Source: an uncultured Flavobacteriaceae bacterium
GTDB lineage: Bacteria; Bacteroidota; Bacteroidia; Flavobacteriales; Flavobacteriaceae
DNA length: 64,000 nt
Reading direction: 5' to 3'
NCBI GenBank assembly: GCA_913043275.1
Contig: CAJWLL010000003.1
Span: 1 to 64,000 of the forward strand
Shown: positions 1 through 64,000 of the stretch, one piece after another
Layout of the letters: each line of letters opens with the position of its first letter
Position numbering within the stretch: position 1 is the stretch's first letter
Made by a program: the position numbers and the translations under genes
The notes under the pieces: generated by a model
Seen by the model: the letters and a program-made list of their open reading frames with translations, nothing else
Database searches by the model: none
Told to the model about the DNA's origin: nothing

Positions 1-29
1 ATAATAGTATAACCGTTTTATTGTTTTAG

Positions 30-102
<73 letters not shown>

Positions 103-112
103 CTGTTTTATT

Positions 113-143
113 CAAATTTACAAAATTTATAGACCAACACAAA
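113..143 (-). promoter_or_regulatory. Promoter of initiator tRNA (TTTG-N19-TAAATTTG)
   Basis: On the minus strand a TTTG (143-140) is followed after 19 bases by TAAATTTG (120-113). This is an exact match to the Bacteroidota sigma-A pattern TTTG/TAnnTTTG. The -7 box ends 10 bases before the tRNA 5' end. It lies back to back with the era start region. Confidence 0.75.
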
Positions 144-172
144 GGCTATTCCAAAGATTGTATCTTTACCCA

Positions 173-1063
173 ATGTCGAAAACTTCCCATAAATCAGGTT
201 ATATATCCATCTTAGGAAATCCCAATGTGGGTAAATCTACTTTGGTCAATACCTTGATGGGTAAAGATTTATCCATCACGACACCTAAGGCACAAACCAC
301 TCGTCATAGAATCATTGGCCTGATCAATGGTGAGAATTACCAATTGGTTTTATCGGACACACCCGGTATCATTAAGCCTGCCTATGAAATGCAAAAATCC
401 ATGATGGATTTTGTTAAGGAATCTTTAATCGATGCCGATGTTTTGATATATATGACCTCAATAGAAGAAAAAGAGATCAAGGATGAAGCTTTGGTAGCTA
501 GGATTAAGAAATCCAAAATTCCATTGTTTGTGTTGATCAATAAAATTGATACTTCCTCACAGGTAGAATTAGAAGTCGCAGTTCAAGAATGGTGTACCGT
601 TTTTCCTAATGCAAAGGTTATTCCAATATCTGCCTTGACAGGTTTTTTTGTCCCTGAACTCTTGCAAATATTGATTGACTTATTGCCTGAATCTCCTCCT
701 TACTTCCCTAAAGATCAGCTAAGTGACAAGCCAGAAAGATTTTTTGTAAACGAAACTATTAGAAAAAGTATTTTGGAACATTATGATAAAGAAATTCCCT
801 ATGCTGTAGAGGTCATAACTGAATCTTTTAAGGAAGATGAAAAAATCATCAGAATTAGAGCAGTCATATTGGTAGAGCGAGAAACTCAAAAAGGCATTAT
901 CATTGGGCACAAAGGTGAACAATTAAAAAAAGTTGGCATTAGAGCTAGAAAAGATTTGGCATCTTTTTTTGGAAAGAAAATTCACGTAGACCTCTTTGTG
1001 AAAGTTCAAAAAAATTGGCGTTCTAATCCTCAACAACTTAAACGTTTTGGCTATCAGCAATAA
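173..1063 (+). CDS. era: GTPase Era
   Basis: Era is an essential GTPase that binds the 3' end of 16S rRNA and helps mature the 30S subunit. The protein is 296 aa. The P-loop GNPNVGKS is at residues 15-22, the G3 motif DTPG near 63 and the G4 motif NKID near 124. The last ~100 residues form a KH RNA-binding domain with IIGHKGEQLKKVG. I chose the ATG at 173. An in-frame TTG at 158 is possible, but the -7-like box TATCTTTA (161-168) would then lie inside the gene. der follows after 53 bases, so two ribosome-assembly GTPases are adjacent. Length is normal for the family. Confidence 0.95.
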   Translation: MSKTSHKSGYISILGNPNVGKSTLVNTLMGKDLSITTPKAQTTRHRIIGLINGENYQLVLSDTPGIIKPAYEMQKSMMDFVKESLIDADVLIYMTSIEEKEIKDEALVARIKKSKIPLFVLINKIDTSSQVELEVAVQEWCTVFPNAKVIPISALTGFFVPELLQILIDLLPESPPYFPKDQLSDKPERFFVNETIRKSILEHYDKEIPYAVEVITESFKEDEKIIRIRAVILVERETQKGIIIGHKGEQLKKVGIRARKDLASFFGKKIHVDLFVKVQKNWRSNPQQLKRFGYQQ

Positions 1064-1091
1064 CTTCAACAAGTTATCTCACAAATTGACT

Positions 1092-1099
1092 TACTTTTG
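1092..1099 (+). promoter_or_regulatory. -7 box of der promoter
   Basis: TACTTTTG, followed by C, matches TAnnTTTG exactly and lies 17 bases before the der ATG. I see no clear TTTG -33 element at the right distance. der may therefore have its own promoter in the era-der gap, with a very short leader. Confidence 0.5.
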
Positions 1100-1116
1100 C
1101 ACTCAAATTAACCTTA

Positions 1117-2421
1117 ATGGGAGGGATCGTTGCAATTGTTGGGAGACCCAATGTGGGTAAGTCAACTTTTTTTAATCGTTTAATTAAAAAGAGGGAAGCT
1201 ATCGTAGATTCAATAAGCGGTGTCACCCGAGATCGTAATTATGGTCAGTCCGATTGGAATGGTATTGAGTTCAGTTTGATTGATACCGGGGGATATGTTG
1301 AAGGGAGTGATGATGTTTTTCAAAGAGAAATTGACAAGCAAGTCAACTTGGCCATAGATGAGGCAGATGCTATATTATTTTTGGTAGATGTTGTGGATGG
1401 TCTTACAGGGATGGACGAAACCATTGCTCAATTGCTCAGACGCTCCCAAAAGCCTGTATTCCTTACGCTCAACAAAGGAGACAAGTCTAAAGTCACTGAA
1501 AATAGGACTGAATTTTATGCTTTAGGTTATGATCATCTTTTCACTGTTTCTGCAATCAATGGAAGTGGAACTGGTGAGCTATTAGATGAATTGGTAAAGG
1601 TTTTGCCTGAACAAAGTGAACAAATTGGGGTGCCTTTACCCAGATTTGCAGTTGTTGGCCGACCCAATGCAGGGAAATCTTCTTTTATCAACGCACTAAT
1701 TGGTGAAGAAAGGTATATCGTGACCAATATTGGTGGGACCACTCGAGACAGCATTGATACCAAATACAATCGCTTTGGCTTTGAGTTCAATCTTGTAGAT
1801 ACTGCCGGAATAAGAAAAAAAAGTAAGGTCAAAGAAGATATCGAATTTTATTCTGTAATGCGTTCTGTTAGGGCCATTGAATATTGCGATGTTTGCTTGT
1901 TGTTGGTCGATGCTACCAGAGGTTTTGATGGTCAGGTTCAAAATATTTTTTGGCTGGCTCACAGAAATAATAAGGGGGTAGTCATATTAGTTAACAAATG
2001 GGATCTTGTTCAAAAGGAAACCCAGTCTTCGAAATTTTTTGAACAAGAGATCAAAGAAAAAACAGCCCCATTTACAGACGTTCCTTTAGTGTTCATATCT
2101 ACATTGAACAAACAGAGAATTTTTAAAGCCATTGAGACTGCAGTAGCCATCTATAAAAACCGATCTAAGCGGATCCCAACCCGAAAGCTAAACGACACTC
2201 TATTACCCATTATTGAAAACCAACCCCCTCCATCCTACAAAGGAAAGTTTGTCAAAATAAAGTTCTGCCTCCAATTGCCTACCCGGCATCCACAATTTGC
2301 TTTTTTCTGTAACCTTCCTCAATATGTAAAGGAACCTTATAAAAGATTTTTGGAAAATAAACTAAGAGAATTCTTCGATTTCAAAGGTATTCCTATTCAA
2401 TTATTTTTTAGAAAAAAATAG
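1117..2421 (+). CDS. der: GTPase Der (EngA), tandem G domains
   Basis: Der is a double GTPase needed for 50S ribosome maturation. The 434-aa protein has a first G domain with GRPNVGKS at residues 9-16 and a second with GRPNAGKS near 181-188. G4 motifs are NKGD and NKWD. The C-terminal ~90 residues are the KH-like domain that docks on rRNA. It follows era on the same strand with 53 bases between. The end is directly beside the convergent MerR-like gene, with no gap. Length and motif order are canonical. Confidence 0.96.
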
Positions 2422-2751
2422 TCAGAGATTTTCGCGCAGTTGAACGAGATCGGATTTAAGCTGCTCTAGTTTTTGAATCACCTTAAGGTTTCCATCCTCA
2501 GAAAGATTTTTCAGCTTGAGTTGTTTCTTGGTTCCCTCAATAGTCAACCCTTTTTCCTTTAGCAAGTGATATATTTTTTGGATGGTTTTTACATCATCCG
2601 GGGTATATTTTCGGGTTCTACCCCTTTTTTTTTTAGGTTGTATTTCCTTAAACTCTTTTTCCCAAAACCGAAGTAATGATGGGTTTACATCGAATGCTTT
2701 GGCAATCTCCCCAATTCTGTAATATCTTTTTTCAGGAAGGTTGAAATTCAT
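2422..2751 (-). CDS. MerR-family HTH regulator (small)
   Basis: A 109-aa protein with an N-terminal MerR-type winged helix: YRIGEIAKAFDVNPSLLRFW near residues 11-30, then a basic wing KKKRGRTRKYTPDD. The C-terminal ~45 residues form a short amphipathic coiled coil for dimerisation. It has no ligand-binding domain, so it resembles the minimal MerR proteins found beside M23 peptidases in Flavobacteriaceae. Its ATG overlaps the stop of the upstream M23 gene by one base (TGATG), so the two are probably co-translated. Target genes cannot be read from the sequence. Confidence 0.85.
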   Translation of the reverse strand: MNFNLPEKRYYRIGEIAKAFDVNPSLLRFWEKEFKEIQPKKKRGRTRKYTPDDVKTIQKIYHLLKEKGLTIEGTKKQLKLKNLSEDGNLKVIQKLEQLKSDLVQLRENL

Positions 2752-3728
2752 CAGTCCATAGATTGATTTTCCTGCCGGGCCATATTCAACATAACATCAA
2801 ACTCCTCAGCGGTCAAATTGCCGGAGTAGTAATTCAAGGGATTTACCCTTTTCCCATCTTTAAAAATTTCATAGTGAAGGTGGGGTCCCACAGAACGTCC
2901 TGTACTGCCAACATATCCTATTATATCTCCGCGTTTCACTTTCTGTCTTCTTTTGACATTGTATTTACTTAAGTGAGCATACAAACTCACATAACCATAA
3001 CCGTGATCAATTCTCACATGTTTTCCATAACCTGCCGCTCTATTGTCTGTTCGACCTATTATGCCGTCGCCTGATGCATAGACAGGAGTCCCTGCGAGTG
3101 CGGTAAAATCCATCCCTTGGTGGAACCTTCTTTTTTTGGTGAAAGGGTCTCTTCGGTAACCAAAACCTGAAGCCATCCTTTTTAAATCGTTTTTATGAAT
3201 CGGCTGAATTGAAGGCATCGCTCCCAATAAGTTTTCCTTGCTTTTTGCCAAACTTTCTAACTCCTCTAATGATCGAGATTGGACTACCACCTGTTTGGTC
3301 AAGACTTCCAAACGCTTTGTAGTATTTATAATCAATTTTGAATTGTCGTATCCTTCTAAGTCCCTGTAACGATTAACTCCTCCAAAACCCATCTTTCTCT
3401 GATCTTCAGGAATGGGGCTCGCCTCAAAATAGACCCTGTAAAGATTATTGTCACGATCAGAAACATTAACCATAACCTCCTCAATTTTTTCAAGCTTCTT
3501 ATTCAATAATTCATATTGCAACTTGAAATTTTCAATTTCCCTCGCCTGCAGCAATTCTTTAGGCGTATTAAGTGCGTCGGTATTCAAAAAGAGGAACAAT
3601 ACCAATATTCCGAAAAAGATTGAAGATAACAGAAACAAAACCATACCCGAAACCTCAGAAAACCTGTTCGAATTTACAGGGCGGTATGAAAGCGACTCTT
3701 GATCGTAATAATATTTTAACTTAGGCAT
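2751..3728 (-). CDS. M23 family metallopeptidase (cell wall endopeptidase)
   Basis: A 325-aa inner-membrane protein. There is a short cytoplasmic tail, one hydrophobic segment near residues 28-50, then a coiled coil (~60-100 and ~140-170), then an M23 (LytM) domain from about residue 190. Zn-binding HxxxD is seen in HQGMDFTALAGTP, and the catalytic HLH in HLHYEIFKDG. These indicate an active peptidoglycan DD-endopeptidase of the MepM/NlpD type. It is divergent from alaS and translationally coupled to the MerR-like gene. The 5' leader on the minus strand contains a short inverted repeat AGGCC/GGCCT at 3743-3757. Confidence 0.92.
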   Translation of the reverse strand: MPKLKYYYDQESLSYRPVNSNRFSEVSGMVLFLLSSIFFGILVLFLFLNTDALNTPKELLQAREIENFKLQYELLNKKLEKIEEVMVNVSDRDNNLYRVYFEASPIPEDQRKMGFGGVNRYRDLEGYDNSKLIINTTKRLEVLTKQVVVQSRSLEELESLAKSKENLLGAMPSIQPIHKNDLKRMASGFGYRRDPFTKKRRFHQGMDFTALAGTPVYASGDGIIGRTDNRAAGYGKHVRIDHGYGYVSLYAHLSKYNVKRRQKVKRGDIIGYVGSTGRSVGPHLHYEIFKDGKRVNPLNYYSGNLTAEEFDVMLNMARQENQSMD

Positions 3729-3765
3729 AAAAAAACTTTGGAGGCCTCAATGGCCTATATATAAG

Positions 3766-3773
3766 CAAATATA
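3766..3773 (-). promoter_or_regulatory. -7 box for M23 peptidase gene
   Basis: TATATTTG on the minus strand matches TAnnTTTG and sits 37 bases upstream of the M23 start codon. The alaS -7 box (3835-3842) faces the other way about 60 bases away, making a divergent promoter pair. Confidence 0.5.
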
Positions 3774-3834
3774 CAAATTATCTAAATCATCATCACTTCC
3801 CTTTAATTTCGGCAACCCTATCGATCTAATCAAC

Positions 3835-3842
3835 TATATTTG
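3835..3842 (+). promoter_or_regulatory. -7 box for alaS
   Basis: TATATTTG is an exact TAnnTTTG motif 27 bases before the alaS ATG. No good -33 TTTG is visible. Transcript start would be around 3847-3850. Confidence 0.5.
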
Positions 3843-3869
3843 TATTGCTTTTAAACATTAAAGCTCACT

Positions 3870-6476
3870 ATGAAATCCGCAGAAGTCCGAAAACAATTTC
3901 TAGAATTTTTTCAGTCCAAAGCCCATACTATTGTAACTTCTGCCCCTATGGTGATCAAGGACGATCCCACATTGATGTTCACCAATGCAGGAATGAACCA
4001 ATTCAAATCCTATTTCTTTGGACATCAAAAACCCAAGAACAATAGGATTGCAGATACTCAAAAATGTCTTAGGGTATCAGGCAAACACAACGACCTTGAG
4101 GAAGTGGGAATTGACACCTATCACCATACCTTTTTTGAGATGTTGGGAAATTGGAGTTTCGGGGATTACTTCAAAAAGGAAGCCATAGAGTGGGCATGGG
4201 AGTTATTGACAGCAATTTACAAAGTTGACCCCGAAAAAATATATGTAACCATATTTGAAGGTGATACCAGTGAAAACCTCGAGAAGGACATCGAAGCTTT
4301 CGATTATTGGAATGCCATTATTCCTAAGGAAAGAGTCTTACTGGGAAACAAAAAAGATAATTTTTGGGAAATGGGTGATCAAGGTCCATGTGGAACTTGT
4401 TCCGAAATCCACATCGACCTGAGAAGTGAGGAAGAAAAAGCTAAAATCCCCGGTGCAGATTTGGTCAACAAAGACCATCCCCAGGTCATTGAAGTTTGGA
4501 ACTTGGTATTCATTGAATTCAATAGAAAAGCCGATGGCAGTCTTGAGTCTTTACCCCAAAAAAACGTTGATACGGGAATGGGATTTGAAAGGCTATGTAT
4601 GGTGTTGCAGGACAAAACCTCCAATTACGACACCGATGTTTTTACCCCTTTAATCAAAAAAATAGAAACCCTTACCGCCTCGAAATATGGTACAGAAGAA
4701 AATACCGACAGAGCCATTAGGGTGATTGCTGATCACCTGAGAACAGTTTATTTTTCAATTGCTGACGGACAATTACCCTCCAATACTGGTTCAGGTTATG
4801 TGATCAGGAGGATTCTCCGAAGAGCGATTCGTTATGGTTTTACCTTTCTCAGGCAAAAAGAACCTTTTATTTATCATCTTGTTGATACCCTTAACAACCA
4901 ACTCAAACCTGTTTTTCCCGAACTGGACAAACAAAAAAGTATTTCAGCTAATGTAATAAGGGAAGAGGAAACATCTTTCCTCAAAACACTCGATCAAGGC
5001 CTAACCCTATTGGATAGTGTTTTAGTAAACTCTAAAGAAAGGACCGTTAGCGGGGCCAAAGCCTTTGAGCTCTACGATACTTTTGGTTTCCCACTAGATC
5101 TTACTTCACTCATCGCAAGAGAGCGGGGTTATCAAGTAGATGAAAAGGGGTTTGATGACCAGATGGCAAAACAAAAAGAACGCTCTCGTGCTGCTGCTGT
5201 TTCTGCGACTGACGATTGGCATATCATCAAACAAGATGAAGAAGAAGAATTTGTGGGATATGACCTATTGTCTAGCCTTGTAAGCATAATCAAATATCGA
5301 AAAGTAAGCTCCAAAAAAGGAGAATTCTTTCAATTGGTTTTTAATATTACCCCTTTCTACCCTGAAAGTGGCGGACAAGTAGGCGATAAGGGATGCCTGG
5401 AAGCACAGAATGGTTCTTTACATTATATAGTAGATACTAAAAAGGAAAATGACCTTATACTGCATTACTCCAAAACCCTACCTGAAGACCTTAATGCCAA
5501 ATTCAGTGCCAAAGTAGACCAAGGCCAACGTCATAAAACGACTTGCAATCACAGTGCGACCCATCTCATGCACCAAGCCTTGCGTTCTGTTTTGGGAACT
5601 CATGTTGAACAAAAAGGATCTATGGTACACTCTGGGATGCTCCGTTTTGATTTTTCGCATTTTACCAAACTTACTTTGGAAGAATTAGTTGCTGTCGAAC
5701 AATTTGTCAATGCCCGAATCAAAGAACAAATTCCTTTGGAGGAAAGTAGAAATGTTCCTTATAATCAAGCCATTTCTGATGGGGCCATCGCATTGTTTGG
5801 AGAAAAATACGGTGAAACTGTTAGAACGATTCGATTTGGACAATCTATAGAACTCTGTGGAGGAACCCATGTAGAAAACACATCAGATATATGGCATTTT
5901 AAGATTATTGCCGAAACTGCTGTTGCATCTGGTATTAGAAGGATTGAAGCGATTACTGCAGAGGCTGCTCTTAAGTATTTCGAAGATCAAAATGAGCTTT
6001 TAAAACAAGTCAACACTTTACTAAATAATCCTCAGGACTTGTCCAAATCAGTTACCCAATTGCAGACCGAAAATGCAAGCCTCAAAAAGGAACTCAACAA
6101 ACTCAAAAAGCTTAAGAATCAAATTTTGGCCCGAGAGGCTCAGGCAGAGATTGAACATCACAAAGGAATTGCCTTTTTATCAAAAGCAGTTGACTTAGAT
6201 GAAAAATCCATCAAAGATCTCGCATTTGAGTTGGGTAAAAATCGGAATGATCTTTTTCTGGTACTTGGATCTGTCAAAGGAGATAAACCTACCCTTAGCT
6301 GTTATATCTCTAAAAAACTAGTCAGTGAAAAAGTCATGGACGCAAGAAAAGTGGTCCGAAAATTGGGCCAATATATCGAAGGCAGTGGAGGAGGGCAACC
6401 TTTTTTTGCCACTTCTGGTGGAAAAAAACCGACTGGAATTCCCCAAGCTCTTAAAGCTGCAAAAGATCTTATTTAA
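3870..6476 (+). CDS. alaS: Alanyl-tRNA synthetase
   Basis: AlaRS charges tRNA-Ala. The 868-aa protein has the class II aminoacylation core in the first ~450 residues, with [10 protein letters not shown] and [10 protein letters not shown]. The editing domain follows with zinc/editing motifs [11 protein letters not shown] near residue 565 and CGGTH near 665. After a coiled coil comes the C-Ala oligomerisation domain with the glycine-rich [14 protein letters not shown] near the end. Length fits the family. The ATG at 3870 follows a -7 box. The stop is one base from the convergent DUF4136 gene. Confidence 0.97.
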
Positions 6477-6477
6477 A

Positions 6478-7002
6478 CTAGAGGGCTAATTTAGGTGGAT
6501 AATTCTTTAGAATTTCCGCAACAAAAATTCCAATCCTCTTATCACGGTTTTTGCTATGTTCACTAATACCTCCTTTGCCTTTACCTTGCCAAACTAACTG
6601 TTTTGTTTTTGCATCAATCAAATCAATGTATAGCGTGCCCTCCGTTCTATTGTAAACATTGTTTTGGTTGACACCCCACATCCAAGGACTCCATCCCCAG
6701 CCCCAAATTCCACTGTAGTTATTGTTTACATAAATCTTTTCTTTTGCAGAGGTATTAATGCTTACCAAAAGATCTGGCATGTCTGACTTTATCATCAATT
6801 TTTGAGACATTTGAAGATCAATGGCTTTTAAAATTCTCCGCTTGTCAAGATCTGAAATTTCGACTTTATCAATTCCGGGTTTGAAGTACGCAAAAGTCTT
6901 GTAATCTGAAAAATCAACTCCCGAATCATGGTCTGTGAAAACACTTATTGAACTACAACAAACTAGAGGTAGCATCAGCAACAAAATATAAATTCTTCTC
7001 AT
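6478..7002 (-). CDS. DUF4136 lipoprotein
   Basis: A 174-aa predicted lipoprotein. The signal peptide ends in a lipobox (LPLVCC), with acylation at Cys15 or Cys16. The mature part starts FTDHDSGVDFSDYKTFAYF, the N-terminal signature of DUF4136, and includes TLYIDLIDAKTKQLVWQGKG in the second half. The biochemical role of the family is unknown. It is probably anchored in the outer membrane and faces the periplasm. It is convergent with alaS. Confidence 0.85.
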   Translation of the reverse strand: MRRIYILLLMLPLVCCSSISVFTDHDSGVDFSDYKTFAYFKPGIDKVEISDLDKRRILKAIDLQMSQKLMIKSDMPDLLVSINTSAKEKIYVNNNYSGIWGWGWSPWMWGVNQNNVYNRTEGTLYIDLIDAKTKQLVWQGKGKGGISEHSKNRDKRIGIFVAEILKNYPPKLAL

Positions 7003-7044
7003 GATGATTTTTAGTAAATTTAAAAAACAAAAACCATGCCGAAA

Positions 7045-7200
7045 TTACTCTATCTTTGTAGGGTCAATACCAAATGGGCAATGACGACAATAAGACTGGC
7101 AACAATATCCTCTTTTGAGATGGTACTTTTCTGTAAAGACTCGATATCCCTCAGGGGATAAATAAAAGTCTTCTTCTTCATTTGGTAATTCAGGCTCCAT
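7045..7200 (-). CDS. DUF5522-type Cys-rich mini-protein (51 aa)
   Basis: A small gene not obvious from length. ATG at 7200 and TAA at 7047-7045 give 51 residues. An acidic N-terminus (EPELPNEEEDFY) is followed by a conserved core, YHLKRGYCCQSYCRHCPFG, with Cys33, Cys34, Cys38 and Cys41. This core matches my memory of the DUF5522 family, short proteins with an RGYCC-x3-C-x2-CP motif that probably binds a metal. An in-frame stop lies 9 bases before the ATG, which fixes the start. It lies between the DUF4136 lipoprotein and the divergent deaminase gene. Function unknown. Confidence 0.82.
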   Translation of the reverse strand: MEPELPNEEEDFYLSPEGYRVFTEKYHLKRGYCCQSYCRHCPFGIDPTKIE

Positions 7201-7240
7201 ATTTGCTTTTCAAATGTAACCATATTTAAAGTTAATACTT

Positions 7241-7248
7241 TAATTTTG
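7241..7248 (+). promoter_or_regulatory. -7 box for deaminase-muramidase-hemL operon
   Basis: TAATTTTG, an exact TAnnTTTG match, lies 7 bases before the ATG at 7256, implying an almost leaderless transcript. The three genes that follow overlap or abut, so this would drive all of them. Confidence 0.5.
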
Positions 7249-7255
7249 TTCCTGT

Positions 7256-8155
7256 ATGCATTTATTTCAAAATCAAAATTCAGTCAATCAATTCCTGGCT
7301 GCCCTCGACGGTTTTGAAATCATCCTTAAGAGAGAAGATTTGTTGCACCCCACTGTTTCCGGAAACAAATTCCGAAAACTAAAATACAATCTAATGCAGG
7401 CAAAACAAGAGGGATTTAATACGCTTCTGACTTTTGGAGGGGCCTTTTCCAATCATCTAACTGCCACTGCTTCCGGTGGCAAAATTATGGGATTTAGGAC
7501 CATAGGAGTCTTGAGGGGGGAGGAGAGAAAATGGAACTCTAGTTTACAATTTTGTCAAGATCAAGGCATGACTTTATATCCTATTTCCAGAACAGACTAC
7601 CGAGAGAAACACCTCTCTATATTGACTACGCGCCTTAAAAAAAAGTTTGGAGTGTTTTATACACTGCCTGAAGGAGGGACCAATTCCTTGGCTGTAAAGG
7701 GTTGCAAGGAAATACTTACGGAAAAGGATACCCAATTCGATGTAATTGCTTGTAGTGTTGGCACTGGGGGTACATTGGCTGGCTTAATCGAAAGTGCACA
7801 ACCCCATCAAAAGATAATTGGTTTTTCAGCTTTGAGAAATCAAAACCTCAAGGTAGAAATCTCAAAATGGACATCAAAGCAAAATTGGACCATCAACTAC
7901 GATTATACCTTTGGAGGATATGCTAAAGTTTCACAGGCATTCATTGAGTTCATCAATTTATTTAATAAAAATTTTAAAATTCCTTTGGATCCTGTTTATA
8001 CAGGGAAGCTCCTTTTTGGTATTTTTGACCTTATAAAAAACAAACAATGGTCTTCGGGGAAAAAGATATTAATCATACATACGGGAGGATTGCAAGGCAT
8101 AGATGGCATGAACCAAAAGTTGTCCAAAAAAAAATGGCCCAAAATAATCATTTAA
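7256..8155 (+). CDS. PLP-dependent ACC deaminase / D-cysteine desulfhydrase family protein
   Basis: A 299-aa fold-type II PLP enzyme. The Schiff-base lysine lies in SGNKFRKLKYNL near residue 40, and the phosphate-binding loop is SVGTGGTLAGL near residue 170. The family removes amino or thiol groups from small amino acids (1-aminocyclopropane-1-carboxylate or D-cysteine). In marine Flavobacteriaceae D-cysteine desulfhydrase or a related D-amino-acid role is more likely than ethylene control, but substrate cannot be set from sequence. It overlaps the next gene by 22 bases. Confidence 0.85.
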   Translation: MHLFQNQNSVNQFLAALDGFEIILKREDLLHPTVSGNKFRKLKYNLMQAKQEGFNTLLTFGGAFSNHLTATASGGKIMGFRTIGVLRGEERKWNSSLQFCQDQGMTLYPISRTDYREKHLSILTTRLKKKFGVFYTLPEGGTNSLAVKGCKEILTEKDTQFDVIACSVGTGGTLAGLIESAQPHQKIIGFSALRNQNLKVEISKWTSKQNWTINYDYTFGGYAKVSQAFIEFINLFNKNFKIPLDPVYTGKLLFGIFDLIKNKQWSSGKKILIIHTGGLQGIDGMNQKLSKKKWPKIII

Positions 8156-8943
8156 TAACATCTTTATTAATTGTGACCCTGCTTTTCAACAGTTGCGGCA
8201 GTGCAAAAAAAGTAAAAATAAATAGCTCAAAATCAACTGTAAATACCCCCTCCTTGAAAAGAGAAATCAAGTCATTAGATACAAATAAAAAACTTACAGT
8301 GGCTCAAAGGGTTGATTACTATGTGGCGACCTATTCCCAGGTAGCACAGCAGGAGATGAAATCCTTCAAGATTCCTGCTAGCATAACCTTGGCCCAAGGT
8401 ATACTTGAATCCGGAATGGGAGATAGCCGACTGGCCACCAAAGCTAATAATCATTTTGGAATCAAATGTCATAAAGAATGGCGTGGTAAAAGAATCTATC
8501 ACGATGACGACGAAAAAGGAGAATGCTTCAGGGTTTATAATGATCCACGTAAATCATATCGTGATCATTCTCTCTTTTTGACCAGTCGTCCGCGATACGA
8601 TTTTCTTTTCGACCTCAAAAAAAATGATTACAAATCATGGGCTAAAGGACTTAAAAAGGCAGGCTATGCTACCGATCCTAAATACCCTGACAAACTGATC
8701 AGTTTGATTGAACTCTATCGTTTGGATCGTTACGATCTCAAAAAAAGAAAAGTAAAAAATGGAATAGAAAGCGCACCCATTAGCACTAAACAAAATGTCC
8801 ATCAAGTAGAAAAAGGCGATACTCTTTATTCCATTTCCAAAAAATATAAAGTTGATTTAAGTCTCATTGTGCAGGAAAATAAAATCGAAAACAATACCAT
8901 ATTTTTAGGTCAAAATTTAATCATTCCTGAAGCCTCAAAGTAA
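8134..8943 (+). CDS. LysM glucosaminidase lipoprotein (peptidoglycan hydrolase)
   Basis: A 269-aa exported lipoprotein. The signal peptide has lipobox LLFNSC (Cys near residue 20). The glucosaminidase (GH73-like) domain covers ~70-205, with the catalytic Glu in [11 protein letters not shown] and the [12 protein letters not shown] motif. A single LysM domain at the C-terminus ([19 protein letters not shown]) binds peptidoglycan. I took the ATG at 8134 because it gives a clean signal peptide; longer in-frame starts do not. It overlaps the deaminase gene by 22 bases and shares TAATG with hemL. Confidence 0.92.
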
Positions 8944-10229
8944 TGCGATACCAAAGAAGTAGTGCTCTATTTCAATCTGCTCAAAAAGTCATCCCAGGTG
9001 GTGTCAATTCACCAGTTCGTGCATTTAAATCGGTTGGAGGATCCCCTGTTTTTGTCCAAAAAGCCAAAGGTGCTTATTTGTATGATGAAGATGGAAACCA
9101 ATTGATAGATTTTATTTCCAGTTGGGGCCCCATGATTTTGGGTCATGCTTTCGAACCCATTTTAGAAGCAGTTAAGGATAGGGCTGATAGAGGTACTTCT
9201 TATGGAATGCCTACCGAATTGGAAACCCAAATTGCTGAATTAGTTGTAAAGATGGTACCCAACATTGATAAGGTTAGAATGGTAAATTCCGGTACTGAAG
9301 CATGTATGAGTTCAGTCCGATTAGCAAGAGGCTACACGGGACGGGAAAAGATTATCAAATTCGCAGGTTGTTATCATGGCCATTCCGATGCTTTTTTGAT
9401 TCAGGCTGGAAGTGGCGCTACTACTTTTGGTGCACCCAACAGTCCTGGGGTTACTCAAGGAACTGCTAAGGATACCCTCTTGGCTCAGTTCAATGATCTG
9501 GAAAGCGTTCGCCTTCATTTTGAACAACATCCTGAAAAAATTGCGGCGATTATCATTGAACCTGTGGCGGGAAATATGGGTTGTATCCCTCCGAGAGCTG
9601 GTTTTGTGGAAGGACTTCGAAAATTTTGTGATGAGCATCAATCCCTTTTGATATTTGATGAGGTAATGACGGGATTTCGTTTGGCGAATGGCGGTGCCCA
9701 AGAAACTTTGGGGGTCAAAGCAGACATAATGACCTATGGAAAGGTTTTGGGTGGGGGACTTCCTGTAGGAGCATTTGCTGCAAGGGAAGAAATCATGAAT
9801 TATTTGGCTCCAGAGGGGCCAATCTATCAAGCTGGAACCCTAAGCGGTAACCCATTGGCAATGGCCGCTGGTTTTGCGATGCTCACCCACCTAAATGATC
9901 ATGAAGATATTTTTGAACGTTTGAAAATCAAAACCAAAGCTTTGGCAGATGGTATGATAGCTGAATTGGAGAAAAAGGGGATACCCTATCAACTCAATCA
10001 CTATGGTTCCATGCTTTCCCTTCATTTTACTGAAAAGCCAGTGGTGAATTTTGAAACTGCAGTTTTGGGGAATAATGATAGATTTAAGCAATACTTCCAC
10101 GGGATGCTCGATCGAGGGGTCTATCTTCCACCCAGCGCTTTTGAAAGTTATTTCCTCAACGATGCCCTATCAGAAGAGGATATTGCATCTACGCTTTTAG
10201 CGTTCGAGGATTGGTTAAAAAGCCTCTAA
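8943..10229 (+). CDS. hemL: Glutamate-1-semialdehyde 2,1-aminomutase
   Basis: HemL makes 5-aminolevulinate from glutamate-1-semialdehyde, the entry to haem synthesis by the C5 route. The 428-aa PLP enzyme shows [13 protein letters not shown] at the N-terminus, the substrate and cofactor loop [16 protein letters not shown] near 120, and the Schiff-base Lys in [16 protein letters not shown] near 265. Length and motifs are canonical. The ATG overlaps the stop of the LysM gene by one base (TAATG), so translation is probably coupled. Confidence 0.97.
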
Positions 10230-10304
10230 TAAAGTGCACTTATATCAGCACTAATAATTTATAAGTTTGATTTAACATTCGTTATTCGGAAGTCACTTTT
10301 GCTT

Positions 10305-11651
10305 TTATTTATTATCTGTTTTCAGTGGAATATTCCAAATATTTTTTTCGGGATCAATGCTTCCGCCAATTTCTTCCTCTATTACCCTATCAGTTACCAT
10401 AATTCCCATTTGAGCCATATTTTCAAAAGTATCAACCCCATTACCGGGGAAGTTTTGTCGGGTTCTGTGAATATTGAAACGGTTGGAAAACTTTTGGTCA
10501 AAAGCTTCTTCAATACCTTTTCTTCCAATCATAAATCCAATCAATCCTCCCCAAGTAGATGTTGGATTGTCAGAATCCCAACCTGCAAGGGCTCCAATTT
10601 TTATAGTTGATTTAAAATCACCTCCCCCATAAAACAGACTGACTAGGCTAGCTGCAAAATTTATTCCAGCTGCAAAGCAACCATTGCAGTATAAGTTTCT
10701 TGAGGTAAAATCATATCCATCATGTTCTTTGACCTGATAACGAATGTAGATCGAATCCCTGGTATGCTCCCAAGGAATACCGGACTTATACAGTTTTCGC
10801 GTATAATCATACATTTTGGCTGGATATGAAGCGTCAGGAAGAAATGCTCTCGCTTTTTGGGCCATCCAATCAATCCTCTCACTCATTGGTTTTTTTGTAT
10901 TTAGTGAAGCCAATGAATGCATCCTTACATAAAACTTAGAAATATTCTCAGCCTCCTTTCTTGCAGTAGTCTGAATCGGAAGATGAGCTATTTTTATAGC
11001 AACGTCTGGTCTTCCAGGGGAGAACAAGCCGAAAATCTCTGTAGTTAATTGCGCATCTATCATATCAAAATTTTCGTTCATTTTTGGATTCCCTGTTTCA
11101 GGCGGAATAATACCCGATTTCATCAAATCAAATGCTTTTTGATTGGAAACCCATAAATAATTTTCCTCTTCTGATTTTATATGTTTTAACCATCCATTGC
11201 GTATTTGCTCTGGACTGAGTAAAGTGTTCCGGTGTGAATAGAGTAAATATTGGTACATATACTCAATATCAGTATCGTCGTCTGCTCCCCATACCTCATC
11301 AGTGTTTCTAAGAACAAAATCAATCGTGGGGGATAGCTCACTAGGTTCTCCCGCTGACCATATGCTAGGTTGATCTGCTTGACCCCAATCAGCACTGGTG
11401 TAAAAATCTCCGGTTTTTATTTCGCCGACATTGCCAATTTTATCCATTTCTGTAACCAATCCAGTCCAATTAGCAATGCATTGCCCTAACCAAAAACCAT
11501 ATAATTGATTTTTGTATTGATCTCGAGAAACACTGATTAAGCTGGCATTATTTTGGATGTAATTAATTTCCTTAGCGAAACTTTTTTTTGTAAAGGTGTT
11601 ACATGAAATTAGTGTGACCAAGGTGACTAATATTAGCATATAGCTTTTCAT
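10305..11651 (-). CDS. ADP-ribosylglycohydrolase-family lipoprotein
   Basis: A 448-aa protein with a signal peptide ending in lipobox TLISC (Cys17). It is therefore predicted to be exported and lipid-anchored, unlike the cytosolic DraG and ARH enzymes. The all-helical ADP-ribosylglycohydrolase fold is suggested by WLGQCIANWTGLVTEM near the N-terminus, WGADDDTDIEYMYQYLL near 120 and GWDSDNPTSTWGGLIGFMIG near 360. These Asp clusters correspond to the dinuclear Mg site. Substrate is unknown: a sugar or nucleoside glycoside scavenged in the periplasm is as likely as ADP-ribosyl-protein. It stands alone, convergent with hemL. Confidence 0.8.
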   Translation of the reverse strand: MKSYMLILVTLVTLISCNTFTKKSFAKEINYIQNNASLISVSRDQYKNQLYGFWLGQCIANWTGLVTEMDKIGNVGEIKTGDFYTSADWGQADQPSIWSAGEPSELSPTIDFVLRNTDEVWGADDDTDIEYMYQYLLYSHRNTLLSPEQIRNGWLKHIKSEEENYLWVSNQKAFDLMKSGIIPPETGNPKMNENFDMIDAQLTTEIFGLFSPGRPDVAIKIAHLPIQTTARKEAENISKFYVRMHSLASLNTKKPMSERIDWMAQKARAFLPDASYPAKMYDYTRKLYKSGIPWEHTRDSIYIRYQVKEHDGYDFTSRNLYCNGCFAAGINFAASLVSLFYGGGDFKSTIKIGALAGWDSDNPTSTWGGLIGFMIGRKGIEEAFDQKFSNRFNIHRTRQNFPGNGVDTFENMAQMGIMVTDRVIEEEIGGSIDPEKNIWNIPLKTDNK

Positions 11652-11907
11652 ATTTTTATTTTATGCATTTGAAGCGAGTTTTTCATACTAAATTTAAAAG
11701 TTTAGTGTGTTAATTAATTATCCAATAAATTTGAGATAAAAATATTTCTAATTTTATCTTAGTGAGCAGCTGTCAAATCCAAATAGAATTGCATGTTTGA
11801 CTTTAATTATTCTATCTTGTTCTGAGGTCATTTTTTATACTTTTTATAATTAAACCTATTTATAATAGAGGCTATTCGAAGTTTGATGCATCAGAAAGTA
11901 TGTGATT

Positions 11908-13605
11908 TTAATTTTCAAAAAGCTTCACCCAAAGCCCATGTTCATTCTTAAGGACTTTGACAACTTTGTTTTTGGTCAGCCCTTTGATGGCCTTGTCCCA
12001 TTTTTTACTACTTAGTCCAGATTTTTCTTTGAGATTGCTTAATGTCAGGGGATTTTCTTTTTTGAGAAAATCCAATATCAATTTTTCTTCTTCAGAGAAT
12101 GGTCTGGTTTCTTTTAAGGGCTTCATCTGTGGGAAGAACAACACCTCCTGAATGGAGCTATTGTTAGTCAAAAGCATCACCAAGCGGTCTACACCGATGC
12201 CAATACCTGAAGTTGGAGGCATACCGTATTCAAGGGCTCGGAGGAAATCTTGATCAATAAACATGGCTTCGTCATCTCCTTTTTCACTGAGGGCCAACTG
12301 GGCTTCAAAACGCTTCCGTTGATCCAAGGGGTCGTTAAGCTCAGAATAGGCGTTGGCCAGTTCTTTTCCGTTCACCATTAATTCAAAACGTTCTGTCAGT
12401 TTGGGATTATCACGATGTTCTTTTGTCAGTGGGCTCATGGATTTGGGATAGTCTGTGATAAAAGTTGGTTGGATGTAGTGGTGTTCGCACTTTTCACCAA
12501 AAATCTCATCGATCAATTTTCCTTCTCCCATGGTTTCGTCCACTTCCAGCCCTAAACTTTTTGAGGTCTTACGCAGTTGATTTTCATCCATATCAGAAAT
12601 ATCGATTCCAGTATGGGTTTTTATGGCTTCCAAAATGGGGACACGCTGATAGGGGGCTTTAAAATCAATAGTGTTTTCTCCTACCTTGACTTTTGAGTTC
12701 CCCTTTGATTCAGTGGCTACTTTTTCCAAAAGAGATTCTGTGGTTTCCATCATCCAGAAGTAATCTTTATAAGCAACATACAATTCCATGACAGTAAATT
12801 CCGGATTGTGGTTACGATCCATTCCTTCATTTCTAAAGTCTTTGGAAAACTCATAAACTCCATCAAAGCCTCCAACAATAAGGCGTTTTAGATATAATTC
12901 ATTGGCAATTCTAAGGTACAAAGGGATATTCAGAGCATTGTGGTGTGTTACAAACGCACGGGCTGCTGCGCCTCCTGGAATGGGCTGTAATACAGGGGTT
13001 TCGACTTCCAGATACCCTTTTTCGTTAAAAAAGCGGCGAATACTATTGGTTATTTTTGTCCGTTTGACAAAGGTATCTTTTACCTTAGGGTTGACAATCA
13101 AATCGACATAACGCTGGCGGTAACGTAGTTCAGGATCATTGAATTCATCATAAACATTTCCATCGGAATCCGTTTTGGGTAAGGGAAGGGGACGAAGGGT
13201 TTTGTTCAGCAATTTAAAGGATTTTACCATTATGGTTTTTTCTCCTACCTGAGTAGTAAAAAGGCTTCCTTCAATTCCAATAATATCTCCTATATCGAGC
13301 AGTTTTTTGTATACTTCATTGTAGGAGCTTTTGTCTTCTTCAGGACAGATTTCATCTCTATTGAAATAGACTTGGATTCGCCCTTCACTATCTTGTAATT
13401 CTGCAAAACTTGCCTTTCCTTGAATCCTACGTGACATCAATCGCCCCGCAATGGTAACGGTTTTGCCTTCAACAAAGTCCTCCTTGATAGTTTTGGAATT
13501 TGAATCCAATGGATATAAAGCTGCCGGGTAGGGGTTGATCCCTAATTCTCGAAGTGATTGCAGCTTTTCTCTTCTTATTTGTTCTTGTTCTGAAAGTTGC
13601 GCCAT
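11908..13605 (-). CDS. lysS: Lysyl-tRNA synthetase, class II
   Basis: LysRS charges tRNA-Lys. The 565-aa protein has an N-terminal OB-fold (residues ~50-160) and a class II core. Motif 2 is [20 protein letters not shown] near 265. Motif 3 is [13 protein letters not shown] near 485. The last ~60 residues are an extra helical, winged-helix-like tail ([13 protein letters not shown] to the end) that I associate with Bacteroidota LysS. ATG at 13605 lies 19 bases past a -7 box. Confidence 0.96.
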
Positions 13606-13623
13606 AAGGCCAATTGATTTTTA

Positions 13624-13658
13624 CAAATATAATCAGTCTCAAGGAATAGGGAATCAAA
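13624..13658 (-). promoter_or_regulatory. lysS promoter (TTTG-N23-TATATTTG)
   Basis: On the minus strand TTTG (658-655 of this stretch, 13658-13655) is followed after 23 bases by TATATTTG (13631-13624). The spacing is at the long end of the accepted range. It is back to back with the TATCTTTG box of the YqaE-like gene at 13664. Confidence 0.6.
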
Positions 13659-13663
13659 TTTCC

Positions 13664-13671
13664 TATCTTTG
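13664..13671 (+). promoter_or_regulatory. -7 box for YqaE-like gene and lipB
   Basis: TATCTTTG, followed by CC, lies 15 bases upstream of the TTG start at 13686. It is the only such motif before the lipB operon, so the mini-protein gene and lipB are probably transcribed together. Confidence 0.55.
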
Positions 13672-13685
13672 CCAAAACCATTTTT

Positions 13686-13853
13686 TTGAGTTTTTGGCGT
13701 GTCCTTTTATCGATTCTTTTCCCCCCTCTTTCTGTGATAGACAAAGGATGTGGTTCAATTGTAATTGTCTTTTTATTGACTTTATGTGGTTGGGTCCCCG
13801 GTGTAATTGCAGCTTTGGTAATTTTGAACAATCCAGAGCGATGGGAACCATGA
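13686..13853 (+). CDS. YqaE/Pmp3-family small membrane protein (55 aa)
   Basis: A short gene with a TTG start. Its 55-aa product has the Pmp3/YqaE layout: MSFWRVLLSILFPPLSVIDK, then a second hydrophobic segment, GSIVIVFLLTLCGWVPGVIA, then a short tail NNPERWEP. The PPL turn after helix 1 and the GWVPGVIAA segment are family hallmarks. In yeast and bacteria these two-helix proteins affect membrane potential and salt or stress tolerance. Its TGA overlaps the lipB ATG (ATGA at 13850-13853), which both supports this frame and fixes the lipB start. Confidence 0.85.
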   Translation: MSFWRVLLSILFPPLSVIDKGCGSIVIVFLLTLCGWVPGVIAALVILNNPERWEP

Positions 13854-14551
13854 CAAACAAAACGATTAAAGTACAAGACTGGGGTTCACTTTCCTATGAG
13901 AAGGCTTGGCAAATGCAAGAGGACTATTTTTCTAAAATCATTTCCCTTAAAAAAGAAAACCGAAAAACAGAGTCCATTTTTCCTACAGACAATTATCTTT
14001 TTTTTGTTGAACACCCTCCTGTTTTCACAATAGGTAAAAGCGGAAAAATGGAGCATTTACTATTGGATAAAAAGGAACTAACAGACAAAGGAATCTCTTT
14101 TTTTAAAACTAATCGAGGGGGAGACATTACTTTCCATGGTCCGGGGCAAATTGTAGGTTATCCGCTCTTGGATTTAGATAATTTTTTTACCGATATTCAC
14201 AAGTACCTGCGCTGTCTAGAGGAGGTCATAATAAAAACCTTAGCCGATTTTTCTGTGGATGGAGTGCGAAATGATAAAGAAACCGGGGTATGGTTGGATT
14301 TGGACACCCCCTATGCTCGAAAAATATGTGCCATGGGTGTAAGGGCCAGCCGGTGGGTAACTATGCACGGATTTGCACTTAATGTTAACACTGATTTATC
14401 TTATTTTGATTATATCGTTCCCTGTGGAATACTAGGTAAAGGAGTTACTTCTTTGGCCCAAGAGTTGAAAAAAAAAGTGAATGAGCAAGAAGTAAAAGAG
14501 AAACTTTTAACAAATTTTACTGAAGTATTTGAAGTAGAGATCATTAATTGA
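13850..14551 (+). CDS. lipB: Lipoyl(octanoyl) transferase LipB
   Basis: LipB moves octanoate from acyl carrier protein to lipoyl domains of 2-oxoacid dehydrogenases; LipA (38.3 kb) then inserts sulfur. The 233-aa protein carries the family signature NRGGDITFHGPGQIVGYPLL, and the catalytic Cys and Lys occur in VPCGILGKGVTSL near residue 190. I chose the ATG at 13850 because it overlaps the YqaE-like stop as ATGA; another ATG 9 bases upstream is possible. The end overlaps the convergent large lipoprotein gene by 8 bases. Confidence 0.95.
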   Translation: MTNKTIKVQDWGSLSYEKAWQMQEDYFSKIISLKKENRKTESIFPTDNYLFFVEHPPVFTIGKSGKMEHLLLDKKELTDKGISFFKTNRGGDITFHGPGQIVGYPLLDLDNFFTDIHKYLRCLEEVIIKTLADFSVDGVRNDKETGVWLDLDTPYARKICAMGVRASRWVTMHGFALNVNTDLSYFDYIVPCGILGKGVTSLAQELKKKVNEQEVKEKLLTNFTEVFEVEIIN

Positions 14552-16997
14552 TTTTATAGATCAAAATATTGCTATCTTCTGAAGCCACTACCATTTCTAG
14601 TGCTTTGTCTTTATCACTATTGGATAAATCGACTGCAGACTTTCCGTAAACTGGAAATCCCTCAACAGACTCACCATTGCTGTAAAATAAATATACTCTT
14701 TGGTTAGCTGTGTCCGTGGTACTGAAATAGAGAGTATTGTTAAGATAAAATATTTTAGGTGGGGTATATTCTCCGTATGGAAGCTTAACAGGGATTCCCT
14801 TGATGTTGAGTGTATTTTCGGAAAGCGTAACTAATGTTTTTGTAGTGGCATCAACGCGGTGATTGGGTGCCAAGTTTAATGAAGATACCACCTTATTCCC
14901 TTTAGTGTCTACTTGAATCAAACTCCCCTCTTGATCTGTTGTTGCAAAAGTATTGAGATGGGAAAAAATATCATTGTCAGAAAAGGCGATTTTCCCTTTA
15001 ACTTTGACGCGGTCTTTTCCGGTTCGAGAAACAATTTTTAGGGTATTGTTCTCCAAGGGAATCAGAATATAATCTTTACCTTGAAGACGGATGTGTTTGG
15101 GTGATGCAATGATATTTGAATTAACCTTTTTGAGTGTAAATCCATTGAGTCTTTTACCCCGGTTATTGTACATCAAAAGAGAACGATCCTGAGCAATTAA
15201 AAAACGGTAATTACGATTGTTGTCATAATCAAAAATAGATAGAGGCAGAGGATTTGAGCTTTTTGGAAGTTTGATATTGAAAGGTTTAACAATTTTTCCA
15301 TTGCGATCCAATACCATCATTCGGTTGGCAGTCCTAAAAGCCAATTGCCAACGATTGTTTTTATAAAGATCGACCTGTTGAATTTCTCCAATGATTTTCC
15401 CGGACAGCTTTTTTTTCCAGTACAATTTTCCAGTATTGGAGAATAGATAAAGTACATTATCTCTATCTTGTACCACAACGTCCATGCCTTTATTTCTATG
15501 GTTTTTGAACCACAGTGGAGGAATTAGAGAAGGCTTATTAAGTTCCAGACTATATGCGTTTTTTACTCCCGCTTTGTTTTCTGAGGGCAGGTTTTTTTGA
15601 AGACTAAAATGCAGATGGGTAAAGTTATCTTCTGCTACCCCCTGAAAGGCGCCAAGGGGGTATTCTTCAATGGATAAATTTTTAAGGTTTTCAGTTGCCT
15701 TATTTTCTTGCCAGTGTTTTAACAGATTTTTGACATTACCGATCCACAAAAATGAACTTTCATCCGCAAGTTTTTCTTGTAAGTTTTTAAAAGCAGGAAT
15801 TCGATCCAATGTATTTCGATCCAGATAACTTCTTAAAATATTTTTCAATCCTGACTCTGTTTCACTCATAATTAGAAGATTTTCATGCCAGCAGCCCCAT
15901 TTGGGGTCAATTTTATCTCCAAAAACATTGATAAAAGCTTTGAGGTCCTCAGGGATAGAAGATGGGTAATAGGAGAAACCTCGAAATTTTTTTGATTCAT
16001 TTTCCATAGAAAGAAAATTGGGGAAGTTTTCCTCAACATCATCTATGCGAAAGACAACAGACTTTTCACTAGTTGCAAAAATCCAGGCCACTTCTTTCAG
16101 GCTTTTCAGTGCTGAAAAGTTCGTTATATTGATTGGTAAATTAATTCTTCTACTGTAACGCCTAAAGCTGTCTTCCAACTGTTGCATATTGTCTATTGGA
16201 AAGCCGAGGTAACTGGTAAAGTTTTCTGGAATGATTTGGGAGAGCGACAACTTCTGGGGTTTGATGTTTTTAACCAAGATCAAACCATCTGGAATAGAGT
16301 CGTTTAGAAAGGCCACTCCATTGAGGTTGATAGCGTTTTCTGAAACCTCCAAGCCCAATTCAGTCCAATCTCGTCCTGTATCAGGAAAAAGTGGAGTCTC
16401 TGGAAAAAATTTATAGGTCAGAGGAATAGATGTAGGGTGTATTAAAAAATTAACAGCTAAATCTTCATCCATACTTTCGGCGAGCTGGTAAAAAGCTGGA
16501 CTACTAATTCCTCGATGATTTTTTTGATAATTTCGAATTCCATTTTCGATTATCAATTTAGATTGGGATAACATTTTCAAATCACCCAAATGGGTGCTGT
16601 AAAAAGTTTGTCCATCTTTGTCAAAGACCCCTATGTTTTTACCGCTATATTCAAGGGTTTTTTTGAAATTGAGAAGGGAGTCCATTGGATTCCTTTTAAA
16701 AATGAGACCCACTACATTTTCATTTTTCCCCACGGGAGTAATAAAAAACACCTGTGGGGAGGTAGAGTTTTCAGGGATGATGTTTTTAACGGTTTCTTTT
16801 AAACCTCTATTCAATGAGAAGATTTTAGACAACAACTTTGAACTTTTTAGAGAAATACTATCATTGATTTGAGCAACAAGACTCGTATTCTGAGGCACTA
16901 ACTCAATCAGATTGATTTCTTCTTGATTATTGGTGATGCAACCCATCAAAAACCATATGCAAACTAGGGGTAAAAGTCTTTTCATCTTCACTGTCAA
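14544..16997 (-). CDS. Large lipoprotein of unknown function, probable propeller repeats
   Basis: An 817-aa exported lipoprotein with lipobox WFLMGC (Cys near 19). The first ~450 residues contain alternating helix-strand stretches typical of substrate-binding-like or DUF3352-like lipoproteins. From about 480 on there are repeats of short beta strands with motifs such as DRDNVLYLFSNTGKLYWKKK, VLDRNGKIV, YNNRGKRLNGF and DKALEMVVASEDSNILIYKI. These look like PQQ-type or YncE-type propeller blades. I do not recognise a named family with certainty. It sits between lipB and rnhB, all its neighbours being housekeeping genes, and codes on the same strand as rnhB 79 bases downstream of it. Confidence 0.7.
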   Translation of the reverse strand: MTVKMKRLLPLVCIWFLMGCITNNQEEINLIELVPQNTSLVAQINDSISLKSSKLLSKIFSLNRGLKETVKNIIPENSTSPQVFFITPVGKNENVVGLIFKRNPMDSLLNFKKTLEYSGKNIGVFDKDGQTFYSTHLGDLKMLSQSKLIIENGIRNYQKNHRGISSPAFYQLAESMDEDLAVNFLIHPTSIPLTYKFFPETPLFPDTGRDWTELGLEVSENAINLNGVAFLNDSIPDGLILVKNIKPQKLSLSQIIPENFTSYLGFPIDNMQQLEDSFRRYSRRINLPINITNFSALKSLKEVAWIFATSEKSVVFRIDDVEENFPNFLSMENESKKFRGFSYYPSSIPEDLKAFINVFGDKIDPKWGCWHENLLIMSETESGLKNILRSYLDRNTLDRIPAFKNLQEKLADESSFLWIGNVKNLLKHWQENKATENLKNLSIEEYPLGAFQGVAEDNFTHLHFSLQKNLPSENKAGVKNAYSLELNKPSLIPPLWFKNHRNKGMDVVVQDRDNVLYLFSNTGKLYWKKKLSGKIIGEIQQVDLYKNNRWQLAFRTANRMMVLDRNGKIVKPFNIKLPKSSNPLPLSIFDYDNNRNYRFLIAQDRSLLMYNNRGKRLNGFTLKKVNSNIIASPKHIRLQGKDYILIPLENNTLKIVSRTGKDRVKVKGKIAFSDNDIFSHLNTFATTDQEGSLIQVDTKGNKVVSSLNLAPNHRVDATTKTLVTLSENTLNIKGIPVKLPYGEYTPPKIFYLNNTLYFSTTDTANQRVYLFYSNGESVEGFPVYGKSAVDLSNSDKDKALEMVVASEDSNILIYKIN

Positions 16998-17076
16998 AAA
17001 TATTAAATCAACCCTTCTATTCTATGGTAAAGGGGATATTATATTTAACTGACTTTTCAACATTTGATTGGATTTA

Positions 17077-17673
17077 TTAAAGCGGGAGTTCCAATTGTTT
17101 TGGGAGCAATTGAAAAGATTTACGGTGAAATGGGGTTGGACCATTTTTTGCAATGGCTATACGATGGGCTTTGGTAGGATATCCTTTGTTCTTATGCCAT
17201 GAATAATTGGGAAATTTCTTATGAATTTTTTTCATATAATCATCCCGGTAGGTCTTGGCTAGCACCGAGGCCGCTGCAATATTCTGGTACTTTCCATCTC
17301 CTTTGATGACACATTCATAAGGAATCGATTCAAAAGGGTGAAAACGGTTGCCATCCACTGCAATAAAATCAATTGGTAAAGACAGTTTTGTCAATGCCAA
17401 ATGCATAGCTTTAATGCTGGCATTAAGAATATTTATTTGGTCTATTTCTTCAGGGTAAACATGAGCGTAAGAAAAGGTAATGGCTTTCGCTTCTATTTGA
17501 GGACGAAGATCATAGCGCTGTTTTTCAGTTAATTTTTTGGAATCGTTTAATTCAGCCAAATCAAAATCTATGGGAAAGACAACTGCAGCAGCGGTAACAG
17601 GACCGGCCAAGCACCCCCTGCCGGCCTCATCTGTCCCAGCCTCTGTATTTGATGTAATTTGTCTGATAAGCAA
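17077..17673 (-). CDS. rnhB: Ribonuclease HII
   Basis: RNase HII removes RNA primers and single ribonucleotides from DNA. The 198-aa protein has the N-terminal catalytic block [20 protein letters not shown] (Asp-Glu near 14-15), [10 protein letters not shown] near 44, and the later Asp in [31 protein letters not shown] is the usual fourth motif. Length is canonical. It is divergent from the porin gene with 74 bases between. Confidence 0.96.
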
Positions 17674-17747
17674 AACCCCTATATTCGTTTGGTTTAGTCA
17701 ACCCAAATTAAGTACAATTATTTTAACTTCGCATCAAATTTATTTTA

Positions 17748-20144
17748 ATGAAACGACTCCTCCTTGTTTTTATGCTTATGCTCACATACGTGATCAATGC
17801 GCAAGAAAATCAGGATATTGAGGAAACAGCAATTAGATCTAATAATACCCTCGAAGTAACTGGGTTTTCAGTGCTTGTTGAGGAGACAAGTGATAGCTTA
17901 TCTATTGCCAATGATAGCCTTGCCGTAAAGGAAGAAAAAAAAATTACTCGTAGAGATTCCTTGTTGTTTTTGTCTTTTTGGCTTCCTAAGCCGGGGGTTT
18001 TAAAAAATGTTGTCATGGCTACCCTTCCCAAAATACCGGACTCCGTTGCCAAAAACCTTACACCTCAATTCAAATATATGAAAGATATTGCATTGGATCA
18101 CGACAGTAGGATTTTATCGAGCTCATTAATAATACAACTATTGGATTCCTTCTCCTATCAAAAGACCCAATACCTCAGGCGCTTACGAAAAATGAGAGAA
18201 ATATCACAAAAACCCATTAAGGAAATGGAAGAGATAACGATAGAGGATTATAAAATCTATTATTCCGATGGTACAGTAATGCATGTGGATACCACTTTGA
18301 CGATCAGCAAAGATTATCACTTTAATTATCTGCGCAAAGATTACTTTGAACTACTCCCTTTTGCCAATATGGGTGAGACTTTTAACAAATTGGGCTATGA
18401 CTTTCAAGATCAAAAAATAATTCCTGACATTGGTGCCAGGGGAAAGCATTATGGTTATATGGAAGAAGATGAAATTGGGTATTATGAAGTGCCCTCTCCA
18501 TTGACAGAGTTGTTTTTCAAAACCGTTTTTGAGCAAGGGCAATTACTAGATGCCTTGATTTCAGTAAATACTGCTCCACGTCTCAATATTACCTTGGCTC
18601 ACAAAGCTTTTCGCTCACTAGGGAATTATATTAACACCCTGGGAGGGGGAACCAATCTTCGTTTTACTTCCCAATATACCACCAAAAACTATCGATACCG
18701 CCAGCGTTCTCATTTTGCAGCTCAAAGAATCGAAAATCAGGCCAATGGTGGACTTGACTCTCTCAGTGTATATTATTTTGAAAAGGCAGTAGATGAATTG
18801 GAATATGATGGTTTTTTGGATCGCTCCCGATTGACCAACAATGCGAACACCAATAATATACTAGTAGGCAGGCGTTATTATTTGGATCATCAGTACGATG
18901 CCAAGTTGGGGGGTAATGATAAAATGAAAAACTATGAAAAACCCAAGGTTTTGACCATTGGACATAGATTCAATTTTGAAGGAAAACATTTTTTTGATGA
19001 TAACTCAAGTTCAAATACCTTCTTTGGGACAGTATCGGGTACTGCTCCTTTTGGGATAAGAACTTCATTAGAAACCTTGGATAATGAGGTTTATGCAATT
19101 TATCACGAAAAAAACTTGGGGGAAGTCAAAGCAGGTTTACGACTTATACAATGGGATTATACTATTAGCCTTCCAGAAAACACCAAAAATCCTGAAGAGC
19201 CTTATGATTATGGGCCCAACCCCACCCAAATTAAGGCCAGTCAGTTGGCACTATCTGGCTATTGGAAAAAAACATTTTTAAAATTTGATTTTAAAGCTGA
19301 TGCCTATTTTTCTGCGCTGAAGGAGTATTCCAGTCAATTCATTTCAGGAGCCATTAGTAGAGATTTTGAAAACGGAATTTATACAAAAGCTAAATTAAGC
19401 CTAAGGTCTCAAACCCCGAATTTTAATTTTCACCTTCATCGAAGCAACTTTATCGAATACGATTGGTATAATCCCAATTTAAAAAATCAATTGACCAATT
19501 CACTCATTTTCTCTTTTGGCCATACCAATTGGGGAAAGATAGAAGGACAATACGAACTACTGAACAACTACACGTATTTTAGAAACCTTGAGCCTGAAAT
19601 TAGAAAGGTTTCTTGGTTTTTTGCCCTTAGCAAAAAGGAAGAGGAGTTGATTGTTTCTCCAGAGCAATATCAGGGAACGATCGGTTACCTCAAATTGCGT
19701 TTTTCGCAGAAATTGGATTTTTGGAAATTTACTTGGGCGAATAAATTACAGTACCAGAAGGTCTCTCATGGCAGCGAAGAGAATGATTTTGAGCCGCTCA
19801 ATGTTCCAGAGTGGAATTTGAGAACTTCTTTTCTTTTTTCGAGTCAACTTTTTAATAAGGCACTTTATTTACAAACCGGAGTTACCGCTCAGTATTTTAC
19901 TGAATTTTACGCTGATCGATATAGCGCACATTTGGGAGAGTTTGCTTCGCAAAACCATACAAAAATTGGGGAATTCCCAAGGTTGGATTTCTTCATCAAT
20001 GCCAAAATACAACAAACACGATTATTTTTAAAGTATGAGCACTTCAATAGTGATATGACTGGATATAATTTCTATTCAGCTCCTTTCACACCCTATCGCG
20101 ATTCCTCAATTCGTTTTGGTTTGGTTTGGAATTTTTTCCAGTAA
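17748..20144 (+). CDS. Putative porin (outer-membrane beta-barrel, PF14121-like)
   Basis: A 798-aa protein with a signal peptide cut after INAQ (near residue 21). The mature protein is rich in alternating aromatic residues and strand-turn patterns such as RFTSQYTTKNYRYRQ and GKIEGQYELLNNYTYF. It ends with FGLVWNFFQ, a terminal aromatic typical of outer-membrane barrels. Bacteroidota carry one such large putative porin near rnhB. I infer passive uptake or structural function in the outer membrane; substrate unknown. Confidence 0.8.
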   Translation: MKRLLLVFMLMLTYVINAQENQDIEETAIRSNNTLEVTGFSVLVEETSDSLSIANDSLAVKEEKKITRRDSLLFLSFWLPKPGVLKNVVMATLPKIPDSVAKNLTPQFKYMKDIALDHDSRILSSSLIIQLLDSFSYQKTQYLRRLRKMREISQKPIKEMEEITIEDYKIYYSDGTVMHVDTTLTISKDYHFNYLRKDYFELLPFANMGETFNKLGYDFQDQKIIPDIGARGKHYGYMEEDEIGYYEVPSPLTELFFKTVFEQGQLLDALISVNTAPRLNITLAHKAFRSLGNYINTLGGGTNLRFTSQYTTKNYRYRQRSHFAAQRIENQANGGLDSLSVYYFEKAVDELEYDGFLDRSRLTNNANTNNILVGRRYYLDHQYDAKLGGNDKMKNYEKPKVLTIGHRFNFEGKHFFDDNSSSNTFFGTVSGTAPFGIRTSLETLDNEVYAIYHEKNLGEVKAGLRLIQWDYTISLPENTKNPEEPYDYGPNPTQIKASQLALSGYWKKTFLKFDFKADAYFSALKEYSSQFISGAISRDFENGIYTKAKLSLRSQTPNFNFHLHRSNFIEYDWYNPNLKNQLTNSLIFSFGHTNWGKIEGQYELLNNYTYFRNLEPEIRKVSWFFALSKKEEELIVSPEQYQGTIGYLKLRFSQKLDFWKFTWANKLQYQKVSHGSEENDFEPLNVPEWNLRTSFLFSSQLFNKALYLQTGVTAQYFTEFYADRYSAHLGEFASQNHTKIGEFPRLDFFINAKIQQTRLFLKYEHFNSDMTGYNFYSAPFTPYRDSSIRFGLVWNFFQ

Positions 20145-20163
20145 TTTTAAATAAGGTCTGAAA

Positions 20164-20194
20164 AGGTATTTATAGCATTGGATAGGCTATACCT
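20164..20194. terminator. Possible bidirectional terminator between porin and gltD
   Basis: AGGTA + TAGC on the left can pair with GCTA + TACCT on the right, with a 4-base bulge (TTTA) and a 9-base loop. It lies where the convergent porin and gltD genes meet and includes the gltD stop. There is no strong T-tract on either side, so the call is weak. Confidence 0.3.
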
Positions 20195-21653
20195 CCATCA
20201 AATCTCCCGTCATATTTTTTTGTGAAAGGTCAGAGCTCCCCATGAGGTATTTGTCAACCTGATATGCCGCTTCGCGACCTTCCGAAATAGCCCAAACAAT
20301 TAGTGATTGCCCTCTCCGAGCATCTCCAGCAGCAAAAATATTGTTTTTTTTGGTCTGGTATTGTCTCTCTCCTTTGATGTTTCCTCTTGGGTCAAAAGTC
20401 AAACCAAATTGTTCAGGTAGTGATTTTTCTGGACCTGTAAACCCTAGTGCCAAAAGGACTAATTCACAGGGCCATTCTTTCTCCGAACCTTTGATTTCAA
20501 CCAATTGAGGACGTTCTCCAGGTATTTTTTTCCACTCTACTTCTATCGTTTTTAAACCAATAAGGTTTCCTTTCCCATCTCCGACAAACTCTTTGGTTAG
20601 TATGCTCCACTCTCTGTGACTACCTTCTTCATGAGATGAGCTGGTTTTGAGTTTAAAGGGCCAATAGGGCCAAGGGTTATCTTCAGTTCTTCCATTAGAA
20701 GGTTTGGGCATGATTTCAAAATTAGTCACGCTTTTCGCACCTTGCCTGTTAGAGGTTCCAATACAGTCCGAACCTGTATCTCCTCCACCGATAACGATTA
20801 CATTCCTATCTTTGGCCAAATATTTTGGATCGCGTTTGTGTTGGCCGTCAACAGCTTTATTGTTGTGGGGTAAAAAGTCCATGGCCTGTGTTACTCCATT
20901 CAGATCAGCACCGGGAATGGGTAGTTCACGTTTGATACTAGCGCCCGTGCAGAGCACTAAAGCGTCAAATTCCTTTTCAATGTCTTCAGCACTAATTGTT
21001 TTACCAACTTCAATTCCACACTTGAAGATGATTCCTTCTGCTTCGAGAATTTCAAGTCGTCGGTCAATGACATTTTTTTCCATCTTGAAATCAGGAATTC
21101 CGTAACGTAGTAAACCTCCAATTTTATTGTCTTTTTCAAAAACCGTGACCTTATGCCCAGCTCGATTAAGTTGTTGAGCCGCAGCTAATCCAGCAGGACC
21201 TGAACCAATAACGGCAATAGTTTTTCCGGTTTTATGTACTGGAGGCTGAGGTATAATCCAGCCCTCAGAAAATCCACGTTCAACAATATACTTTTCTATT
21301 AACTCGATTGAAACAGGTGGGTTCACAATACCAAGAACACAAGCCTCCTCGCATGGTGCTGGACATAGCCTTCCTGTAAATTCAGGGAAATTGTTTGTAG
21401 AGTGTAAAATTGATAAAGCCCCTTTCCAGTCATTTCTATAAACCGCGTCATTAAAATCAGGAATCAAATTTCCTAATGGACAACCACTGTGGCAAAACGG
21501 CACTCCACAATCCATGCATCTAGCTCCCTGCTCCTGGATTTCTTTATTTTTTGGGGCAATTGTAAATTCTTTAAAATCTTTAACACGTTTTCTAGGAGCA
21601 ATTGCAGGCTCCTTAATTCTGTCGAATTCCATAAATCCTTTAATCTTTCCCAT
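20187..21653 (-). CDS. gltD: Glutamate synthase small subunit
   Basis: GltD passes electrons from NADPH to the GltB FMN/Fe-S core. The 488-aa protein has two N-terminal Cys-rich Fe-S motifs, CMDCGVPFCHSGCPLGN near 43 and CPAPCEEACVLGI near 97. The FAD fold is GSGPAGLAAAQQL near 150 and the NADPH fold GGGDTGSDCIG near 285. Start ATG lies 3 bases past the gltB stop, so the two form an operon with gltB first. Base composition changes near position 21540, see findings. Confidence 0.96.
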   Translation of the reverse strand: MGKIKGFMEFDRIKEPAIAPRKRVKDFKEFTIAPKNKEIQEQGARCMDCGVPFCHSGCPLGNLIPDFNDAVYRNDWKGALSILHSTNNFPEFTGRLCPAPCEEACVLGIVNPPVSIELIEKYIVERGFSEGWIIPQPPVHKTGKTIAVIGSGPAGLAAAQQLNRAGHKVTVFEKDNKIGGLLRYGIPDFKMEKNVIDRRLEILEAEGIIFKCGIEVGKTISAEDIEKEFDALVLCTGASIKRELPIPGADLNGVTQAMDFLPHNNKAVDGQHKRDPKYLAKDRNVIVIGGGDTGSDCIGTSNRQGAKSVTNFEIMPKPSNGRTEDNPWPYWPFKLKTSSSHEEGSHREWSILTKEFVGDGKGNLIGLKTIEVEWKKIPGERPQLVEIKGSEKEWPCELVLLALGFTGPEKSLPEQFGLTFDPRGNIKGERQYQTKKNNIFAAGDARRGQSLIVWAISEGREAAYQVDKYLMGSSDLSQKNMTGDLMEV

Positions 21654-21656
21654 TTC

Positions 21657-24600
21657 TTAAAAAGATTTTTCAGTTTTTATATTTGACATCATTTCTAAAG
21701 CCTTCTTATAATCGGTAGGCATTACTTTGATGAATTTTTTAATCGAATCAGACCAATTATTTACAATTTTACTTGCAATTATACTTTCAGTATATTTCTG
21801 ATGATTTTTTATGAGCTTAAGAAGCTCTTTCCGATCATCATTATTTAAATTTTCCAATTCAACCATTTCTAGATTAAATTTTCTCTCATCAAAAAATCCG
21901 TTTTCATTGTAAATATATGCTATACCACCACTCATTCCAGCAGCAAAGTTTCTGCCAAAATTTCCTAAGACAACAGCAACTCCTCCTGTCATGTATTCAC
22001 AACCATGGTCTCCTATGCCCTCAACAACTGCCTTTGCCCCTGAATTTCTAACACAAAATCTTTCCCCAGCAATTCCATTAACATAGGCCTCACCATTAGT
22101 CGCACCATAAAGTGCGACATTACCAACTATTATGTTTTCATGAGAAATAAAAGTTGCCTCCTCAGGTACTTTTGCGATAATTGTGGCACCAGATAGTCCT
22201 TTCCCAAAGTAATCATTTGAAGTTCCGGTTATTTTCATTCTCAAGCCCCTGGTAGCAAAACATCCGAAACTTTGTCCAGCAGTTCCACTAAAATTAAGCT
22301 TAAGAGAGTTGATAGGAAGTCCCTCAGCTCCATGTAATTTTGAAATTTCATTACTTAAAATTGTACCGATTGTCCTATCAGTATTCTTGATTTTGTATGA
22401 TAATTCAATAGGTTTGTTGTTGTAAATAGCATCTTTTGCATCATCTAAAATTTTGAAATCAATTACCCGTTCTAAGTTGTGATTTTGTAATTCAGTATTT
22501 CTTTCTATAATCGATTCTGAATTAATGCTACTAGGCTTGTACAAAATTTTGGAAAGGTCAATTCCTTGAACTTTGTAATGATTAATAGCCTTACTCATGT
22601 TGAGCTTTTGAGATTGACCAACCATTTCATCAATATTCCTGAACCCTAGCTCTGCCATAATTTGTCTTAATTCCTCAGCAATGAAATGCATATAATTGAT
22701 AACATGCTCTGGCTTTCCTTTGAAGTTTTTTCTTAATTCTGGATCTTGAGTAGCAATTCCAACAGGGCATGTATTTAAATGACAAGCTCTCATCATAATA
22801 CAGCCACTCGCAATAAGAGGAGCAGTGGAAAAACCAAACTCTTCAGCACCTAGTAAACATGCGATAGCTACGTCTCTTCCAGTTTTTAATTGACCATCAC
22901 ATTCTAAAACAACTCTACTTCTTAATCCATTTAAAACCAAAGTTTGTTGAGCTTCAGAAATTCCTAGCTCCCAAGGAAGTCCAGCATGTTTTAATGAAGT
23001 TAAAGGGGAAGCTCCTGTTCCTCCATCATACCCTGATATTAAAATAACGTCAGCTTTTGCTTTTGCCACTCCAGCAGCGATAGTTCCTACACCAACTTCA
23101 GAAACTAACTTAACGTTGATTCTTGCATTACGATTTGCATTTTTTAAATCGTAAATAAGCTGAGATAAATCTTCTATCGAATAAATGTCATGATGTGGGG
23201 GGGGGGAAATTAATCCTACGTAAGGTGTAGAATTTCTTACTGAGGCAATGTAAGGATTTACTTTAGGGCCAGGTAGTTGTCCTCCCTCTCCTGGTTTCGC
23301 TCCCTGAGCCATTTTAATTTGAATTTCCTTTGCCGAACTTAGGTAGTGGCTTGATACACCAAATCTACCGGATGCAACTTGTTTGATTGCGGAATTTTTC
23401 CAGTCACCATTTTTATCAGGTAAAAACCTTTTAACATCTTCACCCCCCTCTCCAGAGTTACTTTTACCACCAATTCTATTCATGGCAATTGCAAGGTTTT
23501 CATGTGCCTCTTGACTAATAGATCCTAGGGACATTGCTCCAGTTTTAAATCTTTTGACAATTTCTGTCCATGATTCAACTTGATCAATAGGAATTGGATC
23601 ATAATTGGAAAACTCAAATAATCCTCGTAGAGTCATGAGTTTATTATTTTGGTCATTAATTAGGCGAGCAAAAGTCTCATATTTATCAAAGCTTTTATTC
23701 CTGACTGCTTGTTGAAGAGATGCAATAGTAGAGGGATTAACAACATGAGCTTCTCCGTCTCTTCTCCATCTGTATTCTCCTCCGATCTCTAAAGGTAATC
23801 CTAAATTAGATTCATGTATATACGCTTTACTGTGTCTTTTGCTTATGTCTTTCTCTATTTCGTAAAGACCAATACCTTCAATTCTTGTTGGGGTATTTGT
23901 AAAAAATTCATCAATAAAATTTTGAGATAATCCTAACGCCTCAAATATCTGGGCTCCTCGGTAAGAATTTAATGTAGAAATACCAATTTTATTCATTACT
24001 TTAATTATCCCTTTAGCAATTGCTTTATTATAGTTTTCAACTGCCTTATCGGGATTCATCCTTATGTTATTTTCTTTTAATTCGAAATGTATTATTTCAT
24101 TAACAAGGTATGGGTTAATTGCACTTGCTCCATATCCAAAAAGTAAAGCAAAATGATGAGGCTCTCTTGGTTCTGCAGATTCTAAAATAATTCCAAATGA
24201 AGACCTTTTTTTGTGACGTTTGAAATAGTTATGGACATGAGATGTTGCCAAAAGAATAGGAATTGGAGCTAGTGTTGGAGAAACACCTCTATCTGAAAGT
24301 ATTATAATATTGGACCCATTAGATATTTCTATTTCTATTTTACTTACAATGTCATTCAGAGAAATTTCAAGTCCATTAAAACCCATATCAACCTCATAGA
24401 GGATTGAAACTTTGGATGCTTTGAAGTGATTTTTTTTAAGTGAAGAGATTTTGTCAAGATCTTCATTTGAAATAATTGGGTTCTCTATAAATAATTTTTT
24501 GGCATGTTTAGGCGAAACATCAAAAAGGTTAAATTCTTTACCAAGTGTGAGACTAATGTCGGTCACAATCTCCTCCCTTATGCCATCAAGTGGAGGGTTT

Positions 24601-26165
24601 GTAACTTGTGCAAATAGCTGTTTAAAGTAATTAAATAGAAGTTGTGGTTTTTCGGATAATACAGCTAGAGGAGTATCTGTTCCCATCGAACCAATTGCCT
24701 CTTTTCCATTTATTATCATGGGAGAAATTATAGTCTTCAAATCTTCTTGTGTATAACCAAAAATCCTCATTCTTATCTCAAAATTTTCTTTTTCTAAATC
24801 ATGAATTTTTTTGTTATATGGAATTTGTTTTAATGATATTAAATTCTCATCTATCCATTTTTTGTATGGTTTTTTTGAGACAATTAATTTTTTAATCTCA
24901 TCGTCTTGAACTATTCTTCCCTCATCCATGTTAACAAGAAACATTTTTCCAGGTTCAAGTCTTCCATGCATTTCAACATTTTTTGGTTCGATTTCCAACA
25001 CTCCTGTCTCAGAAGACATAACAACATAACCATCTTTAGTAACTGTATATCTTGAAGGTCTTAATCCATTCCTATCGAGTAGAGCTCCAATGAATTTTCC
25101 ATCAGTAAAAGGTATAGAAGCCGGACCGTCCCAGGGCTCCATTAAGCATGAGTTGAATTTATAGAAAGATTTTTTTTTAATATCCATAGAGGAATGTTTT
25201 TCCCAAGCCTCAGGAACCAACATCATCATTACTTCGGGAAGAGATCTACCAGTTGAGAGAAGAAGCTCTACAGCCATATCCATTGAACATGAGTCAGATT
25301 TTCCAGGGAGGATTATTGGCAGCATTTTTTTTATATCAGGGCCAAAAAAATCACTTTCAAGAAGCTCTTCTCTTGTCTGCATTCGACTAAAATTACCACG
25401 ATAAGTATTTATTTCACCATTATGACACATATAGCGGAAGGGTTGAGCTAAATCCCATGTTGGAAAAGTGTTTGTAGAAAATCGTTGATGAACTAGAGCA
25501 AGTTTGGTTACTACTTTTGGTTCTGATAAATCTGAATAATATCCTTTAATATCCTCAGGAATTAAAAGACCCTTATAAATTATAGTTCGTGTTGAAAGAC
25601 TTGGAAGATAAAAATAGGAGCTTTGCGAAAGGTTAGAGCTATGAATTGTATGTTCAGAAATTTTTCTGGCACAAAATAATTTATTACTAAACTCTTGATT
25701 GGTAATGTTTTTATAGGCTTTACCAACGAAAACCTGCATTATTCTTGGTTCAGTTTGGGCAGCTATTCTTCCAACTATTTCAGTTTTAACTGGAACTTTT
25801 CTCCAGCCCAATACCTTCAGTCCTTGATTATTAAATTCTGACTCTAAAACTCCTATGCAGTATGAACTCTGATTATCTTTTTTAGGTAGGAAAACCATTC
25901 CAACAGCATACTCATTTACTTCAGGTAAATCAAAACTGCATTGATCTTTTAAAAAATCATGCGGAATTTCAATTAAAATCCCTGCACCATCACCTGTTTT
26001 TCCATCTGCACTAACAGCACCCCTATGCTCCAGACAATCAAGAATATCTAGAGCTTTATGAATTATATCATGTGTCTTTTTTCCCTGAAGACTACAAATA
26101 AAACCAGCACCACAATTGTCGTGTTCATTTTCTGGAGAATATAATCCTTGTTTCTCTGGTAGCAT
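21657..26165 (-). CDS. gltB: Glutamate synthase large subunit
   Basis: GltB makes two glutamates from glutamine and 2-oxoglutarate. The 1502-aa protein starts with a 17-residue propeptide, then Cys18 in HDNCGAGFI as the Ntn amidotransferase nucleophile. The amidotransferase domain runs to about residue 420, a central domain to ~790 and the FMN-binding synthase domain to ~1220. The Fe-S cluster Cys residues are in CIMMRACHLNTCPVG near 1130. The C-terminal GXGXG beta-helix follows, with GNVALYGATNGEAYVNG. The gene is clearly more AT-rich than gltD in lines I counted. Confidence 0.97.
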   Translation of the reverse strand: MLPEKQGLYSPENEHDNCGAGFICSLQGKKTHDIIHKALDILDCLEHRGAVSADGKTGDGAGILIEIPHDFLKDQCSFDLPEVNEYAVGMVFLPKKDNQSSYCIGVLESEFNNQGLKVLGWRKVPVKTEIVGRIAAQTEPRIMQVFVGKAYKNITNQEFSNKLFCARKISEHTIHSSNLSQSSYFYLPSLSTRTIIYKGLLIPEDIKGYYSDLSEPKVVTKLALVHQRFSTNTFPTWDLAQPFRYMCHNGEINTYRGNFSRMQTREELLESDFFGPDIKKMLPIILPGKSDSCSMDMAVELLLSTGRSLPEVMMMLVPEAWEKHSSMDIKKKSFYKFNSCLMEPWDGPASIPFTDGKFIGALLDRNGLRPSRYTVTKDGYVVMSSETGVLEIEPKNVEMHGRLEPGKMFLVNMDEGRIVQDDEIKKLIVSKKPYKKWIDENLISLKQIPYNKKIHDLEKENFEIRMRIFGYTQEDLKTIISPMIINGKEAIGSMGTDTPLAVLSEKPQLLFNYFKQLFAQVTNPPLDGIREEIVTDISLTLGKEFNLFDVSPKHAKKLFIENPIISNEDLDKISSLKKNHFKASKVSILYEVDMGFNGLEISLNDIVSKIEIEISNGSNIIILSDRGVSPTLAPIPILLATSHVHNYFKRHKKRSSFGIILESAEPREPHHFALLFGYGASAINPYLVNEIIHFELKENNIRMNPDKAVENYNKAIAKGIIKVMNKIGISTLNSYRGAQIFEALGLSQNFIDEFFTNTPTRIEGIGLYEIEKDISKRHSKAYIHESNLGLPLEIGGEYRWRRDGEAHVVNPSTIASLQQAVRNKSFDKYETFARLINDQNNKLMTLRGLFEFSNYDPIPIDQVESWTEIVKRFKTGAMSLGSISQEAHENLAIAMNRIGGKSNSGEGGEDVKRFLPDKNGDWKNSAIKQVASGRFGVSSHYLSSAKEIQIKMAQGAKPGEGGQLPGPKVNPYIASVRNSTPYVGLISPPPHHDIYSIEDLSQLIYDLKNANRNARINVKLVSEVGVGTIAAGVAKAKADVILISGYDGGTGASPLTSLKHAGLPWELGISEAQQTLVLNGLRSRVVLECDGQLKTGRDVAIACLLGAEEFGFSTAPLIASGCIMMRACHLNTCPVGIATQDPELRKNFKGKPEHVINYMHFIAEELRQIMAELGFRNIDEMVGQSQKLNMSKAINHYKVQGIDLSKILYKPSSINSESIIERNTELQNHNLERVIDFKILDDAKDAIYNNKPIELSYKIKNTDRTIGTILSNEISKLHGAEGLPINSLKLNFSGTAGQSFGCFATRGLRMKITGTSNDYFGKGLSGATIIAKVPEEATFISHENIIVGNVALYGATNGEAYVNGIAGERFCVRNSGAKAVVEGIGDHGCEYMTGGVAVVLGNFGRNFAAGMSGGIAYIYNENGFFDERKFNLEMVELENLNNDDRKELLKLIKNHQKYTESIIASKIVNNWSDSIKKFIKVMPTDYKKALEMMSNIKTEKSF

Positions 26166-26190
26166 TAATAATGTTTTTTTAATAATGGAC

Positions 26191-26211
26191 CTCTAAATTA
26201 AATGTTTAGAG
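26191..26211. repeat. Inverted repeat in gltB leader
   Basis: CTCTAAA (26191-26197) and TTTAGAG (26205-26211) are perfect inverted arms with a 7-base spacer. The repeat lies 26 bases upstream of the gltB start, between the start codon and the proposed -7 box. It could be an operator or a leader hairpin; there is no direct evidence for either. Confidence 0.35.
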
Positions 26212-26244
26212 TTTAAGCCCAAAAGTTTGTCAATTACAATCAAA

Positions 26245-26278
26245 CAAAATTATCAAATTACTATTTTTAAGCTTCAAA
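26245..26278 (-). promoter_or_regulatory. gltBD promoter (TTTG-N22-TAATTTTG)
   Basis: On the minus strand TTTG (26278-26275) and TAATTTTG (26252-26245) are separated by 22 bases. The gltB ATG is at 26165, giving an 80-base leader that carries the inverted repeat. Confidence 0.55.
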
Positions 26279-26329
26279 TTTTGTTAAATGTCTATCTAAT
26301 TATTCGTTTTATTAATTTATTTTTAAAAT

Positions 26330-27478
26330 TTGAAAATCAATTTTAAAAATAAGCTCAACTTGTCTAACGAAGTAAAGACCGATAGTTATTTTATGATTGG
26401 CTGCATGTCGGGAACATCCTTAGATGGAATCGATGTTTCTTATGTAAAGTTTACAAAAAGTATTGAATGGGCTTTTCAAATTCTAGCTTCTAAAACGATA
26501 GGTTACAACAAAGCCTGGAAAAATAAATTGAGCGAATCCAATCAACTATCCCCCGCTGCGTTAAAAAAACTCAACAATGAATATACTGATTTTTTGGCAA
26601 GTATTATCGTTGATTTCATTGCTAAAGAAAATATAAAATTACTGGATGCTGTAGCCTCTCACGGCCATACAGTTTTTCATCAACCAGAAAAGGCTTTGAC
26701 CTTGCAAATAGGGAACTCTACTCATTTGGCAGATCAAATTGGATGGCCTGTAATCTGCGACTTTAGAACTCAAGATGTGGCTATGGGGGGACAAGGAGCA
26801 CCGCTGGTTCCAATGGGCGATAAAATGCTTTTTAATAACTGGAGAGCTTGCGTCAATTTAGGAGGGTTTTCGAATATCAGTATTTTTCAAAATCAAACAG
26901 TTTTGGCTTATGACATATGTGCTGTGAATACTGTTTTTAATTTTTTAGCCAATCGGCTAAATTTACCCTATGATGGGGAAGGGAAAATAGCCGAAAAAGG
27001 TAAAATCATACCTGTTCTTTTCGAAGAATTGGCCAGGCTTAGCTATTATTCAAAAAAACCACCAAAATCTCTTGGGGTAGAGTGGGTTAATGAAAAAATT
27101 TTTAGAATATTGGATGCTCATGATAAGGAAGACACGCAAGATTTGATGCATACCTACACTATTCATATTGCTCAAGAAATAGCAAAATGTTTACCTGAAG
27201 AAGGATCTGTATTGTTTACCGGTGGCGGAGCCTATAATACTTTTTTAGTTCAAGCAATTCAAAAAAAAACCAATGCAAAAATTGACATTCCCGCGCCTGA
27301 GCTTGTGGATTTCAAAGAGGCATTGATTTTTGCTTTTTTGGGTTTGTTAAAGTTGCGAGGGTCGGTCAATTGTCTTGCCAGTGTAACAGGAGCAAATCAC
27401 GACCATTCTACGGGGAAAATTTTCATCCCAAAATCCCATATTGATTCAGATTCTTTTTACATTGGAAGTCTGAAATAA
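26330..27478 (+). CDS. anmK: Anhydro-N-acetylmuramic acid kinase
   Basis: AnmK phosphorylates and opens 1,6-anhydroMurNAc released during cell-wall recycling. The ASKHA-fold signature MSGTSLDGIDVSYV is near residue 26. PVICDFRTQDVAMGGQGAPLVP, the sugar-binding block, is near 140. The C-terminal GGGAYN is the phosphate 2 motif. I keep the TTG start (382 aa) because an ATG at 26393 would cut into the first beta strand, but a start between these is possible. It is divergent from gltB. Confidence 0.93.
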   Translation: MKINFKNKLNLSNEVKTDSYFMIGCMSGTSLDGIDVSYVKFTKSIEWAFQILASKTIGYNKAWKNKLSESNQLSPAALKKLNNEYTDFLASIIVDFIAKENIKLLDAVASHGHTVFHQPEKALTLQIGNSTHLADQIGWPVICDFRTQDVAMGGQGAPLVPMGDKMLFNNWRACVNLGGFSNISIFQNQTVLAYDICAVNTVFNFLANRLNLPYDGEGKIAEKGKIIPVLFEELARLSYYSKKPPKSLGVEWVNEKIFRILDAHDKEDTQDLMHTYTIHIAQEIAKCLPEEGSVLFTGGGAYNTFLVQAIQKKTNAKIDIPAPELVDFKEALIFAFLGLLKLRGSVNCLASVTGANHDHSTGKIFIPKSHIDSDSFYIGSLK

Positions 27479-27501
27479 AATCAAACCTCTAACTTAAATT
27501 C

Positions 27502-28830
27502 ATGGAGATTATCCTTATCAGTATCTTTGGGCTTGGATATTTAGCCATAACGCTAGAACATTCCCTCAAAATTGATAAATTAATTCCCGCATTGGCTATG
27601 ATGTCAATACTGTGGGCTTTTATATCTGTTTTTCATCTCCCTGTTTATGAAGTCGATACCCTTTTGAGAGAACTCAAACCTAGCCATTTGGACGAGATCC
27701 TCCTCCATCATCTAGGTAAAACAGCAGAGATTATTATTTTCTTACTTGGAGCTATGACTATAGTTGAGATTATAGATTATTTTAATGGTTTTGCTACCAT
27801 CAAAGGCTTTATTAAAACAAAATCCAAAAAGGGCTTACTCTTCATATTCTCTATACTGGCATTTATTCTCTCAGCAATTATTGACAATCTAACGGCTACC
27901 ATAGTTTTGATTACCATACTGCAGAAAGTTATCAAAGAGCGCAATACCAGAATATGGTTTGCTGGTTTGATTATCATCGCAGCCAATGCTGGTGGGGCTT
28001 GGTCTCCTATTGGCGATGTTACAACTACTATGTTATGGATCGGAAATAAAGTAACTACTACCAAACTTATTATGTATTTACTCATTCCGTCATTGGTTTG
28101 TATGATAGTCCCTGTATTGCTTGCAACTACTTTACCAGCTTTCAAGGGAGATATTGCCGATCAGCTAAACGAAACAGAAAGCGAAACACATAAATATGGA
28201 GCCCCAATGCTTTATCTGGGGCTCTCAGCCATTGTTTTTGTTCCATTATTTAAAACATTGACCCATTTGCCTCCCTATGTAGGAATGATGCTGTCACTGG
28301 CTGTTGTCGCTGCTTTTGCTGAGTACTTTAGTAGTGCCAAGATCAATATTACCTCGATTGATATTGATCATGAGGAATATTCCAGTCACAGCCCTGTTCA
28401 TAGTTCCCTATCCAAAATTGAATTGCCCAGCATACTTTTCTTTCTGGGTATTTTATTGGCGGTAGCTGCTCTAGAATCTTTAGGAATGTTGTTTGAATTT
28501 GCAGGTTCCCTCAATGCAGCAATTCCTAATTCTGACATTGTAGTAATGTTATTAGGTATAGGCTCCGCGGTAATCGACAATGTCCCTTTGGTTGCTGCTA
28601 GTATGGGAATGTTTTCTGAACTAATGGATAATCCCCTTTGGCATTTTATAGCCTTTTCTGCCGGTACGGGTGGGAGCATGCTCATTATCGGTTCGGCAGC
28701 AGGTGTTGTTGCCATGGGGATGGAAAGAATTGATTTTTTCTGGTATTTGAAAAAAATTTCGTGGATGGCTTTGGCAGGTTTTATAGCCGGGTCGTTCACT
28801 TTCATTCTAATGCGGGATTTTATTTTGTAG
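27502..28830 (+). CDS. nhaD: Na+/H+ antiporter NhaD
   Basis: NhaD exports Na+ in exchange for H+ in marine and alkaliphilic bacteria. The 442-aa protein has about 11-12 hydrophobic segments and the NhaD motifs LSAIIDNLTATIV near 128 and NAGGAWSPIGDVTTTMLW near 154-171, and IDNVPLVAASMGMF near 355. A short His-rich cytoplasmic loop (SIDIDHEEYSSHSPVHSS) lies near 290. It lies 23 bases after anmK and 54 before exbB. Confidence 0.92.
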   Translation: MEIILISIFGLGYLAITLEHSLKIDKLIPALAMMSILWAFISVFHLPVYEVDTLLRELKPSHLDEILLHHLGKTAEIIIFLLGAMTIVEIIDYFNGFATIKGFIKTKSKKGLLFIFSILAFILSAIIDNLTATIVLITILQKVIKERNTRIWFAGLIIIAANAGGAWSPIGDVTTTMLWIGNKVTTTKLIMYLLIPSLVCMIVPVLLATTLPAFKGDIADQLNETESETHKYGAPMLYLGLSAIVFVPLFKTLTHLPPYVGMMLSLAVVAAFAEYFSSAKINITSIDIDHEEYSSHSPVHSSLSKIELPSILFFLGILLAVAALESLGMLFEFAGSLNAAIPNSDIVVMLLGIGSAVIDNVPLVAASMGMFSELMDNPLWHFIAFSAGTGGSMLIIGSAAGVVAMGMERIDFFWYLKKISWMALAGFIAGSFTFILMRDFIL

Positions 28831-28884
28831 TGTGGTAAAATTTTTTTCTTCGATCATCGTTGTAATTATAAACTCTAAGCCTAA

Positions 28885-29553
28885 ATGATTTTATTACAAA
28901 ATACTCCTCTACAGACTGAAAAAACGCTCTCCCTTATAGAATTGATCAAAGATTGTGGTTTGGGGGGTCAATTGATCATTGGATTGCTTTTTCTTTTGTT
29001 GATAATTGTCATTTACATCTATTTTGAAAGATTATTTACCATTAAGTCTGCTTCTAAAATTAGTCCCAATTTTATGTCACAAATCAAAACCTATGTTTTA
29101 AATCACAAAATCGATGGGGCACAAGCCCTTTGTCTAACTGAAAATAAACCTGTTGCTCGATTGATCTCCAAAGGCTTATCAAGAATTGGAAGACCTTTAG
29201 ATGACATAAGCACCACCATTGAAAATGCCGGGAGACTAGAGATTTACAAATTAGAGAAAAACGTAAGCATCTTAGCGACCATTGCGGGAGCTGCACCCAT
29301 GATTGGTTTCTTGGGTACTGTTATCGGGATGATTTTATCAATTTTCGAGATTTCAAATGCAGGAGGAAACATCGACATGCAGCTTTTATCCAATGGACTT
29401 TATACTGCTATGACTACAACTGTTGCAGGTCTTATCGTGGGAATCTTTGGCTATATCACTTACAACCATTTGGTTGTAAAAACCAACAAAGTAGTATATC
29501 AAATGGAGGCTACTTCGTTAGAGTTTTTTGATTTACTGAACGAACCTACATAG
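28885..29553 (+). CDS. exbB: ExbB/TolQ/MotA-type proton channel
   Basis: ExbB forms the pentameric inner-membrane motor that powers TonB. The 222-aa protein has a first TM at ~25-50 (LGGQLIIGLLFLLLIIVIYIY), then a cytosolic helix bundle, then two TMs near 130-160 and 175-200. The conserved IAGAAPMIGFLGTVIGMI is near 132-150 and LYTAMTTTVAGLIVGIFGY near 172-190. It is followed one base later by exbD. Confidence 0.93.
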   Translation: MILLQNTPLQTEKTLSLIELIKDCGLGGQLIIGLLFLLLIIVIYIYFERLFTIKSASKISPNFMSQIKTYVLNHKIDGAQALCLTENKPVARLISKGLSRIGRPLDDISTTIENAGRLEIYKLEKNVSILATIAGAAPMIGFLGTVIGMILSIFEISNAGGNIDMQLLSNGLYTAMTTTVAGLIVGIFGYITYNHLVVKTNKVVYQMEATSLEFFDLLNEPT

Positions 29554-29554
29554 T

Positions 29555-29950
29555 ATGAACCTAAAAGGAAGAAATAAGATAACTCCAGAATTTAACATGT
29601 CTTCTATGACAGACATTGTTTTCCTCTTATTGATCTTTTTCATGATTGCATCAACATTGGCCAAAAACCTTGACACAATTGATGTTAAACTTCCTCAAGC
29701 TAAAGGTAAAACAGAAAACCGTAATACTGTATCCTTAACTATAAACAACCGATCTCAATTTTATTTGGATTCCAAACAGATTTCTAAAAGTCGAATTGAA
29801 CAAGAGTTAATCACAAAACTTAAGGGTTTCAGCTCACGTTCTATTGTGCTTAGGGCAGAGGAGAAGGTTTCAATAGACCAAGTGGTTTTCGTAATGAATA
29901 TTGCCAATAAAAATAGTATCAAAGTTGTTTTGGCGGTAGATGCACCATGA
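29555..29950 (+). CDS. exbD: ExbD/TolR biopolymer transport protein
   Basis: ExbD is the partner of ExbB. The 131-aa protein has one N-terminal TM preceded by FNMSSMTDIVFLLLIFFMIA, in which the Asp near residue 20 is the proton-carrying residue. A periplasmic alpha/beta domain follows, ending VLAVDAP. Its stop overlaps the next ATG (ATGA), so ExbD and the TonB-like protein are translationally coupled. Confidence 0.93.
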   Translation: MNLKGRNKITPEFNMSSMTDIVFLLLIFFMIASTLAKNLDTIDVKLPQAKGKTENRNTVSLTINNRSQFYLDSKQISKSRIEQELITKLKGFSSRSIVLRAEEKVSIDQVVFVMNIANKNSIKVVLAVDAP

Positions 29951-30768
29951 AATATCTCAAAACACCACACGAAAAAAAATCGGCAGTTATCACTATATCG
30001 ATCACTGCATTATTGATCCTTTTGTTTTTCCTTTTGGGTTTAAGGTATTATGATCCCCCAATAAGTTTTGGAATGGAGGTGGATTTCGGTAATGCTTCTC
30101 AGGGTAAAGGGAAGACACAATATCAAAAACCAGTTGCTACCAAAACAACCCCACAAATTACCCCAAAAAAATTAAGTCCAAAAGCGACGCCTAAGAAGGT
30201 GACCCAAACCAAAGTATCTACTCAAGAAGATAGTGATGTAGCTGTTCACCCTAAAACAGAAAAAAAACAAAGCCCACCCGTAAAAGAAGTCCCTAAAAAA
30301 GTAGAACCACCTAAGCCAAAGGTAGATCAAGCGACAAAAAATATTTTATCCAAATTGGTCAATCAAAAAAATACACAGAAAAAAGTCGCTCAACAAGGAG
30401 AAGGTGATGATCAACGAGAGGGAAACAAGGGTAAAATTGATGGCAACCCTTATGCAAACAGTTATTTCAATTTGGCTGGACCCGGAGGAATGGGGAAAGG
30501 ATTTGGATTGAATGGTCGTCGGTTGGAGTCCAGAGGAAAAGTTACCCAACAGTGCAATCAAGAGGGTATAGTCGTGGTTAGAATAACCGTAAACCGCCAA
30601 GGGGATGTTGTTCAGGCCGAGCCTGGTGTAAAAGGAACCACCAATACCCACCCCTGTTTACTTCAGCCTGCAAAAGAAACTGCCCTTCTACATAAATGGT
30701 TTCCAGATCCTAAAGCTCCGGCCAAACAAATTGGTTTTGTTTTTATTCAGTTCAAATTGGTTGAATAG
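29947..30768 (+). CDS. tonB: TonB-like energy transducer
   Basis: A 273-aa protein with one N-terminal TM (~15-32), a long Pro/Lys-rich periplasmic spacer (~50-125, many KTTPQITPKK-type blocks), then a Gly-rich linker and a C-terminal ~80-residue TonB-like domain. It contains GIVVVRITVNRQGDVVQAEPG, as in TonB-C-like domains. It would couple ExbBD motion to TonB-dependent receptors. It may equally serve TolA-like or gliding roles in Flavobacteriia; the receptor partner is not in this window. Confidence 0.82.
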   Translation: MKYLKTPHEKKSAVITISITALLILLFFLLGLRYYDPPISFGMEVDFGNASQGKGKTQYQKPVATKTTPQITPKKLSPKATPKKVTQTKVSTQEDSDVAVHPKTEKKQSPPVKEVPKKVEPPKPKVDQATKNILSKLVNQKNTQKKVAQQGEGDDQREGNKGKIDGNPYANSYFNLAGPGGMGKGFGLNGRRLESRGKVTQQCNQEGIVVVRITVNRQGDVVQAEPGVKGTTNTHPCLLQPAKETALLHKWFPDPKAPAKQIGFVFIQFKLVE

Positions 30769-30769
30769 A

Positions 30770-31984
30770 TTGAAAAATTACGATTCCATTTTGGCTTGGA
30801 TGTTATCTCAACTTCCGATGTATCAAAAAAAAGGGGGACAAGCTTATCGTCCAGATTTGTCACGAATGGAGTGTTTTTGTGACTACCTTAATAAACCTCA
30901 AGACCAAATTAAAACTATTCATATTGCTGGCACAAATGGAAAAGGGTCTACTGCTCATTTGATGGCTTCTGTTTTACAACAACATGGCCTTAAAGTTGGC
31001 TTATATACCTCCCCTCATTTAAAAGACTTTAGAGAAAGAATTAAAATCAATGGTGAACTTATCGATAAAGAATTTGTTGTAGACTTTGTCCAAAACCATT
31101 ACAAATATTTTGATTATCACTCTTTATCTTTTTTTGAGATGACAGTTGGCTTGGCTTTTTCTTATTTTTCGAAAAATGAAGTAGATATAGCGGTGATCGA
31201 GGTGGGCATGGGAGGAAGATTGGACGGAACGAACCTAATCAAACCTGAGCTTTGTGTCATTACTAATATAGGTTGGGATCACATGCAATTTTTAGGAGAT
31301 CACTTAGAAGCAATTGCCAAGGAAAAAGCTGGAATTATCAAACCTCATACCCCTGTCATTATTGGTTTAACCCAAGTTGAAACCACTTCTGTTTTCAAGG
31401 AGAAAGCTCAGCAATTGAAAGCTGAAATCATTTTTGCAGATAAAATGTATGCTACTGCCTTCACCTCCGATTTAAAAGGAACATATCAGCAACAAAACAT
31501 TCATACTGCAGTTGTAGGTCTTAGCTATTTAAAAGGTTTTAAACTTTATCCCAAAAAATTAGAAAAGGGCCTTATGAATGTGGTGGCTAACACTGGAATC
31601 CAGGGTAGATGGCAAGTTCTGAATGATTCACCAAAGATTGTAGCCGATGTGGCTCACAACAAAGATGGATTACAACACACTCTGAATCAGATAGAATTAC
31701 ATTCATATAAACAACTTCATTTTGTGTTGGGTTTTGTTAAGGACAAGGATGTAAATGAACTTCTTCAACTATTCCCCTTTAAATCTAAATATTATCTATC
31801 TGCTCCTAAAATCCCAAGAGCCATTTCAATAGAGAAACTGGAGTCGATCGCTCAGGATTTGAAACTAAATCACCAAATTTTTCCTTCTGTTAAAGAAGCC
31901 TTATTTACTGCCAAAAAGCAAGCCGATCCTAATGATTTTATTTATATAGGGGGTAGTACTTTTGTGGTTGCTGAGATTCTCTAA
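30770..31984 (+). CDS. folC: Bifunctional folylpolyglutamate synthase / dihydrofolate synthase
   Basis: FolC adds glutamate to dihydropteroate and folates. I start at TTG 30770 (404 aa), which gives an N-terminus matching flavobacterial FolC (KNYDSILAWMLSQLPMYQKKG). The longer in-frame reading overlaps tonB by 38 bases. The P-loop HIAGTNGKGSTAHLM is near 56, SPHLKDFRERI near 84 and EVGMGGRLDGTN near 145. The start lies one base past the tonB stop, so this is the fourth gene of the exbB-exbD-tonB run. Confidence 0.93.
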   Translation: MKNYDSILAWMLSQLPMYQKKGGQAYRPDLSRMECFCDYLNKPQDQIKTIHIAGTNGKGSTAHLMASVLQQHGLKVGLYTSPHLKDFRERIKINGELIDKEFVVDFVQNHYKYFDYHSLSFFEMTVGLAFSYFSKNEVDIAVIEVGMGGRLDGTNLIKPELCVITNIGWDHMQFLGDHLEAIAKEKAGIIKPHTPVIIGLTQVETTSVFKEKAQQLKAEIIFADKMYATAFTSDLKGTYQQQNIHTAVVGLSYLKGFKLYPKKLEKGLMNVVANTGIQGRWQVLNDSPKIVADVAHNKDGLQHTLNQIELHSYKQLHFVLGFVKDKDVNELLQLFPFKSKYYLSAPKIPRAISIEKLESIAQDLKLNHQIFPSVKEALFTAKKQADPNDFIYIGGSTFVVAEIL

Positions 31985-32013
31985 ATTTCTGAGTGACAAC
32001 TGGGCAAACTTGT

Positions 32014-32021
32014 TAAATTTG
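32014..32021 (+). promoter_or_regulatory. -7 box before the DUF579-like gene
   Basis: TAAATTTG matches TAnnTTTG and lies 20 bases before the ATG at 32041. This suggests the DUF579-like gene is transcribed separately from folC. No clear -33 element is seen. Confidence 0.45.
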
Positions 32022-32040
32022 TATACCTAAGTTTTTTTTA

Positions 32041-32589
32041 ATGAATCCATACCAATCCCTAGAATCATCAAACCCTGGCAATGGTAGTGCAGCAGAGTAT
32101 GAATTTATTGGAGAATTGATCAAGCAATATGTACCTGGAAATGTTTTAGTTTTCAGTGTTGGAAAAGACAGCAGTCTTTGGTATTCTATTAATGATCGAG
32201 GAAATACTCTTTTCTTGGAGGACAAGAGTAAGTGGATAAGGTTCAGTAGGAAAGTGAGTCCGCAGATCAATGTTTTAAAAGTAGGTTACTCGACTCGGAG
32301 GAAACATTGGAAAAAACTCCTCAACCAAAATGATCGTCTACAAATGAAGCTGCCCGACTATATCAAGAATACAGTTTGGGATGTGGTCTTTGTTGATGGC
32401 CCTCGTGGTTACAACGAGAAGGTACCTGGAAGAATGCAAAGTATTTACTCAGCTGCACAACTAAAAGCACGTCATATCCTTGTTCATGACTGTGATCGAG
32501 AGGTAGAAAAAACTTACTTTGAACACTATATTGGTAAACCAACTAACATTATTGACAAATTATTTCACAGAGAAATGAATTTGAAATAA
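32041..32589 (+). CDS. DUF579 (IRX15/GXM)-like methyltransferase
   Basis: A 182-aa soluble protein with no signal or TM. It follows the plant glucuronoxylan 4-O-methyltransferase / IRX15 pattern: VLVFSVGKDSSLWYSINDRG near 34-53, then TLFLEDKSKWI, then DVVFVDGPRGYNEKVPGRM near 113-131, then HILVHDCDREVEKTYFEHY. Plant GXM enzymes add the methyl group of 4-O-methylglucuronic acid using SAM. The match is from memory of the motifs, so the fold is a firm guess and the substrate is not. The 29-base gap to the next gene suggests shared expression with the GH28-like gene. Confidence 0.72.
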   Translation: MNPYQSLESSNPGNGSAAEYEFIGELIKQYVPGNVLVFSVGKDSSLWYSINDRGNTLFLEDKSKWIRFSRKVSPQINVLKVGYSTRRKHWKKLLNQNDRLQMKLPDYIKNTVWDVVFVDGPRGYNEKVPGRMQSIYSAAQLKARHILVHDCDREVEKTYFEHYIGKPTNIIDKLFHREMNLK

Positions 32590-32618
32590 AAGTCTTTAGT
32601 TAGATTAAATTTTGTTAA

Positions 32619-34166
32619 ATGCGACTTTTACTCTTCTTTTTTGTTTATTTATTTTTTTTACAATCAAATGCTCAGTCGTTTGAGGTTTTTGTAGATGGTA
32701 AAAGGGTCAAGGTGAATGAACAAAACGATGTTCCCTTATCTAGTGGTTTATCCACTTACAAATACGTTCGAATTCCCTACTCTGGAAAGCCTATTTTTAT
32801 TGAAGTTGAGCCCTCTGATTTTAGCTTCAATGATTCTGACTGGTCGATTTCACCTAAGAGATATAAAATTAATGGAAAAAAAATGGGAAATAAACTTTCC
32901 TTCAGGATAAATCGTTTGGGATACGTAGTGCTGCGATTTATGAAAAATCATGATTTCACAAAACGCATTATATTATTATTTGAAGTTCCAGAAATAGTTC
33001 CTGATAATAGAATTGACATTGTACAGGCATATGGCGTTGATAATAGTGGTAAAAAAAATGAAACTATGAAAATACAAGCCGCTTTGGATGGCATTTCTGG
33101 AAGTGAAAAAACACTCTATTTTCCTCCAGGTATATATAAGACAGGTAAACTTGAGTTCAGAAGTAACAGTCGAATCTATCTTGCAAAAAGAGCTCGGATT
33201 TTGGCGGACCCTTCTTCACTTTCATCATATATGTCGGATGATGATAATGGTTTGAATAGATTTTTATTAATTAAAGATGTACAAAATCTTGAGATTTCTG
33301 GATTGGGAACTTTTGATGGTAATGGAACTCAAATTTTAGGAGTATCTCATAGGGAATTTTCAAAAGCGATTAACAATGAAGATCTTCAAGGAATAAGATT
33401 ATTATTAATTTATCGCTCAAAAAATATTAAAATTAATGGCATTTTATTGAAGGATTCTGCCAGATGGAACACTCATATTCTTGAATCTAATAATGTCAGT
33501 TTTAGTTACTGTAAGGTTATGAATAATCCCAATGAAAATGAATATTTAGGTAGCCTAGATGGATGGGATCCAGATAGTTCGACTGATGTTTTGATTGAAA
33601 ATTGTTTTGGTTGGGCAGGAGATGACACCATTGCTATTAAATGTACAGGTTTAGGAGGGAGTCAAGATAAAGTTCCTAACTCAGATAGAATTATTATTAG
33701 GAAAAATGTATTATTAACAAAAAAATCAGCTTTAAAAATAGGAACAGAAACTTTTTGCAGCCTAATGCAAAATATTGTTTTTGAGGATAACGACATTATT
33801 GAATCTGATAGAGTAATGGGGATTAATGTTAGAGATGGAGCATTGGTAAAGGAAGTACTATTTAAAAATAATTACGCTGAATTTTGCTATCCTGATAGAA
33901 AACAAATGGGTATGAATTTTTTTATAACCAAAAGAAATAAAGAGACTTCTCCTTTGGGGAAAATCCAAAATATAACCATTCAGGACTGTACTTTTGAAAC
34001 ATCATTTCCTAAAAAGCTATCCTTTTATAGGTATTACCCTGAAACGGAAATAAAAGATCTCAGTATCCATTTTATCAATCTCGTAATTGGAGGAAAAAAG
34101 ATAGAAGAGATTGATCCAGAATTTTTTGATCTTAAAAAAAATAATGCTGATTTAATTTTTAATTAA
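32619..34166 (+). CDS. Secreted right-handed beta-helix protein, GH28-related
   Basis: A 515-aa exported protein. The signal peptide ends near LQSNAQ (residue ~19). An N-terminal beta-sandwich (~20-130) precedes a right-handed parallel beta-helix with GH28/dextranase-like sequence: FPPGIYKTGKLEFRSNSRIY near 170, LDGWDPDSSTDVLIENC near 310 and AGDDTIAIKCTG near 330. The double Asp fits the GH28 catalytic pair. The usual NTDG and GHG motifs are altered (LDGWD; KSALKIG), so it may act on a polymer other than pectin. Composition is AT-rich relative to the core genes. Confidence 0.78.
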   Translation: MRLLLFFFVYLFFLQSNAQSFEVFVDGKRVKVNEQNDVPLSSGLSTYKYVRIPYSGKPIFIEVEPSDFSFNDSDWSISPKRYKINGKKMGNKLSFRINRLGYVVLRFMKNHDFTKRIILLFEVPEIVPDNRIDIVQAYGVDNSGKKNETMKIQAALDGISGSEKTLYFPPGIYKTGKLEFRSNSRIYLAKRARILADPSSLSSYMSDDDNGLNRFLLIKDVQNLEISGLGTFDGNGTQILGVSHREFSKAINNEDLQGIRLLLIYRSKNIKINGILLKDSARWNTHILESNNVSFSYCKVMNNPNENEYLGSLDGWDPDSSTDVLIENCFGWAGDDTIAIKCTGLGGSQDKVPNSDRIIIRKNVLLTKKSALKIGTETFCSLMQNIVFEDNDIIESDRVMGINVRDGALVKEVLFKNNYAEFCYPDRKQMGMNFFITKRNKETSPLGKIQNITIQDCTFETSFPKKLSFYRYYPETEIKDLSIHFINLVIGGKKIEEIDPEFFDLKKNNADLIFN

Positions 34167-34322
34167 GTCCCAACTTAAATAAAATGTTTAATAGAATACA
34201 TTAATGAAATGGTTTAATAAAACTACTTCGGTTGTAAATGGTTAGTGTTATATTTGCCGAGCAAAAAAGTTGAAAATTTATAACTGTTATTTTAAAGTAG
34301 TTTTTTTCAATTTATAATGATA

Positions 34323-34330
34323 TAACTTTG
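34323..34330 (+). promoter_or_regulatory. -7 box for tRNA-Val
   Basis: TAACTTTG, an exact TAnnTTTG match, ends 16 bases before the tRNA-Val 5' end. A second match, TATATTTG at 34249-34256, would give a longer precursor and may be chance. Confidence 0.55.
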
Positions 34331-34346
34331 TAAAGTAAAAATAATC

Positions 34347-34424
34347 GGGCGCGTAGCTCAGTTGGTTCAGAGCACTTGGTTTACACCCAAGGGGTCAGGG
34401 GTTCGAATCCCTTCGCGCCCACCA
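34347..34424 (+). tRNA. tRNA-Val (TAC)
   Basis: GGGCGCG acceptor pairs with CGCGCCC, the D arm is AGCTCAG..., the anticodon loop TTTACAC gives anticodon TAC, and the T arm is GGGGTTCGAATCCC. The discriminator A is followed by an encoded CCA (34422-34424). Confidence 0.95.
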
Positions 34425-34601
34425 TTTTAACCTCACTTACAAACTACTCCCAAAAACACCATATTTTGTGTATAAAAAAACGAGGGAGGGAGAAAGTTAA
34501 CATTAAGAAAAATCATTAATATTGGATCTAAATATTTTAAAAAAAATGTTTTCAAATAAACTATACCTGCAATTTTATAAATTGAAATTATTCTTATTTA
34601 G

Positions 34602-35213
34602 ATGAAAAAAGATCCGATAAATGTTTTTGGAGATTGGGCTCTAAACGGTCGAGATGAGAGGATGGCACAGGGACATGCCTCTTCTGTCAAAGCAATGCTT
34701 GAACTAGCCACAAAAGACCTTAAAGATTTTACTTTTTTAGACACGGGCTGTGGAAATGGTTGGGTGGTTAGAAAATTGGTGAATTATCCAGAATGCCAAT
34801 ATGCTGCTGGAGTTGATGGTTCAGAACACATGATAGCTAAGGCCAAATCTATTGATGAAAGTGGCAATTATTTCTGTGAAGATATTAGGCAATGGGAACC
34901 CTCTATGACTTTTGATTTGGTGCATTCAATGGAGGTTTTCTATTATCTAGAAAAGCCCGATAAACTTATTCAGAATGTTTTTGATTTTTGGCTAAATCCC
35001 GGAGGAAAATTAATTATGGGTATTGATTTCTATTATGAAAACACAACCTGCCATTCCTGGCAAGAGGATTGTGGTGTTAATATTATGCATTTATTTCCAA
35101 AAAAGACCTGGATCAATTTTTTCAAAAAGGCTGGATTTAAAAACGTGTCTTCACATCATTTTGGAGCAAAAGAAAATTGGAAAGGTACTTTGGTGTTGAT
35201 GGGAAAAAAATGA
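34602..35213 (+). CDS. Class I SAM-dependent methyltransferase
   Basis: A 203-aa cytosolic protein with a Rossmann methyltransferase fold. Motif I is FLDTGCGNGWVVRKL near 48-62. Motif II is in AAGVDGSEHMIAKAK near 75, and MTFDLVHSMEVFYYLEKP near 105-122 is motif IV. The substrate is unknown; small-molecule methyltransferases of this type are common. It stands alone after tRNA-Val. Confidence 0.82.
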   Translation: MKKDPINVFGDWALNGRDERMAQGHASSVKAMLELATKDLKDFTFLDTGCGNGWVVRKLVNYPECQYAAGVDGSEHMIAKAKSIDESGNYFCEDIRQWEPSMTFDLVHSMEVFYYLEKPDKLIQNVFDFWLNPGGKLIMGIDFYYENTTCHSWQEDCGVNIMHLFPKKTWINFFKKAGFKNVSSHHFGAKENWKGTLVLMGKK

Positions 35214-35331
35214 AGAAATAGTCTCAAAATACAACCATAAATTGCAGTGAAAAATCCAGTTTATGAGCTCTTTATACTAAGAAAAATTTAATTAGAGGAG
35301 AGAAGTGTGTGAGTGGCGGACCACTTAGAAA

Positions 35332-36114
35332 TTATTTTTTGGAAGAAAAAACAGCTTCCATTTTTTTAATCTCCTCTTCGGCTAATTCCGGATCAACAAG
35401 AATTCTACCACTATGTTCGTCAGTGATGATCTTTTGTCGGGAAGCAATTTCCATCTGAAGCTGAGGAGGGATAGTAAAATAGGATCCACCAGAAGCACCT
35501 CTTTCAATAGCTACAATTGCTAATCCATTTTTAACATTTCCTCTGATTTTATGATAATCCTCAAAAAGTTGTGATTCGATTTTACCTTGGAACTCTATGG
35601 CTTTTTTGGTCAATAGACTTTCTTCTTTTTCAGTTTCCTTGAGAATTTCGTCCAGTTCTCCTTTTTTGGCTTTTAAATGCTTTTTACGTTCATTTAACTT
35701 TTCATCGAGCTGGGAAATGGCTTCTAACTTAAGTTCTTTTTTAGCTACAAATTCTTTAATACGCTTTTCGGCTAACTGAATTTCGAGTTCCTGATACTCT
35801 TGTTCCTTTACAATCGAATTGTATTCTCTATTGTTTCGAACATTTTTTAAGTTTATCTCGTATTTTTTGAATTCCTCTTTGGCAACCTCTATGTTGTTTT
35901 TTTGTTCTTTAGATTGAAAATTAAAATCATTCACTTCTTGATTGAAGCTTTCCAATCTTTTTTCCAAACCAGCGATCTCATTTTCGAGATCTTCTACTTC
36001 GAGAGGTAACTCACCTCTAACATTGCGAATTTCATCTACACGAGAATCAATAAGTTGTAGATCGTAAAGGGCTCTTAGTTTGTCTTCTACGGTTACTTTA
36101 CTCTTTTTTGCCAT
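35332..36114 (-). CDS. Coiled-coil protein, zf-RING_7-like, lacking zinc Cys
   Basis: A 260-aa protein dominated by a long coiled coil (residues ~25-190), after a conserved N-terminus EDKLRALYDLQLIDSRVDEI. The C-terminal part, GGSYFTIPPQLQMEI and EHSGRILVDPEL, is homologous to the zinc ribbon of the C4-type family (usually CxxC ... CxxC-GRIL). All four expected Cys positions are non-Cys here. The family occurs next to Nif3-like genes, as here: 17-base overlap with the Nif3-like gene. Function unknown; nucleic-acid binding without zinc is possible. Confidence 0.8.
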   Translation of the reverse strand: MAKKSKVTVEDKLRALYDLQLIDSRVDEIRNVRGELPLEVEDLENEIAGLEKRLESFNQEVNDFNFQSKEQKNNIEVAKEEFKKYEINLKNVRNNREYNSIVKEQEYQELEIQLAEKRIKEFVAKKELKLEAISQLDEKLNERKKHLKAKKGELDEILKETEKEESLLTKKAIEFQGKIESQLFEDYHKIRGNVKNGLAIVAIERGASGGSYFTIPPQLQMEIASRQKIITDEHSGRILVDPELAEEEIKKMEAVFSSKK

Positions 36115-37225
36115 AGGAAAAATACTTTACAGGGTTGGTTATCGATTTAGATAAAGCGATTGCAAAATTAGGCAATTTTTCGATAAGATAGTCGTGTATC
36201 AATTTTTTTATGAAGCGTTCTGTTTCATAATGACCCCCGTCTACTATAAGGATTTGTTTTTCTGCTTGAAAAAAATCGTGGTATTTGAGATCTGCTGTAA
36301 CAAGTGCATCGGCTTTAATTTGTTTTGCATTGGAGATAGCGAAACTTCCAGCTCCCCCAAGAACAGCTACTTTTTTTATTTTTCTATTACTGATGGCCGA
36401 ATGCCTTAGGAATTTTGTATCCAGTTTTTCCCCTACCCATTTCAAAAATTCTTCTTCTGTCATTTCTTTTTTCAATATACCCACACTGCCCATACCAATC
36501 TCTTGATTTGTATTGTCCAATGAGAACACTTGATAGGCAACCTCTTCATAGGGGTGGTTTTCAAAAAGAGTTTGAATTATATTTTGTTCAAGGTGTTTTT
36601 TAAAAACCAAGTTGAGTTGAACTTCTTCAATCTCCTCACGTATCATTTGCTTACCCAAATGCGGCCTAGAATTTTCATTTCCTCTAAATGATCCTATTCC
36701 TGAAGTGACAAAGCTACACTCATCGTAATTACCTATAGCACCAGCACCAGCGTGATAAAGCTTTTCTAACAGTGTAGTTGAGTTTTTTTTTGGGACATAG
36801 GTAGTCAACTTTTTTAAAGTATTTTGTTTAGGAATCAATACTTCTATATTGGTCAACCCTAAAGCAATGGCCAAAGTGTTACTTACTCCTTTGTTTAGGT
36901 TGTCCAGAGCTGTATGAATTGCATATATTGCAATGTCTTTTTTAATGGCTTTCGCTACAATACGCTCCACATATGTTTTTCCGGTTAATTTTTTTAAACC
37001 TGAAAAAATAATAGGGTGAAAGCATACGATGAAATTTAATTTTTTGGCCACTGCCTCATCAATTACATTTTCAAGAACGTCATGAGTAATCAGAACACCT
37101 GTACATTCAGCTTCTGATTGTCCAACTAGTAACCCTACATTATCAAAATCTTCTGCATATGCTTTAGGAGCCCAATTCTCTATGACTGATATAATTTCCT
37201 GAATCTTCATTTCGATACTTTTCAT
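36098..37225 (-). CDS. Nif3-like dinuclear metal-centre protein
   Basis: A 375-aa member of the Nif3/YqfO family (GTP cyclohydrolase I type 2). Metal ligands are seen in CFHPIIFSGLKK near 70, AIHTALDNLNKGV near 110 and VDGGHYETERF near 335. The middle ~130 residues are the extra PII-like domain found in YqfO. Start is ATG 37225; an alternative ATG at 37210 is in frame. It is co-transcribed with the coiled-coil gene, which overlaps it by 17 bases. Exact role is unknown in bacteria. Confidence 0.9.
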   Translation of the reverse strand: MKSIEMKIQEIISVIENWAPKAYAEDFDNVGLLVGQSEAECTGVLITHDVLENVIDEAVAKKLNFIVCFHPIIFSGLKKLTGKTYVERIVAKAIKKDIAIYAIHTALDNLNKGVSNTLAIALGLTNIEVLIPKQNTLKKLTTYVPKKNSTTLLEKLYHAGAGAIGNYDECSFVTSGIGSFRGNENSRPHLGKQMIREEIEEVQLNLVFKKHLEQNIIQTLFENHPYEEVAYQVFSLDNTNQEIGMGSVGILKKEMTEEEFLKWVGEKLDTKFLRHSAISNRKIKKVAVLGGAGSFAISNAKQIKADALVTADLKYHDFFQAEKQILIVDGGHYETERFIKKLIHDYLIEKLPNFAIALSKSITNPVKYFSYGKKE

Positions 37226-37292
37226 TGCAAATATAATATTATCTTTCCTGGGAAGGAAAACTACTTTTTTACAATTCCAATCGGGGTTTTAT

Positions 37293-37300
37293 TAAATTTG
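37293..37300 (+). promoter_or_regulatory. -7 box for lpxK
   Basis: TAAATTTG matches TAnnTTTG and lies 18 bases before the TTG start of lpxK. No clear -33 element is present. Confidence 0.45.
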
Positions 37301-37317
37301 AAAGAGTTATAGATAAT

Positions 37318-38322
37318 TTGAAAAAAGCACGCTTACTTCTTTTTCCATTTGGAATCCTTTATGGTTGGATCATGGCCGTAAGGAATAATCTATTTGATCT
37401 AGGAATATTACCCTCTAATAATACTTCGATTAAATCCATTGGAGTAGGAAACCTGTCGATGGGGGGTACGGGTAAATCCGTAGTAGTAATGCATCTTATA
37501 AAAATACTCAAAGATTATCGCATTGCTATACTGAGTAGAGGTTATGGAAGAAAAACCAGTGGTTTGGTCATTGCTGGCCCCAAAGAAAACCCCTATAGTC
37601 TAGGCGATGAACCGTATCAATTTTTCAATCGGTATCCTGAGACGACTGTCGTTGTTTCCGAAAAAAGAATCCTAGGGATAAAAGCAATAGAAAAGATGCT
37701 CCCCCCTCCCAATTTGATGGTCTTGGACGATGTGATGCAACATCGTTGGGTGCGCCCTCAATTAATGATCATGACCTCTTCATTTCAACAGCCCTATTTT
37801 AAAGATTTTATTTTTCCTGCTGGGAGAATGAGAGAATTCAGATCGGGTGTCAAACGGGCCGATATTTTATTGATTACAAGAGTGCCAGAGGATTTGTCAT
37901 TGGAGCAAAAACAGGCTTTTCTGAAAAAAATTAATATCAACATCCCCGTCTTTTTCACCAAAATTCGTTATGTAGATTTGCTAACCCAGAAAGATAAAAC
38001 CATTGATTCAAGTGTATTGTCTAAGGAAGATTTTTTATTGGTAACAGGAATAGCTGACACCTATCATTTGACTACTCATTTAAAAAAACTATATGGAGAA
38101 TTTGACCATCTTGAGTTTAGAGACCATCACACTTATACTCACTCTGATGCAAATATGATTAATTATCGTGCCGGAGAAAAAATCATTTTAACAACTGAAA
38201 AAGATTACGCCAAACTAGCACAAAATCTCAACAACAATAAATTGTATTGCCTGAAGATTGAACTTGAATTTGTCTTTGAGGAAGAACGAATTCTTTTTGA
38301 TAGGATGATAAGAGCAATCTAG
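37318..38322 (+). CDS. lpxK: Tetraacyldisaccharide 4'-kinase
   Basis: LpxK phosphorylates the lipid A precursor at the inner membrane. The 334-aa protein has an N-terminal membrane-interacting helix, then VGNLSMGGTGKSVVVMHLI (P-loop) near 42-60 and ILSRGYGRKTSG near 75. The catalytic region LVLDDVMQHRWV is near 138. The start is TTG at 37318, which yields the LFPFGILYGWIMAVRN opening seen in Bacteroidota LpxK. The TAG stop shares a palindromic CTAG with the convergent lipA stop. Confidence 0.92.
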   Translation: MKKARLLLFPFGILYGWIMAVRNNLFDLGILPSNNTSIKSIGVGNLSMGGTGKSVVVMHLIKILKDYRIAILSRGYGRKTSGLVIAGPKENPYSLGDEPYQFFNRYPETTVVVSEKRILGIKAIEKMLPPPNLMVLDDVMQHRWVRPQLMIMTSSFQQPYFKDFIFPAGRMREFRSGVKRADILLITRVPEDLSLEQKQAFLKKININIPVFFTKIRYVDLLTQKDKTIDSSVLSKEDFLLVTGIADTYHLTTHLKKLYGEFDHLEFRDHHTYTHSDANMINYRAGEKIILTTEKDYAKLAQNLNNNKLYCLKIELEFVFEEERILFDRMIRAI

Positions 38323-39188
38323 TGCACGTGTTTGTTAGCTTTGTATGAAGACCGAACCAAAGGCCCGCATTCCACATGTCTAAAACCCAAATCTTTGGCA
38401 GTAGTTTCATACTCTTTAAAGGTATCGGGTGATATGAAAGATTTTACAGGTAAATGTTTTTTACTGGGTTGAAGGTATTGACCAATGGTTACCACTTCTA
38501 CCTCTGCTTTTCTGAGATCATGAAGTGTCTCATAAACTTCTTCTTCCTTCTCTCCCAGTCCCAGCATAATTCCAGACTTGGTCCGATTAACTCCCATTTC
38601 TTTTAGGTATTTTAAAACTTCCAAACTCTTGTCGTACTTGGCTTGAACCCTTACCTCTCTTGTCAATCTTCTGACTGTTTCGAGATTATGTGAAACCACT
38701 TCGGGAGCGGCTTCTATGATACGATCAATATTGGTCTTGTTTCCCTGAAAATCAGGAATTAAAGTTTCTAAAGTGGTACTAGGATTTAACCTGCGAACAG
38801 CTTTGATGGTTTCATTCCAAATAATAGAGCCCATGTCCTTAAGATCATCACGGTCAACGGAAGTTATCACAGCATGTTTAATTTCCATGATCTTAATGGA
38901 CTGTGCAACCTTTTCCGGTTCTTCCCAGTCTACATTTCCAGGCCTTCCAGTTCTGACTCCACAAAATCCACATGAACGGGTACAGATATTTCCTAATATC
39001 ATAAAGGTAGCAGTACCCTCATCCCAACATTCTCCCATATTTGGACAACTGCCCGAAGTACAGATAGTATTGAGTTTATACTGGTCTACAAGTCCTCTGA
39101 GTTCTGTGTATTTTTTTCCCGTAGGAAGTTTTACTCTAATCCATTTTGGTTTGCCAACGCCCTTATTTTCTCTCTCCGCTATTTCCAA
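38319..39188 (-). CDS. lipA: Lipoyl synthase
   Basis: LipA is a radical-SAM enzyme that inserts two sulfurs into octanoyl groups of lipoyl domains. The 289-aa protein has the auxiliary cluster motif CTSGSCPNMGEC near 43-54 and the radical SAM motif CTRSCGFC near 69-76. The final residues SSYKANKHVH include the conserved RSSY. It acts after LipB (13.8 kb). Length is canonical. It follows the NRAMP-like gene on the same strand by 29 bases. Confidence 0.96.
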   Translation of the reverse strand: MEIAERENKGVGKPKWIRVKLPTGKKYTELRGLVDQYKLNTICTSGSCPNMGECWDEGTATFMILGNICTRSCGFCGVRTGRPGNVDWEEPEKVAQSIKIMEIKHAVITSVDRDDLKDMGSIIWNETIKAVRRLNPSTTLETLIPDFQGNKTNIDRIIEAAPEVVSHNLETVRRLTREVRVQAKYDKSLEVLKYLKEMGVNRTKSGIMLGLGEKEEEVYETLHDLRKAEVEVVTIGQYLQPSKKHLPVKSFISPDTFKEYETTAKDLGFRHVECGPLVRSSYKANKHVH

Positions 39189-39217
39189 ACCTTTTTTTTC
39201 AAAGATACAAACTATAT

Positions 39218-40441
39218 TCAGAGACTCAAAAGGTATACCCCAGTGAAGCCAGTTAGGAAAATTATACCCAAAAGACTGAGTATTTTAATTTTTTGAGATG
39301 GACGATCCCCTTTTGGCATATGTTTGCTGGTAATTAAACGATAATTTAAGATGGCGTAAAAAGGTGCTGTGATAAATGATAAAACAGTAGCAATTTGAAC
39401 TAAAAGTCCCATTTCGGATAGTAAAAAAAGAAAGATCAAACAGGTGCCCAATGCCAAAATAGTGATCCAAAGAATATAAAAATCTTTATTTTTCTGTTGA
39501 AACAGTAATTGTACAGCTTTGGACATTGCTCTTGGTGAGGCATCCAAAGTGGTAATGGTGGTACTGATCATGGTGGTCAAGGCCGCAATGGCAATAACGC
39601 CATGCCAAGCATCTCCTAAGTTGGAGGTGTACAGATCTATCAATTGTCCAGCAAACTCATTCCCTTCATTTGAAAACTCAAGTCCCGAACCAAACATTAC
39701 CAATGCTCCTAAGCCCACAAAACAAATACCTAAAACAACGGTTGTAAAATAACCAACATTAAAATCAAAAAGACCCTCTTTAAGAGATAATTTATTTTTC
39801 AGGTCGTTCTTTTTTTCTAAAACCCATATAGAGTGCCAAATGGAAATGTCCATTGGTGCAGGCATCCAACCCATAAAAGCGATCACAAATAACAAACCAG
39901 CTCCTTCAGGAAATACTTGACTATATTCTAATGAAGCATTTCCTTTTGAAAAGGCAATCACAACAGACAGTATACTACTTATTGTAAGTATAAGGACAAT
40001 AGTCTTGATTACTTTATCCAACAGTTGGTATCGACCAACCAACAGTATGCTATAACAGGTTGCAGTAATTCCGATACTCCAATAAATCATGTTAGAGCTG
40101 ATGTCGAAAATATTGGAAGCCAGTCCAGCTGTGACTATAGTTACAGCAGTTTGTATGGTAAACATTGTGGCTATATTGAGGAAAAAATAGAGCCACAAAT
40201 AAACTTTTCCCAGTTTGTAATACCCATCTAGTAAACTTTCCCCGGTAGCCAGAGCATATCGAGGTCCAAACTGAAAAAAAGGGTATTTGAATAGATTGAC
40301 CAAGAGCAGTGCCCACAAAAGACCCCATCCGAAATCAGCTCCAGCACGTGTAGATTGGACCAAGTGGGATACTCCTATAGCTGCACCAGCAAATAGCAAA
40401 CCCGGCCCTAATTTTATGAGTCTATTTAGCATCCGCCTCAA
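39218..40441 (-). CDS. Divergent NRAMP-family transporter
   Basis: A 407-aa integral membrane protein with about 11 TMs. It is related to NRAMP manganese/iron transporters over the whole length. The first TM reads GPGLLFAGAAIGVSHLVQST where classical members have GPGx...DPGN. The sixth TM reads FMGWMPAPMDISIWHS in place of the A-x-x-MPHN metal site. The metal-ligand Asp and Asn are therefore absent. Substrate may be Mg2+ or another cation, or a small organic. Its start overlaps the upstream sigma-factor gene by 20 bases. Confidence 0.8.
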   Translation of the reverse strand: MRRMLNRLIKLGPGLLFAGAAIGVSHLVQSTRAGADFGWGLLWALLLVNLFKYPFFQFGPRYALATGESLLDGYYKLGKVYLWLYFFLNIATMFTIQTAVTIVTAGLASNIFDISSNMIYWSIGITATCYSILLVGRYQLLDKVIKTIVLILTISSILSVVIAFSKGNASLEYSQVFPEGAGLLFVIAFMGWMPAPMDISIWHSIWVLEKKNDLKNKLSLKEGLFDFNVGYFTTVVLGICFVGLGALVMFGSGLEFSNEGNEFAGQLIDLYTSNLGDAWHGVIAIAALTTMISTTITTLDASPRAMSKAVQLLFQQKNKDFYILWITILALGTCLIFLFLLSEMGLLVQIATVLSFITAPFYAILNYRLITSKHMPKGDRPSQKIKILSLLGIIFLTGFTGVYLLSL

Positions 40442-40979
40442 TTTTTTGGTTCAGTAAATTTTTAGCCCTTAAGAGCTTGACTTTAATTGTATTGATTGGT
40501 TGATCCATTCTTTCACTGATTTGCTTGTAAGAAAGTCCATCAAAAAATCGAAACAGTAGAATTTTTCGATAATCTTGTTTGAGTGACTTTATCTTATGTA
40601 GCAATGATTCTAATTTTTCGTTGGTAATTAAAATCTCCTCGGGTGACGGATGATCTTCGATTGTGAATTCTTCTAAATCAATATTGGAGGATATTGTTTT
40701 TAGGCTTATTTTGTTACTTTTCTTTCTCAATAAATCATTGTAAATATTTTTAGAAATAGTCAACAGCCAGGTTTTGAATTCGAATTGATCGTTGAAAGTT
40801 GAGATGCGATCAAAAGCTCGAGCAAACGTTATGATTGAAATTTCCTCAGCCAAATCCTTATTTCCAGTTTTTTTAAGTTGAAAACTATATAAATATCCCC
40901 AATGGTAATTAAACAGCTCATTGAATGCTTTTTGATCTTGTTGTTGAGCCTTTTCAATGACAAGTTTGACATTCTTCAT
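40422..40979 (-). CDS. ECF-type RNA polymerase sigma factor
   Basis: A 185-aa sigma-70 family factor. Region 2 (residues ~10-80) has FNELFNYHWGYLYSFQLKKT and LAEEISIITFARAFDRI. Region 4 (~125-180) has the helix-turn-helix GLSYKQISERMDQPINTIKVKL. Regions 1.1 and 3 are absent, as in ECF factors. No anti-sigma gene is adjacent. The downstream partner is the NRAMP-like gene, overlapping by 20 bases, and lipA follows. Confidence 0.92.
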   Translation of the reverse strand: MKNVKLVIEKAQQQDQKAFNELFNYHWGYLYSFQLKKTGNKDLAEEISIITFARAFDRISTFNDQFEFKTWLLTISKNIYNDLLRKKSNKISLKTISSNIDLEEFTIEDHPSPEEILITNEKLESLLHKIKSLKQDYRKILLFRFFDGLSYKQISERMDQPINTIKVKLLRAKNLLNQKIEADAK

Positions 40980-41000
40980 ATAGGGTTTGAAGAAAGAAGA

Positions 41001-41204
41001 TTAATTGTGCTGAGGATTTGTACGACAATTTTGTTCAGAAGGTAATTTTCCGCAATAGCTGCAGCTTTCATTGTGCTTATTCAGAAAAGCACTTTGGCTG
41101 GCACAAGTGCCAGAAAACTCTCCTCCTTTTTTCGCCAATATTTTAATTGCAATTCCTGCAAAAGCAATTGCCAATAAAGAAAAAGTGATTAGAAATAACT
41201 TCAT
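41001..41204 (-). CDS. Small membrane or secreted Cys-containing protein (67 aa)
   Basis: A 67-aa protein: one N-terminal TM or uncleaved signal (LFLITFSLLAIAFAGIAIKIL), then KGGEFSGTCASQSAFLN and ESCSYCGKLPSEQNC. The four Cys may bind metal or form disulfides outside the membrane. Proteins like this are common in Flavobacteriaceae near sigma factors, with no known role. Minus-strand TATTTTTG at 41229-41222 is a plausible -7 box. Confidence 0.7.
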   Translation of the reverse strand: MKLFLITFSLLAIAFAGIAIKILAKKGGEFSGTCASQSAFLNKHNESCSYCGKLPSEQNCRTNPQHN

Positions 41205-41406
41205 ATATACTGTAAAATTAACAAAAATAATCTACCCCCTACATTAGCTGGCGTTACTTATTAATTTTAAGAACTTAAGCATATACTATTTTATATGATT
41301 TTACCGAAGTATTACATTAAAAAAACAAAATCACTACAATTTCATTAAATAAATATAGTGTTATGTTTTGATTGAATTTTTGAATCTAGTGGAGATTCAT
41401 AAACAA

Positions 41407-41904
41407 TCAGAAAAAAAAGCTTTTTTCCAATAAAATCTTAAAAAAATAATAGCCAAAAAGTACAGTCACGGAAAACTTCAAAAAAATACCTGTTAAGAAA
41501 CCGATCAATGAACCTGTAGCTGCCTTGAGCGCATTTTTTTTATCATTTGGGTCGTGAATTAGCTCCCCGACTAACGCACCTGAGAAAGTGCCCAAAAAAA
41601 TACCAAAAGGCCCTAATAAAACCAACCCAACCAATAAGCCTAAGGTAGCACCAATTATACCTGATCTTGTTCCTCCAAATTTTTTAGCACCGATTATCGG
41701 TATAAAATAGTCAAGAATAAGTACCCCAATGGCGACTGAAAATGTGGTTACTAAAAACACAGAATCTGGTGAGAGGAAAGAAGTCTGATATAAAATCAAT
41801 AGACCTACCCAGGCAGTTATGGGTCCTGGAATGACAGGAACAAAACTTCCAATCAAGCCAAGGAAAATGAAGAAAAGTCCAACGATAATGAGTACTAAAT
41901 CCAT
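41407..41904 (-). CDS. DUF456 membrane protein
   Basis: A 165-aa protein with about four TMs and the DUF456 pattern: FIFLGLIGSFVPVIPGPITAW near 13-33, FGGTRSGIIGATLGLLVGL near 76-94 and GPFGIFLGTFSGALVGEL near 98-115. The Gly-rich helix pairs suggest a membrane channel or assembly fold, but no function is known. It stands alone, with ~200 empty bases on its left. Confidence 0.85.
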   Translation of the reverse strand: MDLVLIIVGLFFIFLGLIGSFVPVIPGPITAWVGLLILYQTSFLSPDSVFLVTTFSVAIGVLILDYFIPIIGAKKFGGTRSGIIGATLGLLVGLVLLGPFGIFLGTFSGALVGELIHDPNDKKNALKAATGSLIGFLTGIFLKFSVTVLFGYYFFKILLEKSFFF

Positions 41905-42010
41905 TAATAAATTTGATATTTTAATTTTTTATATTTTTAAAAATAGAAATGTTTAAATAATAAATAGTTTAAAAGTTTGTATTTTTAAGCATCCATAAAT
42001 TTACCTATCG

Positions 42011-42505
42011 ATGGAAACAAAAAAAAATATTACTCTTCTTCTAGTTACTTTCCTTGTCATCCTTCTGTCTTCTTGTGAATTATTCGAATCGACAACAGTA
42101 TCTAGTAAGGAGATCAAAAAAGCATCAAGCTGGTCAAAAAAAGATCAGGCTCCTAGCTATCCTGAGTGCGAATCTCTTAAAAAAGGTGATCAAATTGAGT
42201 GTTTTCAAAACATTATCTCAGAGCATTTGATGATAACTATTTCTGATGCCAATATGGTAGCTAGTACTCCATTGGATGAAAAAGTTATCTTAACCTTAAA
42301 AGTTGATAAAAAAGGTGCTTTCAGTTTGGTAGAAGCTCAAATCCCCAATACTGTTTTAGAAGCACTGCCTTATTTGGAATCAACTTTAAACGATGCAGTA
42401 TTTAACTTGCCAGAAGCACTACCTGGAACCAAAACCAATGTAGGGGTCTATGTTGACACCCAATTTACCCTCCCGGTCCAAATTAGGGCCCAGCCCGTTG
42501 AATGA
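42011..42505 (+). CDS. Lipoprotein of unknown function, coupled to ruvC
   Basis: A 164-aa lipoprotein; lipobox LLSSC near residue 23. The mature part has two Cys (SYPECESLKKGDQIECF) and a conserved NIISEHLMITI start to a beta-rich domain, with VILTLKVDKKGAFSLVEAQI resembling the TonB-C-like fold. It overlaps the ruvC start by four bases (ATGA), so the two are translated in tandem. Role unknown. Confidence 0.7.
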   Translation: METKKNITLLLVTFLVILLSSCELFESTTVSSKEIKKASSWSKKDQAPSYPECESLKKGDQIECFQNIISEHLMITISDANMVASTPLDEKVILTLKVDKKGAFSLVEAQIPNTVLEALPYLESTLNDAVFNLPEALPGTKTNVGVYVDTQFTLPVQIRAQPVE

Positions 42506-43062
42506 ATTTAGAAGATCAAATTATTTTGGGAGTTGATCCCGGAACCACCATAATGGGTTTTGGATTGATAAAGGTAGAAAAAGGGCAAATGAAGCTCATT
42601 CAAATGCACGAGCTTCAATTAAAAAAATACGACAATCATTATTTAAAACTTCAACAAATTTTTGAAAGAACCTTGGGACTTATTGAAGAGTATAACCCAG
42701 ATCAAATTGCAATTGAAGCCCCTTTTTTTGGTAAAAATGTACAATCCATGCTGAAATTGGGAAGGGCACAGGGTGTTGCTATGGCTGCAGGGCTTTATAG
42801 AGAAGTTCCGATTACCGAGTATTCTCCCAAAAAAATTAAAATGGCTATTACCGGAAACGGTAATGCTTCCAAGGAGCAAGTCGCAAAAATGTTGCAAAGT
42901 CTATTTAAGATTAAGGAATTACCAAAGAATCTAGATGCTACCGATGGCTTAGCGGCTGCCGTCTGCCATTTTTTCAACCAGGGTCGGCCTGAAAAAACAA
43001 ATACCTATACTGGTTGGCAGGCCTATATCAATCAAAACCCCAAAAAAGTTAAATCAGGTTAA
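42502..43062 (+). CDS. ruvC: Crossover junction endodeoxyribonuclease RuvC
   Basis: RuvC resolves Holliday junctions. The 186-aa protein has GVDPGTTIMGFG (first catalytic Asp near residue 11), IAIEAPFFGKN (Glu near 71) and DATDGLAAAVCH (Asp residues near 144-147). Length and order match the family. It lies between a lipoprotein gene (4-base ATGA overlap) and hemW (one-base TAATG overlap). Confidence 0.95.
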   Translation: MNLEDQIILGVDPGTTIMGFGLIKVEKGQMKLIQMHELQLKKYDNHYLKLQQIFERTLGLIEEYNPDQIAIEAPFFGKNVQSMLKLGRAQGVAMAAGLYREVPITEYSPKKIKMAITGNGNASKEQVAKMLQSLFKIKELPKNLDATDGLAAAVCHFFNQGRPEKTNTYTGWQAYINQNPKKVKSG

Positions 43063-44192
43063 TGGCTGGTATTTATTTTCATTTTCCTTTTTGCCGTCAA
43101 GCCTGTCATTACTGTAATTTTCACTTCTCCACCCAAATGAAGTACCAAGATAAAATGCTTCAAGCATTTGAGAAGGAGATTGAACTGAGAATCAAAGAAT
43201 CACCAGCAAAACTGGAAAGTATTTATTTTGGTGGAGGCTCTCCTTCATTGTTGTCTCCAAAGTCGGTTGAACGGTTAATCGATGTAGTTAATAAAAATTT
43301 TAAATCTCACGAAAATATTGAAATTACCATTGAGGTCAATCCAGATGATGTTTCTTATAATTACTTAAAAGATTTGGTGTCTGCTGGGATCAATCGATTG
43401 AGCATTGGCATTCAGTCGTTTTCAGATTCAGAATTAAAACTAATGAACAGGATTCACAATGCAGATCAAGGAATCAAAACCCTTGATTGGACAGCAAAAA
43501 TTTTTAATAATTTTTCTGTTGACTTAATTTATGGGACTCCATCAAGTGATATTTCCAGCTGGAAAAAAAATTTGAATCAAGCATTATCTATTGATGTTCC
43601 ACATCTTTCGAGTTATGCACTCACAGTTGAACCCAAAACCGTTCTAGCTCATCAGGTAAAAATGAAAGAGGTGCAACTCTTGGATGATGAGTTGATAAAG
43701 ATTCAATATGATTGGATGGTAGACCGTATGGAGCAAGCAGGTTATCAGAATTACGAATTTTCTAATTTTAGTAAGCTAGGGTTTAATGCAGTTAACAATT
43801 CTAATTATTGGAAGGGAAAAGCCTATATAGGGATTGGCCCAGCAGCCCATAGCTTTGATGGAAAAAGAAAAAGAAGTTGGAACCCATCTAATAATTCAAA
43901 ATATTTAAAATCCATTCAGCAGGGCATTTTACCTGCTAAATTTGAGAATTTGAATACCCATGAGGCTTTTAATGAGTATTTGATGACAGGTTTGAGAACC
44001 TCTTGGGGGGTATCGCTCCAAAAGGTAAACGAAACCTTTGGAGAACAATATTCCAACTACCTTGAAAAGCAGGTAGAAAATTATCTAATTGATCAAAAGC
44101 TTTATTGGGATGGAGATGCACTGAAAGTTTCTAAAACTGCCAAATTCTTGACAGATGGCATCGCCTCAGACCTTTTTTTGCTTAATAATTAA
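43062..44192 (+). CDS. hemW: Radical SAM heme chaperone HemW
   Basis: HemW binds haem and helps insert it into target proteins; older annotation called it oxygen-independent coproporphyrinogen oxidase. The 376-aa protein begins MAGIYFHFPFCRQACHYCNF, with Cys11, Cys15 and Cys18 for the [4Fe-4S] cluster. YFGGGSPSLL is near 57 and RLSIGIQSF near 116. The C-terminal HemW domain has YLMTGLRTSWGVSL. Translation is coupled to ruvC. Confidence 0.94.
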   Translation: MAGIYFHFPFCRQACHYCNFHFSTQMKYQDKMLQAFEKEIELRIKESPAKLESIYFGGGSPSLLSPKSVERLIDVVNKNFKSHENIEITIEVNPDDVSYNYLKDLVSAGINRLSIGIQSFSDSELKLMNRIHNADQGIKTLDWTAKIFNNFSVDLIYGTPSSDISSWKKNLNQALSIDVPHLSSYALTVEPKTVLAHQVKMKEVQLLDDELIKIQYDWMVDRMEQAGYQNYEFSNFSKLGFNAVNNSNYWKGKAYIGIGPAAHSFDGKRKRSWNPSNNSKYLKSIQQGILPAKFENLNTHEAFNEYLMTGLRTSWGVSLQKVNETFGEQYSNYLEKQVENYLIDQKLYWDGDALKVSKTAKFLTDGIASDLFLLNN

Positions 44193-44198
44193 AAGGTT

Positions 44199-45584
44199 TT
44201 ATTGATTCTTATATAAATCAGAAAAATAAATGTGAAAAAGAGTAATTGTTTCGATACCCTTTAGGAAGTTGTCAATCCCATAATGTTCATTAGGGGAATG
44301 AATTGCATCGGTGTCAAAACCAAAGCCCATGAGTAAAATTTTGGCTCCTAAAACTTTTTCAAACATGGGAACGATGGGAATACTCCCCCCATCTCTTTTG
44401 GCATGAGGGACAACTCCAAAAACATCACTATAGGCTTTTTCAGCTGCCTTATAGGCCAAAGAATCGATTGGTGTTAAATAGGCATTACCTCCATGATGGG
44501 TGGTTACCTCAACCTTTATACCCTCAGGTGCAATTGATTTAAAATGTTGTTCAAACAATTCACTAATTTTTTCCCATTCTTGATTAGGAACTAATCGCAT
44601 TGAAATTTTCGCGTGGGCTTGGCTTGGTATGACTGTTTTTGCTCCTTTTCCCGAATAACCTCCCCAAATTCCATTTACATCCAGTGTTGGACGAATCGAC
44701 CTGCGATCCATTGTAGTGAATCCTTTTTCACCCATCACAGCATCGATTCCTATGGAGGCTTTAAAACTCTTTTCATCCAAACCATTCTGATTCATTTTCT
44801 TTCGATCCGAATCAGAAATTTCTACCACTTGATCATAAAACCCGGGAATGTTTACTCTTTTGTTTTTATCATGGAGTGAAGAAATCATATCGCACAAGAC
44901 ATTAATAGGGTTCGCTACTGTTCCACCATATAAGCCAGAATGTAAATCCCTTTTGGGTCCTGTTAACGAGACCTCCATATAGCTTAATCCTCTCAAGCCT
45001 GTAGTGATAGCTGGGTTTTCAATACTGTTGATTCCTGTATCTGAGATGAGAATGATATCCGATTGTAGCAAACTTTTATGATCTGTGATGAATTTTTCCA
45101 AGTGACCACTACCTACTTCTTCCTCTCCCTCGATTACAAATTTTACATTGTTTTTGAGTGCGTTGCTTTTCAATAAAAGCTCAACAGCTTTGATATGCAT
45201 AAACATTTGTCCTTTATCATCACAAGAACCTCTTGCAAAAATGGCACCGTTAGGGTGTAAGTCAGATTTTTTAATAACAGGTTCGAAAGGAGGACTCTCC
45301 CATAGCTCTAATGGGTCAGGTGGTTGAACGTCATAGTGACCGTATACCAAAACAGTTGGTGCGTTTTCTGACACCAATACTTCTCCATAAACCACTGGAT
45401 GACCTCGCGTTTTAAAGATTTGAACTGAAGAACATCCTATTTCATTTAGTGCATTCTCTATCCATTTTGCAGTTTTTTTGATATCTTCTTTATAGAGAGG
45501 GTCTGCGCTGATCGATGGAATTTTGAGTAATTCTTGAAGTTGTTCAATGAAAATTTCTTTATGATTTTGAAGGCTTTTATTCAT
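44199..45584 (-). CDS. M20 family dipeptidase
   Basis: A 461-aa zinc metallopeptidase of the M20 (carnosine dipeptidase-like) family. It shows VYGHYDVQPPDPLELWESPP near 80-100, GSCDDKGQMF near 119, EGEEEVGSG near 154, and AKRDGGSIPIVPMF near 404. These include the metal ligands His, Asp, Glu-Glu and the bridging residues. No signal peptide, so it acts in the cytosol on short peptides. It is convergent with hemW (6-base gap). Confidence 0.92.
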   Translation of the reverse strand: MNKSLQNHKEIFIEQLQELLKIPSISADPLYKEDIKKTAKWIENALNEIGCSSVQIFKTRGHPVVYGEVLVSENAPTVLVYGHYDVQPPDPLELWESPPFEPVIKKSDLHPNGAIFARGSCDDKGQMFMHIKAVELLLKSNALKNNVKFVIEGEEEVGSGHLEKFITDHKSLLQSDIILISDTGINSIENPAITTGLRGLSYMEVSLTGPKRDLHSGLYGGTVANPINVLCDMISSLHDKNKRVNIPGFYDQVVEISDSDRKKMNQNGLDEKSFKASIGIDAVMGEKGFTTMDRRSIRPTLDVNGIWGGYSGKGAKTVIPSQAHAKISMRLVPNQEWEKISELFEQHFKSIAPEGIKVEVTTHHGGNAYLTPIDSLAYKAAEKAYSDVFGVVPHAKRDGGSIPIVPMFEKVLGAKILLMGFGFDTDAIHSPNEHYGIDNFLKGIETITLFHIYFSDLYKNQ

Positions 45585-45659
45585 AAGTTTTTATAACATT
45601 ATAAATGTACAAAACATTGTTTCTTATTTTAATTGAAAATATTTTTAACAAAACTTGGT

Positions 45660-45667
45660 TATATTTG
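45660..45667 (+). promoter_or_regulatory. -7 box for tRNA-Leu
   Basis: TATATTTG is an exact TAnnTTTG match ending 15 bases before the tRNA. A TTG at 45633-45635 gives a spacing of 24 bases, slightly long. Confidence 0.55.
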
Positions 45668-45682
45668 TGCTTCTTTTACCAA

Positions 45683-45764
45683 GCGGGTGTGGTGAAATTG
45701 GTAGACACGCTAGATTTAGGATCTAGTGCTTCACGGCTTGGGGGTTCGAGTCCCTTCACCCGCA
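45683..45764 (+). tRNA. tRNA-Leu (TAG)
   Basis: GCGGGTG acceptor pairs with CACCCGC. The anticodon arm is CTAGA TTTAGGA TCTAG (anticodon TAG), followed by a long variable arm typical of class II tRNA, then a GGGGGTTCGAGTCCC T arm. CCA is not encoded. Confidence 0.94.
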
Positions 45765-45766
45765 CA

Positions 45767-45797
45767 AAAACCTCTATTTAAAATAGAGGTTTTTTTT
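45767..45797 (+). terminator. Rho-independent terminator after tRNA-Leu
   Basis: A perfect 13-base inverted repeat (AAAACCTCTATTT at 45767-45779 and AAATAGAGGTTTT at 45781-45793) around one central A, ending in a run of eight T (45790-45797). It directly follows the tRNA. Confidence 0.8.
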
Positions 45798-46014
45798 CTA
45801 AAAGAAATTGAAATCTTAAAAATTATTTAATTCAATCCCTGAGTTTTAATTTTATTGATATTAATATATGGATATGAAGTTAGATTATTTCTGATTTAAT
45901 TTCCTGTGAAACCATTGCCAGTTAATTATTGTTAGAAAAAATCTAAACGCAAAATTTGTCTATTAAACTTTTGTTTGGTTTTAAAAAGACTTAGCCTAGA
46001 TATTTAAAAGGAGA

Positions 46015-46761
46015 CTACTTAATTGATCTGTTGATTTTAAAATAATCCAATTTTATATCATCCAAACCATCTTTGTCAAAGGGGTATTCCATTTGATCTT
46101 GAATGTTGTAAAGAGAAATGAGAATAAACTCACTGAGGATGATTACAAAATAAGTCAATCCCTGTGGGTTTTCCAATCCAATTTTATTTATAATAGTTGG
46201 AGTGTAAATTACGGGGAACATGTAAATAAATATCAAGCAATAGGCTTTTAAGCTTATTGGAGTCCTGTGAGTATGAATCGCAATAAGATTTTCTTGTGAT
46301 ACATGAACATCTCTAATAAACCTGAATATTTTCTGTTTGACTCCTCCAGACAATTCTTCATTGTGTTTTTCGATGAATTCGTAAATTAACTCTGTTTTGT
46401 TGTCAATTTCATCTGTATTGTAATTGGATTGAGACAGATGATTTAAAAATGAGTTGGAAAGATCTTCTAATATTTCTTTAATTTCATTTTTAGCTTCATT
46501 TGGTAATTTTACACTATTCATGAAAAAATAAGAAATTGTTTTGATGGCACCTCTATGTAAACTCAAAAACTCAAGAGCTTTTTCCCTGCGTTTAAAGGCT
46601 CCTCTGATGGCAAAAACCAATGGAAAAATAATAGCAATACTGATCAGTGTAAGATCAATATTATATATAATTTCAAAATTATACGCACAAAAAGGAACTA
46701 ATAAAGAGAGTAAGAGGGTTATTAGTGTACGGTGATTAATAATTGCAAGGTATCTTATCAC
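46015..46761 (-). CDS. Bestrophin-like membrane protein
   Basis: A 248-aa protein with about four hydrophobic segments, near 12-30, 36-52, 173-188 and 200-218. The N-terminal part has AFKRREKALEFL after two TMs, and the C-terminal end has DQMEYPFDKDGLDDIKLD, which resembles the bestrophin acidic PFxxDxxD motif. Bestrophin-like bacterial proteins (KpBest type) are anion channels. The match is to pattern and topology only, so ion selectivity is not claimed. It is divergent from the CotH-like gene. Confidence 0.6.
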   Translation of the reverse strand: MIRYLAIINHRTLITLLLSLLVPFCAYNFEIIYNIDLTLISIAIIFPLVFAIRGAFKRREKALEFLSLHRGAIKTISYFFMNSVKLPNEAKNEIKEILEDLSNSFLNHLSQSNYNTDEIDNKTELIYEFIEKHNEELSGGVKQKIFRFIRDVHVSQENLIAIHTHRTPISLKAYCLIFIYMFPVIYTPTIINKIGLENPQGLTYFVIILSEFILISLYNIQDQMEYPFDKDGLDDIKLDYFKINRSIK

Positions 46762-46798
46762 AAATTTTAGTATTTTAGATAAATCTATTAACTATATT

Positions 46799-47818
46799 AT
46801 GAATAAACAAATCTTTTTTTGGGTTGTACTTTTAATAGTTACTTCTCTATCTGCTCAAGTTGAACAAAAATCTGATGAACTATTCAAAGATCAGAATCCT
46901 TTAAAAATAAAGTTGAGTTACTCCAATGAGGTTCTTCGATCGAAGACAGACGACACCACATATATTAAAACAAATATATCTTTTTGGCATGAAAACAAAT
47001 GGCATGACCTTGAAGTCTCTTTAAGAGCCAGAGGTAACTTTAGAAGATCTAAGTGTTATTTCCCGCCCGTTAAAATGAAAATCAAAAAATCAAAAGCTGA
47101 AGGCACTTTGTTTGAAGGAAATAAAAACTTAAAATTGGTTGTTCCTTGTCTAATTCAGAAAGAAAAAAATGATAATATAGTTCAGGAGTTTATTGCTTAT
47201 AAATTTTACGAAAAAATTTCCCCATTTCATTTTAAAACTAGAATGGTTGAAATTGAATTTTTAGAAATCAAAAAAAGGAAAACGGAAGTTCATCAACTCA
47301 AAGGGTTTTTAATTGAAGATGACAAGCGAGTTGCCGATCGATTTGAAGGTAAGTCTTTTGAAAGGTATATTCATCCCAAAGCAATGGATGACATGACATC
47401 CATCCAAAACACTATGTTTCAATTTATGATTGGAAATACTGATTTTTCTGTTGCCTATCAACACAATGGAAAATTGCTTTATGCTAATAAAAAAATATAT
47501 CCTTTACCTTATGATTTTGATTTGTGCGGTTTAGTAGATGCCAGCTATGCAATTGTAAACAGTAATCTGGGAATCGAATCCGTCAAAGACAGGAAATATA
47601 GAGGTTTTAAAAGAGATGAATCACTGGTTCAGGAGGTCAGGGATCAATTCTTAAGTAAAAAGTCTAAGTTTTTTCAAATCATTGATGATCAGCAATCCAA
47701 ATTTGAATTGAGCTCTGAATTTGAAAGTACAAAGACATTCCTATCCAGCTTTTTCGAAATTTTAGAAGATGATAAAGATTTTGACAAAAAGGTGATTAAA
47801 AATATGAGAACTAAGTAA
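46799..47818 (+). CDS. Secreted CotH-kinase-like protein
   Basis: A 339-aa exported protein: signal peptide cut after SLSAQ (~20). It has EVSLRARGNFRRSKCYFPPVKMKIK near 75-100, then KNLKLVVPCL, FMIGNTDFSVAYQHNG near 210-226 and PLPYDFDLCGLVDASYA near 238-254. These fit the CotH kinase family used in Bacteroidota for secreted or surface proteins. The usual Asp-Asn catalytic residues are only partly seen, so activity is uncertain. It is convergent with the alkaline phosphatase gene. Confidence 0.62.
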   Translation: MNKQIFFWVVLLIVTSLSAQVEQKSDELFKDQNPLKIKLSYSNEVLRSKTDDTTYIKTNISFWHENKWHDLEVSLRARGNFRRSKCYFPPVKMKIKKSKAEGTLFEGNKNLKLVVPCLIQKEKNDNIVQEFIAYKFYEKISPFHFKTRMVEIEFLEIKKRKTEVHQLKGFLIEDDKRVADRFEGKSFERYIHPKAMDDMTSIQNTMFQFMIGNTDFSVAYQHNGKLLYANKKIYPLPYDFDLCGLVDASYAIVNSNLGIESVKDRKYRGFKRDESLVQEVRDQFLSKKSKFFQIIDDQQSKFELSSEFESTKTFLSSFFEILEDDKDFDKKVIKNMRTK

Positions 47819-47820
47819 TT

Positions 47821-48876
47821 TTAATTCACACCGATAGCTTCTATGATTTTATGGAAGATTTGGGTATTTTCATAAATGCCTGAAAAAAGTTTGGAAAACT
47901 TTCCATAGCTAAAAACAGGCACCATTGTGGCACTATGACCTAGCGTATTAAAGCTAGCAACGATTTCGAAATTTTTAGTCTTTCCCATTTTAATTGCAAG
48001 TCCACCTGTTTCGTGGTCGGCTGTTACGATCACTAGAGTGTTCAAGTTGTTTTTTGCAAAATTTAGCGCTACACCTATGGCATTGTTGAACTCTATAAAT
48101 TCAGAAGTAATATAATCGATATCATTGGCATGGCCTCCCCAATCTATTTGTGAGCCCTCTACCATTAAGAAAAAGGGTTCTTCACGATTATCCAACTTAT
48201 CCAAGGTAGCGCTTAAGTAGTCTCCCAATACTGGTTCCCTTCCATCATTAATCGATGGAGGTTCTTCATCATAAGTAAAAAACCCTATTTTACCAGCGTC
48301 TGATTTTTGAAATTTTTTAAAGTTTTTAACCACATCTATAGAGTTCATTTCTTCGATGAGGTTTCTACCATCTTCTCTTTGGTTAAAATACTTTTTTCCT
48401 CCACCAATAAAATAATCTACATCACTTTCACTAAGTTGAATGGCAATTTCTTCATATAATTTTCGTGAAGAGACATTGGCATAAAAAGATGCTGGAGTTG
48501 CATGAACAATACTGGAGTTAACAATTAGTCCCGAATTATATCCATTGTCTTCACAAATTTCTAATACGGATTGAAGTTTTTCATTTTTTGAATTGATTCC
48601 AAGGACACCATTATATGTTTTTTCTCCGCATGCCATTGCAGTTCCACTGGCAGCAGAATCCGTAACCAAGTTTTTCAATGCATGTGTTTTAGAAAGACCA
48701 ATGACAGGGAAATCTTCCAAAACAGTTTGATTCTTATTGGCATACATTCCAGCTGTTACTTGACTTAGGCCCATTCCATCGCCAATCAACAGAATCACAT
48801 TTAATGGGGCATCTATAGATTGTTGTCCTTGAATAATAGTGAAAGGGAACAATAAGAAAAATAATATTTTATTCAT
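47821..48876 (-). CDS. Alkaline phosphatase (PhoA-like)
   Basis: A 351-aa exported protein; signal peptide cut near IIQGQ (residue ~18). The fold starts LNVILLIGDGMGLSQVTAG (metal Asp). The nucleophile Ser is in LVTDSAASGTAMACGEKTYNG near 70. Further metal ligands appear in GSQIDWGGHANDID near 240-253 and VTADHETGGLAI near 285-296. The length is short compared with E. coli PhoA (~450), as in many Bacteroidota versions. It releases phosphate from organic esters in the periplasm. It stands alone here. Confidence 0.9.
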   Translation of the reverse strand: MNKILFFLLFPFTIIQGQQSIDAPLNVILLIGDGMGLSQVTAGMYANKNQTVLEDFPVIGLSKTHALKNLVTDSAASGTAMACGEKTYNGVLGINSKNEKLQSVLEICEDNGYNSGLIVNSSIVHATPASFYANVSSRKLYEEIAIQLSESDVDYFIGGGKKYFNQREDGRNLIEEMNSIDVVKNFKKFQKSDAGKIGFFTYDEEPPSINDGREPVLGDYLSATLDKLDNREEPFFLMVEGSQIDWGGHANDIDYITSEFIEFNNAIGVALNFAKNNLNTLVIVTADHETGGLAIKMGKTKNFEIVASFNTLGHSATMVPVFSYGKFSKLFSGIYENTQIFHKIIEAIGVN

Positions 48877-48915
48877 GTTTAAAGGTTTAATAGTAAATAT
48901 AAATAAAATGAAAAT

Positions 48916-50163
48916 CTATTCAATGCTATGCTTTAAAATTGTTTTAATTATGTTTTGACTTGCACCCTTTCCCATTTCAACATAATTTTTATTAATCTTT
49001 CCCATTTGCTCTACTAATTTTTGATCATTCATCAATGCATCTATTATTTTTTCAAATCCATTTGTAGATTGAACACTCGAAATTCCACCTTTTTGTTGCA
49101 ATAAAACAGCTTCCTGAAACCTGCTAAAATACTTTCCAATGACGACAGGAATACCATAGGCTGCAGGCTCTAAGGTATTATGTAAGCCGCTTTTTTTCAT
49201 TCCCCCGCCAACATAGGCAAATTTTGCATAATGATAAATCTTGGCCAATTGACCAATAGTATCAACTATCATTATAGCTTTATCAGCATCTCTTTCCTCA
49301 CTAAAATTACTCCACTTAGTATAGGGCAAATAAATCCGTTTCTCAAGGGTTTCTATGGACTGTTTCGACACCTCATGAGGGGCAATTATAATTTTAATGG
49401 GTATGGGGTTTTTTAGAAAATGATCCATCAATTCGTAGTCCTCGGGCCAAGTGCTCCCGGCAACAAAACATTCTTGATTTTTTAGAAACTTTTCAATTAC
49501 CTCTATCTCCTCATGATTTTGGGTTAGATCGTATACACGATCCATTCGGGTATCTCCACTAATACTTACTTTATCAATACCAATTGAGTTCAACAGCTTT
49601 TTCGATTCATCGTTTTGAACAAAAAAGTGTTTAACATCATACAGTATGCTCCTGTATTCTTTTCCATAGCTTTTGAAAAATAATTGATTTGGTCTAAATA
49701 TACTTGAGACAGAATAAATAGGAATCCTCCTTTTTGAGAGACCATTGAAGTAGTTTAGCCAGAACTCATATTTAACAAAAATAGCTCGATTGAGATTACA
49801 AAAATCAAGAAATCGGTTTGCGTTCCTATGTGAATCCCATGGCAAATAGCAAATACAATCTGCAGAATTAAATTTTTTTTGAATTTCGTAGCCCGATGGT
49901 GAGAAAAAAGTAAGTAAAATTTTATGTTTGGGAAAAGCCTGTCTATATTCCAAAATTAGTGGACGGGCTTGTTCAAACTCTCCCAGTGAAGCTACATGAA
50001 ACCATACCCAATTCCCTTTATTCACTCCTTGAGATTCTAAATGAGTAAAAACCTCTTTTCGCCCTGCGACAAAGAGGCGAATTTTATTAGAGAAAAACCT
50101 CAAAAACTTTAATAAAGGATAGCTGAGGTTTAAAATCAAATTGTAAGTGGCACGAAACAACAT
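48916..50163 (-). CDS. waaA: 3-deoxy-D-manno-octulosonic acid transferase
   Basis: WaaA (KdtA) adds Kdo to lipid IVA. The start at 50163 gives 415 aa with the usual N-terminal anchor helix. The N-terminal domain has ASLGEFEQARPLI near 67, a family hallmark; the C-terminal domain has AKFAYVGGGMKKSGLHNTLEP near 310-330 and AYGIPVVIGKYFSRF near 330-345. A longer reading to 50274 would overlap the divergent aminotransferase gene and lacks family similarity. It pairs with LpxK in lipid A-Kdo synthesis. Confidence 0.93.
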   Translation of the reverse strand: MLFRATYNLILNLSYPLLKFLRFFSNKIRLFVAGRKEVFTHLESQGVNKGNWVWFHVASLGEFEQARPLILEYRQAFPKHKILLTFFSPSGYEIQKKFNSADCICYLPWDSHRNANRFLDFCNLNRAIFVKYEFWLNYFNGLSKRRIPIYSVSSIFRPNQLFFKSYGKEYRSILYDVKHFFVQNDESKKLLNSIGIDKVSISGDTRMDRVYDLTQNHEEIEVIEKFLKNQECFVAGSTWPEDYELMDHFLKNPIPIKIIIAPHEVSKQSIETLEKRIYLPYTKWSNFSEERDADKAIMIVDTIGQLAKIYHYAKFAYVGGGMKKSGLHNTLEPAAYGIPVVIGKYFSRFQEAVLLQQKGGISSVQSTNGFEKIIDALMNDQKLVEQMGKINKNYVEMGKGASQNIIKTILKHSIE

Positions 50164-50190
50164 TAAATCAAAAATAGTTTTTAATATCAA

Positions 50191-50222
50191 TTGTGTAAAG
50201 CAGATTCCTTTTTTTAATTTTG
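50191..50222 (+). promoter_or_regulatory. Promoter of DegT aminotransferase gene
   Basis: TTG (50191-50193) followed after 21 bases by TAATTTTG (50215-50222). The start codon at 50239 lies 16 bases downstream. This is a good two-element match to the Bacteroidota sigma-A pattern. Confidence 0.65.
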
Positions 50223-50238
50223 TATAGTAATAAAAATT

Positions 50239-51369
50239 ATGAAGAAGATTGAAATGGTTGACCTCAAAGGTCAATATGAGAACATTAAAGAGCAGGTCAA
50301 TCAGTCCGTTTTAGAAACAATCGAATCTACAATGTTTATAAATGGACCCTGGGTAAAAAGTTTTAAAGAACATCTCGAAAAATACCTAGAAATAAAACAT
50401 GTCATTCCCTGTGCCAATGGAACGGATGCTCTTCAGATTGCCCTAATGAGCTTGGGGTTGAAGCCTGGCGATGAGGTCATTACTGCTGATTTCACTTTTG
50501 CAGCCACTGTTGAAGTGATTTCCCTTTTGGGACTGACCCCAGTTTTAGTCGATGTAGATCCCGAAACATTTAATATTGATGTCACCTCAATAGAAAAAGT
50601 AATTGGTCCTAAGACAAAGGCCATTATCCCTGTGCATTTATTTGGTCAAGTTGCTGATATGGAGCAAATTTTAGCCCTGGCCAAAAAAAACAACTTATAT
50701 GTGGTAGAGGACAATGCACAATCCATAGGGGCTGATTACACCTTCTCTGACGGAAGAAAAAAGAAAACAGGCACTTTGGGTCATATTGGAACAACATCCT
50801 TCTTCCCCTCCAAGAATTTAGGTGCCTATGGAGATGGAGGTGCAATTTTTACAAACGATGACAAATTGGCTCATACCATTAGAGGAATGGTTAACCATGG
50901 AATGTATATAAGGTATCAGCATGATGTGGTAGGGGTTAATTCACGCCTAGATTCTATACAAGCAGCTATTCTTGATATAAAATTAAACTATCTTGACATT
51001 TATAATGAATCCAGAAAAGCAGCAGCTCTAAAATATAATCAATGTCTGGCCAATCATCCCCATTTGATAACTCCTTTCAGAAAAGGAGATCGTGACTCTC
51101 ATGTTTATCATCAATATACTCTTAAGGTTATTGATGGAGATCGAGATGGGCTAGTCAAGCATCTGAATAAAAACAATATCCCCTGTGGTATTTACTATCC
51201 CATTCCTTTACATTTACAAAAGGCTTATACCAGTGAAAACTTCAAATCTGATGACTTTAAAGTAACCACTGAGATTGTCAATCAGGTGATTTCTTTACCC
51301 ATGCACACCGAATTGGCTGACAGACAAATTGATTTCATTACTGATACAGTCAAGGCTTTTTTTGGCTAA
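50239..51369 (+). CDS. DegT/DnrJ/EryC1/StrS sugar aminotransferase
   Basis: A 376-aa PLP enzyme of fold type I that transaminates nucleotide-linked keto sugars for glycan synthesis. The N-terminus ENIKEQVNQSVLETIESTMFINGPWV is typical. PLP motif ANGTDALQIALMSLG is near 56, EDNAQSIGA near 156 and the Schiff-base Lys in SFFPSKNLGAYGDGG near 188. It most resembles WbpE/WlbC-type enzymes that act on a UDP-3-keto sugar, but substrate cannot be fixed. It is divergent from waaA (75-base gap). Confidence 0.88.
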   Translation: MKKIEMVDLKGQYENIKEQVNQSVLETIESTMFINGPWVKSFKEHLEKYLEIKHVIPCANGTDALQIALMSLGLKPGDEVITADFTFAATVEVISLLGLTPVLVDVDPETFNIDVTSIEKVIGPKTKAIIPVHLFGQVADMEQILALAKKNNLYVVEDNAQSIGADYTFSDGRKKKTGTLGHIGTTSFFPSKNLGAYGDGGAIFTNDDKLAHTIRGMVNHGMYIRYQHDVVGVNSRLDSIQAAILDIKLNYLDIYNESRKAAALKYNQCLANHPHLITPFRKGDRDSHVYHQYTLKVIDGDRDGLVKHLNKNNIPCGIYYPIPLHLQKAYTSENFKSDDFKVTTEIVNQVISLPMHTELADRQIDFITDTVKAFFG

Positions 51370-51373
51370 TTGC

Positions 51374-52255
51374 TTAAATTTCTTCACTGGAAACGGACAC
51401 TTCTGGCGAAATTTTTCGGACCAATCCTTGTAAAACTTTTCCTGGACCCACTTCAATGAAATTTGTGATTCCTGATTCAATCATGGCATTTACACTTTGC
51501 GTCCATCTAACGGGAGCTGTTAATTGAGCGATCAAATTTTTTTGAATTTCTAAAGGATCTTTAACTGCTTTTGCAGTACTGTTTTGATAAATAGGGCATA
51601 TTGGTGGAGAAAAATGTGTGGAGTCAATGGCTCCGGCGAGTTCACTTCTGGCAGGTTCCATTAAAGGAGAGTGGAATGCTCCGCCTACAGATAAAACCAA
51701 AGCCTTTCTGGCGCCAGCAGCTTTCAAATCTTTACAAGCCGATTCTATTGCATCAATACTCCCTGAAATGACAAGTTGTCCAGGACAATTATAATTTGCT
51801 GCAACTACCACTCCTAGGGTTTGTTGGCAAACTTCTTTTACGATGTGGTCCTCCAAACCCAAGACTGCGGCCATGGTTCCTTTGCTTAGGTTACAGGCTT
51901 TTTGCATGGCTTCTGCCCTTTGAGAAACTAATTTTAATCCCGATTCAAAATCAATTGCTCCAGCTGCTGTTAAGGCAGAAAACTCTCCTAATGAATGACC
52001 TGCTACTGCATTAGGCTGAAAATCATTGCCTATCACTTTTGCAGTTATAACTGAATGCAGGTAAATTGCAGGTTGTGTAACTCTGGTTAACTGGAGGTCT
52101 TCTTTGCTTCCCTCCAAAAGTATGGCCGAAAGGTCATACCCCAGTATCTCATTCGAAGCTTGAAACATTTCTTTGGCCATTTTGAACCGATCAAATAAAT
52201 TTTTTCCCATACCGGGGAATTGCGAACCTTGTCCAGGAAATAGATATGCTTTCAT
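51374..52255 (-). CDS. fabD: Malonyl CoA-acyl carrier protein transacylase
   Basis: FabD loads malonyl groups onto ACP for fatty acid synthesis. The 293-aa product (start 52255) begins MKAYLFPGQGSQFPGMGK. The catalytic Ser is in AVAGHSLGEFSAL near 90, and the catalytic His in VGGAFHSPLMEPAR near 200. A longer reading to 52297 adds only hydrophobic residues without family support and would overlap folA. Seven bases separate it from folA, read in the same direction. Confidence 0.95.
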   Translation of the reverse strand: MKAYLFPGQGSQFPGMGKNLFDRFKMAKEMFQASNEILGYDLSAILLEGSKEDLQLTRVTQPAIYLHSVITAKVIGNDFQPNAVAGHSLGEFSALTAAGAIDFESGLKLVSQRAEAMQKACNLSKGTMAAVLGLEDHIVKEVCQQTLGVVVAANYNCPGQLVISGSIDAIESACKDLKAAGARKALVLSVGGAFHSPLMEPARSELAGAIDSTHFSPPICPIYQNSTAKAVKDPLEIQKNLIAQLTAPVRWTQSVNAMIESGITNFIEVGPGKVLQGLVRKISPEVSVSSEEI

Positions 52256-52262
52256 AAAGGAA

Positions 52263-52808
52263 TTATATTTTAGTATAAGTAATAAAAGAATAGTCAAAAT
52301 CTGGATGAACCATGTGCTCCTCCTTTTCTACAGACCATTTTTTCAAATCTATTTCTGGAAAAAACACGTCTCCTTCAAAATGTGCATGAATTATAGTCAA
52401 CTCAATCAAAGTAGCCATTCTAATCGCTTGCTTATAAATTTGTCCACCACCAATAACGAATGGTTGTTCATCATCTTTTGCGAATTCAATGGCAGCTTCA
52501 AGACTTTGACAAACGGTGACCCCTTCTTTGGAATAATTTTGGTTTCGCGACACAACTATATTATGACGTTTGGGTAATACCTTGGGTAAGGATTCGAAAG
52601 TTTTCCTTCCCATAATAACGGCATGGCCTTTGGTCAATCGTTTAAAACGTTTTAGATCCTCAGGTAAATACCATATTAATTGATTGTCTTTCCCCAAAAC
52701 TCTATTCTTATCAATGGCAGCGATAAGAGTAACTTTAGAGACTTTTGAAGATTCATTGGGGCTTAGACTATCAACTGTTTTGGTTTTTTTTATACATTTA
52801 GAATTCAT
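52263..52808 (-). CDS. folA: Dihydrofolate reductase
   Basis: FolA reduces dihydrofolate with NADPH. The 181-aa protein has a ~25-residue N-terminal extension, then VTLIAAIDKNRVLGKDNQLIWYLPEDL near 26-52 and VIMGRKTFESLPKVLPKRHNIVVSR near 64-88. The Asp replacing or neighbouring the catalytic acid is in YLPEDLKRF. Later VIGGGQIYKQAI is near 116. The extension MNSKCIKKTKTVDSL is not needed for the fold, so a downstream start cannot be excluded. ThyA is nearby on the same strand. Confidence 0.93.
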   Translation of the reverse strand: MNSKCIKKTKTVDSLSPNESSKVSKVTLIAAIDKNRVLGKDNQLIWYLPEDLKRFKRLTKGHAVIMGRKTFESLPKVLPKRHNIVVSRNQNYSKEGVTVCQSLEAAIEFAKDDEQPFVIGGGQIYKQAIRMATLIELTIIHAHFEGDVFFPEIDLKKWSVEKEEHMVHPDFDYSFITYTKI

Positions 52809-52916
52809 AAAATTAATAGAGGAATTTTTTCGATTTTGGACTAAAAAAGGAAATAAACAGTAAAATAAATTGAAATAGATTAATTTTGGTATAAATGTAC
52901 GCTTTCTAATTTATTT

Positions 52917-53957
52917 ATGACCTTCCATAACGATTTCCCAGCTCTGAAATCAAGTACATATTTTAATACGGCATATGTGGGGTTGATGTCCCAGAAATTG
53001 TTCGACTTTAGGTCAAAATTCGAAAAGAATTATCTACTAAATGCAGATCAATATAAAATTGGCGCCTATGATCGTTTGGATAAAACTCACACTAGAATTG
53101 CTCGTTTTATAAACTCCCAAAAGGAGCAAACATTTTTCGTTTCCAACTTTTCTGTGGGCATAAGATTTGTTTTGGACAGCCTTAACAAAGGAAGTAATGT
53201 TCTATACCTAAAAGATGATTACCCTTCACTTGTTGATGCTGTTGAAGAAAGGGATTTCAATCATTTTAGTCTAATCATTGAGGAGCATTTAGAGGAAAAG
53301 ATAGAACATGCTTTATCTCAAAATTTTTTTAATGTTTTGATAATCAGTATAGTACAGTTTACCCATGGTTTAAAAATTGATTTTGATTTTTTAGCTTATC
53401 TCAAAGAAAAATATCCAAAACTACTTATCATAGGAGATGCAACCCAACACATTGGAAATGACCTTTTTGACTTTAACTCTTCCCCTTTTGATGCTATAGT
53501 CTGCAGTGGATACAAGTGGTTATTGGCAGGTTTTGGTAATGGTTTTATTGCCTTATCAGATCAATTTTTCGAGGAGACGAGGCTGAGTCGTGAGGATTTT
53601 CGTCAAAAGGTGTTTTCCGGACATTTTAACATATTGGGGGCAGCATCACTAGTTTACGCATTGGATTATTTGGAGGCTCATGATTTTGAAAAATTGGTTA
53701 AAAAAAACAAAGTGCTTAGTCAAAAATTAAGAAAAGAACTCCTCAAAATTGGTTGGATATCTGAATACCACAAGCGGAAACCTCAAAGCTCTATAGTTAG
53801 TATTGCTACCGAAGAGGGTGTGTTAAAACAATTGGAAGACCAGGGGGTTAGGGTATCATACAGGGGCAAATACCTCCGATTTTCTATGCATTTTTACAAC
53901 TCCAATGAGGAAATTGAAAAATTAACTGGTCTGATTAGGCAATTGATAAAAGTTTGA
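52917..53957 (+). CDS. Class V aminotransferase-fold protein
   Basis: A 346-aa PLP-dependent enzyme. The Schiff-base Lys is in VCSGYKWLLAGFGNGFI near 200, and the Asp-Gln/His pair in IIGDATQHIGND near 177. YFNTAYVGLMS at the N-terminus is typical of the family. Such enzymes act as cysteine desulfurases or kynureninase-like enzymes; lack of a conserved Cys argues against desulfurase. Role unknown. It lies between folA and thyA. Confidence 0.78.
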   Translation: MTFHNDFPALKSSTYFNTAYVGLMSQKLFDFRSKFEKNYLLNADQYKIGAYDRLDKTHTRIARFINSQKEQTFFVSNFSVGIRFVLDSLNKGSNVLYLKDDYPSLVDAVEERDFNHFSLIIEEHLEEKIEHALSQNFFNVLIISIVQFTHGLKIDFDFLAYLKEKYPKLLIIGDATQHIGNDLFDFNSSPFDAIVCSGYKWLLAGFGNGFIALSDQFFEETRLSREDFRQKVFSGHFNILGAASLVYALDYLEAHDFEKLVKKNKVLSQKLRKELLKIGWISEYHKRKPQSSIVSIATEEGVLKQLEDQGVRVSYRGKYLRFSMHFYNSNEEIEKLTGLIRQLIKV

Positions 53958-53958
53958 T

Positions 53959-54783
53959 CTAAATCGCAACTTTTCCTCGAATCAGTGGGTGTGGGTTATA
54001 CCCATTGAGCGTGAAATCCTCGTATTTAAAATCAAAAATATTCTTTATTTTAGGGTTTAAGACCATTTGAGGCAGTGGTTTTGGGCTTCGACTGAGCTGT
54101 TCCGCCAATTGCTTGCGATGATTTTGGTAAACATGAACATCTCCAAACGTATGGACAAAGGTACCCGGTTTTAGACCACAGACCTGGGATACCATTAAAT
54201 TTAAAAGAGCATAGGATGCGATGTTAAAAGGAACTCCTAAAAATAAATCAGCACTCCTTTGATACAGTTGACAAGAGAGCTTTCCCTCTGCTACATAAAA
54301 TTGAAAAAATGCATGGCAGGGAGGGAGAGCAGCTTTTTGATTGGCTACATTTTCAGAAAAAGATACAGAAGTATCAGGCATAACACTTGGATTCCAAGCT
54401 GATACAAGCATTCTTCTGCTATCCGGATTAGTTTTCAAAGTTTCTATCACTGATTTGATTTGATCGATACCTTCATCATTCCAATTCCTCCATTGGTGAC
54501 CATAAACTGGTCCCAAATCTCCTTTTTTATCAGCCCATTCATTCCATATTCTCACACCATTCTGATTTAAATAATTGATGTTGGTATCACCTTTTAAGAA
54601 CCAAAGAAGTTCGTGTATAACAGATTTTACGTGTATTTTTTTGGTAGTAATAAGTGGAAATCCCGCTGCCAAATCAAACCGCATTTGGTAGCCAAAAACA
54701 CTCTTTGTTCCCGTTTTCGTCCGGTCTGTTTTGCTTACACCATGATCCTGTATGAACTTTACTAAATCTAAATATTGTTGCAT
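53959..54783 (-). CDS. thyA: Thymidylate synthase
   Basis: ThyA converts dUMP to dTMP with methylene-THF. The 274-aa protein has the Arg-rich dUMP-binding part [15 protein letters not shown] near 130-144, the nucleophile Cys in [13 protein letters not shown] near 165, and [16 protein letters not shown] near 190-205. The C-terminus is canonical (KVAI). It acts with FolA, here nearby. Conserved lengths; clear call. Confidence 0.97.
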
Positions 54784-54870
54784 GCTTTTTGAAGATATAG
54801 TTTCAAAATTAAGTCATGGTGAGATTACAATGTTTGGAATTAAAAATAGTTTTCAAAAAAAGATTAACAG

Positions 54871-55497
54871 TTATCTTTTAGACTCTCTTTTTGAAATTTC
54901 GTCCCGAATCTTGATTGCTTTTTCATAATCTTCTAGATTTACTAATTTGTCTAAAAGTGATTTTAGCTTTGAAAGAGAAATTTTTTTCAAATCTTCGGGA
55001 ACAGGATTATGTTTACTTTGTTCTTCAACAAACTTTTGAATCCATTTTTCACTTCCTTTGTTTTTTTGGTCGTCTTTTATGGTGCTCTCGTCAAAACCAG
55101 CTTGTTTAAGAATAGAATCGTAAATAAAAATGGGAGCTCCCCCAAATCTCAAGGCCATTGCAATAGCATCGGAAGTTCTTGCATCAATGATTTCCTCAAT
55201 TTTATCTCTTTCGCAAATCATGCTAGAGTAAAAAACTCCGTCTACTAATTTGTGAATGATCACCTGTTTTATGTAAATATTAAACCTTTCAGCAAAATTT
55301 TTAAAAAGGTCGTGGGTCAAGGGACGTTTCGGTTTTAGTTCTTTTTCTAGTGCAATGGCAATGGATTGTGCCTCAAAACCACCAATGATAATGGGCAAAC
55401 TCATATTTCCATCTACTTCATTCAAAATAAGAGCATAGGCACCCGTTTGTGTTTCACTATAGGAAATTCCCTTAATGTTTAATTGAATTAATTTCAT
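54871..55497 (-). CDS. Bifunctional nuclease family protein (DUF151 + UVR)
   Basis: A 208-aa protein with an N-terminal DUF151/BFN domain (residues ~1-135) including LPIIIGGFEAQSIAIALE and IDARTSDAIAMALRFGGAPIF. The last ~40 residues read LKSLLDKLVNLEDYEKAIKIRDEI, a UVR-type motif. I chose ATG 55497, as the longer reading adds only six residues. Named bifunctional nuclease from a plant homologue; the bacterial role is unclear. It lies upstream of thyA, both minus-strand, 87 bases apart. Confidence 0.88.
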   Translation of the reverse strand: MKLIQLNIKGISYSETQTGAYALILNEVDGNMSLPIIIGGFEAQSIAIALEKELKPKRPLTHDLFKNFAERFNIYIKQVIIHKLVDGVFYSSMICERDKIEEIIDARTSDAIAMALRFGGAPIFIYDSILKQAGFDESTIKDDQKNKGSEKWIQKFVEEQSKHNPVPEDLKKISLSKLKSLLDKLVNLEDYEKAIKIRDEISKRESKR

Positions 55498-55585
55498 ATT
55501 ATCAAGTAATACCAAATTAGTAAAATTATACAGTAAATCAGAACAAAAGAATTGTTTTTGTTACTATTTTATAGGAAAAAACATT

Positions 55586-55614
55586 AATGCTATAACTACT
55601 TATCCGTTAGCATT
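55586..55614. repeat. Inverted repeat upstream of pdhB
   Basis: AATGCTA (55586-55592) and TAGCATT (55608-55614) are perfect 7-base arms with a 15-base spacer. It covers the -33 region and stops 4 bases before the -7 box at 55619, so it could be a repressor site. Confidence 0.3.
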
Positions 55615-55618
55615 TAAT

Positions 55619-55626
55619 TAAATTTG
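55619..55626 (+). promoter_or_regulatory. -7 box for pdhB
   Basis: TAAATTTG is an exact TAnnTTTG match, 19 bases before the ATG at 55646. The -33 region is occupied by an inverted repeat. Confidence 0.5.
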
Positions 55627-55645
55627 TAATGCAAAAATTATTTTG

Positions 55646-56626
55646 ATGAAAACTATTCAATTCAGAGAGGCTATTTGCGAAGCAATGTCGGAAGAAATGC
55701 GAAGAGATGAAACCATTTATTTGATGGGGGAAGAGGTTGCCGAATACAATGGTGCTTACAAGGCCTCAAAAGGTATGCTTGATGAATTTGGAGATAAGCG
55801 TGTGATTGACACACCAATTTCAGAAATGGGTTTTTCAGGAATTGGTGTAGGTTCGACAATGACCGGAAACCGCCCTATAATCGAATTCATGACCTTCAAC
55901 TTTGCTTTGGTAGGGATTGATCAAATCATCAATAATGCTGCTAAGATTCGTCAGATGTCAGGGGGGCAATTTCCTTGCCCAATTGTATTTAGGGGACCCA
56001 CAGGATCTGCAGGTCAATTGGGCGCAACACATTCTCAAGCTTTTGAAAGTTGGTATGCCAATTGTCCAGGGTTGAAAGTAATTGTTCCCTCCAACCCATA
56101 CGATGCCAAAGGTCTTTTGAAGTCTGCCATCAGAGATGAAGACCCCATAATTTTTATGGAGTCAGAACAAATGTATGGAGACAAAGGGGAAGTCCCCGAG
56201 GGAGAATATACCCTTCCCATTGGAGTTGCCGACATAAAAAGAGAAGGGAAGGACGTGACCATTGTATCTTTTGGTAAAATAATCAAAGTTGCTTATGCTG
56301 CTGCTGAGGCCTTATCAATAGAAGGTGTTGAATGTGAAATTATAGACCTCAGAACCATTAGACCCATGGATCACGAGGCTATTTTCAACTCAGTTAAAAA
56401 AACCAACCGATTGGTTATTCTTGAGGAGTCTTGGCCTTTTGGAAATATTTCTACTGAAATAACTTATCAGGTTCAAAATAAAATATTTGATTTTCTTGAT
56501 GCACCTATAGAAAGAATAAATACTGCTGACACACCAGCACCTTATTCTCCTGTTTTATTAGCCGAGTGGCTTCCTAATAGGGACGATGTGATCAAAGCTG
56601 TAAAAAAAGTGATGTATATGAACTGA
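55646..56626 (+). CDS. pdhB: Pyruvate dehydrogenase E1 component, beta subunit
   Basis: PdhB is the beta chain of the thiamine-dependent E1 of pyruvate dehydrogenase. The 326-aa product starts MKTIQFREAICEAMSEEMRR. It has VIDTPISEMGFSGIGVGSTM near 52-71 and the C-terminal ILEESWPFGNISTEI near 257. The ATG at 55646 is preferred to a TTG three bases earlier. The alpha chain is not in this window. Lipoate for the complex comes from LipB and LipA, both present. The remnant of another gene follows. Confidence 0.95.
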   Translation: MKTIQFREAICEAMSEEMRRDETIYLMGEEVAEYNGAYKASKGMLDEFGDKRVIDTPISEMGFSGIGVGSTMTGNRPIIEFMTFNFALVGIDQIINNAAKIRQMSGGQFPCPIVFRGPTGSAGQLGATHSQAFESWYANCPGLKVIVPSNPYDAKGLLKSAIRDEDPIIFMESEQMYGDKGEVPEGEYTLPIGVADIKREGKDVTIVSFGKIIKVAYAAAEALSIEGVECEIIDLRTIRPMDHEAIFNSVKKTNRLVILEESWPFGNISTEITYQVQNKIFDFLDAPIERINTADTPAPYSPVLLAEWLPNRDDVIKAVKKVMYMN

Positions 56627-56655
56627 AATTTCACTTATCCTCATCCCAAAACTTT

Positions 56656-56832
56656 ATGCTCAAATTTTACCAATTCCTAATAGTTATTATTCTTTGTCCA
56701 AGTTAGTTTCTCTATTAATCAGAAATCAAATAAGTAATGGTAGATGAACAAAAAACTCCTAGATACTAGGACTGTTTATATTAAATAGTTATTCCAAGGA
56801 ATATATAGATATAGAAAACCTTATCAAAATTT
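56656..56832 (+). pseudogene. Decayed remnant of a secreted CarboxypepD_reg-like / DUF5686 gene
   Basis: After pdhB, short pieces in all three frames read like one broken secreted protein. The ATG at 56656 opens a signal peptide (MLKFYQFLIVIILCPS) that hits a stop. Shifting frame gives VSFSINQ (from 56702), then VMVDEQKTP (from 56734), then VYIK (from 56774), then NSYSKEYIDIENL (from 56784). Together they follow the start of carboxypeptidase regulatory-like / DUF5686 outer-membrane proteins (V-x-DE-x-x-TP ... VYxKNS). I recall such a gene after pdhB in other Flavobacteriaceae. The remaining ~160 bases to hppA show no further match. This is my reading, not a search result. Confidence 0.5.
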
Positions 56833-56963
56833 AAACATCTATGTGTAGAGTTCCACCCTGCATTTTACTCTAATCCGATAGGCCGATAGTTTTGAATTGC
56901 AGCAGTGTTTTAGAGCTGATTTAGACTTCGTTTGAGATGTTTCCTAAAAAATTTGCTGAATGG

Positions 56964-56981
56964 GGGAGACCCCAATCTCCC
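56964..56981 (-). terminator. Weak hairpin after hppA
   Basis: GGGAGA and TCTCCC (56964-56969, 56976-56981) form a 6-bp stem with a 6-base loop, 16 bases past the hppA stop on the minus strand. A T-run (seen on the minus strand) follows only after 14 bases, so it is not a classical terminator. Confidence 0.3.
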
Positions 56982-56996
56982 AAATTCGGTGAAAGG

Positions 56997-59252
56997 TTAA
57001 ATGTTAGGAGTATTTTTGAAAACATCTTCGAAGCGAATCCTATTATCTGTCATATCAAATTCTTTTTCTGCCTCAATAGTAATTGTATTTTCAGGCTTTT
57101 CGATTTTTTCTCCCATAGGATCTCCTCCATCAATTGCAATGGTTGGGGCAATCACTAATGCTACGACTGACATTAATTTCAATAGAATATTAAGAGAAGG
57201 GCCTGAAGTATCCTTAAATGGATCTCCAACGGTATCACCTACCACTGATGCTTTGTGAGCATCAGATCCTTTTCTTCCATCGGATTCTATCATTTTTTTT
57301 GCATTGTCCCATGCACCTCCTGCGTTTGATTGGAAAATGGCCATCAGTATACCACAAGTGGTAACACCGGCCAAAAGTCCTCCTAGCATTTCTGCACCTC
57401 CCAATAGGCCTACAGTTACAGGTACTAATATGGCCAATAGTCCGGGCATTACCATTTCTTTTATAGAGGCTTTGGTTGAAATTTCAACACATTTTTCGTA
57501 ATCTGCTTTACCATCAGCAGCATCAAAAATAGCTCGATCTTTGACGTTGGCTTTAGAAATATCAGCGTCGTATTTTCTCATGATTTCAAGCGCTGCTTTC
57601 AATTCAGGAATGTCTTTGAATTGTCTTCTCACTTCTTCGATCATTGACATGGCTGCCCGTCCAACTGCATTCATGGAGAGTGCTGAAAAAACAAATGGCA
57701 ACATTCCACCCACAAGAAGTCCTGCCATTACTTTGGGTTTAGAAACATCGATTGCAGTTACGTTAGCAACTTGCATAAAGGCTGAGAACAAAGCCAAGGC
57801 AGTTAGGGCAGCAGAGGCAATGGCAAAACCCTTTCCGATCGCAGCAGTAGTATTACCTACAGCATCCAATTTATCTGTACGCTCTCTTACTTCGGCAGGT
57901 AATTCTGCCATTTCAGCAATTCCACCAGCATTATCTGAGATGGGTCCATATGCATCAACAGCCAATTGAATGCCTGTATTAGCCAACATCCCTACAGCAG
58001 CAATTGCAATACCATACAATCCCGCGTAGTGATGAGAAATTAAAATCGCTGCAGCGATAAGTAGAATGGGAATCATGGTCGACATCATACCCACACCTAA
58101 TCCAGCAATAATGTTGGTCGCTGCCCCTGTTTCGGATTGACGAACAATCGCAGAAACAGGTTTGGTTCCCGTTCCTGTGTAATACTCAGTAATTTTTCCA
58201 ACACCCAAACCGGCAACCAATCCGGAAATGGTAGCTAGAAATACTCCCATGGCCCCGAAAGGTAAACCCTCTGTTGATTCAGGAATCATTATTTGAATAA
58301 CAAAATAGGATACAATCACCATCAAACCGGCTGATCCAAATTCTCCTATATTTAATGCAGTTTGAGGATTGCCACCTTCTTTAACTTTTACAAAAAAGGT
58401 TCCTATGATGGATATCACAATTCCTAAAGCTGCAAGTACAAGTGGAAGATAGACAGCGCCCAATCCTCCAAATTCAGACGTGATTATAAAAGCTCCTAGA
58501 ACCATGGTACCAATTATAGAACCTACATAAGACTCAAATAAATCTGCACCCATTCCGGCAACATCTCCAACATTATCACCTACATTGTCTGCAATGGTTG
58601 CAGGGTTTAGGGGGTGATCTTCGGGGATTCCTGCTTCAACTTTACCAACCAGGTCAGCACCAACATCGGCTGCTTTGGTGTAAATTCCACCACCCACTCT
58701 TGCAAACAACGCAATGGAAGAGGCACCCATAGAAAATCCAGTTAATACATTTAAAACAGTAGATAAGTTTTCGGCACCGGGCCAGATATTCTGATATAAT
58801 GCGAACAAACTACTTAGACCCAGCACTCCCAGGGCAACCACGCCCAGACCCATTACTGAACCTCCTGTAAAAGCAACTTCCAAGGCTTTACCCAGTGAAT
58901 TTCTGGCAGCATTGGTTGTTCTTACATTGGCTTTGGTAGCCACACGCATTCCTATAAACCCAGCAAGTGCAGAGCAAATGGCCCCCACCACAAAGGACAA
59001 GGCAACCATTCCGTGTGATCCCTCTTCATTGCTTCCTTTGATGTATAAAAGCACAGCCAAGCAAACTACAAAAATGGATAAGATTCTGTATTCAGCCTTA
59101 AGGAAAGACATGGCTCCTTTCGAAATATTTTTGGCAATAGTTGCCATTTTTTCATTGCCGACCTCTTGTTTGGAAATCCAATTATTTTTGATAAATACAA
59201 ACAGCAAGCCTAAAAGTCCAAAAGAAGGTAAAAATTCAATAACAAATTCCAT
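56997..59252 (-). CDS. hppA: K+-dependent membrane pyrophosphatase (H+- or Na+-pumping)
   Basis: HppA couples pyrophosphate hydrolysis to ion pumping. The 751-aa protein has ~16 TMs. The substrate site has [20 protein letters not shown] near 188-207 and [15 protein letters not shown] near 217-231. The motif [10 protein letters not shown] near 462 has Ala where K+-independent pumps have Lys, so this type needs K+. K+-dependent members in marine Bacteroidota are usually Na+ pumps; ion cannot be proved from sequence. DNVGD Asp-rich loops are intact. A good promoter lies just upstream. Confidence 0.94.
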
Positions 59253-59277
59253 AGTTGTAATTGTTTTTTAATCGGCC

Positions 59278-59311
59278 CAAAAGTAGTAAAACCATTCCTA
59301 ATAAAAAACAA
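59278..59311 (-). promoter_or_regulatory. hppA promoter (TTG-N23-TACTTTTG)
   Basis: On the minus strand TTG (59311-59309), 23 bases, then TACTTTTG (59285-59278). The hppA ATG (59252) is 25 bases past the -7 box. Confidence 0.6.
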
Positions 59312-59369
59312 TCTAAAGCCTATAAATTTTAACGATTTATAACCAAAAAAAATCAAGGGTTTTGAATTG

Positions 59370-59984
59370 TTAAGACAAGCCGATCAATTCGGCATCAATT
59401 TTTTCAATGATTTTACCCAAATCTTCTTTGTTTTCAACAAAATCGATCTGGTCAACGTCAACAATTACCAACTTTCCCTTTTTATAAGTTGAAACCCAAG
59501 CCTCATATCTTTCGTTCAATCGACTCAGATATTCTATACTTATTGAGTTTTCATATTCTCGTCCTCTTTTATGAATTTTATGAACCAAACTGGGAATACT
59601 ACTTCTTAAGTAAATGAGGATGTCTGGACCCTTGACCATAGACTCCATTAATTTAAAAAGGGACTGGTAGTTTTTAAAATCTCTCTGATTCATCAATCCC
59701 ATAGCATGAAGATTAGGTGCAAAAATATGTGCATCCTCATAAATAGTTCGGTCTTGAATGAAGTTCAAATTGGTTTTTTTAAAACCATTTAATTGGCGAA
59801 ATCTACTGTTTAAAAAATAGATTTGAAGATTAAAAGACCACCGTTCCATATGGTTATAGAAATCATCCAAATAAGGATTGTCAATGACGTCTTCAAAATG
59901 AGCCTCCCAACCGTAATGTTTGGAGAGTAATTCTGCAAGACTAGTTTTTCCAGCACCTATATTTCCGGCTATAGCGAAATACAT
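59370..59984 (-). CDS. Deoxynucleoside kinase
   Basis: A 204-aa P-loop kinase of the dNK/dGK family that phosphorylates deoxynucleosides for salvage. The P-loop IAGNIGAGKTSLAELL is at residues 4-19. DRTIYEDAHIFAPNL near 76-90 is the family substrate loop, and YLRSSIPSLVHKIHKRGREYE near 125-145 is the lid with Arg residues. Cytosolic, length as expected. It stands alone between hppA and the methionine operon. Confidence 0.92.
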   Translation of the reverse strand: MYFAIAGNIGAGKTSLAELLSKHYGWEAHFEDVIDNPYLDDFYNHMERWSFNLQIYFLNSRFRQLNGFKKTNLNFIQDRTIYEDAHIFAPNLHAMGLMNQRDFKNYQSLFKLMESMVKGPDILIYLRSSIPSLVHKIHKRGREYENSISIEYLSRLNERYEAWVSTYKKGKLVIVDVDQIDFVENKEDLGKIIEKIDAELIGLS

Positions 59985-60136
59985 ATTAGATTTTTTGTTG
60001 GCAGAAAGATAATTACTTTATTTGTTTTGGTACTTTTTAGATGATTGATTTTTTGTCCAATTATTGGATTTGATTTCCACATCATATCAATATTGAAAAA
60101 CAAACAGATTATTTTTTATATTTAAAAAAATTACAA

Positions 60137-60144
60137 TATATTTG
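60137..60144 (+). promoter_or_regulatory. -7 box for the metK operon
   Basis: TATATTTG matches TAnnTTTG, with transcription expected to start near 60150, at the 5' edge of the riboswitch. This fits an aptamer placed right at the transcript start. Confidence 0.6.
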
Positions 60145-60153
60145 CCACTTAAA

Positions 60154-60203
60154 CGAGGAAGGATTTGACTGATTGCAACCTCTTAAAAAAATGCTAAAGC
60201 AGT
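60154..60203 (+). promoter_or_regulatory. SAM-II riboswitch aptamer upstream of metK
   Basis: SAM-II riboswitches bind S-adenosylmethionine and reduce expression of methionine genes. The sequence follows the compact Bacteroidota/alphaproteobacterial SAM-II pattern: GATTTGACTGATTGCAACC near 60162-60180, A-rich linker, then ATGCTAAAGCAG near 60191-60202. P1 is GAGG (60155-60158) with CCTC (60179-60182). The pseudoknot P2 is ACTG (60168-60171) with CAGT (60200-60203), and GC (60175-60176) can pair with GC (60193-60194). A promoter box lies just before and metK just after. Confidence 0.82.
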
Positions 60204-60233
60204 AGTTGCTTTAAGACGTACTTTGTCAAATCC
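60195..60233 (+). promoter_or_regulatory. Candidate expression platform of SAM-II riboswitch (competing fold)
   Basis: TAAAGCA (60195-60201) can pair with TGCTTTA (60207-60213), loop GTAGT. The 9-base stretch GTCAAATCC (60225-60233) is the exact complement of GGATTTGAC (60161-60169) in the aptamer. Both pairings use bases needed for the SAM-bound pseudoknot, so they would exclude it. The downstream arm lies 19 bases before the metK ATG. Whether the switch controls translation or termination cannot be read; I see no T-tract terminator. Confidence 0.6.
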
Positions 60234-60252
60234 CCAATAAAGCAATACATGA

Positions 60253-61509
60253 ATGTCATATTTTTTTACTTCCGAATCTGTAAGTGAGGGTCATCCTGAC
60301 AAGGTTTCCGACCAAATTAGTGATGCGCTGCTTGATAACTTTATTGCTTTCGACCCTGAAAGTAAGGTCGCTTGTGAAACCTTAGTTACAACTGGGCAAG
60401 CCATACTAGCTGGGGAGGTTAAAAGTCATACCTACCTGGACGTACAAAGCATCGCACGTGAAACCATTAACAAGATCGGTTATACCAAAGACGAATACCA
60501 GTTTAGTGGAAATTCTTGCGGAGTGATTTCTTTGATCCATGAACAATCACAAGACATAAACAGAGGGGTTGACAGAGCCGAAAAAGAAAATCAAGGAGCC
60601 GGTGACCAAGGAATTATGTTTGGTTATGCAACCGATGAAACTCACAACTACATTCCATTGGCATTGGATTTATCACACAAAATACTTATTGAGTTGGCCA
60701 CTCTCAGAAGAGAAAACAAACACATTACTTATCTCCGACCTGATGCTAAATCACAAGTAACGATTGAGTATAGTGACCAAGGGCAACCCTTGCGTATTGA
60801 TACTATAGTAGTTTCGACCCAACATGATCAATTCTTGGATGATGACGAAAAGATGCTCGAAAAAATCAAAAGTGACATTTCAAACATCGCCATACAAAAT
60901 GTAATACAAAAAGAACCTGCTCACATTCAAAAACTATTCAATGAAGATATTACCTATCACATTAATCCTACGGGGAAATTTGTGATTGGAGGTCCTCATG
61001 GAGATACGGGATTGACAGGGAGAAAAATTATTGTTGACACCTATGGAGGAAAAGGAGCACATGGAGGGGGAGCTTTCAGCGGAAAAGACCCTAGTAAAGT
61101 AGATCGAAGTGCTGCTTATGCGGCGAGACATATTGCCAAAAACTTAGTGGCGGCAGGAGTTTCCAAAGAAATATTAGTTCAATTGAGCTATGCTATTGGA
61201 GTGGTAGAGCCAACCTCCATTAACATCAATACTTACAATACTTCCATAGTTTCTCTTTCTGATGCGGAAATTGCCAAAAAGGTCAGCGAAATTTTCGACC
61301 TGCGCCCATATGCCATCGAAAATAGACTTAAACTACGAAACCCCATTTACCTTGAAACTGCTGCCTATGGTCACATGGGAAGACAGCCCAAAGAGATTTC
61401 AAAGGTCTTTGAATCACCCTACAGTGGTAGAGTTGAAAAGACTGTTGAACTTTTTACATGGGAAAAACTAGATTATTTAAATGAAATTAAAAACACTTTC
61501 AAATTATGA
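60253..61509 (+). CDS. metK: S-adenosylmethionine synthetase
   Basis: MetK makes SAM from methionine and ATP. The 418-aa protein starts [21 protein letters not shown], with the GHPDK phosphate motif. [16 protein letters not shown] is near 116-131, the methionine loop; [21 protein letters not shown] near 253-273 and [19 protein letters not shown] near 275-293 are the ATP and core motifs. It is the first gene behind the SAM-II riboswitch, so its own product represses it. Its stop shares ATGA with metY. Confidence 0.97.
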
Positions 61510-62777
61510 GCCTAAAACTAGCAACTAATGCACTTCATGCGGGGCATGACGTGACACAAACGCAGGGAACCAGAGCCGTTCCTATTTATCAAACCTCTTC
61601 TTATGTATTTAATGACTCAGATCATGCAGCCAATTTGTTTGCACTGGCAGAGTCAGGATACATATACACCCGACTTAATAACCCTACCAACGATGTTCTT
61701 GAACAGAGGTTGGCAGCAGTTGAGGGCGGTGTTGCAGCAGTTGCTACCGCATCTGGTACAGCAGCTATTGCGACCACATTCATGACCCTACTTAAGGCAG
61801 GAGATCACATTGTGGCATCCAGCAGTCTCTATGGTGGGACCTATAACATGCTTAACAATACTTTACCTCGATTTGGAATCACTACTACCTTTGTTGACCC
61901 AGACGATGTAGAGAACTTTACAAAAGCTGTACAGCCCAATACAAGAGCATTTTTTGCTGAATCATTGGGGAATCCCAAGTTGGATGTTTTGGATTTAAAT
62001 GGAATTAGTGTCCATGCTAAAGCGGCAAAAGTTCCTTTTATCGTAGACAATACAATTGCTACCCCGGCTTTGTTAAATCCTATTGTCCACGGAGCCAATA
62101 TTGTAATCCATTCACTGACCAAGTACATTACAGGAAATGGAACGACCATTGGTGGTGTCATCATCGATGCGGGAACCTTCGATTATTCCAATGGAAACTT
62201 CCCGGAATTCACTGAGCCATCTCCTTCTTATCACGGTTTGAAGTATCACGATGCATTGGGTCCAATTGCCTTTATCGCAAGAGTAAGAGTAGAAGGCTTA
62301 AGAGATTTGGGAAGTGCCCCAAGTCCGCTCAATAGTTTCCAAGTCATTCAAGGTTTGGAAACCTTAGAAGTTAGAATGCAAAAACATTCAGAAAATGCTT
62401 TGGAAATTGCCCAATGGTTAGAGTCTCGTGAGGAAGTCAGCTGGATAAACTATCCTGGACTGGAGTCTTCTGAATATGCGGATTTAGCTAAAGAATATCT
62501 ACCAAATGGACAAAGTGGAATCGTCACTTTTGGATTAAAAAAAGGATTTGAAGCCGCCAAAAAAGTTACTGAAAGCACTAAAATATTTGCGCTTTTGGCC
62601 AACATTGGTGACACTAAGTCATTGATCATTCACCCTTCTAGTACTACACACTCTCAGTTAAACGAGGAGGAACAAAAAAGTACTGGGGTAACTCCTGATT
62701 TGGTCAGACTATCTGTTGGAATCGAGAACTTGGATGACCTGAAGAACGATTTGGATCAGGCACTTAAGTGTATATAA
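61506..62777 (+). CDS. metY: O-acetylhomoserine sulfhydrylase (MetY-type)
   Basis: This PLP enzyme turns O-acetylhomoserine plus sulfide into homocysteine. The 423-aa protein has [16 protein letters not shown] near 23-38, [17 protein letters not shown] near 54-70 and the Schiff-base Lys in [18 protein letters not shown] near 205. It resembles cystathionine gamma-synthase relatives that use free sulfide. ATGA overlap with metK gives coupled translation. It works with MetX (next gene). Confidence 0.93.
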
Positions 62778-62786
62778 TTTATTTTA

Positions 62787-63770
62787 GTGGCTAAGGTTAA
62801 AACCATATCCATCAATAATTTCAATACCGACTCGGGTATTGTTTATGATAAAATCGATTTGCACTATCAGCACTTTGGACAGTCATTTGAACATGCACCT
62901 GTAGTTCTCATCAATCACTCTTTAACCGGCGACGCCAATGTCGCCGGTCCAAAAGGGTGGTGGAGTGAAATTGTCGGCCCTAATCTCACTATAGATACCC
63001 TTCATTATTCTATACTGGCTTTTAACATACCTGGAAACGGAGCCAATGATTACGCTCTCGAAAATTACAATGATTTTCATACCGGTGATATTGCTGAAAT
63101 TTTTTATCAAGGATTACAGATTTTAGGGATTCATAAACTTTTTGCCATAATTGGTGGGTCAATCGGAGGGGGAATTGCCTGGGAAATGGCTGCTTTATAT
63201 CCTAACTTGACCGAGAATTTAATTCCTGTCGCGGCTGACTGGAAAGCTTCGGACTGGATCATCGCCAATACATTTCTTCAAAAAAGGATATTGGATAATT
63301 CCAGTGAACCCTTAAGGGATGCTAGGATCCATGCGATGCTAACCTATCGAACTCCAGCTTCTTTTAAAGAGCGCTTTGGGAGAACTATCAACAAAGAAAA
63401 AAACTTGTATAATGTTGAAAGTTGGCTCGTCCATCACGGCGAAAAATTAGAGGATCGATTTCTATTGCAAGCATATAAAACCATGAATCATCTTTTAGCC
63501 TCTATCGATATTACACGCAAGGGAGATAGCTTGGAAAAACTCATTGAAACCATATCTTCCGACATACATCTTATAGCCATTGCTAGTGATCTCTTTTTTA
63601 CGGCAGAGGAGGACCAAAAAACTCTAAAAAGGGGAAAAAAAATAAAAGAAAACATTTTCTATCATGAAATAAAGTCAATTCATGGACACGATGCTTTTTT
63701 GATAGAAAATATGAAAGTATCAAAAATTCTTAGTAAAATTTTCAAACCCAATTCAAGTAACCCTCTATAA
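62787..63770 (+). CDS. metX: Homoserine O-acetyltransferase
   Basis: MetX acetylates homoserine using acetyl-CoA, the first committed step before MetY. The 327-aa alpha/beta-hydrolase has the nucleophile Ser in AIIGGSIGGGIAWEM near 126, an Asp in LIAIASDLFFTAEED near 265 and His in IHGHDAFLIE near 298. GDANVAGPKGWWSEIVGP near 49-66 is the family oxyanion loop. Start is GTG at 62787, 9 bases after the metY stop. Length is a little below E. coli-type homologues. Confidence 0.92.
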   Translation: MAKVKTISINNFNTDSGIVYDKIDLHYQHFGQSFEHAPVVLINHSLTGDANVAGPKGWWSEIVGPNLTIDTLHYSILAFNIPGNGANDYALENYNDFHTGDIAEIFYQGLQILGIHKLFAIIGGSIGGGIAWEMAALYPNLTENLIPVAADWKASDWIIANTFLQKRILDNSSEPLRDARIHAMLTYRTPASFKERFGRTINKEKNLYNVESWLVHHGEKLEDRFLLQAYKTMNHLLASIDITRKGDSLEKLIETISSDIHLIAIASDLFFTAEEDQKTLKRGKKIKENIFYHEIKSIHGHDAFLIENMKVSKILSKIFKPNSSNPL

Positions 63771-63822
63771 GATGAAAGTAAAACTAAATAGGCTTTGTCC
63801 TAAAATGGAAAAATTTTGATTA

Positions 63823-64000
63823 ATGATAGAGGCTATTTTAAAAGAAAGAATTTTAGTTTTGGATCGCGCAATGGGTACCATGATCCAAAGGCTTCAATTC
63901 TCTGAGCAGCAGTTCAGATCGGAACGGTTCAAGGATCATCCCTGCCCCTTGGAGGGCAATAACGATCTTCTATCCATCACCCAACCTGATGCGATCAAAA
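63823..64000 (+). CDS. metH: Methionine synthase, N-terminal homocysteine domain (cut by window end)
   Basis: The first 59 codons are visible, starting [20 protein letters not shown], then [14 protein letters not shown]. This is the N-terminal part of the MetH homocysteine-methyltransferase barrel. In many Bacteroidota this domain is encoded alone and the rest of MetH by the next gene; the window ends too early to tell. It follows metX by 52 bases and would be the fourth gene of the riboswitch operon. Confidence 0.85.

Follow-up and report, generated by a model that had tools for sequence, protein, structure and literature searches.

The locus described here raises the question of how a SAM-II riboswitch can control a metK gene whose start codon lies well downstream of the aptamer, and which strand of the leader would reach that start. 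The window, i.e. the whole stretch of 64,000 nucleotides that was analysed, carries the following features at this locus:

60137-60290, leader region with the TAnnTTTG promoter element, the SAM-II aptamer and a linker of 45-50 nt to metK
60137-60144, plus strand, TAnnTTTG promoter -7 element (TATATTTG), found as a motif match
60149-60207, plus strand, SAM-II aptamer (RF01726, full model 1-60, E 6.5e-13)
60155-60182, plus strand, P1 stem, GAGG (60155-60158) with CCTC (60179-60182), from the Rfam alignment
60168-60203, plus strand, pseudoknot strands ACTG (60168-60171) and CAGT (60200-60203), read from the sequence
60253-61509, plus strand, open reading frame of metK, methionine adenosyltransferase (TIGR01034, 504.3 bits, cut-off 309.4)
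61506-62777, plus strand, open reading frame of an O-acetylhomoserine sulfhydrylase of the metY type (TIGR01326, 628.1 bits, cut-off 495.1)
62787-63770, plus strand, open reading frame of a metX-like acyltransferase, the probable third gene (best model TIGR01392, 181.8 bits, under the cut-off of 500)

The SAM-II aptamer of the original prediction was recovered by the Rfam covariance model RF01726 with 75.8 bits (gathering score 44); RF00521, the Rfam number named in that prediction, returned no row, and RF01726 is the matching family. The pseudoknot claimed between ACTG and CAGT was found at 60168-60171 and 60200-60203. In 49 leaders all eight columns of P1 are invariant, as are C, T and G of the 5' pseudoknot strand and C and G of the 3' strand, with both A nearly so. 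Judged by its sequence, the aptamer at 60149-60207 is a real SAM-II riboswitch upstream of metK, and it presumably binds S-adenosylmethionine (SAM). It is the only SAM-II found in this 2.0-Mb genome, which is 88% complete.

In 173 of 182 metK leaders, P1 is preceded at a distance of at most 40 nt by the motif TAnnTTTG, which we take to be the -7 element of Bacteroidota promoters, as against 3.6% in shuffles; transcription probably starts a few bases upstream of the aptamer. A promoter scan returned four sigma-70-like sites where 2.1 were expected. Divergent from the riboswitch promoter, a deoxynucleoside kinase gene (PF01712, 190.4 bits) occupies 59370-59984 on the minus strand. The genes downstream are SAM/methionine genes: metK and the O-acetylhomoserine sulfhydrylase gene, whose ATG overlaps the metK stop, score above their cut-offs, and the metX-like gene scores under its own. 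The latter has a GTG start and, being far under the metX cut-off, may encode a divergent homoserine acyltransferase. A second ATG at 60249-60251, four bases upstream of the metK ATG (ATGAATG), lies in another frame, which closes after 12 codons; an extra ATG within the last 12 nt of the leader occurs elsewhere among 47 lineage leaders only in L017. Eight named loci have a MetK at least 80% identical, seven of them titled Flavobacteriaceae or a genus thereof, and the closest named MetK relative, at 85% identity, is an uncultured Bacteroidetes. These named relatives mark the group as flavobacterial and point to a presumably marine source bacterium.

For comparison, 207 loci were reduced to 174 distinct metK leaders by removing 16 without an aptamer by pattern, nine without a metK start and eight that were duplicates or contained N; some of the 16 pattern-less loci visibly have an aptamer (e.g. 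L116, L154 and L175). The family relatives comprised the 30 best loci and 80 further ones among the best-scoring matches listed, a choice in which weak aptamers are under-sampled, and 80 named loci were selected by MetK rather than by the aptamer. From the order, 24 of 29 new loci were counted (three were without a pattern match, one without a start and one was of the same family). The lineage alignment has 49 rows chosen by their position in a quickly built metK tree, many of whose forks are open, with L200 of the same genus added; L006, L010 and L025 were included and L092 was left out after the arms had been inspected. The tree covers 47 of the 49 rows, L025 and L200 being absent from it. 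Outside the alignment stand L204 (arms present, contig ending before the ATG), L116 (aptamer cut) and L047, and the same-genus duplex tests were run without L192 and L201, which contain N.

The following strands downstream of the aptamer, and their partners within it, were delimited:

60225-60233, plus strand, arm B (GTCAAATCC), the anti-aptamer strand (86.6% of cells paired in 49 leaders)
60161-60169, plus strand, aptamer partner of arm B (GGATTTGAC)
60205-60213, plus strand, arm A (GTTGCTTTA), the putative shared strand, whose partner would lie within the aptamer in the ON state and be arm C in the OFF state
60181-60187, plus strand, partner of arm A preferred by the free model (TCTTAAA, P1 3' strand and linker; 10-nt inverted repeat at 90%)
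60195-60201, plus strand, partner of arm A in the original prediction (TAAAGCA), complementary at 7/7 positions to 60207-60213

The competing fold had been described as a 9-bp and a 7-bp stem that nest into one alternative structure, and its elements were found in place. Arm B is complementary to 60161-60169 at 9/9 positions, TAAAGCA and TGCTTTA (60207-60213) match at 7/7 around a loop of five bases, and 19 bases separate 60233 from the metK ATG at 60253. Both complementarities thus exist, but forcing the two stems together gave -25.0 kcal/mol against -26.3 kcal/mol for the best fold, a cost of 1.3. The 7-bp stem, although complementary throughout, is not the preferred pairing of arm A in the free model; it is a minor conformer with 0.15 per base of arm A against 0.54 for 60181-60187, which pairs arm A in the lowest-energy free fold. 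Either pairing keeps arm A within the aptamer. The alternative fold was also said to break P1 and the pseudoknot: its 9-bp stem takes A60168 and C60169 of the pseudoknot and excludes P1 by topology, but shares no nucleotides with the four P1 pairs. In the 49 leaders the TAAAGCA stem is paired in 89.5% of cells; on its own it is weak, and 4 of 60 shuffles pair equally well.

In the window, the duplex between the aptamer 5' half and the leader downstream of it has -16.7 kcal/mol, a value reached by none of 60 dinucleotide shuffles; 32% of other genomes' leaders reach it too, as is to be expected of an arm common to the relatives. Over the 174 distinct metK leaders the mean was -14.6 kcal/mol with the own linker, -13.0 with foreign linkers and -9.0 with dinucleotide shuffles; the own linker was better than the mean of foreign leaders in 124 and lay in the best 5% of shuffles in 119. 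By group, the best 5% held 16/16 leaders of the same genus, 27/31 of the other lineage members and 74/127 of the other family leaders; outside the family, 10/24 leaders of other families of the order also fell in the best 5%. For the aptamer 3' strand, 32 of the 174 leaders were in the best 5% of shuffles, and a swap test gave no significant result (own better in 96/174, p 0.13).

Covariation of arm B was assessed with a rule that fixes TC[AG][AG]A downstream, fits 101 of the 174 leaders and compares them with shuffling that makes no correction for relatedness. The aptamer nucleotide at -3 before TTTG is paired with arm B in 70 of the 101 leaders against 54.5 expected (p 0.0002; G-C 32, A-U 31) and that at -2 in 83 against 75.3 (p 0.0002); at -4 no covariation was found (47 against 44.6, p 0.27). 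On the metK tree, only three contrasts lie on well-supported branches, with 0.8 going the same way, 0.2 the opposite way and 1.9 without a difference. Comparison of the leaders indicates that arm B is a repeated feature of the family, with covariation towards the aptamer at two of the three positions that vary. The conservation and covariation expected of the downstream arm thus hold family-wide for the 9-bp arm, but two-sided changes in the 9-bp or the 7-bp stem were absent from the 49-leader lineage alignment, because the aptamer side hardly varies.

Two further elements lie between arm A and the start codon:

60238-60246, plus strand, arm C (TAAAGCAAT), the start-region strand at -15 to -7, complementary to arm A at 8/8 positions and covarying with it
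60215-60227, plus strand, small hairpin GACG/TGTC inside the loop between arms A and C, overlapping arm B; it forms in the modelled OFF fold

The original prediction had the competing fold itself reach the metK start. The strand that does so is another one, which had been overlooked: TTGCTTTA in arm A is complementary at 8/8 positions to TAAAGCAA at 60238-60245, directly upstream of the start codon, and the competing fold would be the ON state, with no action of its own on the start. The earlier interpretation is therefore partly supported and captures half of the mechanism, right in its competing downstream fold and without the start-region arm. Arm C nearly repeats the aptamer strand TAAAGCA and forms a direct repeat of 60195-60204 at 90%. 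The small hairpin inside the loop is paired in 88.6% of cells among 18 same-genus leaders and showed no covariation in them.

Across the 49 lineage leaders, 93.6% of cells in the stem of arms A and C are paired; three pairs show two-sided changes (20 cells), and the score is 0.149 against 0.092 (sd 0.010) in shuffles. None of 500 shuffles reached the stem's percentage paired, its number of two-sided cells or its score; one reached its number of pairs, and 67 reached its further pair types. Partners slid along the leader were paired in at most 56.7% of cells. Most of the covariation sits at one pair, and five of the eight pairs are without a two-sided change. The outermost pair is G-C in 20 leaders, A-U in 15, G-U in six, U-A in two and something else in six; among the 18 same-genus leaders, 97.2% paired overall, it is G-C in ten, A-U in five, G-U in one and other in two. 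When leaders were selected only for TTGCTTT after the aptamer, AAAGCAA stood before the ATG in 40 of 45 (38 of 43 distinct). A duplex test between the 14 nt that follow the aptamer and the 26 nt that precede the ATG placed 16/16 leaders of the same genus and 29/31 of the rest of the lineage in the best 5% of mononucleotide shuffles. Among the 127 other family leaders three were in the best 5% with about six expected, so that the stem is absent from them as a group; within the lineage itself it is absent in L002 and L007.

The arms also change together. TTGCTTTG stands with CAAAGCAA as arms A and C in L003 and L014, TTGCTTTC with GAAAGCAA in L026, L029, L030 and L089, and TTTACTTTTTAG with CTAAAAAGTAAA in L011 and L015; the sister genomes L006 and L010, with a MetK difference of 6%, have A-U and G-C at the outermost pair. 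Of 47 rows, 41 form this pair, whereas shuffling gives 31.1 on average and never more than 38 in 2000 trials. On the metK tree the 47 rows require at least 10 changes in arm A, at least 13 in arm C and at least 18 in the joint state, a modest saving over independent change. On well-supported branches there are three contrasts only, about 1.9 going the same way, 0.0 the opposite way and 1.1 without a difference (p 0.5 in a sign test), too few to separate joint change from relatedness. Arm A differs in 18 pairs of nearest relatives; in 14 of these both members retain the base pair, and 11 of the 14 changed both sides, but many share branches and are not independent.

These changes bear on the explanation that arms A and B set expression solely by competing with the aptamer, and that the likeness of arm C to the aptamer strand is due to descent or chance. 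In its favour, arm B covaries with the aptamer and is broader in the family than arm C, with 74/127 other family leaders and 43/47 lineage leaders in the best 5%. Arm C, however, tracks arm A and not the aptamer. At the outermost pair, 39 of the 47 rows have a purine (G or A) on the arm A side and a pyrimidine (C or T) on the arm C side, the other eight having other letters; in these 39, G-C occurs 19 times, G-U five, A-U 15 and A-C not once, and on the tree the two bases of these rows change at least eight and at least nine times, A never standing with C. In L012 the arms read TTGTTTTA and TAAAACAA while the aptamer keeps TAAAGCA unchanged. Pairing of that sort alone, moreover, yields no OFF signal, and we regard this explanation as unlikely. 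The leader rather has a strand predicted to take either the aptamer or the start region as its partner; both pairings are conserved, and two-sided changes were found for the start-region pairing only.

The reading we prefer, with a probability of about 0.7, is that the SAM-II riboswitch shuts off translation of metK, and probably of the two genes that follow, through an exchange of partners by this one strand. Without SAM, arm B would pair with 60161-60169 and arm A would fold back into the aptamer, according to the model mainly with 60181-60187 and less with 60195-60201. The aptamer could then not form, arm A would be kept away from arm C, and arm C would be open to the ribosome (ON). With SAM, the aptamer and its pseudoknot would be locked and arm A freed, so that it would pair with arm C and cover about -15 to -7 before the metK AUG (OFF). 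In this scheme we infer that SAM is bound, in which direction control runs, that translation is the controlled step and that the operon is co-regulated.

Folding with and without aptamer constraints gave the two states. The free fold of the window's leader is the anti-aptamer fold with -26.3 kcal/mol and without P1; in this model arm B pairs the aptamer with 0.95 and arm A pairs arm C with 0.00, so that arm A does not account for the half-closed state of arm C. To mimic bound SAM, P1 was forced and the pseudoknot strands were held open, in an energy model without ligand and pseudoknot energies. The hairpin of arms A and C, itself unforced, then became the lowest-energy fold of the window, and the unpaired fraction of arm C fell from 0.49 to 0.03. 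In 42 of 47 lineage leaders, unconstrained arm A favours the aptamer over the tail. Holding the aptamer lowered the openness of the start region from 0.58 to 0.24 in the 16 leaders of the same genus and from 0.53 to 0.22 in the 31 others of the lineage; for -16 to -6 the drop exceeded 0.2 in 35 of the 47 and did not in 12, and a rise above 0.2 occurred in none. In L002, L007, L012 and L199 the stretch opened slightly, by 0.13 or less. The 127 other family leaders went from a mean of 0.59 to 0.51, with 27 falling and six rising by more than 0.2; since the start region of these stemless leaders also closes a little, a small part of the effect is unspecific. The modelling shows switching to be possible rather than proven, because ligand and pseudoknot energies lie outside the model. 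The fold energy of the whole leader is ordinary (z -1.17; 27/200 shuffles equally good), and the z-score of a single leader was set aside as uninformative.

The stretch masked by the stem lies at about -15 to -6 (medians of the 45 leaders that have it), and arm C covers -12/-13 in 41 of these 45. Adenine stands at -12 in 39 and at -13 in 38 of the 47 lineage leaders. Ribosome profiling in Flavobacterium johnsoniae, a member of a phylum without Shine-Dalgarno (SD) sequences, showed that A at -3, -6, -12 and -13 promotes initiation and that pairing around the start hinders it (PMC6847099). An SD-like tetramer (GGAG, GAGG or AGGA) at -20 to -5 was found in none of the 47 lineage leaders. In the compact metX SAM-II riboswitch the ribosome site lies within aptamer P2 and is occluded directly, which is the textbook translational mode of SAM-II (PMC10907184); here the aptamer ends 45-50 nt upstream of the metK AUG and the SD-like tetramer is missing, and we give this mode next to no credence. 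The arms might instead control mRNA decay, for example if the exchange exposed or hid a nuclease site, and stabilisation by a SAM-II leader has been reported in Sinorhizobium (PMC9373788). Decay control, however, needs no particular place for the masked stretch, which sits at the start region in 45/47 leaders; this explanation appears very improbable.

Transcriptional control, in which SAM binding leads to intrinsic or Rho-dependent termination in the leader or early in metK, would agree with the terminators reported behind many proteobacterial SAM-II aptamers (PMC1273637, PMC2258182) and with a run of seven T at 60261-60267 inside metK, which has a counterpart in the first 30 nt of metK in 23 of the 47 lineage leaders. 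A scan of 59900-60400, however, returned no intrinsic terminator, i.e. no GC-rich hairpin followed by a U run. The hairpin of arms A and C ends at 60246, 14 nt ahead of the T run, and the run consists of the codons TAT TTT TTT (Tyr-Phe-Phe); the first 30 nt of metK are without a run of seven T in 24 of the 47 lineage members and without one of five T in 18. Termination is a quite improbable explanation of the leader, and masking of the start region by arm A is the reading we retain.

A SAM-II match with E up to 0.001 was found in 373 of 397 family genomes sampled (358 above the cut-off), in 19 of 22 genomes of the genus and in 78 of 119 genomes of the order, the window's genome included. The exact platform pattern, which misses variants such as L012, occurs in 17/397 family genomes and 10/237 genera; in the class it was found in 1/395 genomes, the window's own. 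The 127 other family leaders keep arm B and lack the start-region stem as a group, and a start-region partner for any arm or the aptamer was no more frequent in them than in shuffles (eight and five in the best 5%). By eye, some of them (e.g. L146, L155, L156 and L173) have arms that resemble CTTCTCTAGC and GCAATC and show complementarity to the aptamer. Among other families of the order, 7/24 leaders were in the best 5% of the duplex test with different sequences, and start-region masking may therefore have arisen or persisted more than once. In L214, L216, L217, L229, L212 and L210, unrelated sequences after the aptamer pair with the stretch before metK, as exemplified by TATTCTTT in L214 and by the pre-metK partner AAAGAATA, which suggests the same design in other letters.

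SAM-II aptamers were also seen ahead of other genes. In L009, L034, L048 and L069 the downstream gene is of the queF type (TIGR03139 preQ(1) synthase with 92.2 bits, cut-off 86.9, for the L009 protein; the others similar by eye), and in three of the four the pseudoknot or junction is changed (ATTG or AATTG, AAACCAG or AAAACAG); with these alterations, the ligand or the role of the queF-associated SAM-II could be different. In L020, L040 and L072 the aptamer directly precedes an O-acetylhomoserine sulfhydrylase-like gene (by eye) and is accompanied by a GTCAAATC arm, with no start-region copy seen by eye. In L067 it precedes a gene for a DUF6580 membrane-like protein (PF20221, 175.8 bits).

Coupled to initiation in an SD-less phylum, a SAM-II riboswitch would offer a natural means, under ligand control, of probing the upstream requirements of the Bacteroidota ribosome at the AUG. 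Altering the pairing at -15 to -6 with the adenines left intact would separate the effect of sequence from that of structure, a question left by the published account of F. johnsoniae (PMC6847099). The arm rules moreover yield predictions for many genomes, given a SAM-II match in 373/397 family genomes.

Riboswitches with an anti-aptamer and a sequestrator generally use one strand to choose between the aptamer and the initiation region. The platform proposed here would follow the same logic, but its target is the region of the -12/-13 adenines in an SD-less phylum, and arm C nearly copies an aptamer strand. The SAM-II platforms described in the texts consulted act through terminators or SD occlusion, in proteobacterial and metagenomic examples (PMC1273637, PMC2258182, PMC10907184, PMC9373788). 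The SAM-II variant with long loops, RF01726 from Bacteroidetes and marine sources, has the same aptamer sequence, P1, pseudoknot strands and met gene context; in the text consulted, additional files aside, no expression platform was found for it (PMC2864571), whereas here a three-arm platform appears to follow the aptamer. With the compact metX riboswitch our candidate shares the SAM-II aptamer and, as proposed, translational OFF control; in that system the ribosome-binding site is occluded directly in P2 (PMC10907184), whereas here the start lies 45-50 nt downstream, without an SD, and a separate shared strand would do the masking. The SAM-II leaders of metA and metZ in Sinorhizobium meliloti likewise control methionine genes through alternative folds, metA by sequestration. 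There, the SD is sequestered or a Rho-independent terminator is used (PMC9373788), whereas here both are missing and an A-rich start region would be masked.

A SAM-II platform for Bacteroidota was not found in the open-access texts consulted; the supplementary data on the long-loop variant (PMC2864571), the phylum figure of PMC2258182 and subscription papers lie beyond this scope, and any claim of novelty is limited to those texts. We consider it fairly probable that this is a SAM-II platform for SD-less bacteria, in which a near-copy of TAAAGCA stands before the start codon, one arm chooses between the aptamer and the ribosome landing site, and the -12/-13 adenines are masked. At least two designs would then share the same aptamer in the family, the start-region stem in a lineage of mostly small genomes and the anti-aptamer arm without that stem elsewhere. 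Set beside the known systems, the locus appears to join a known aptamer to a seemingly undescribed, comparatively well supported translational platform that is independent of SD sequences.
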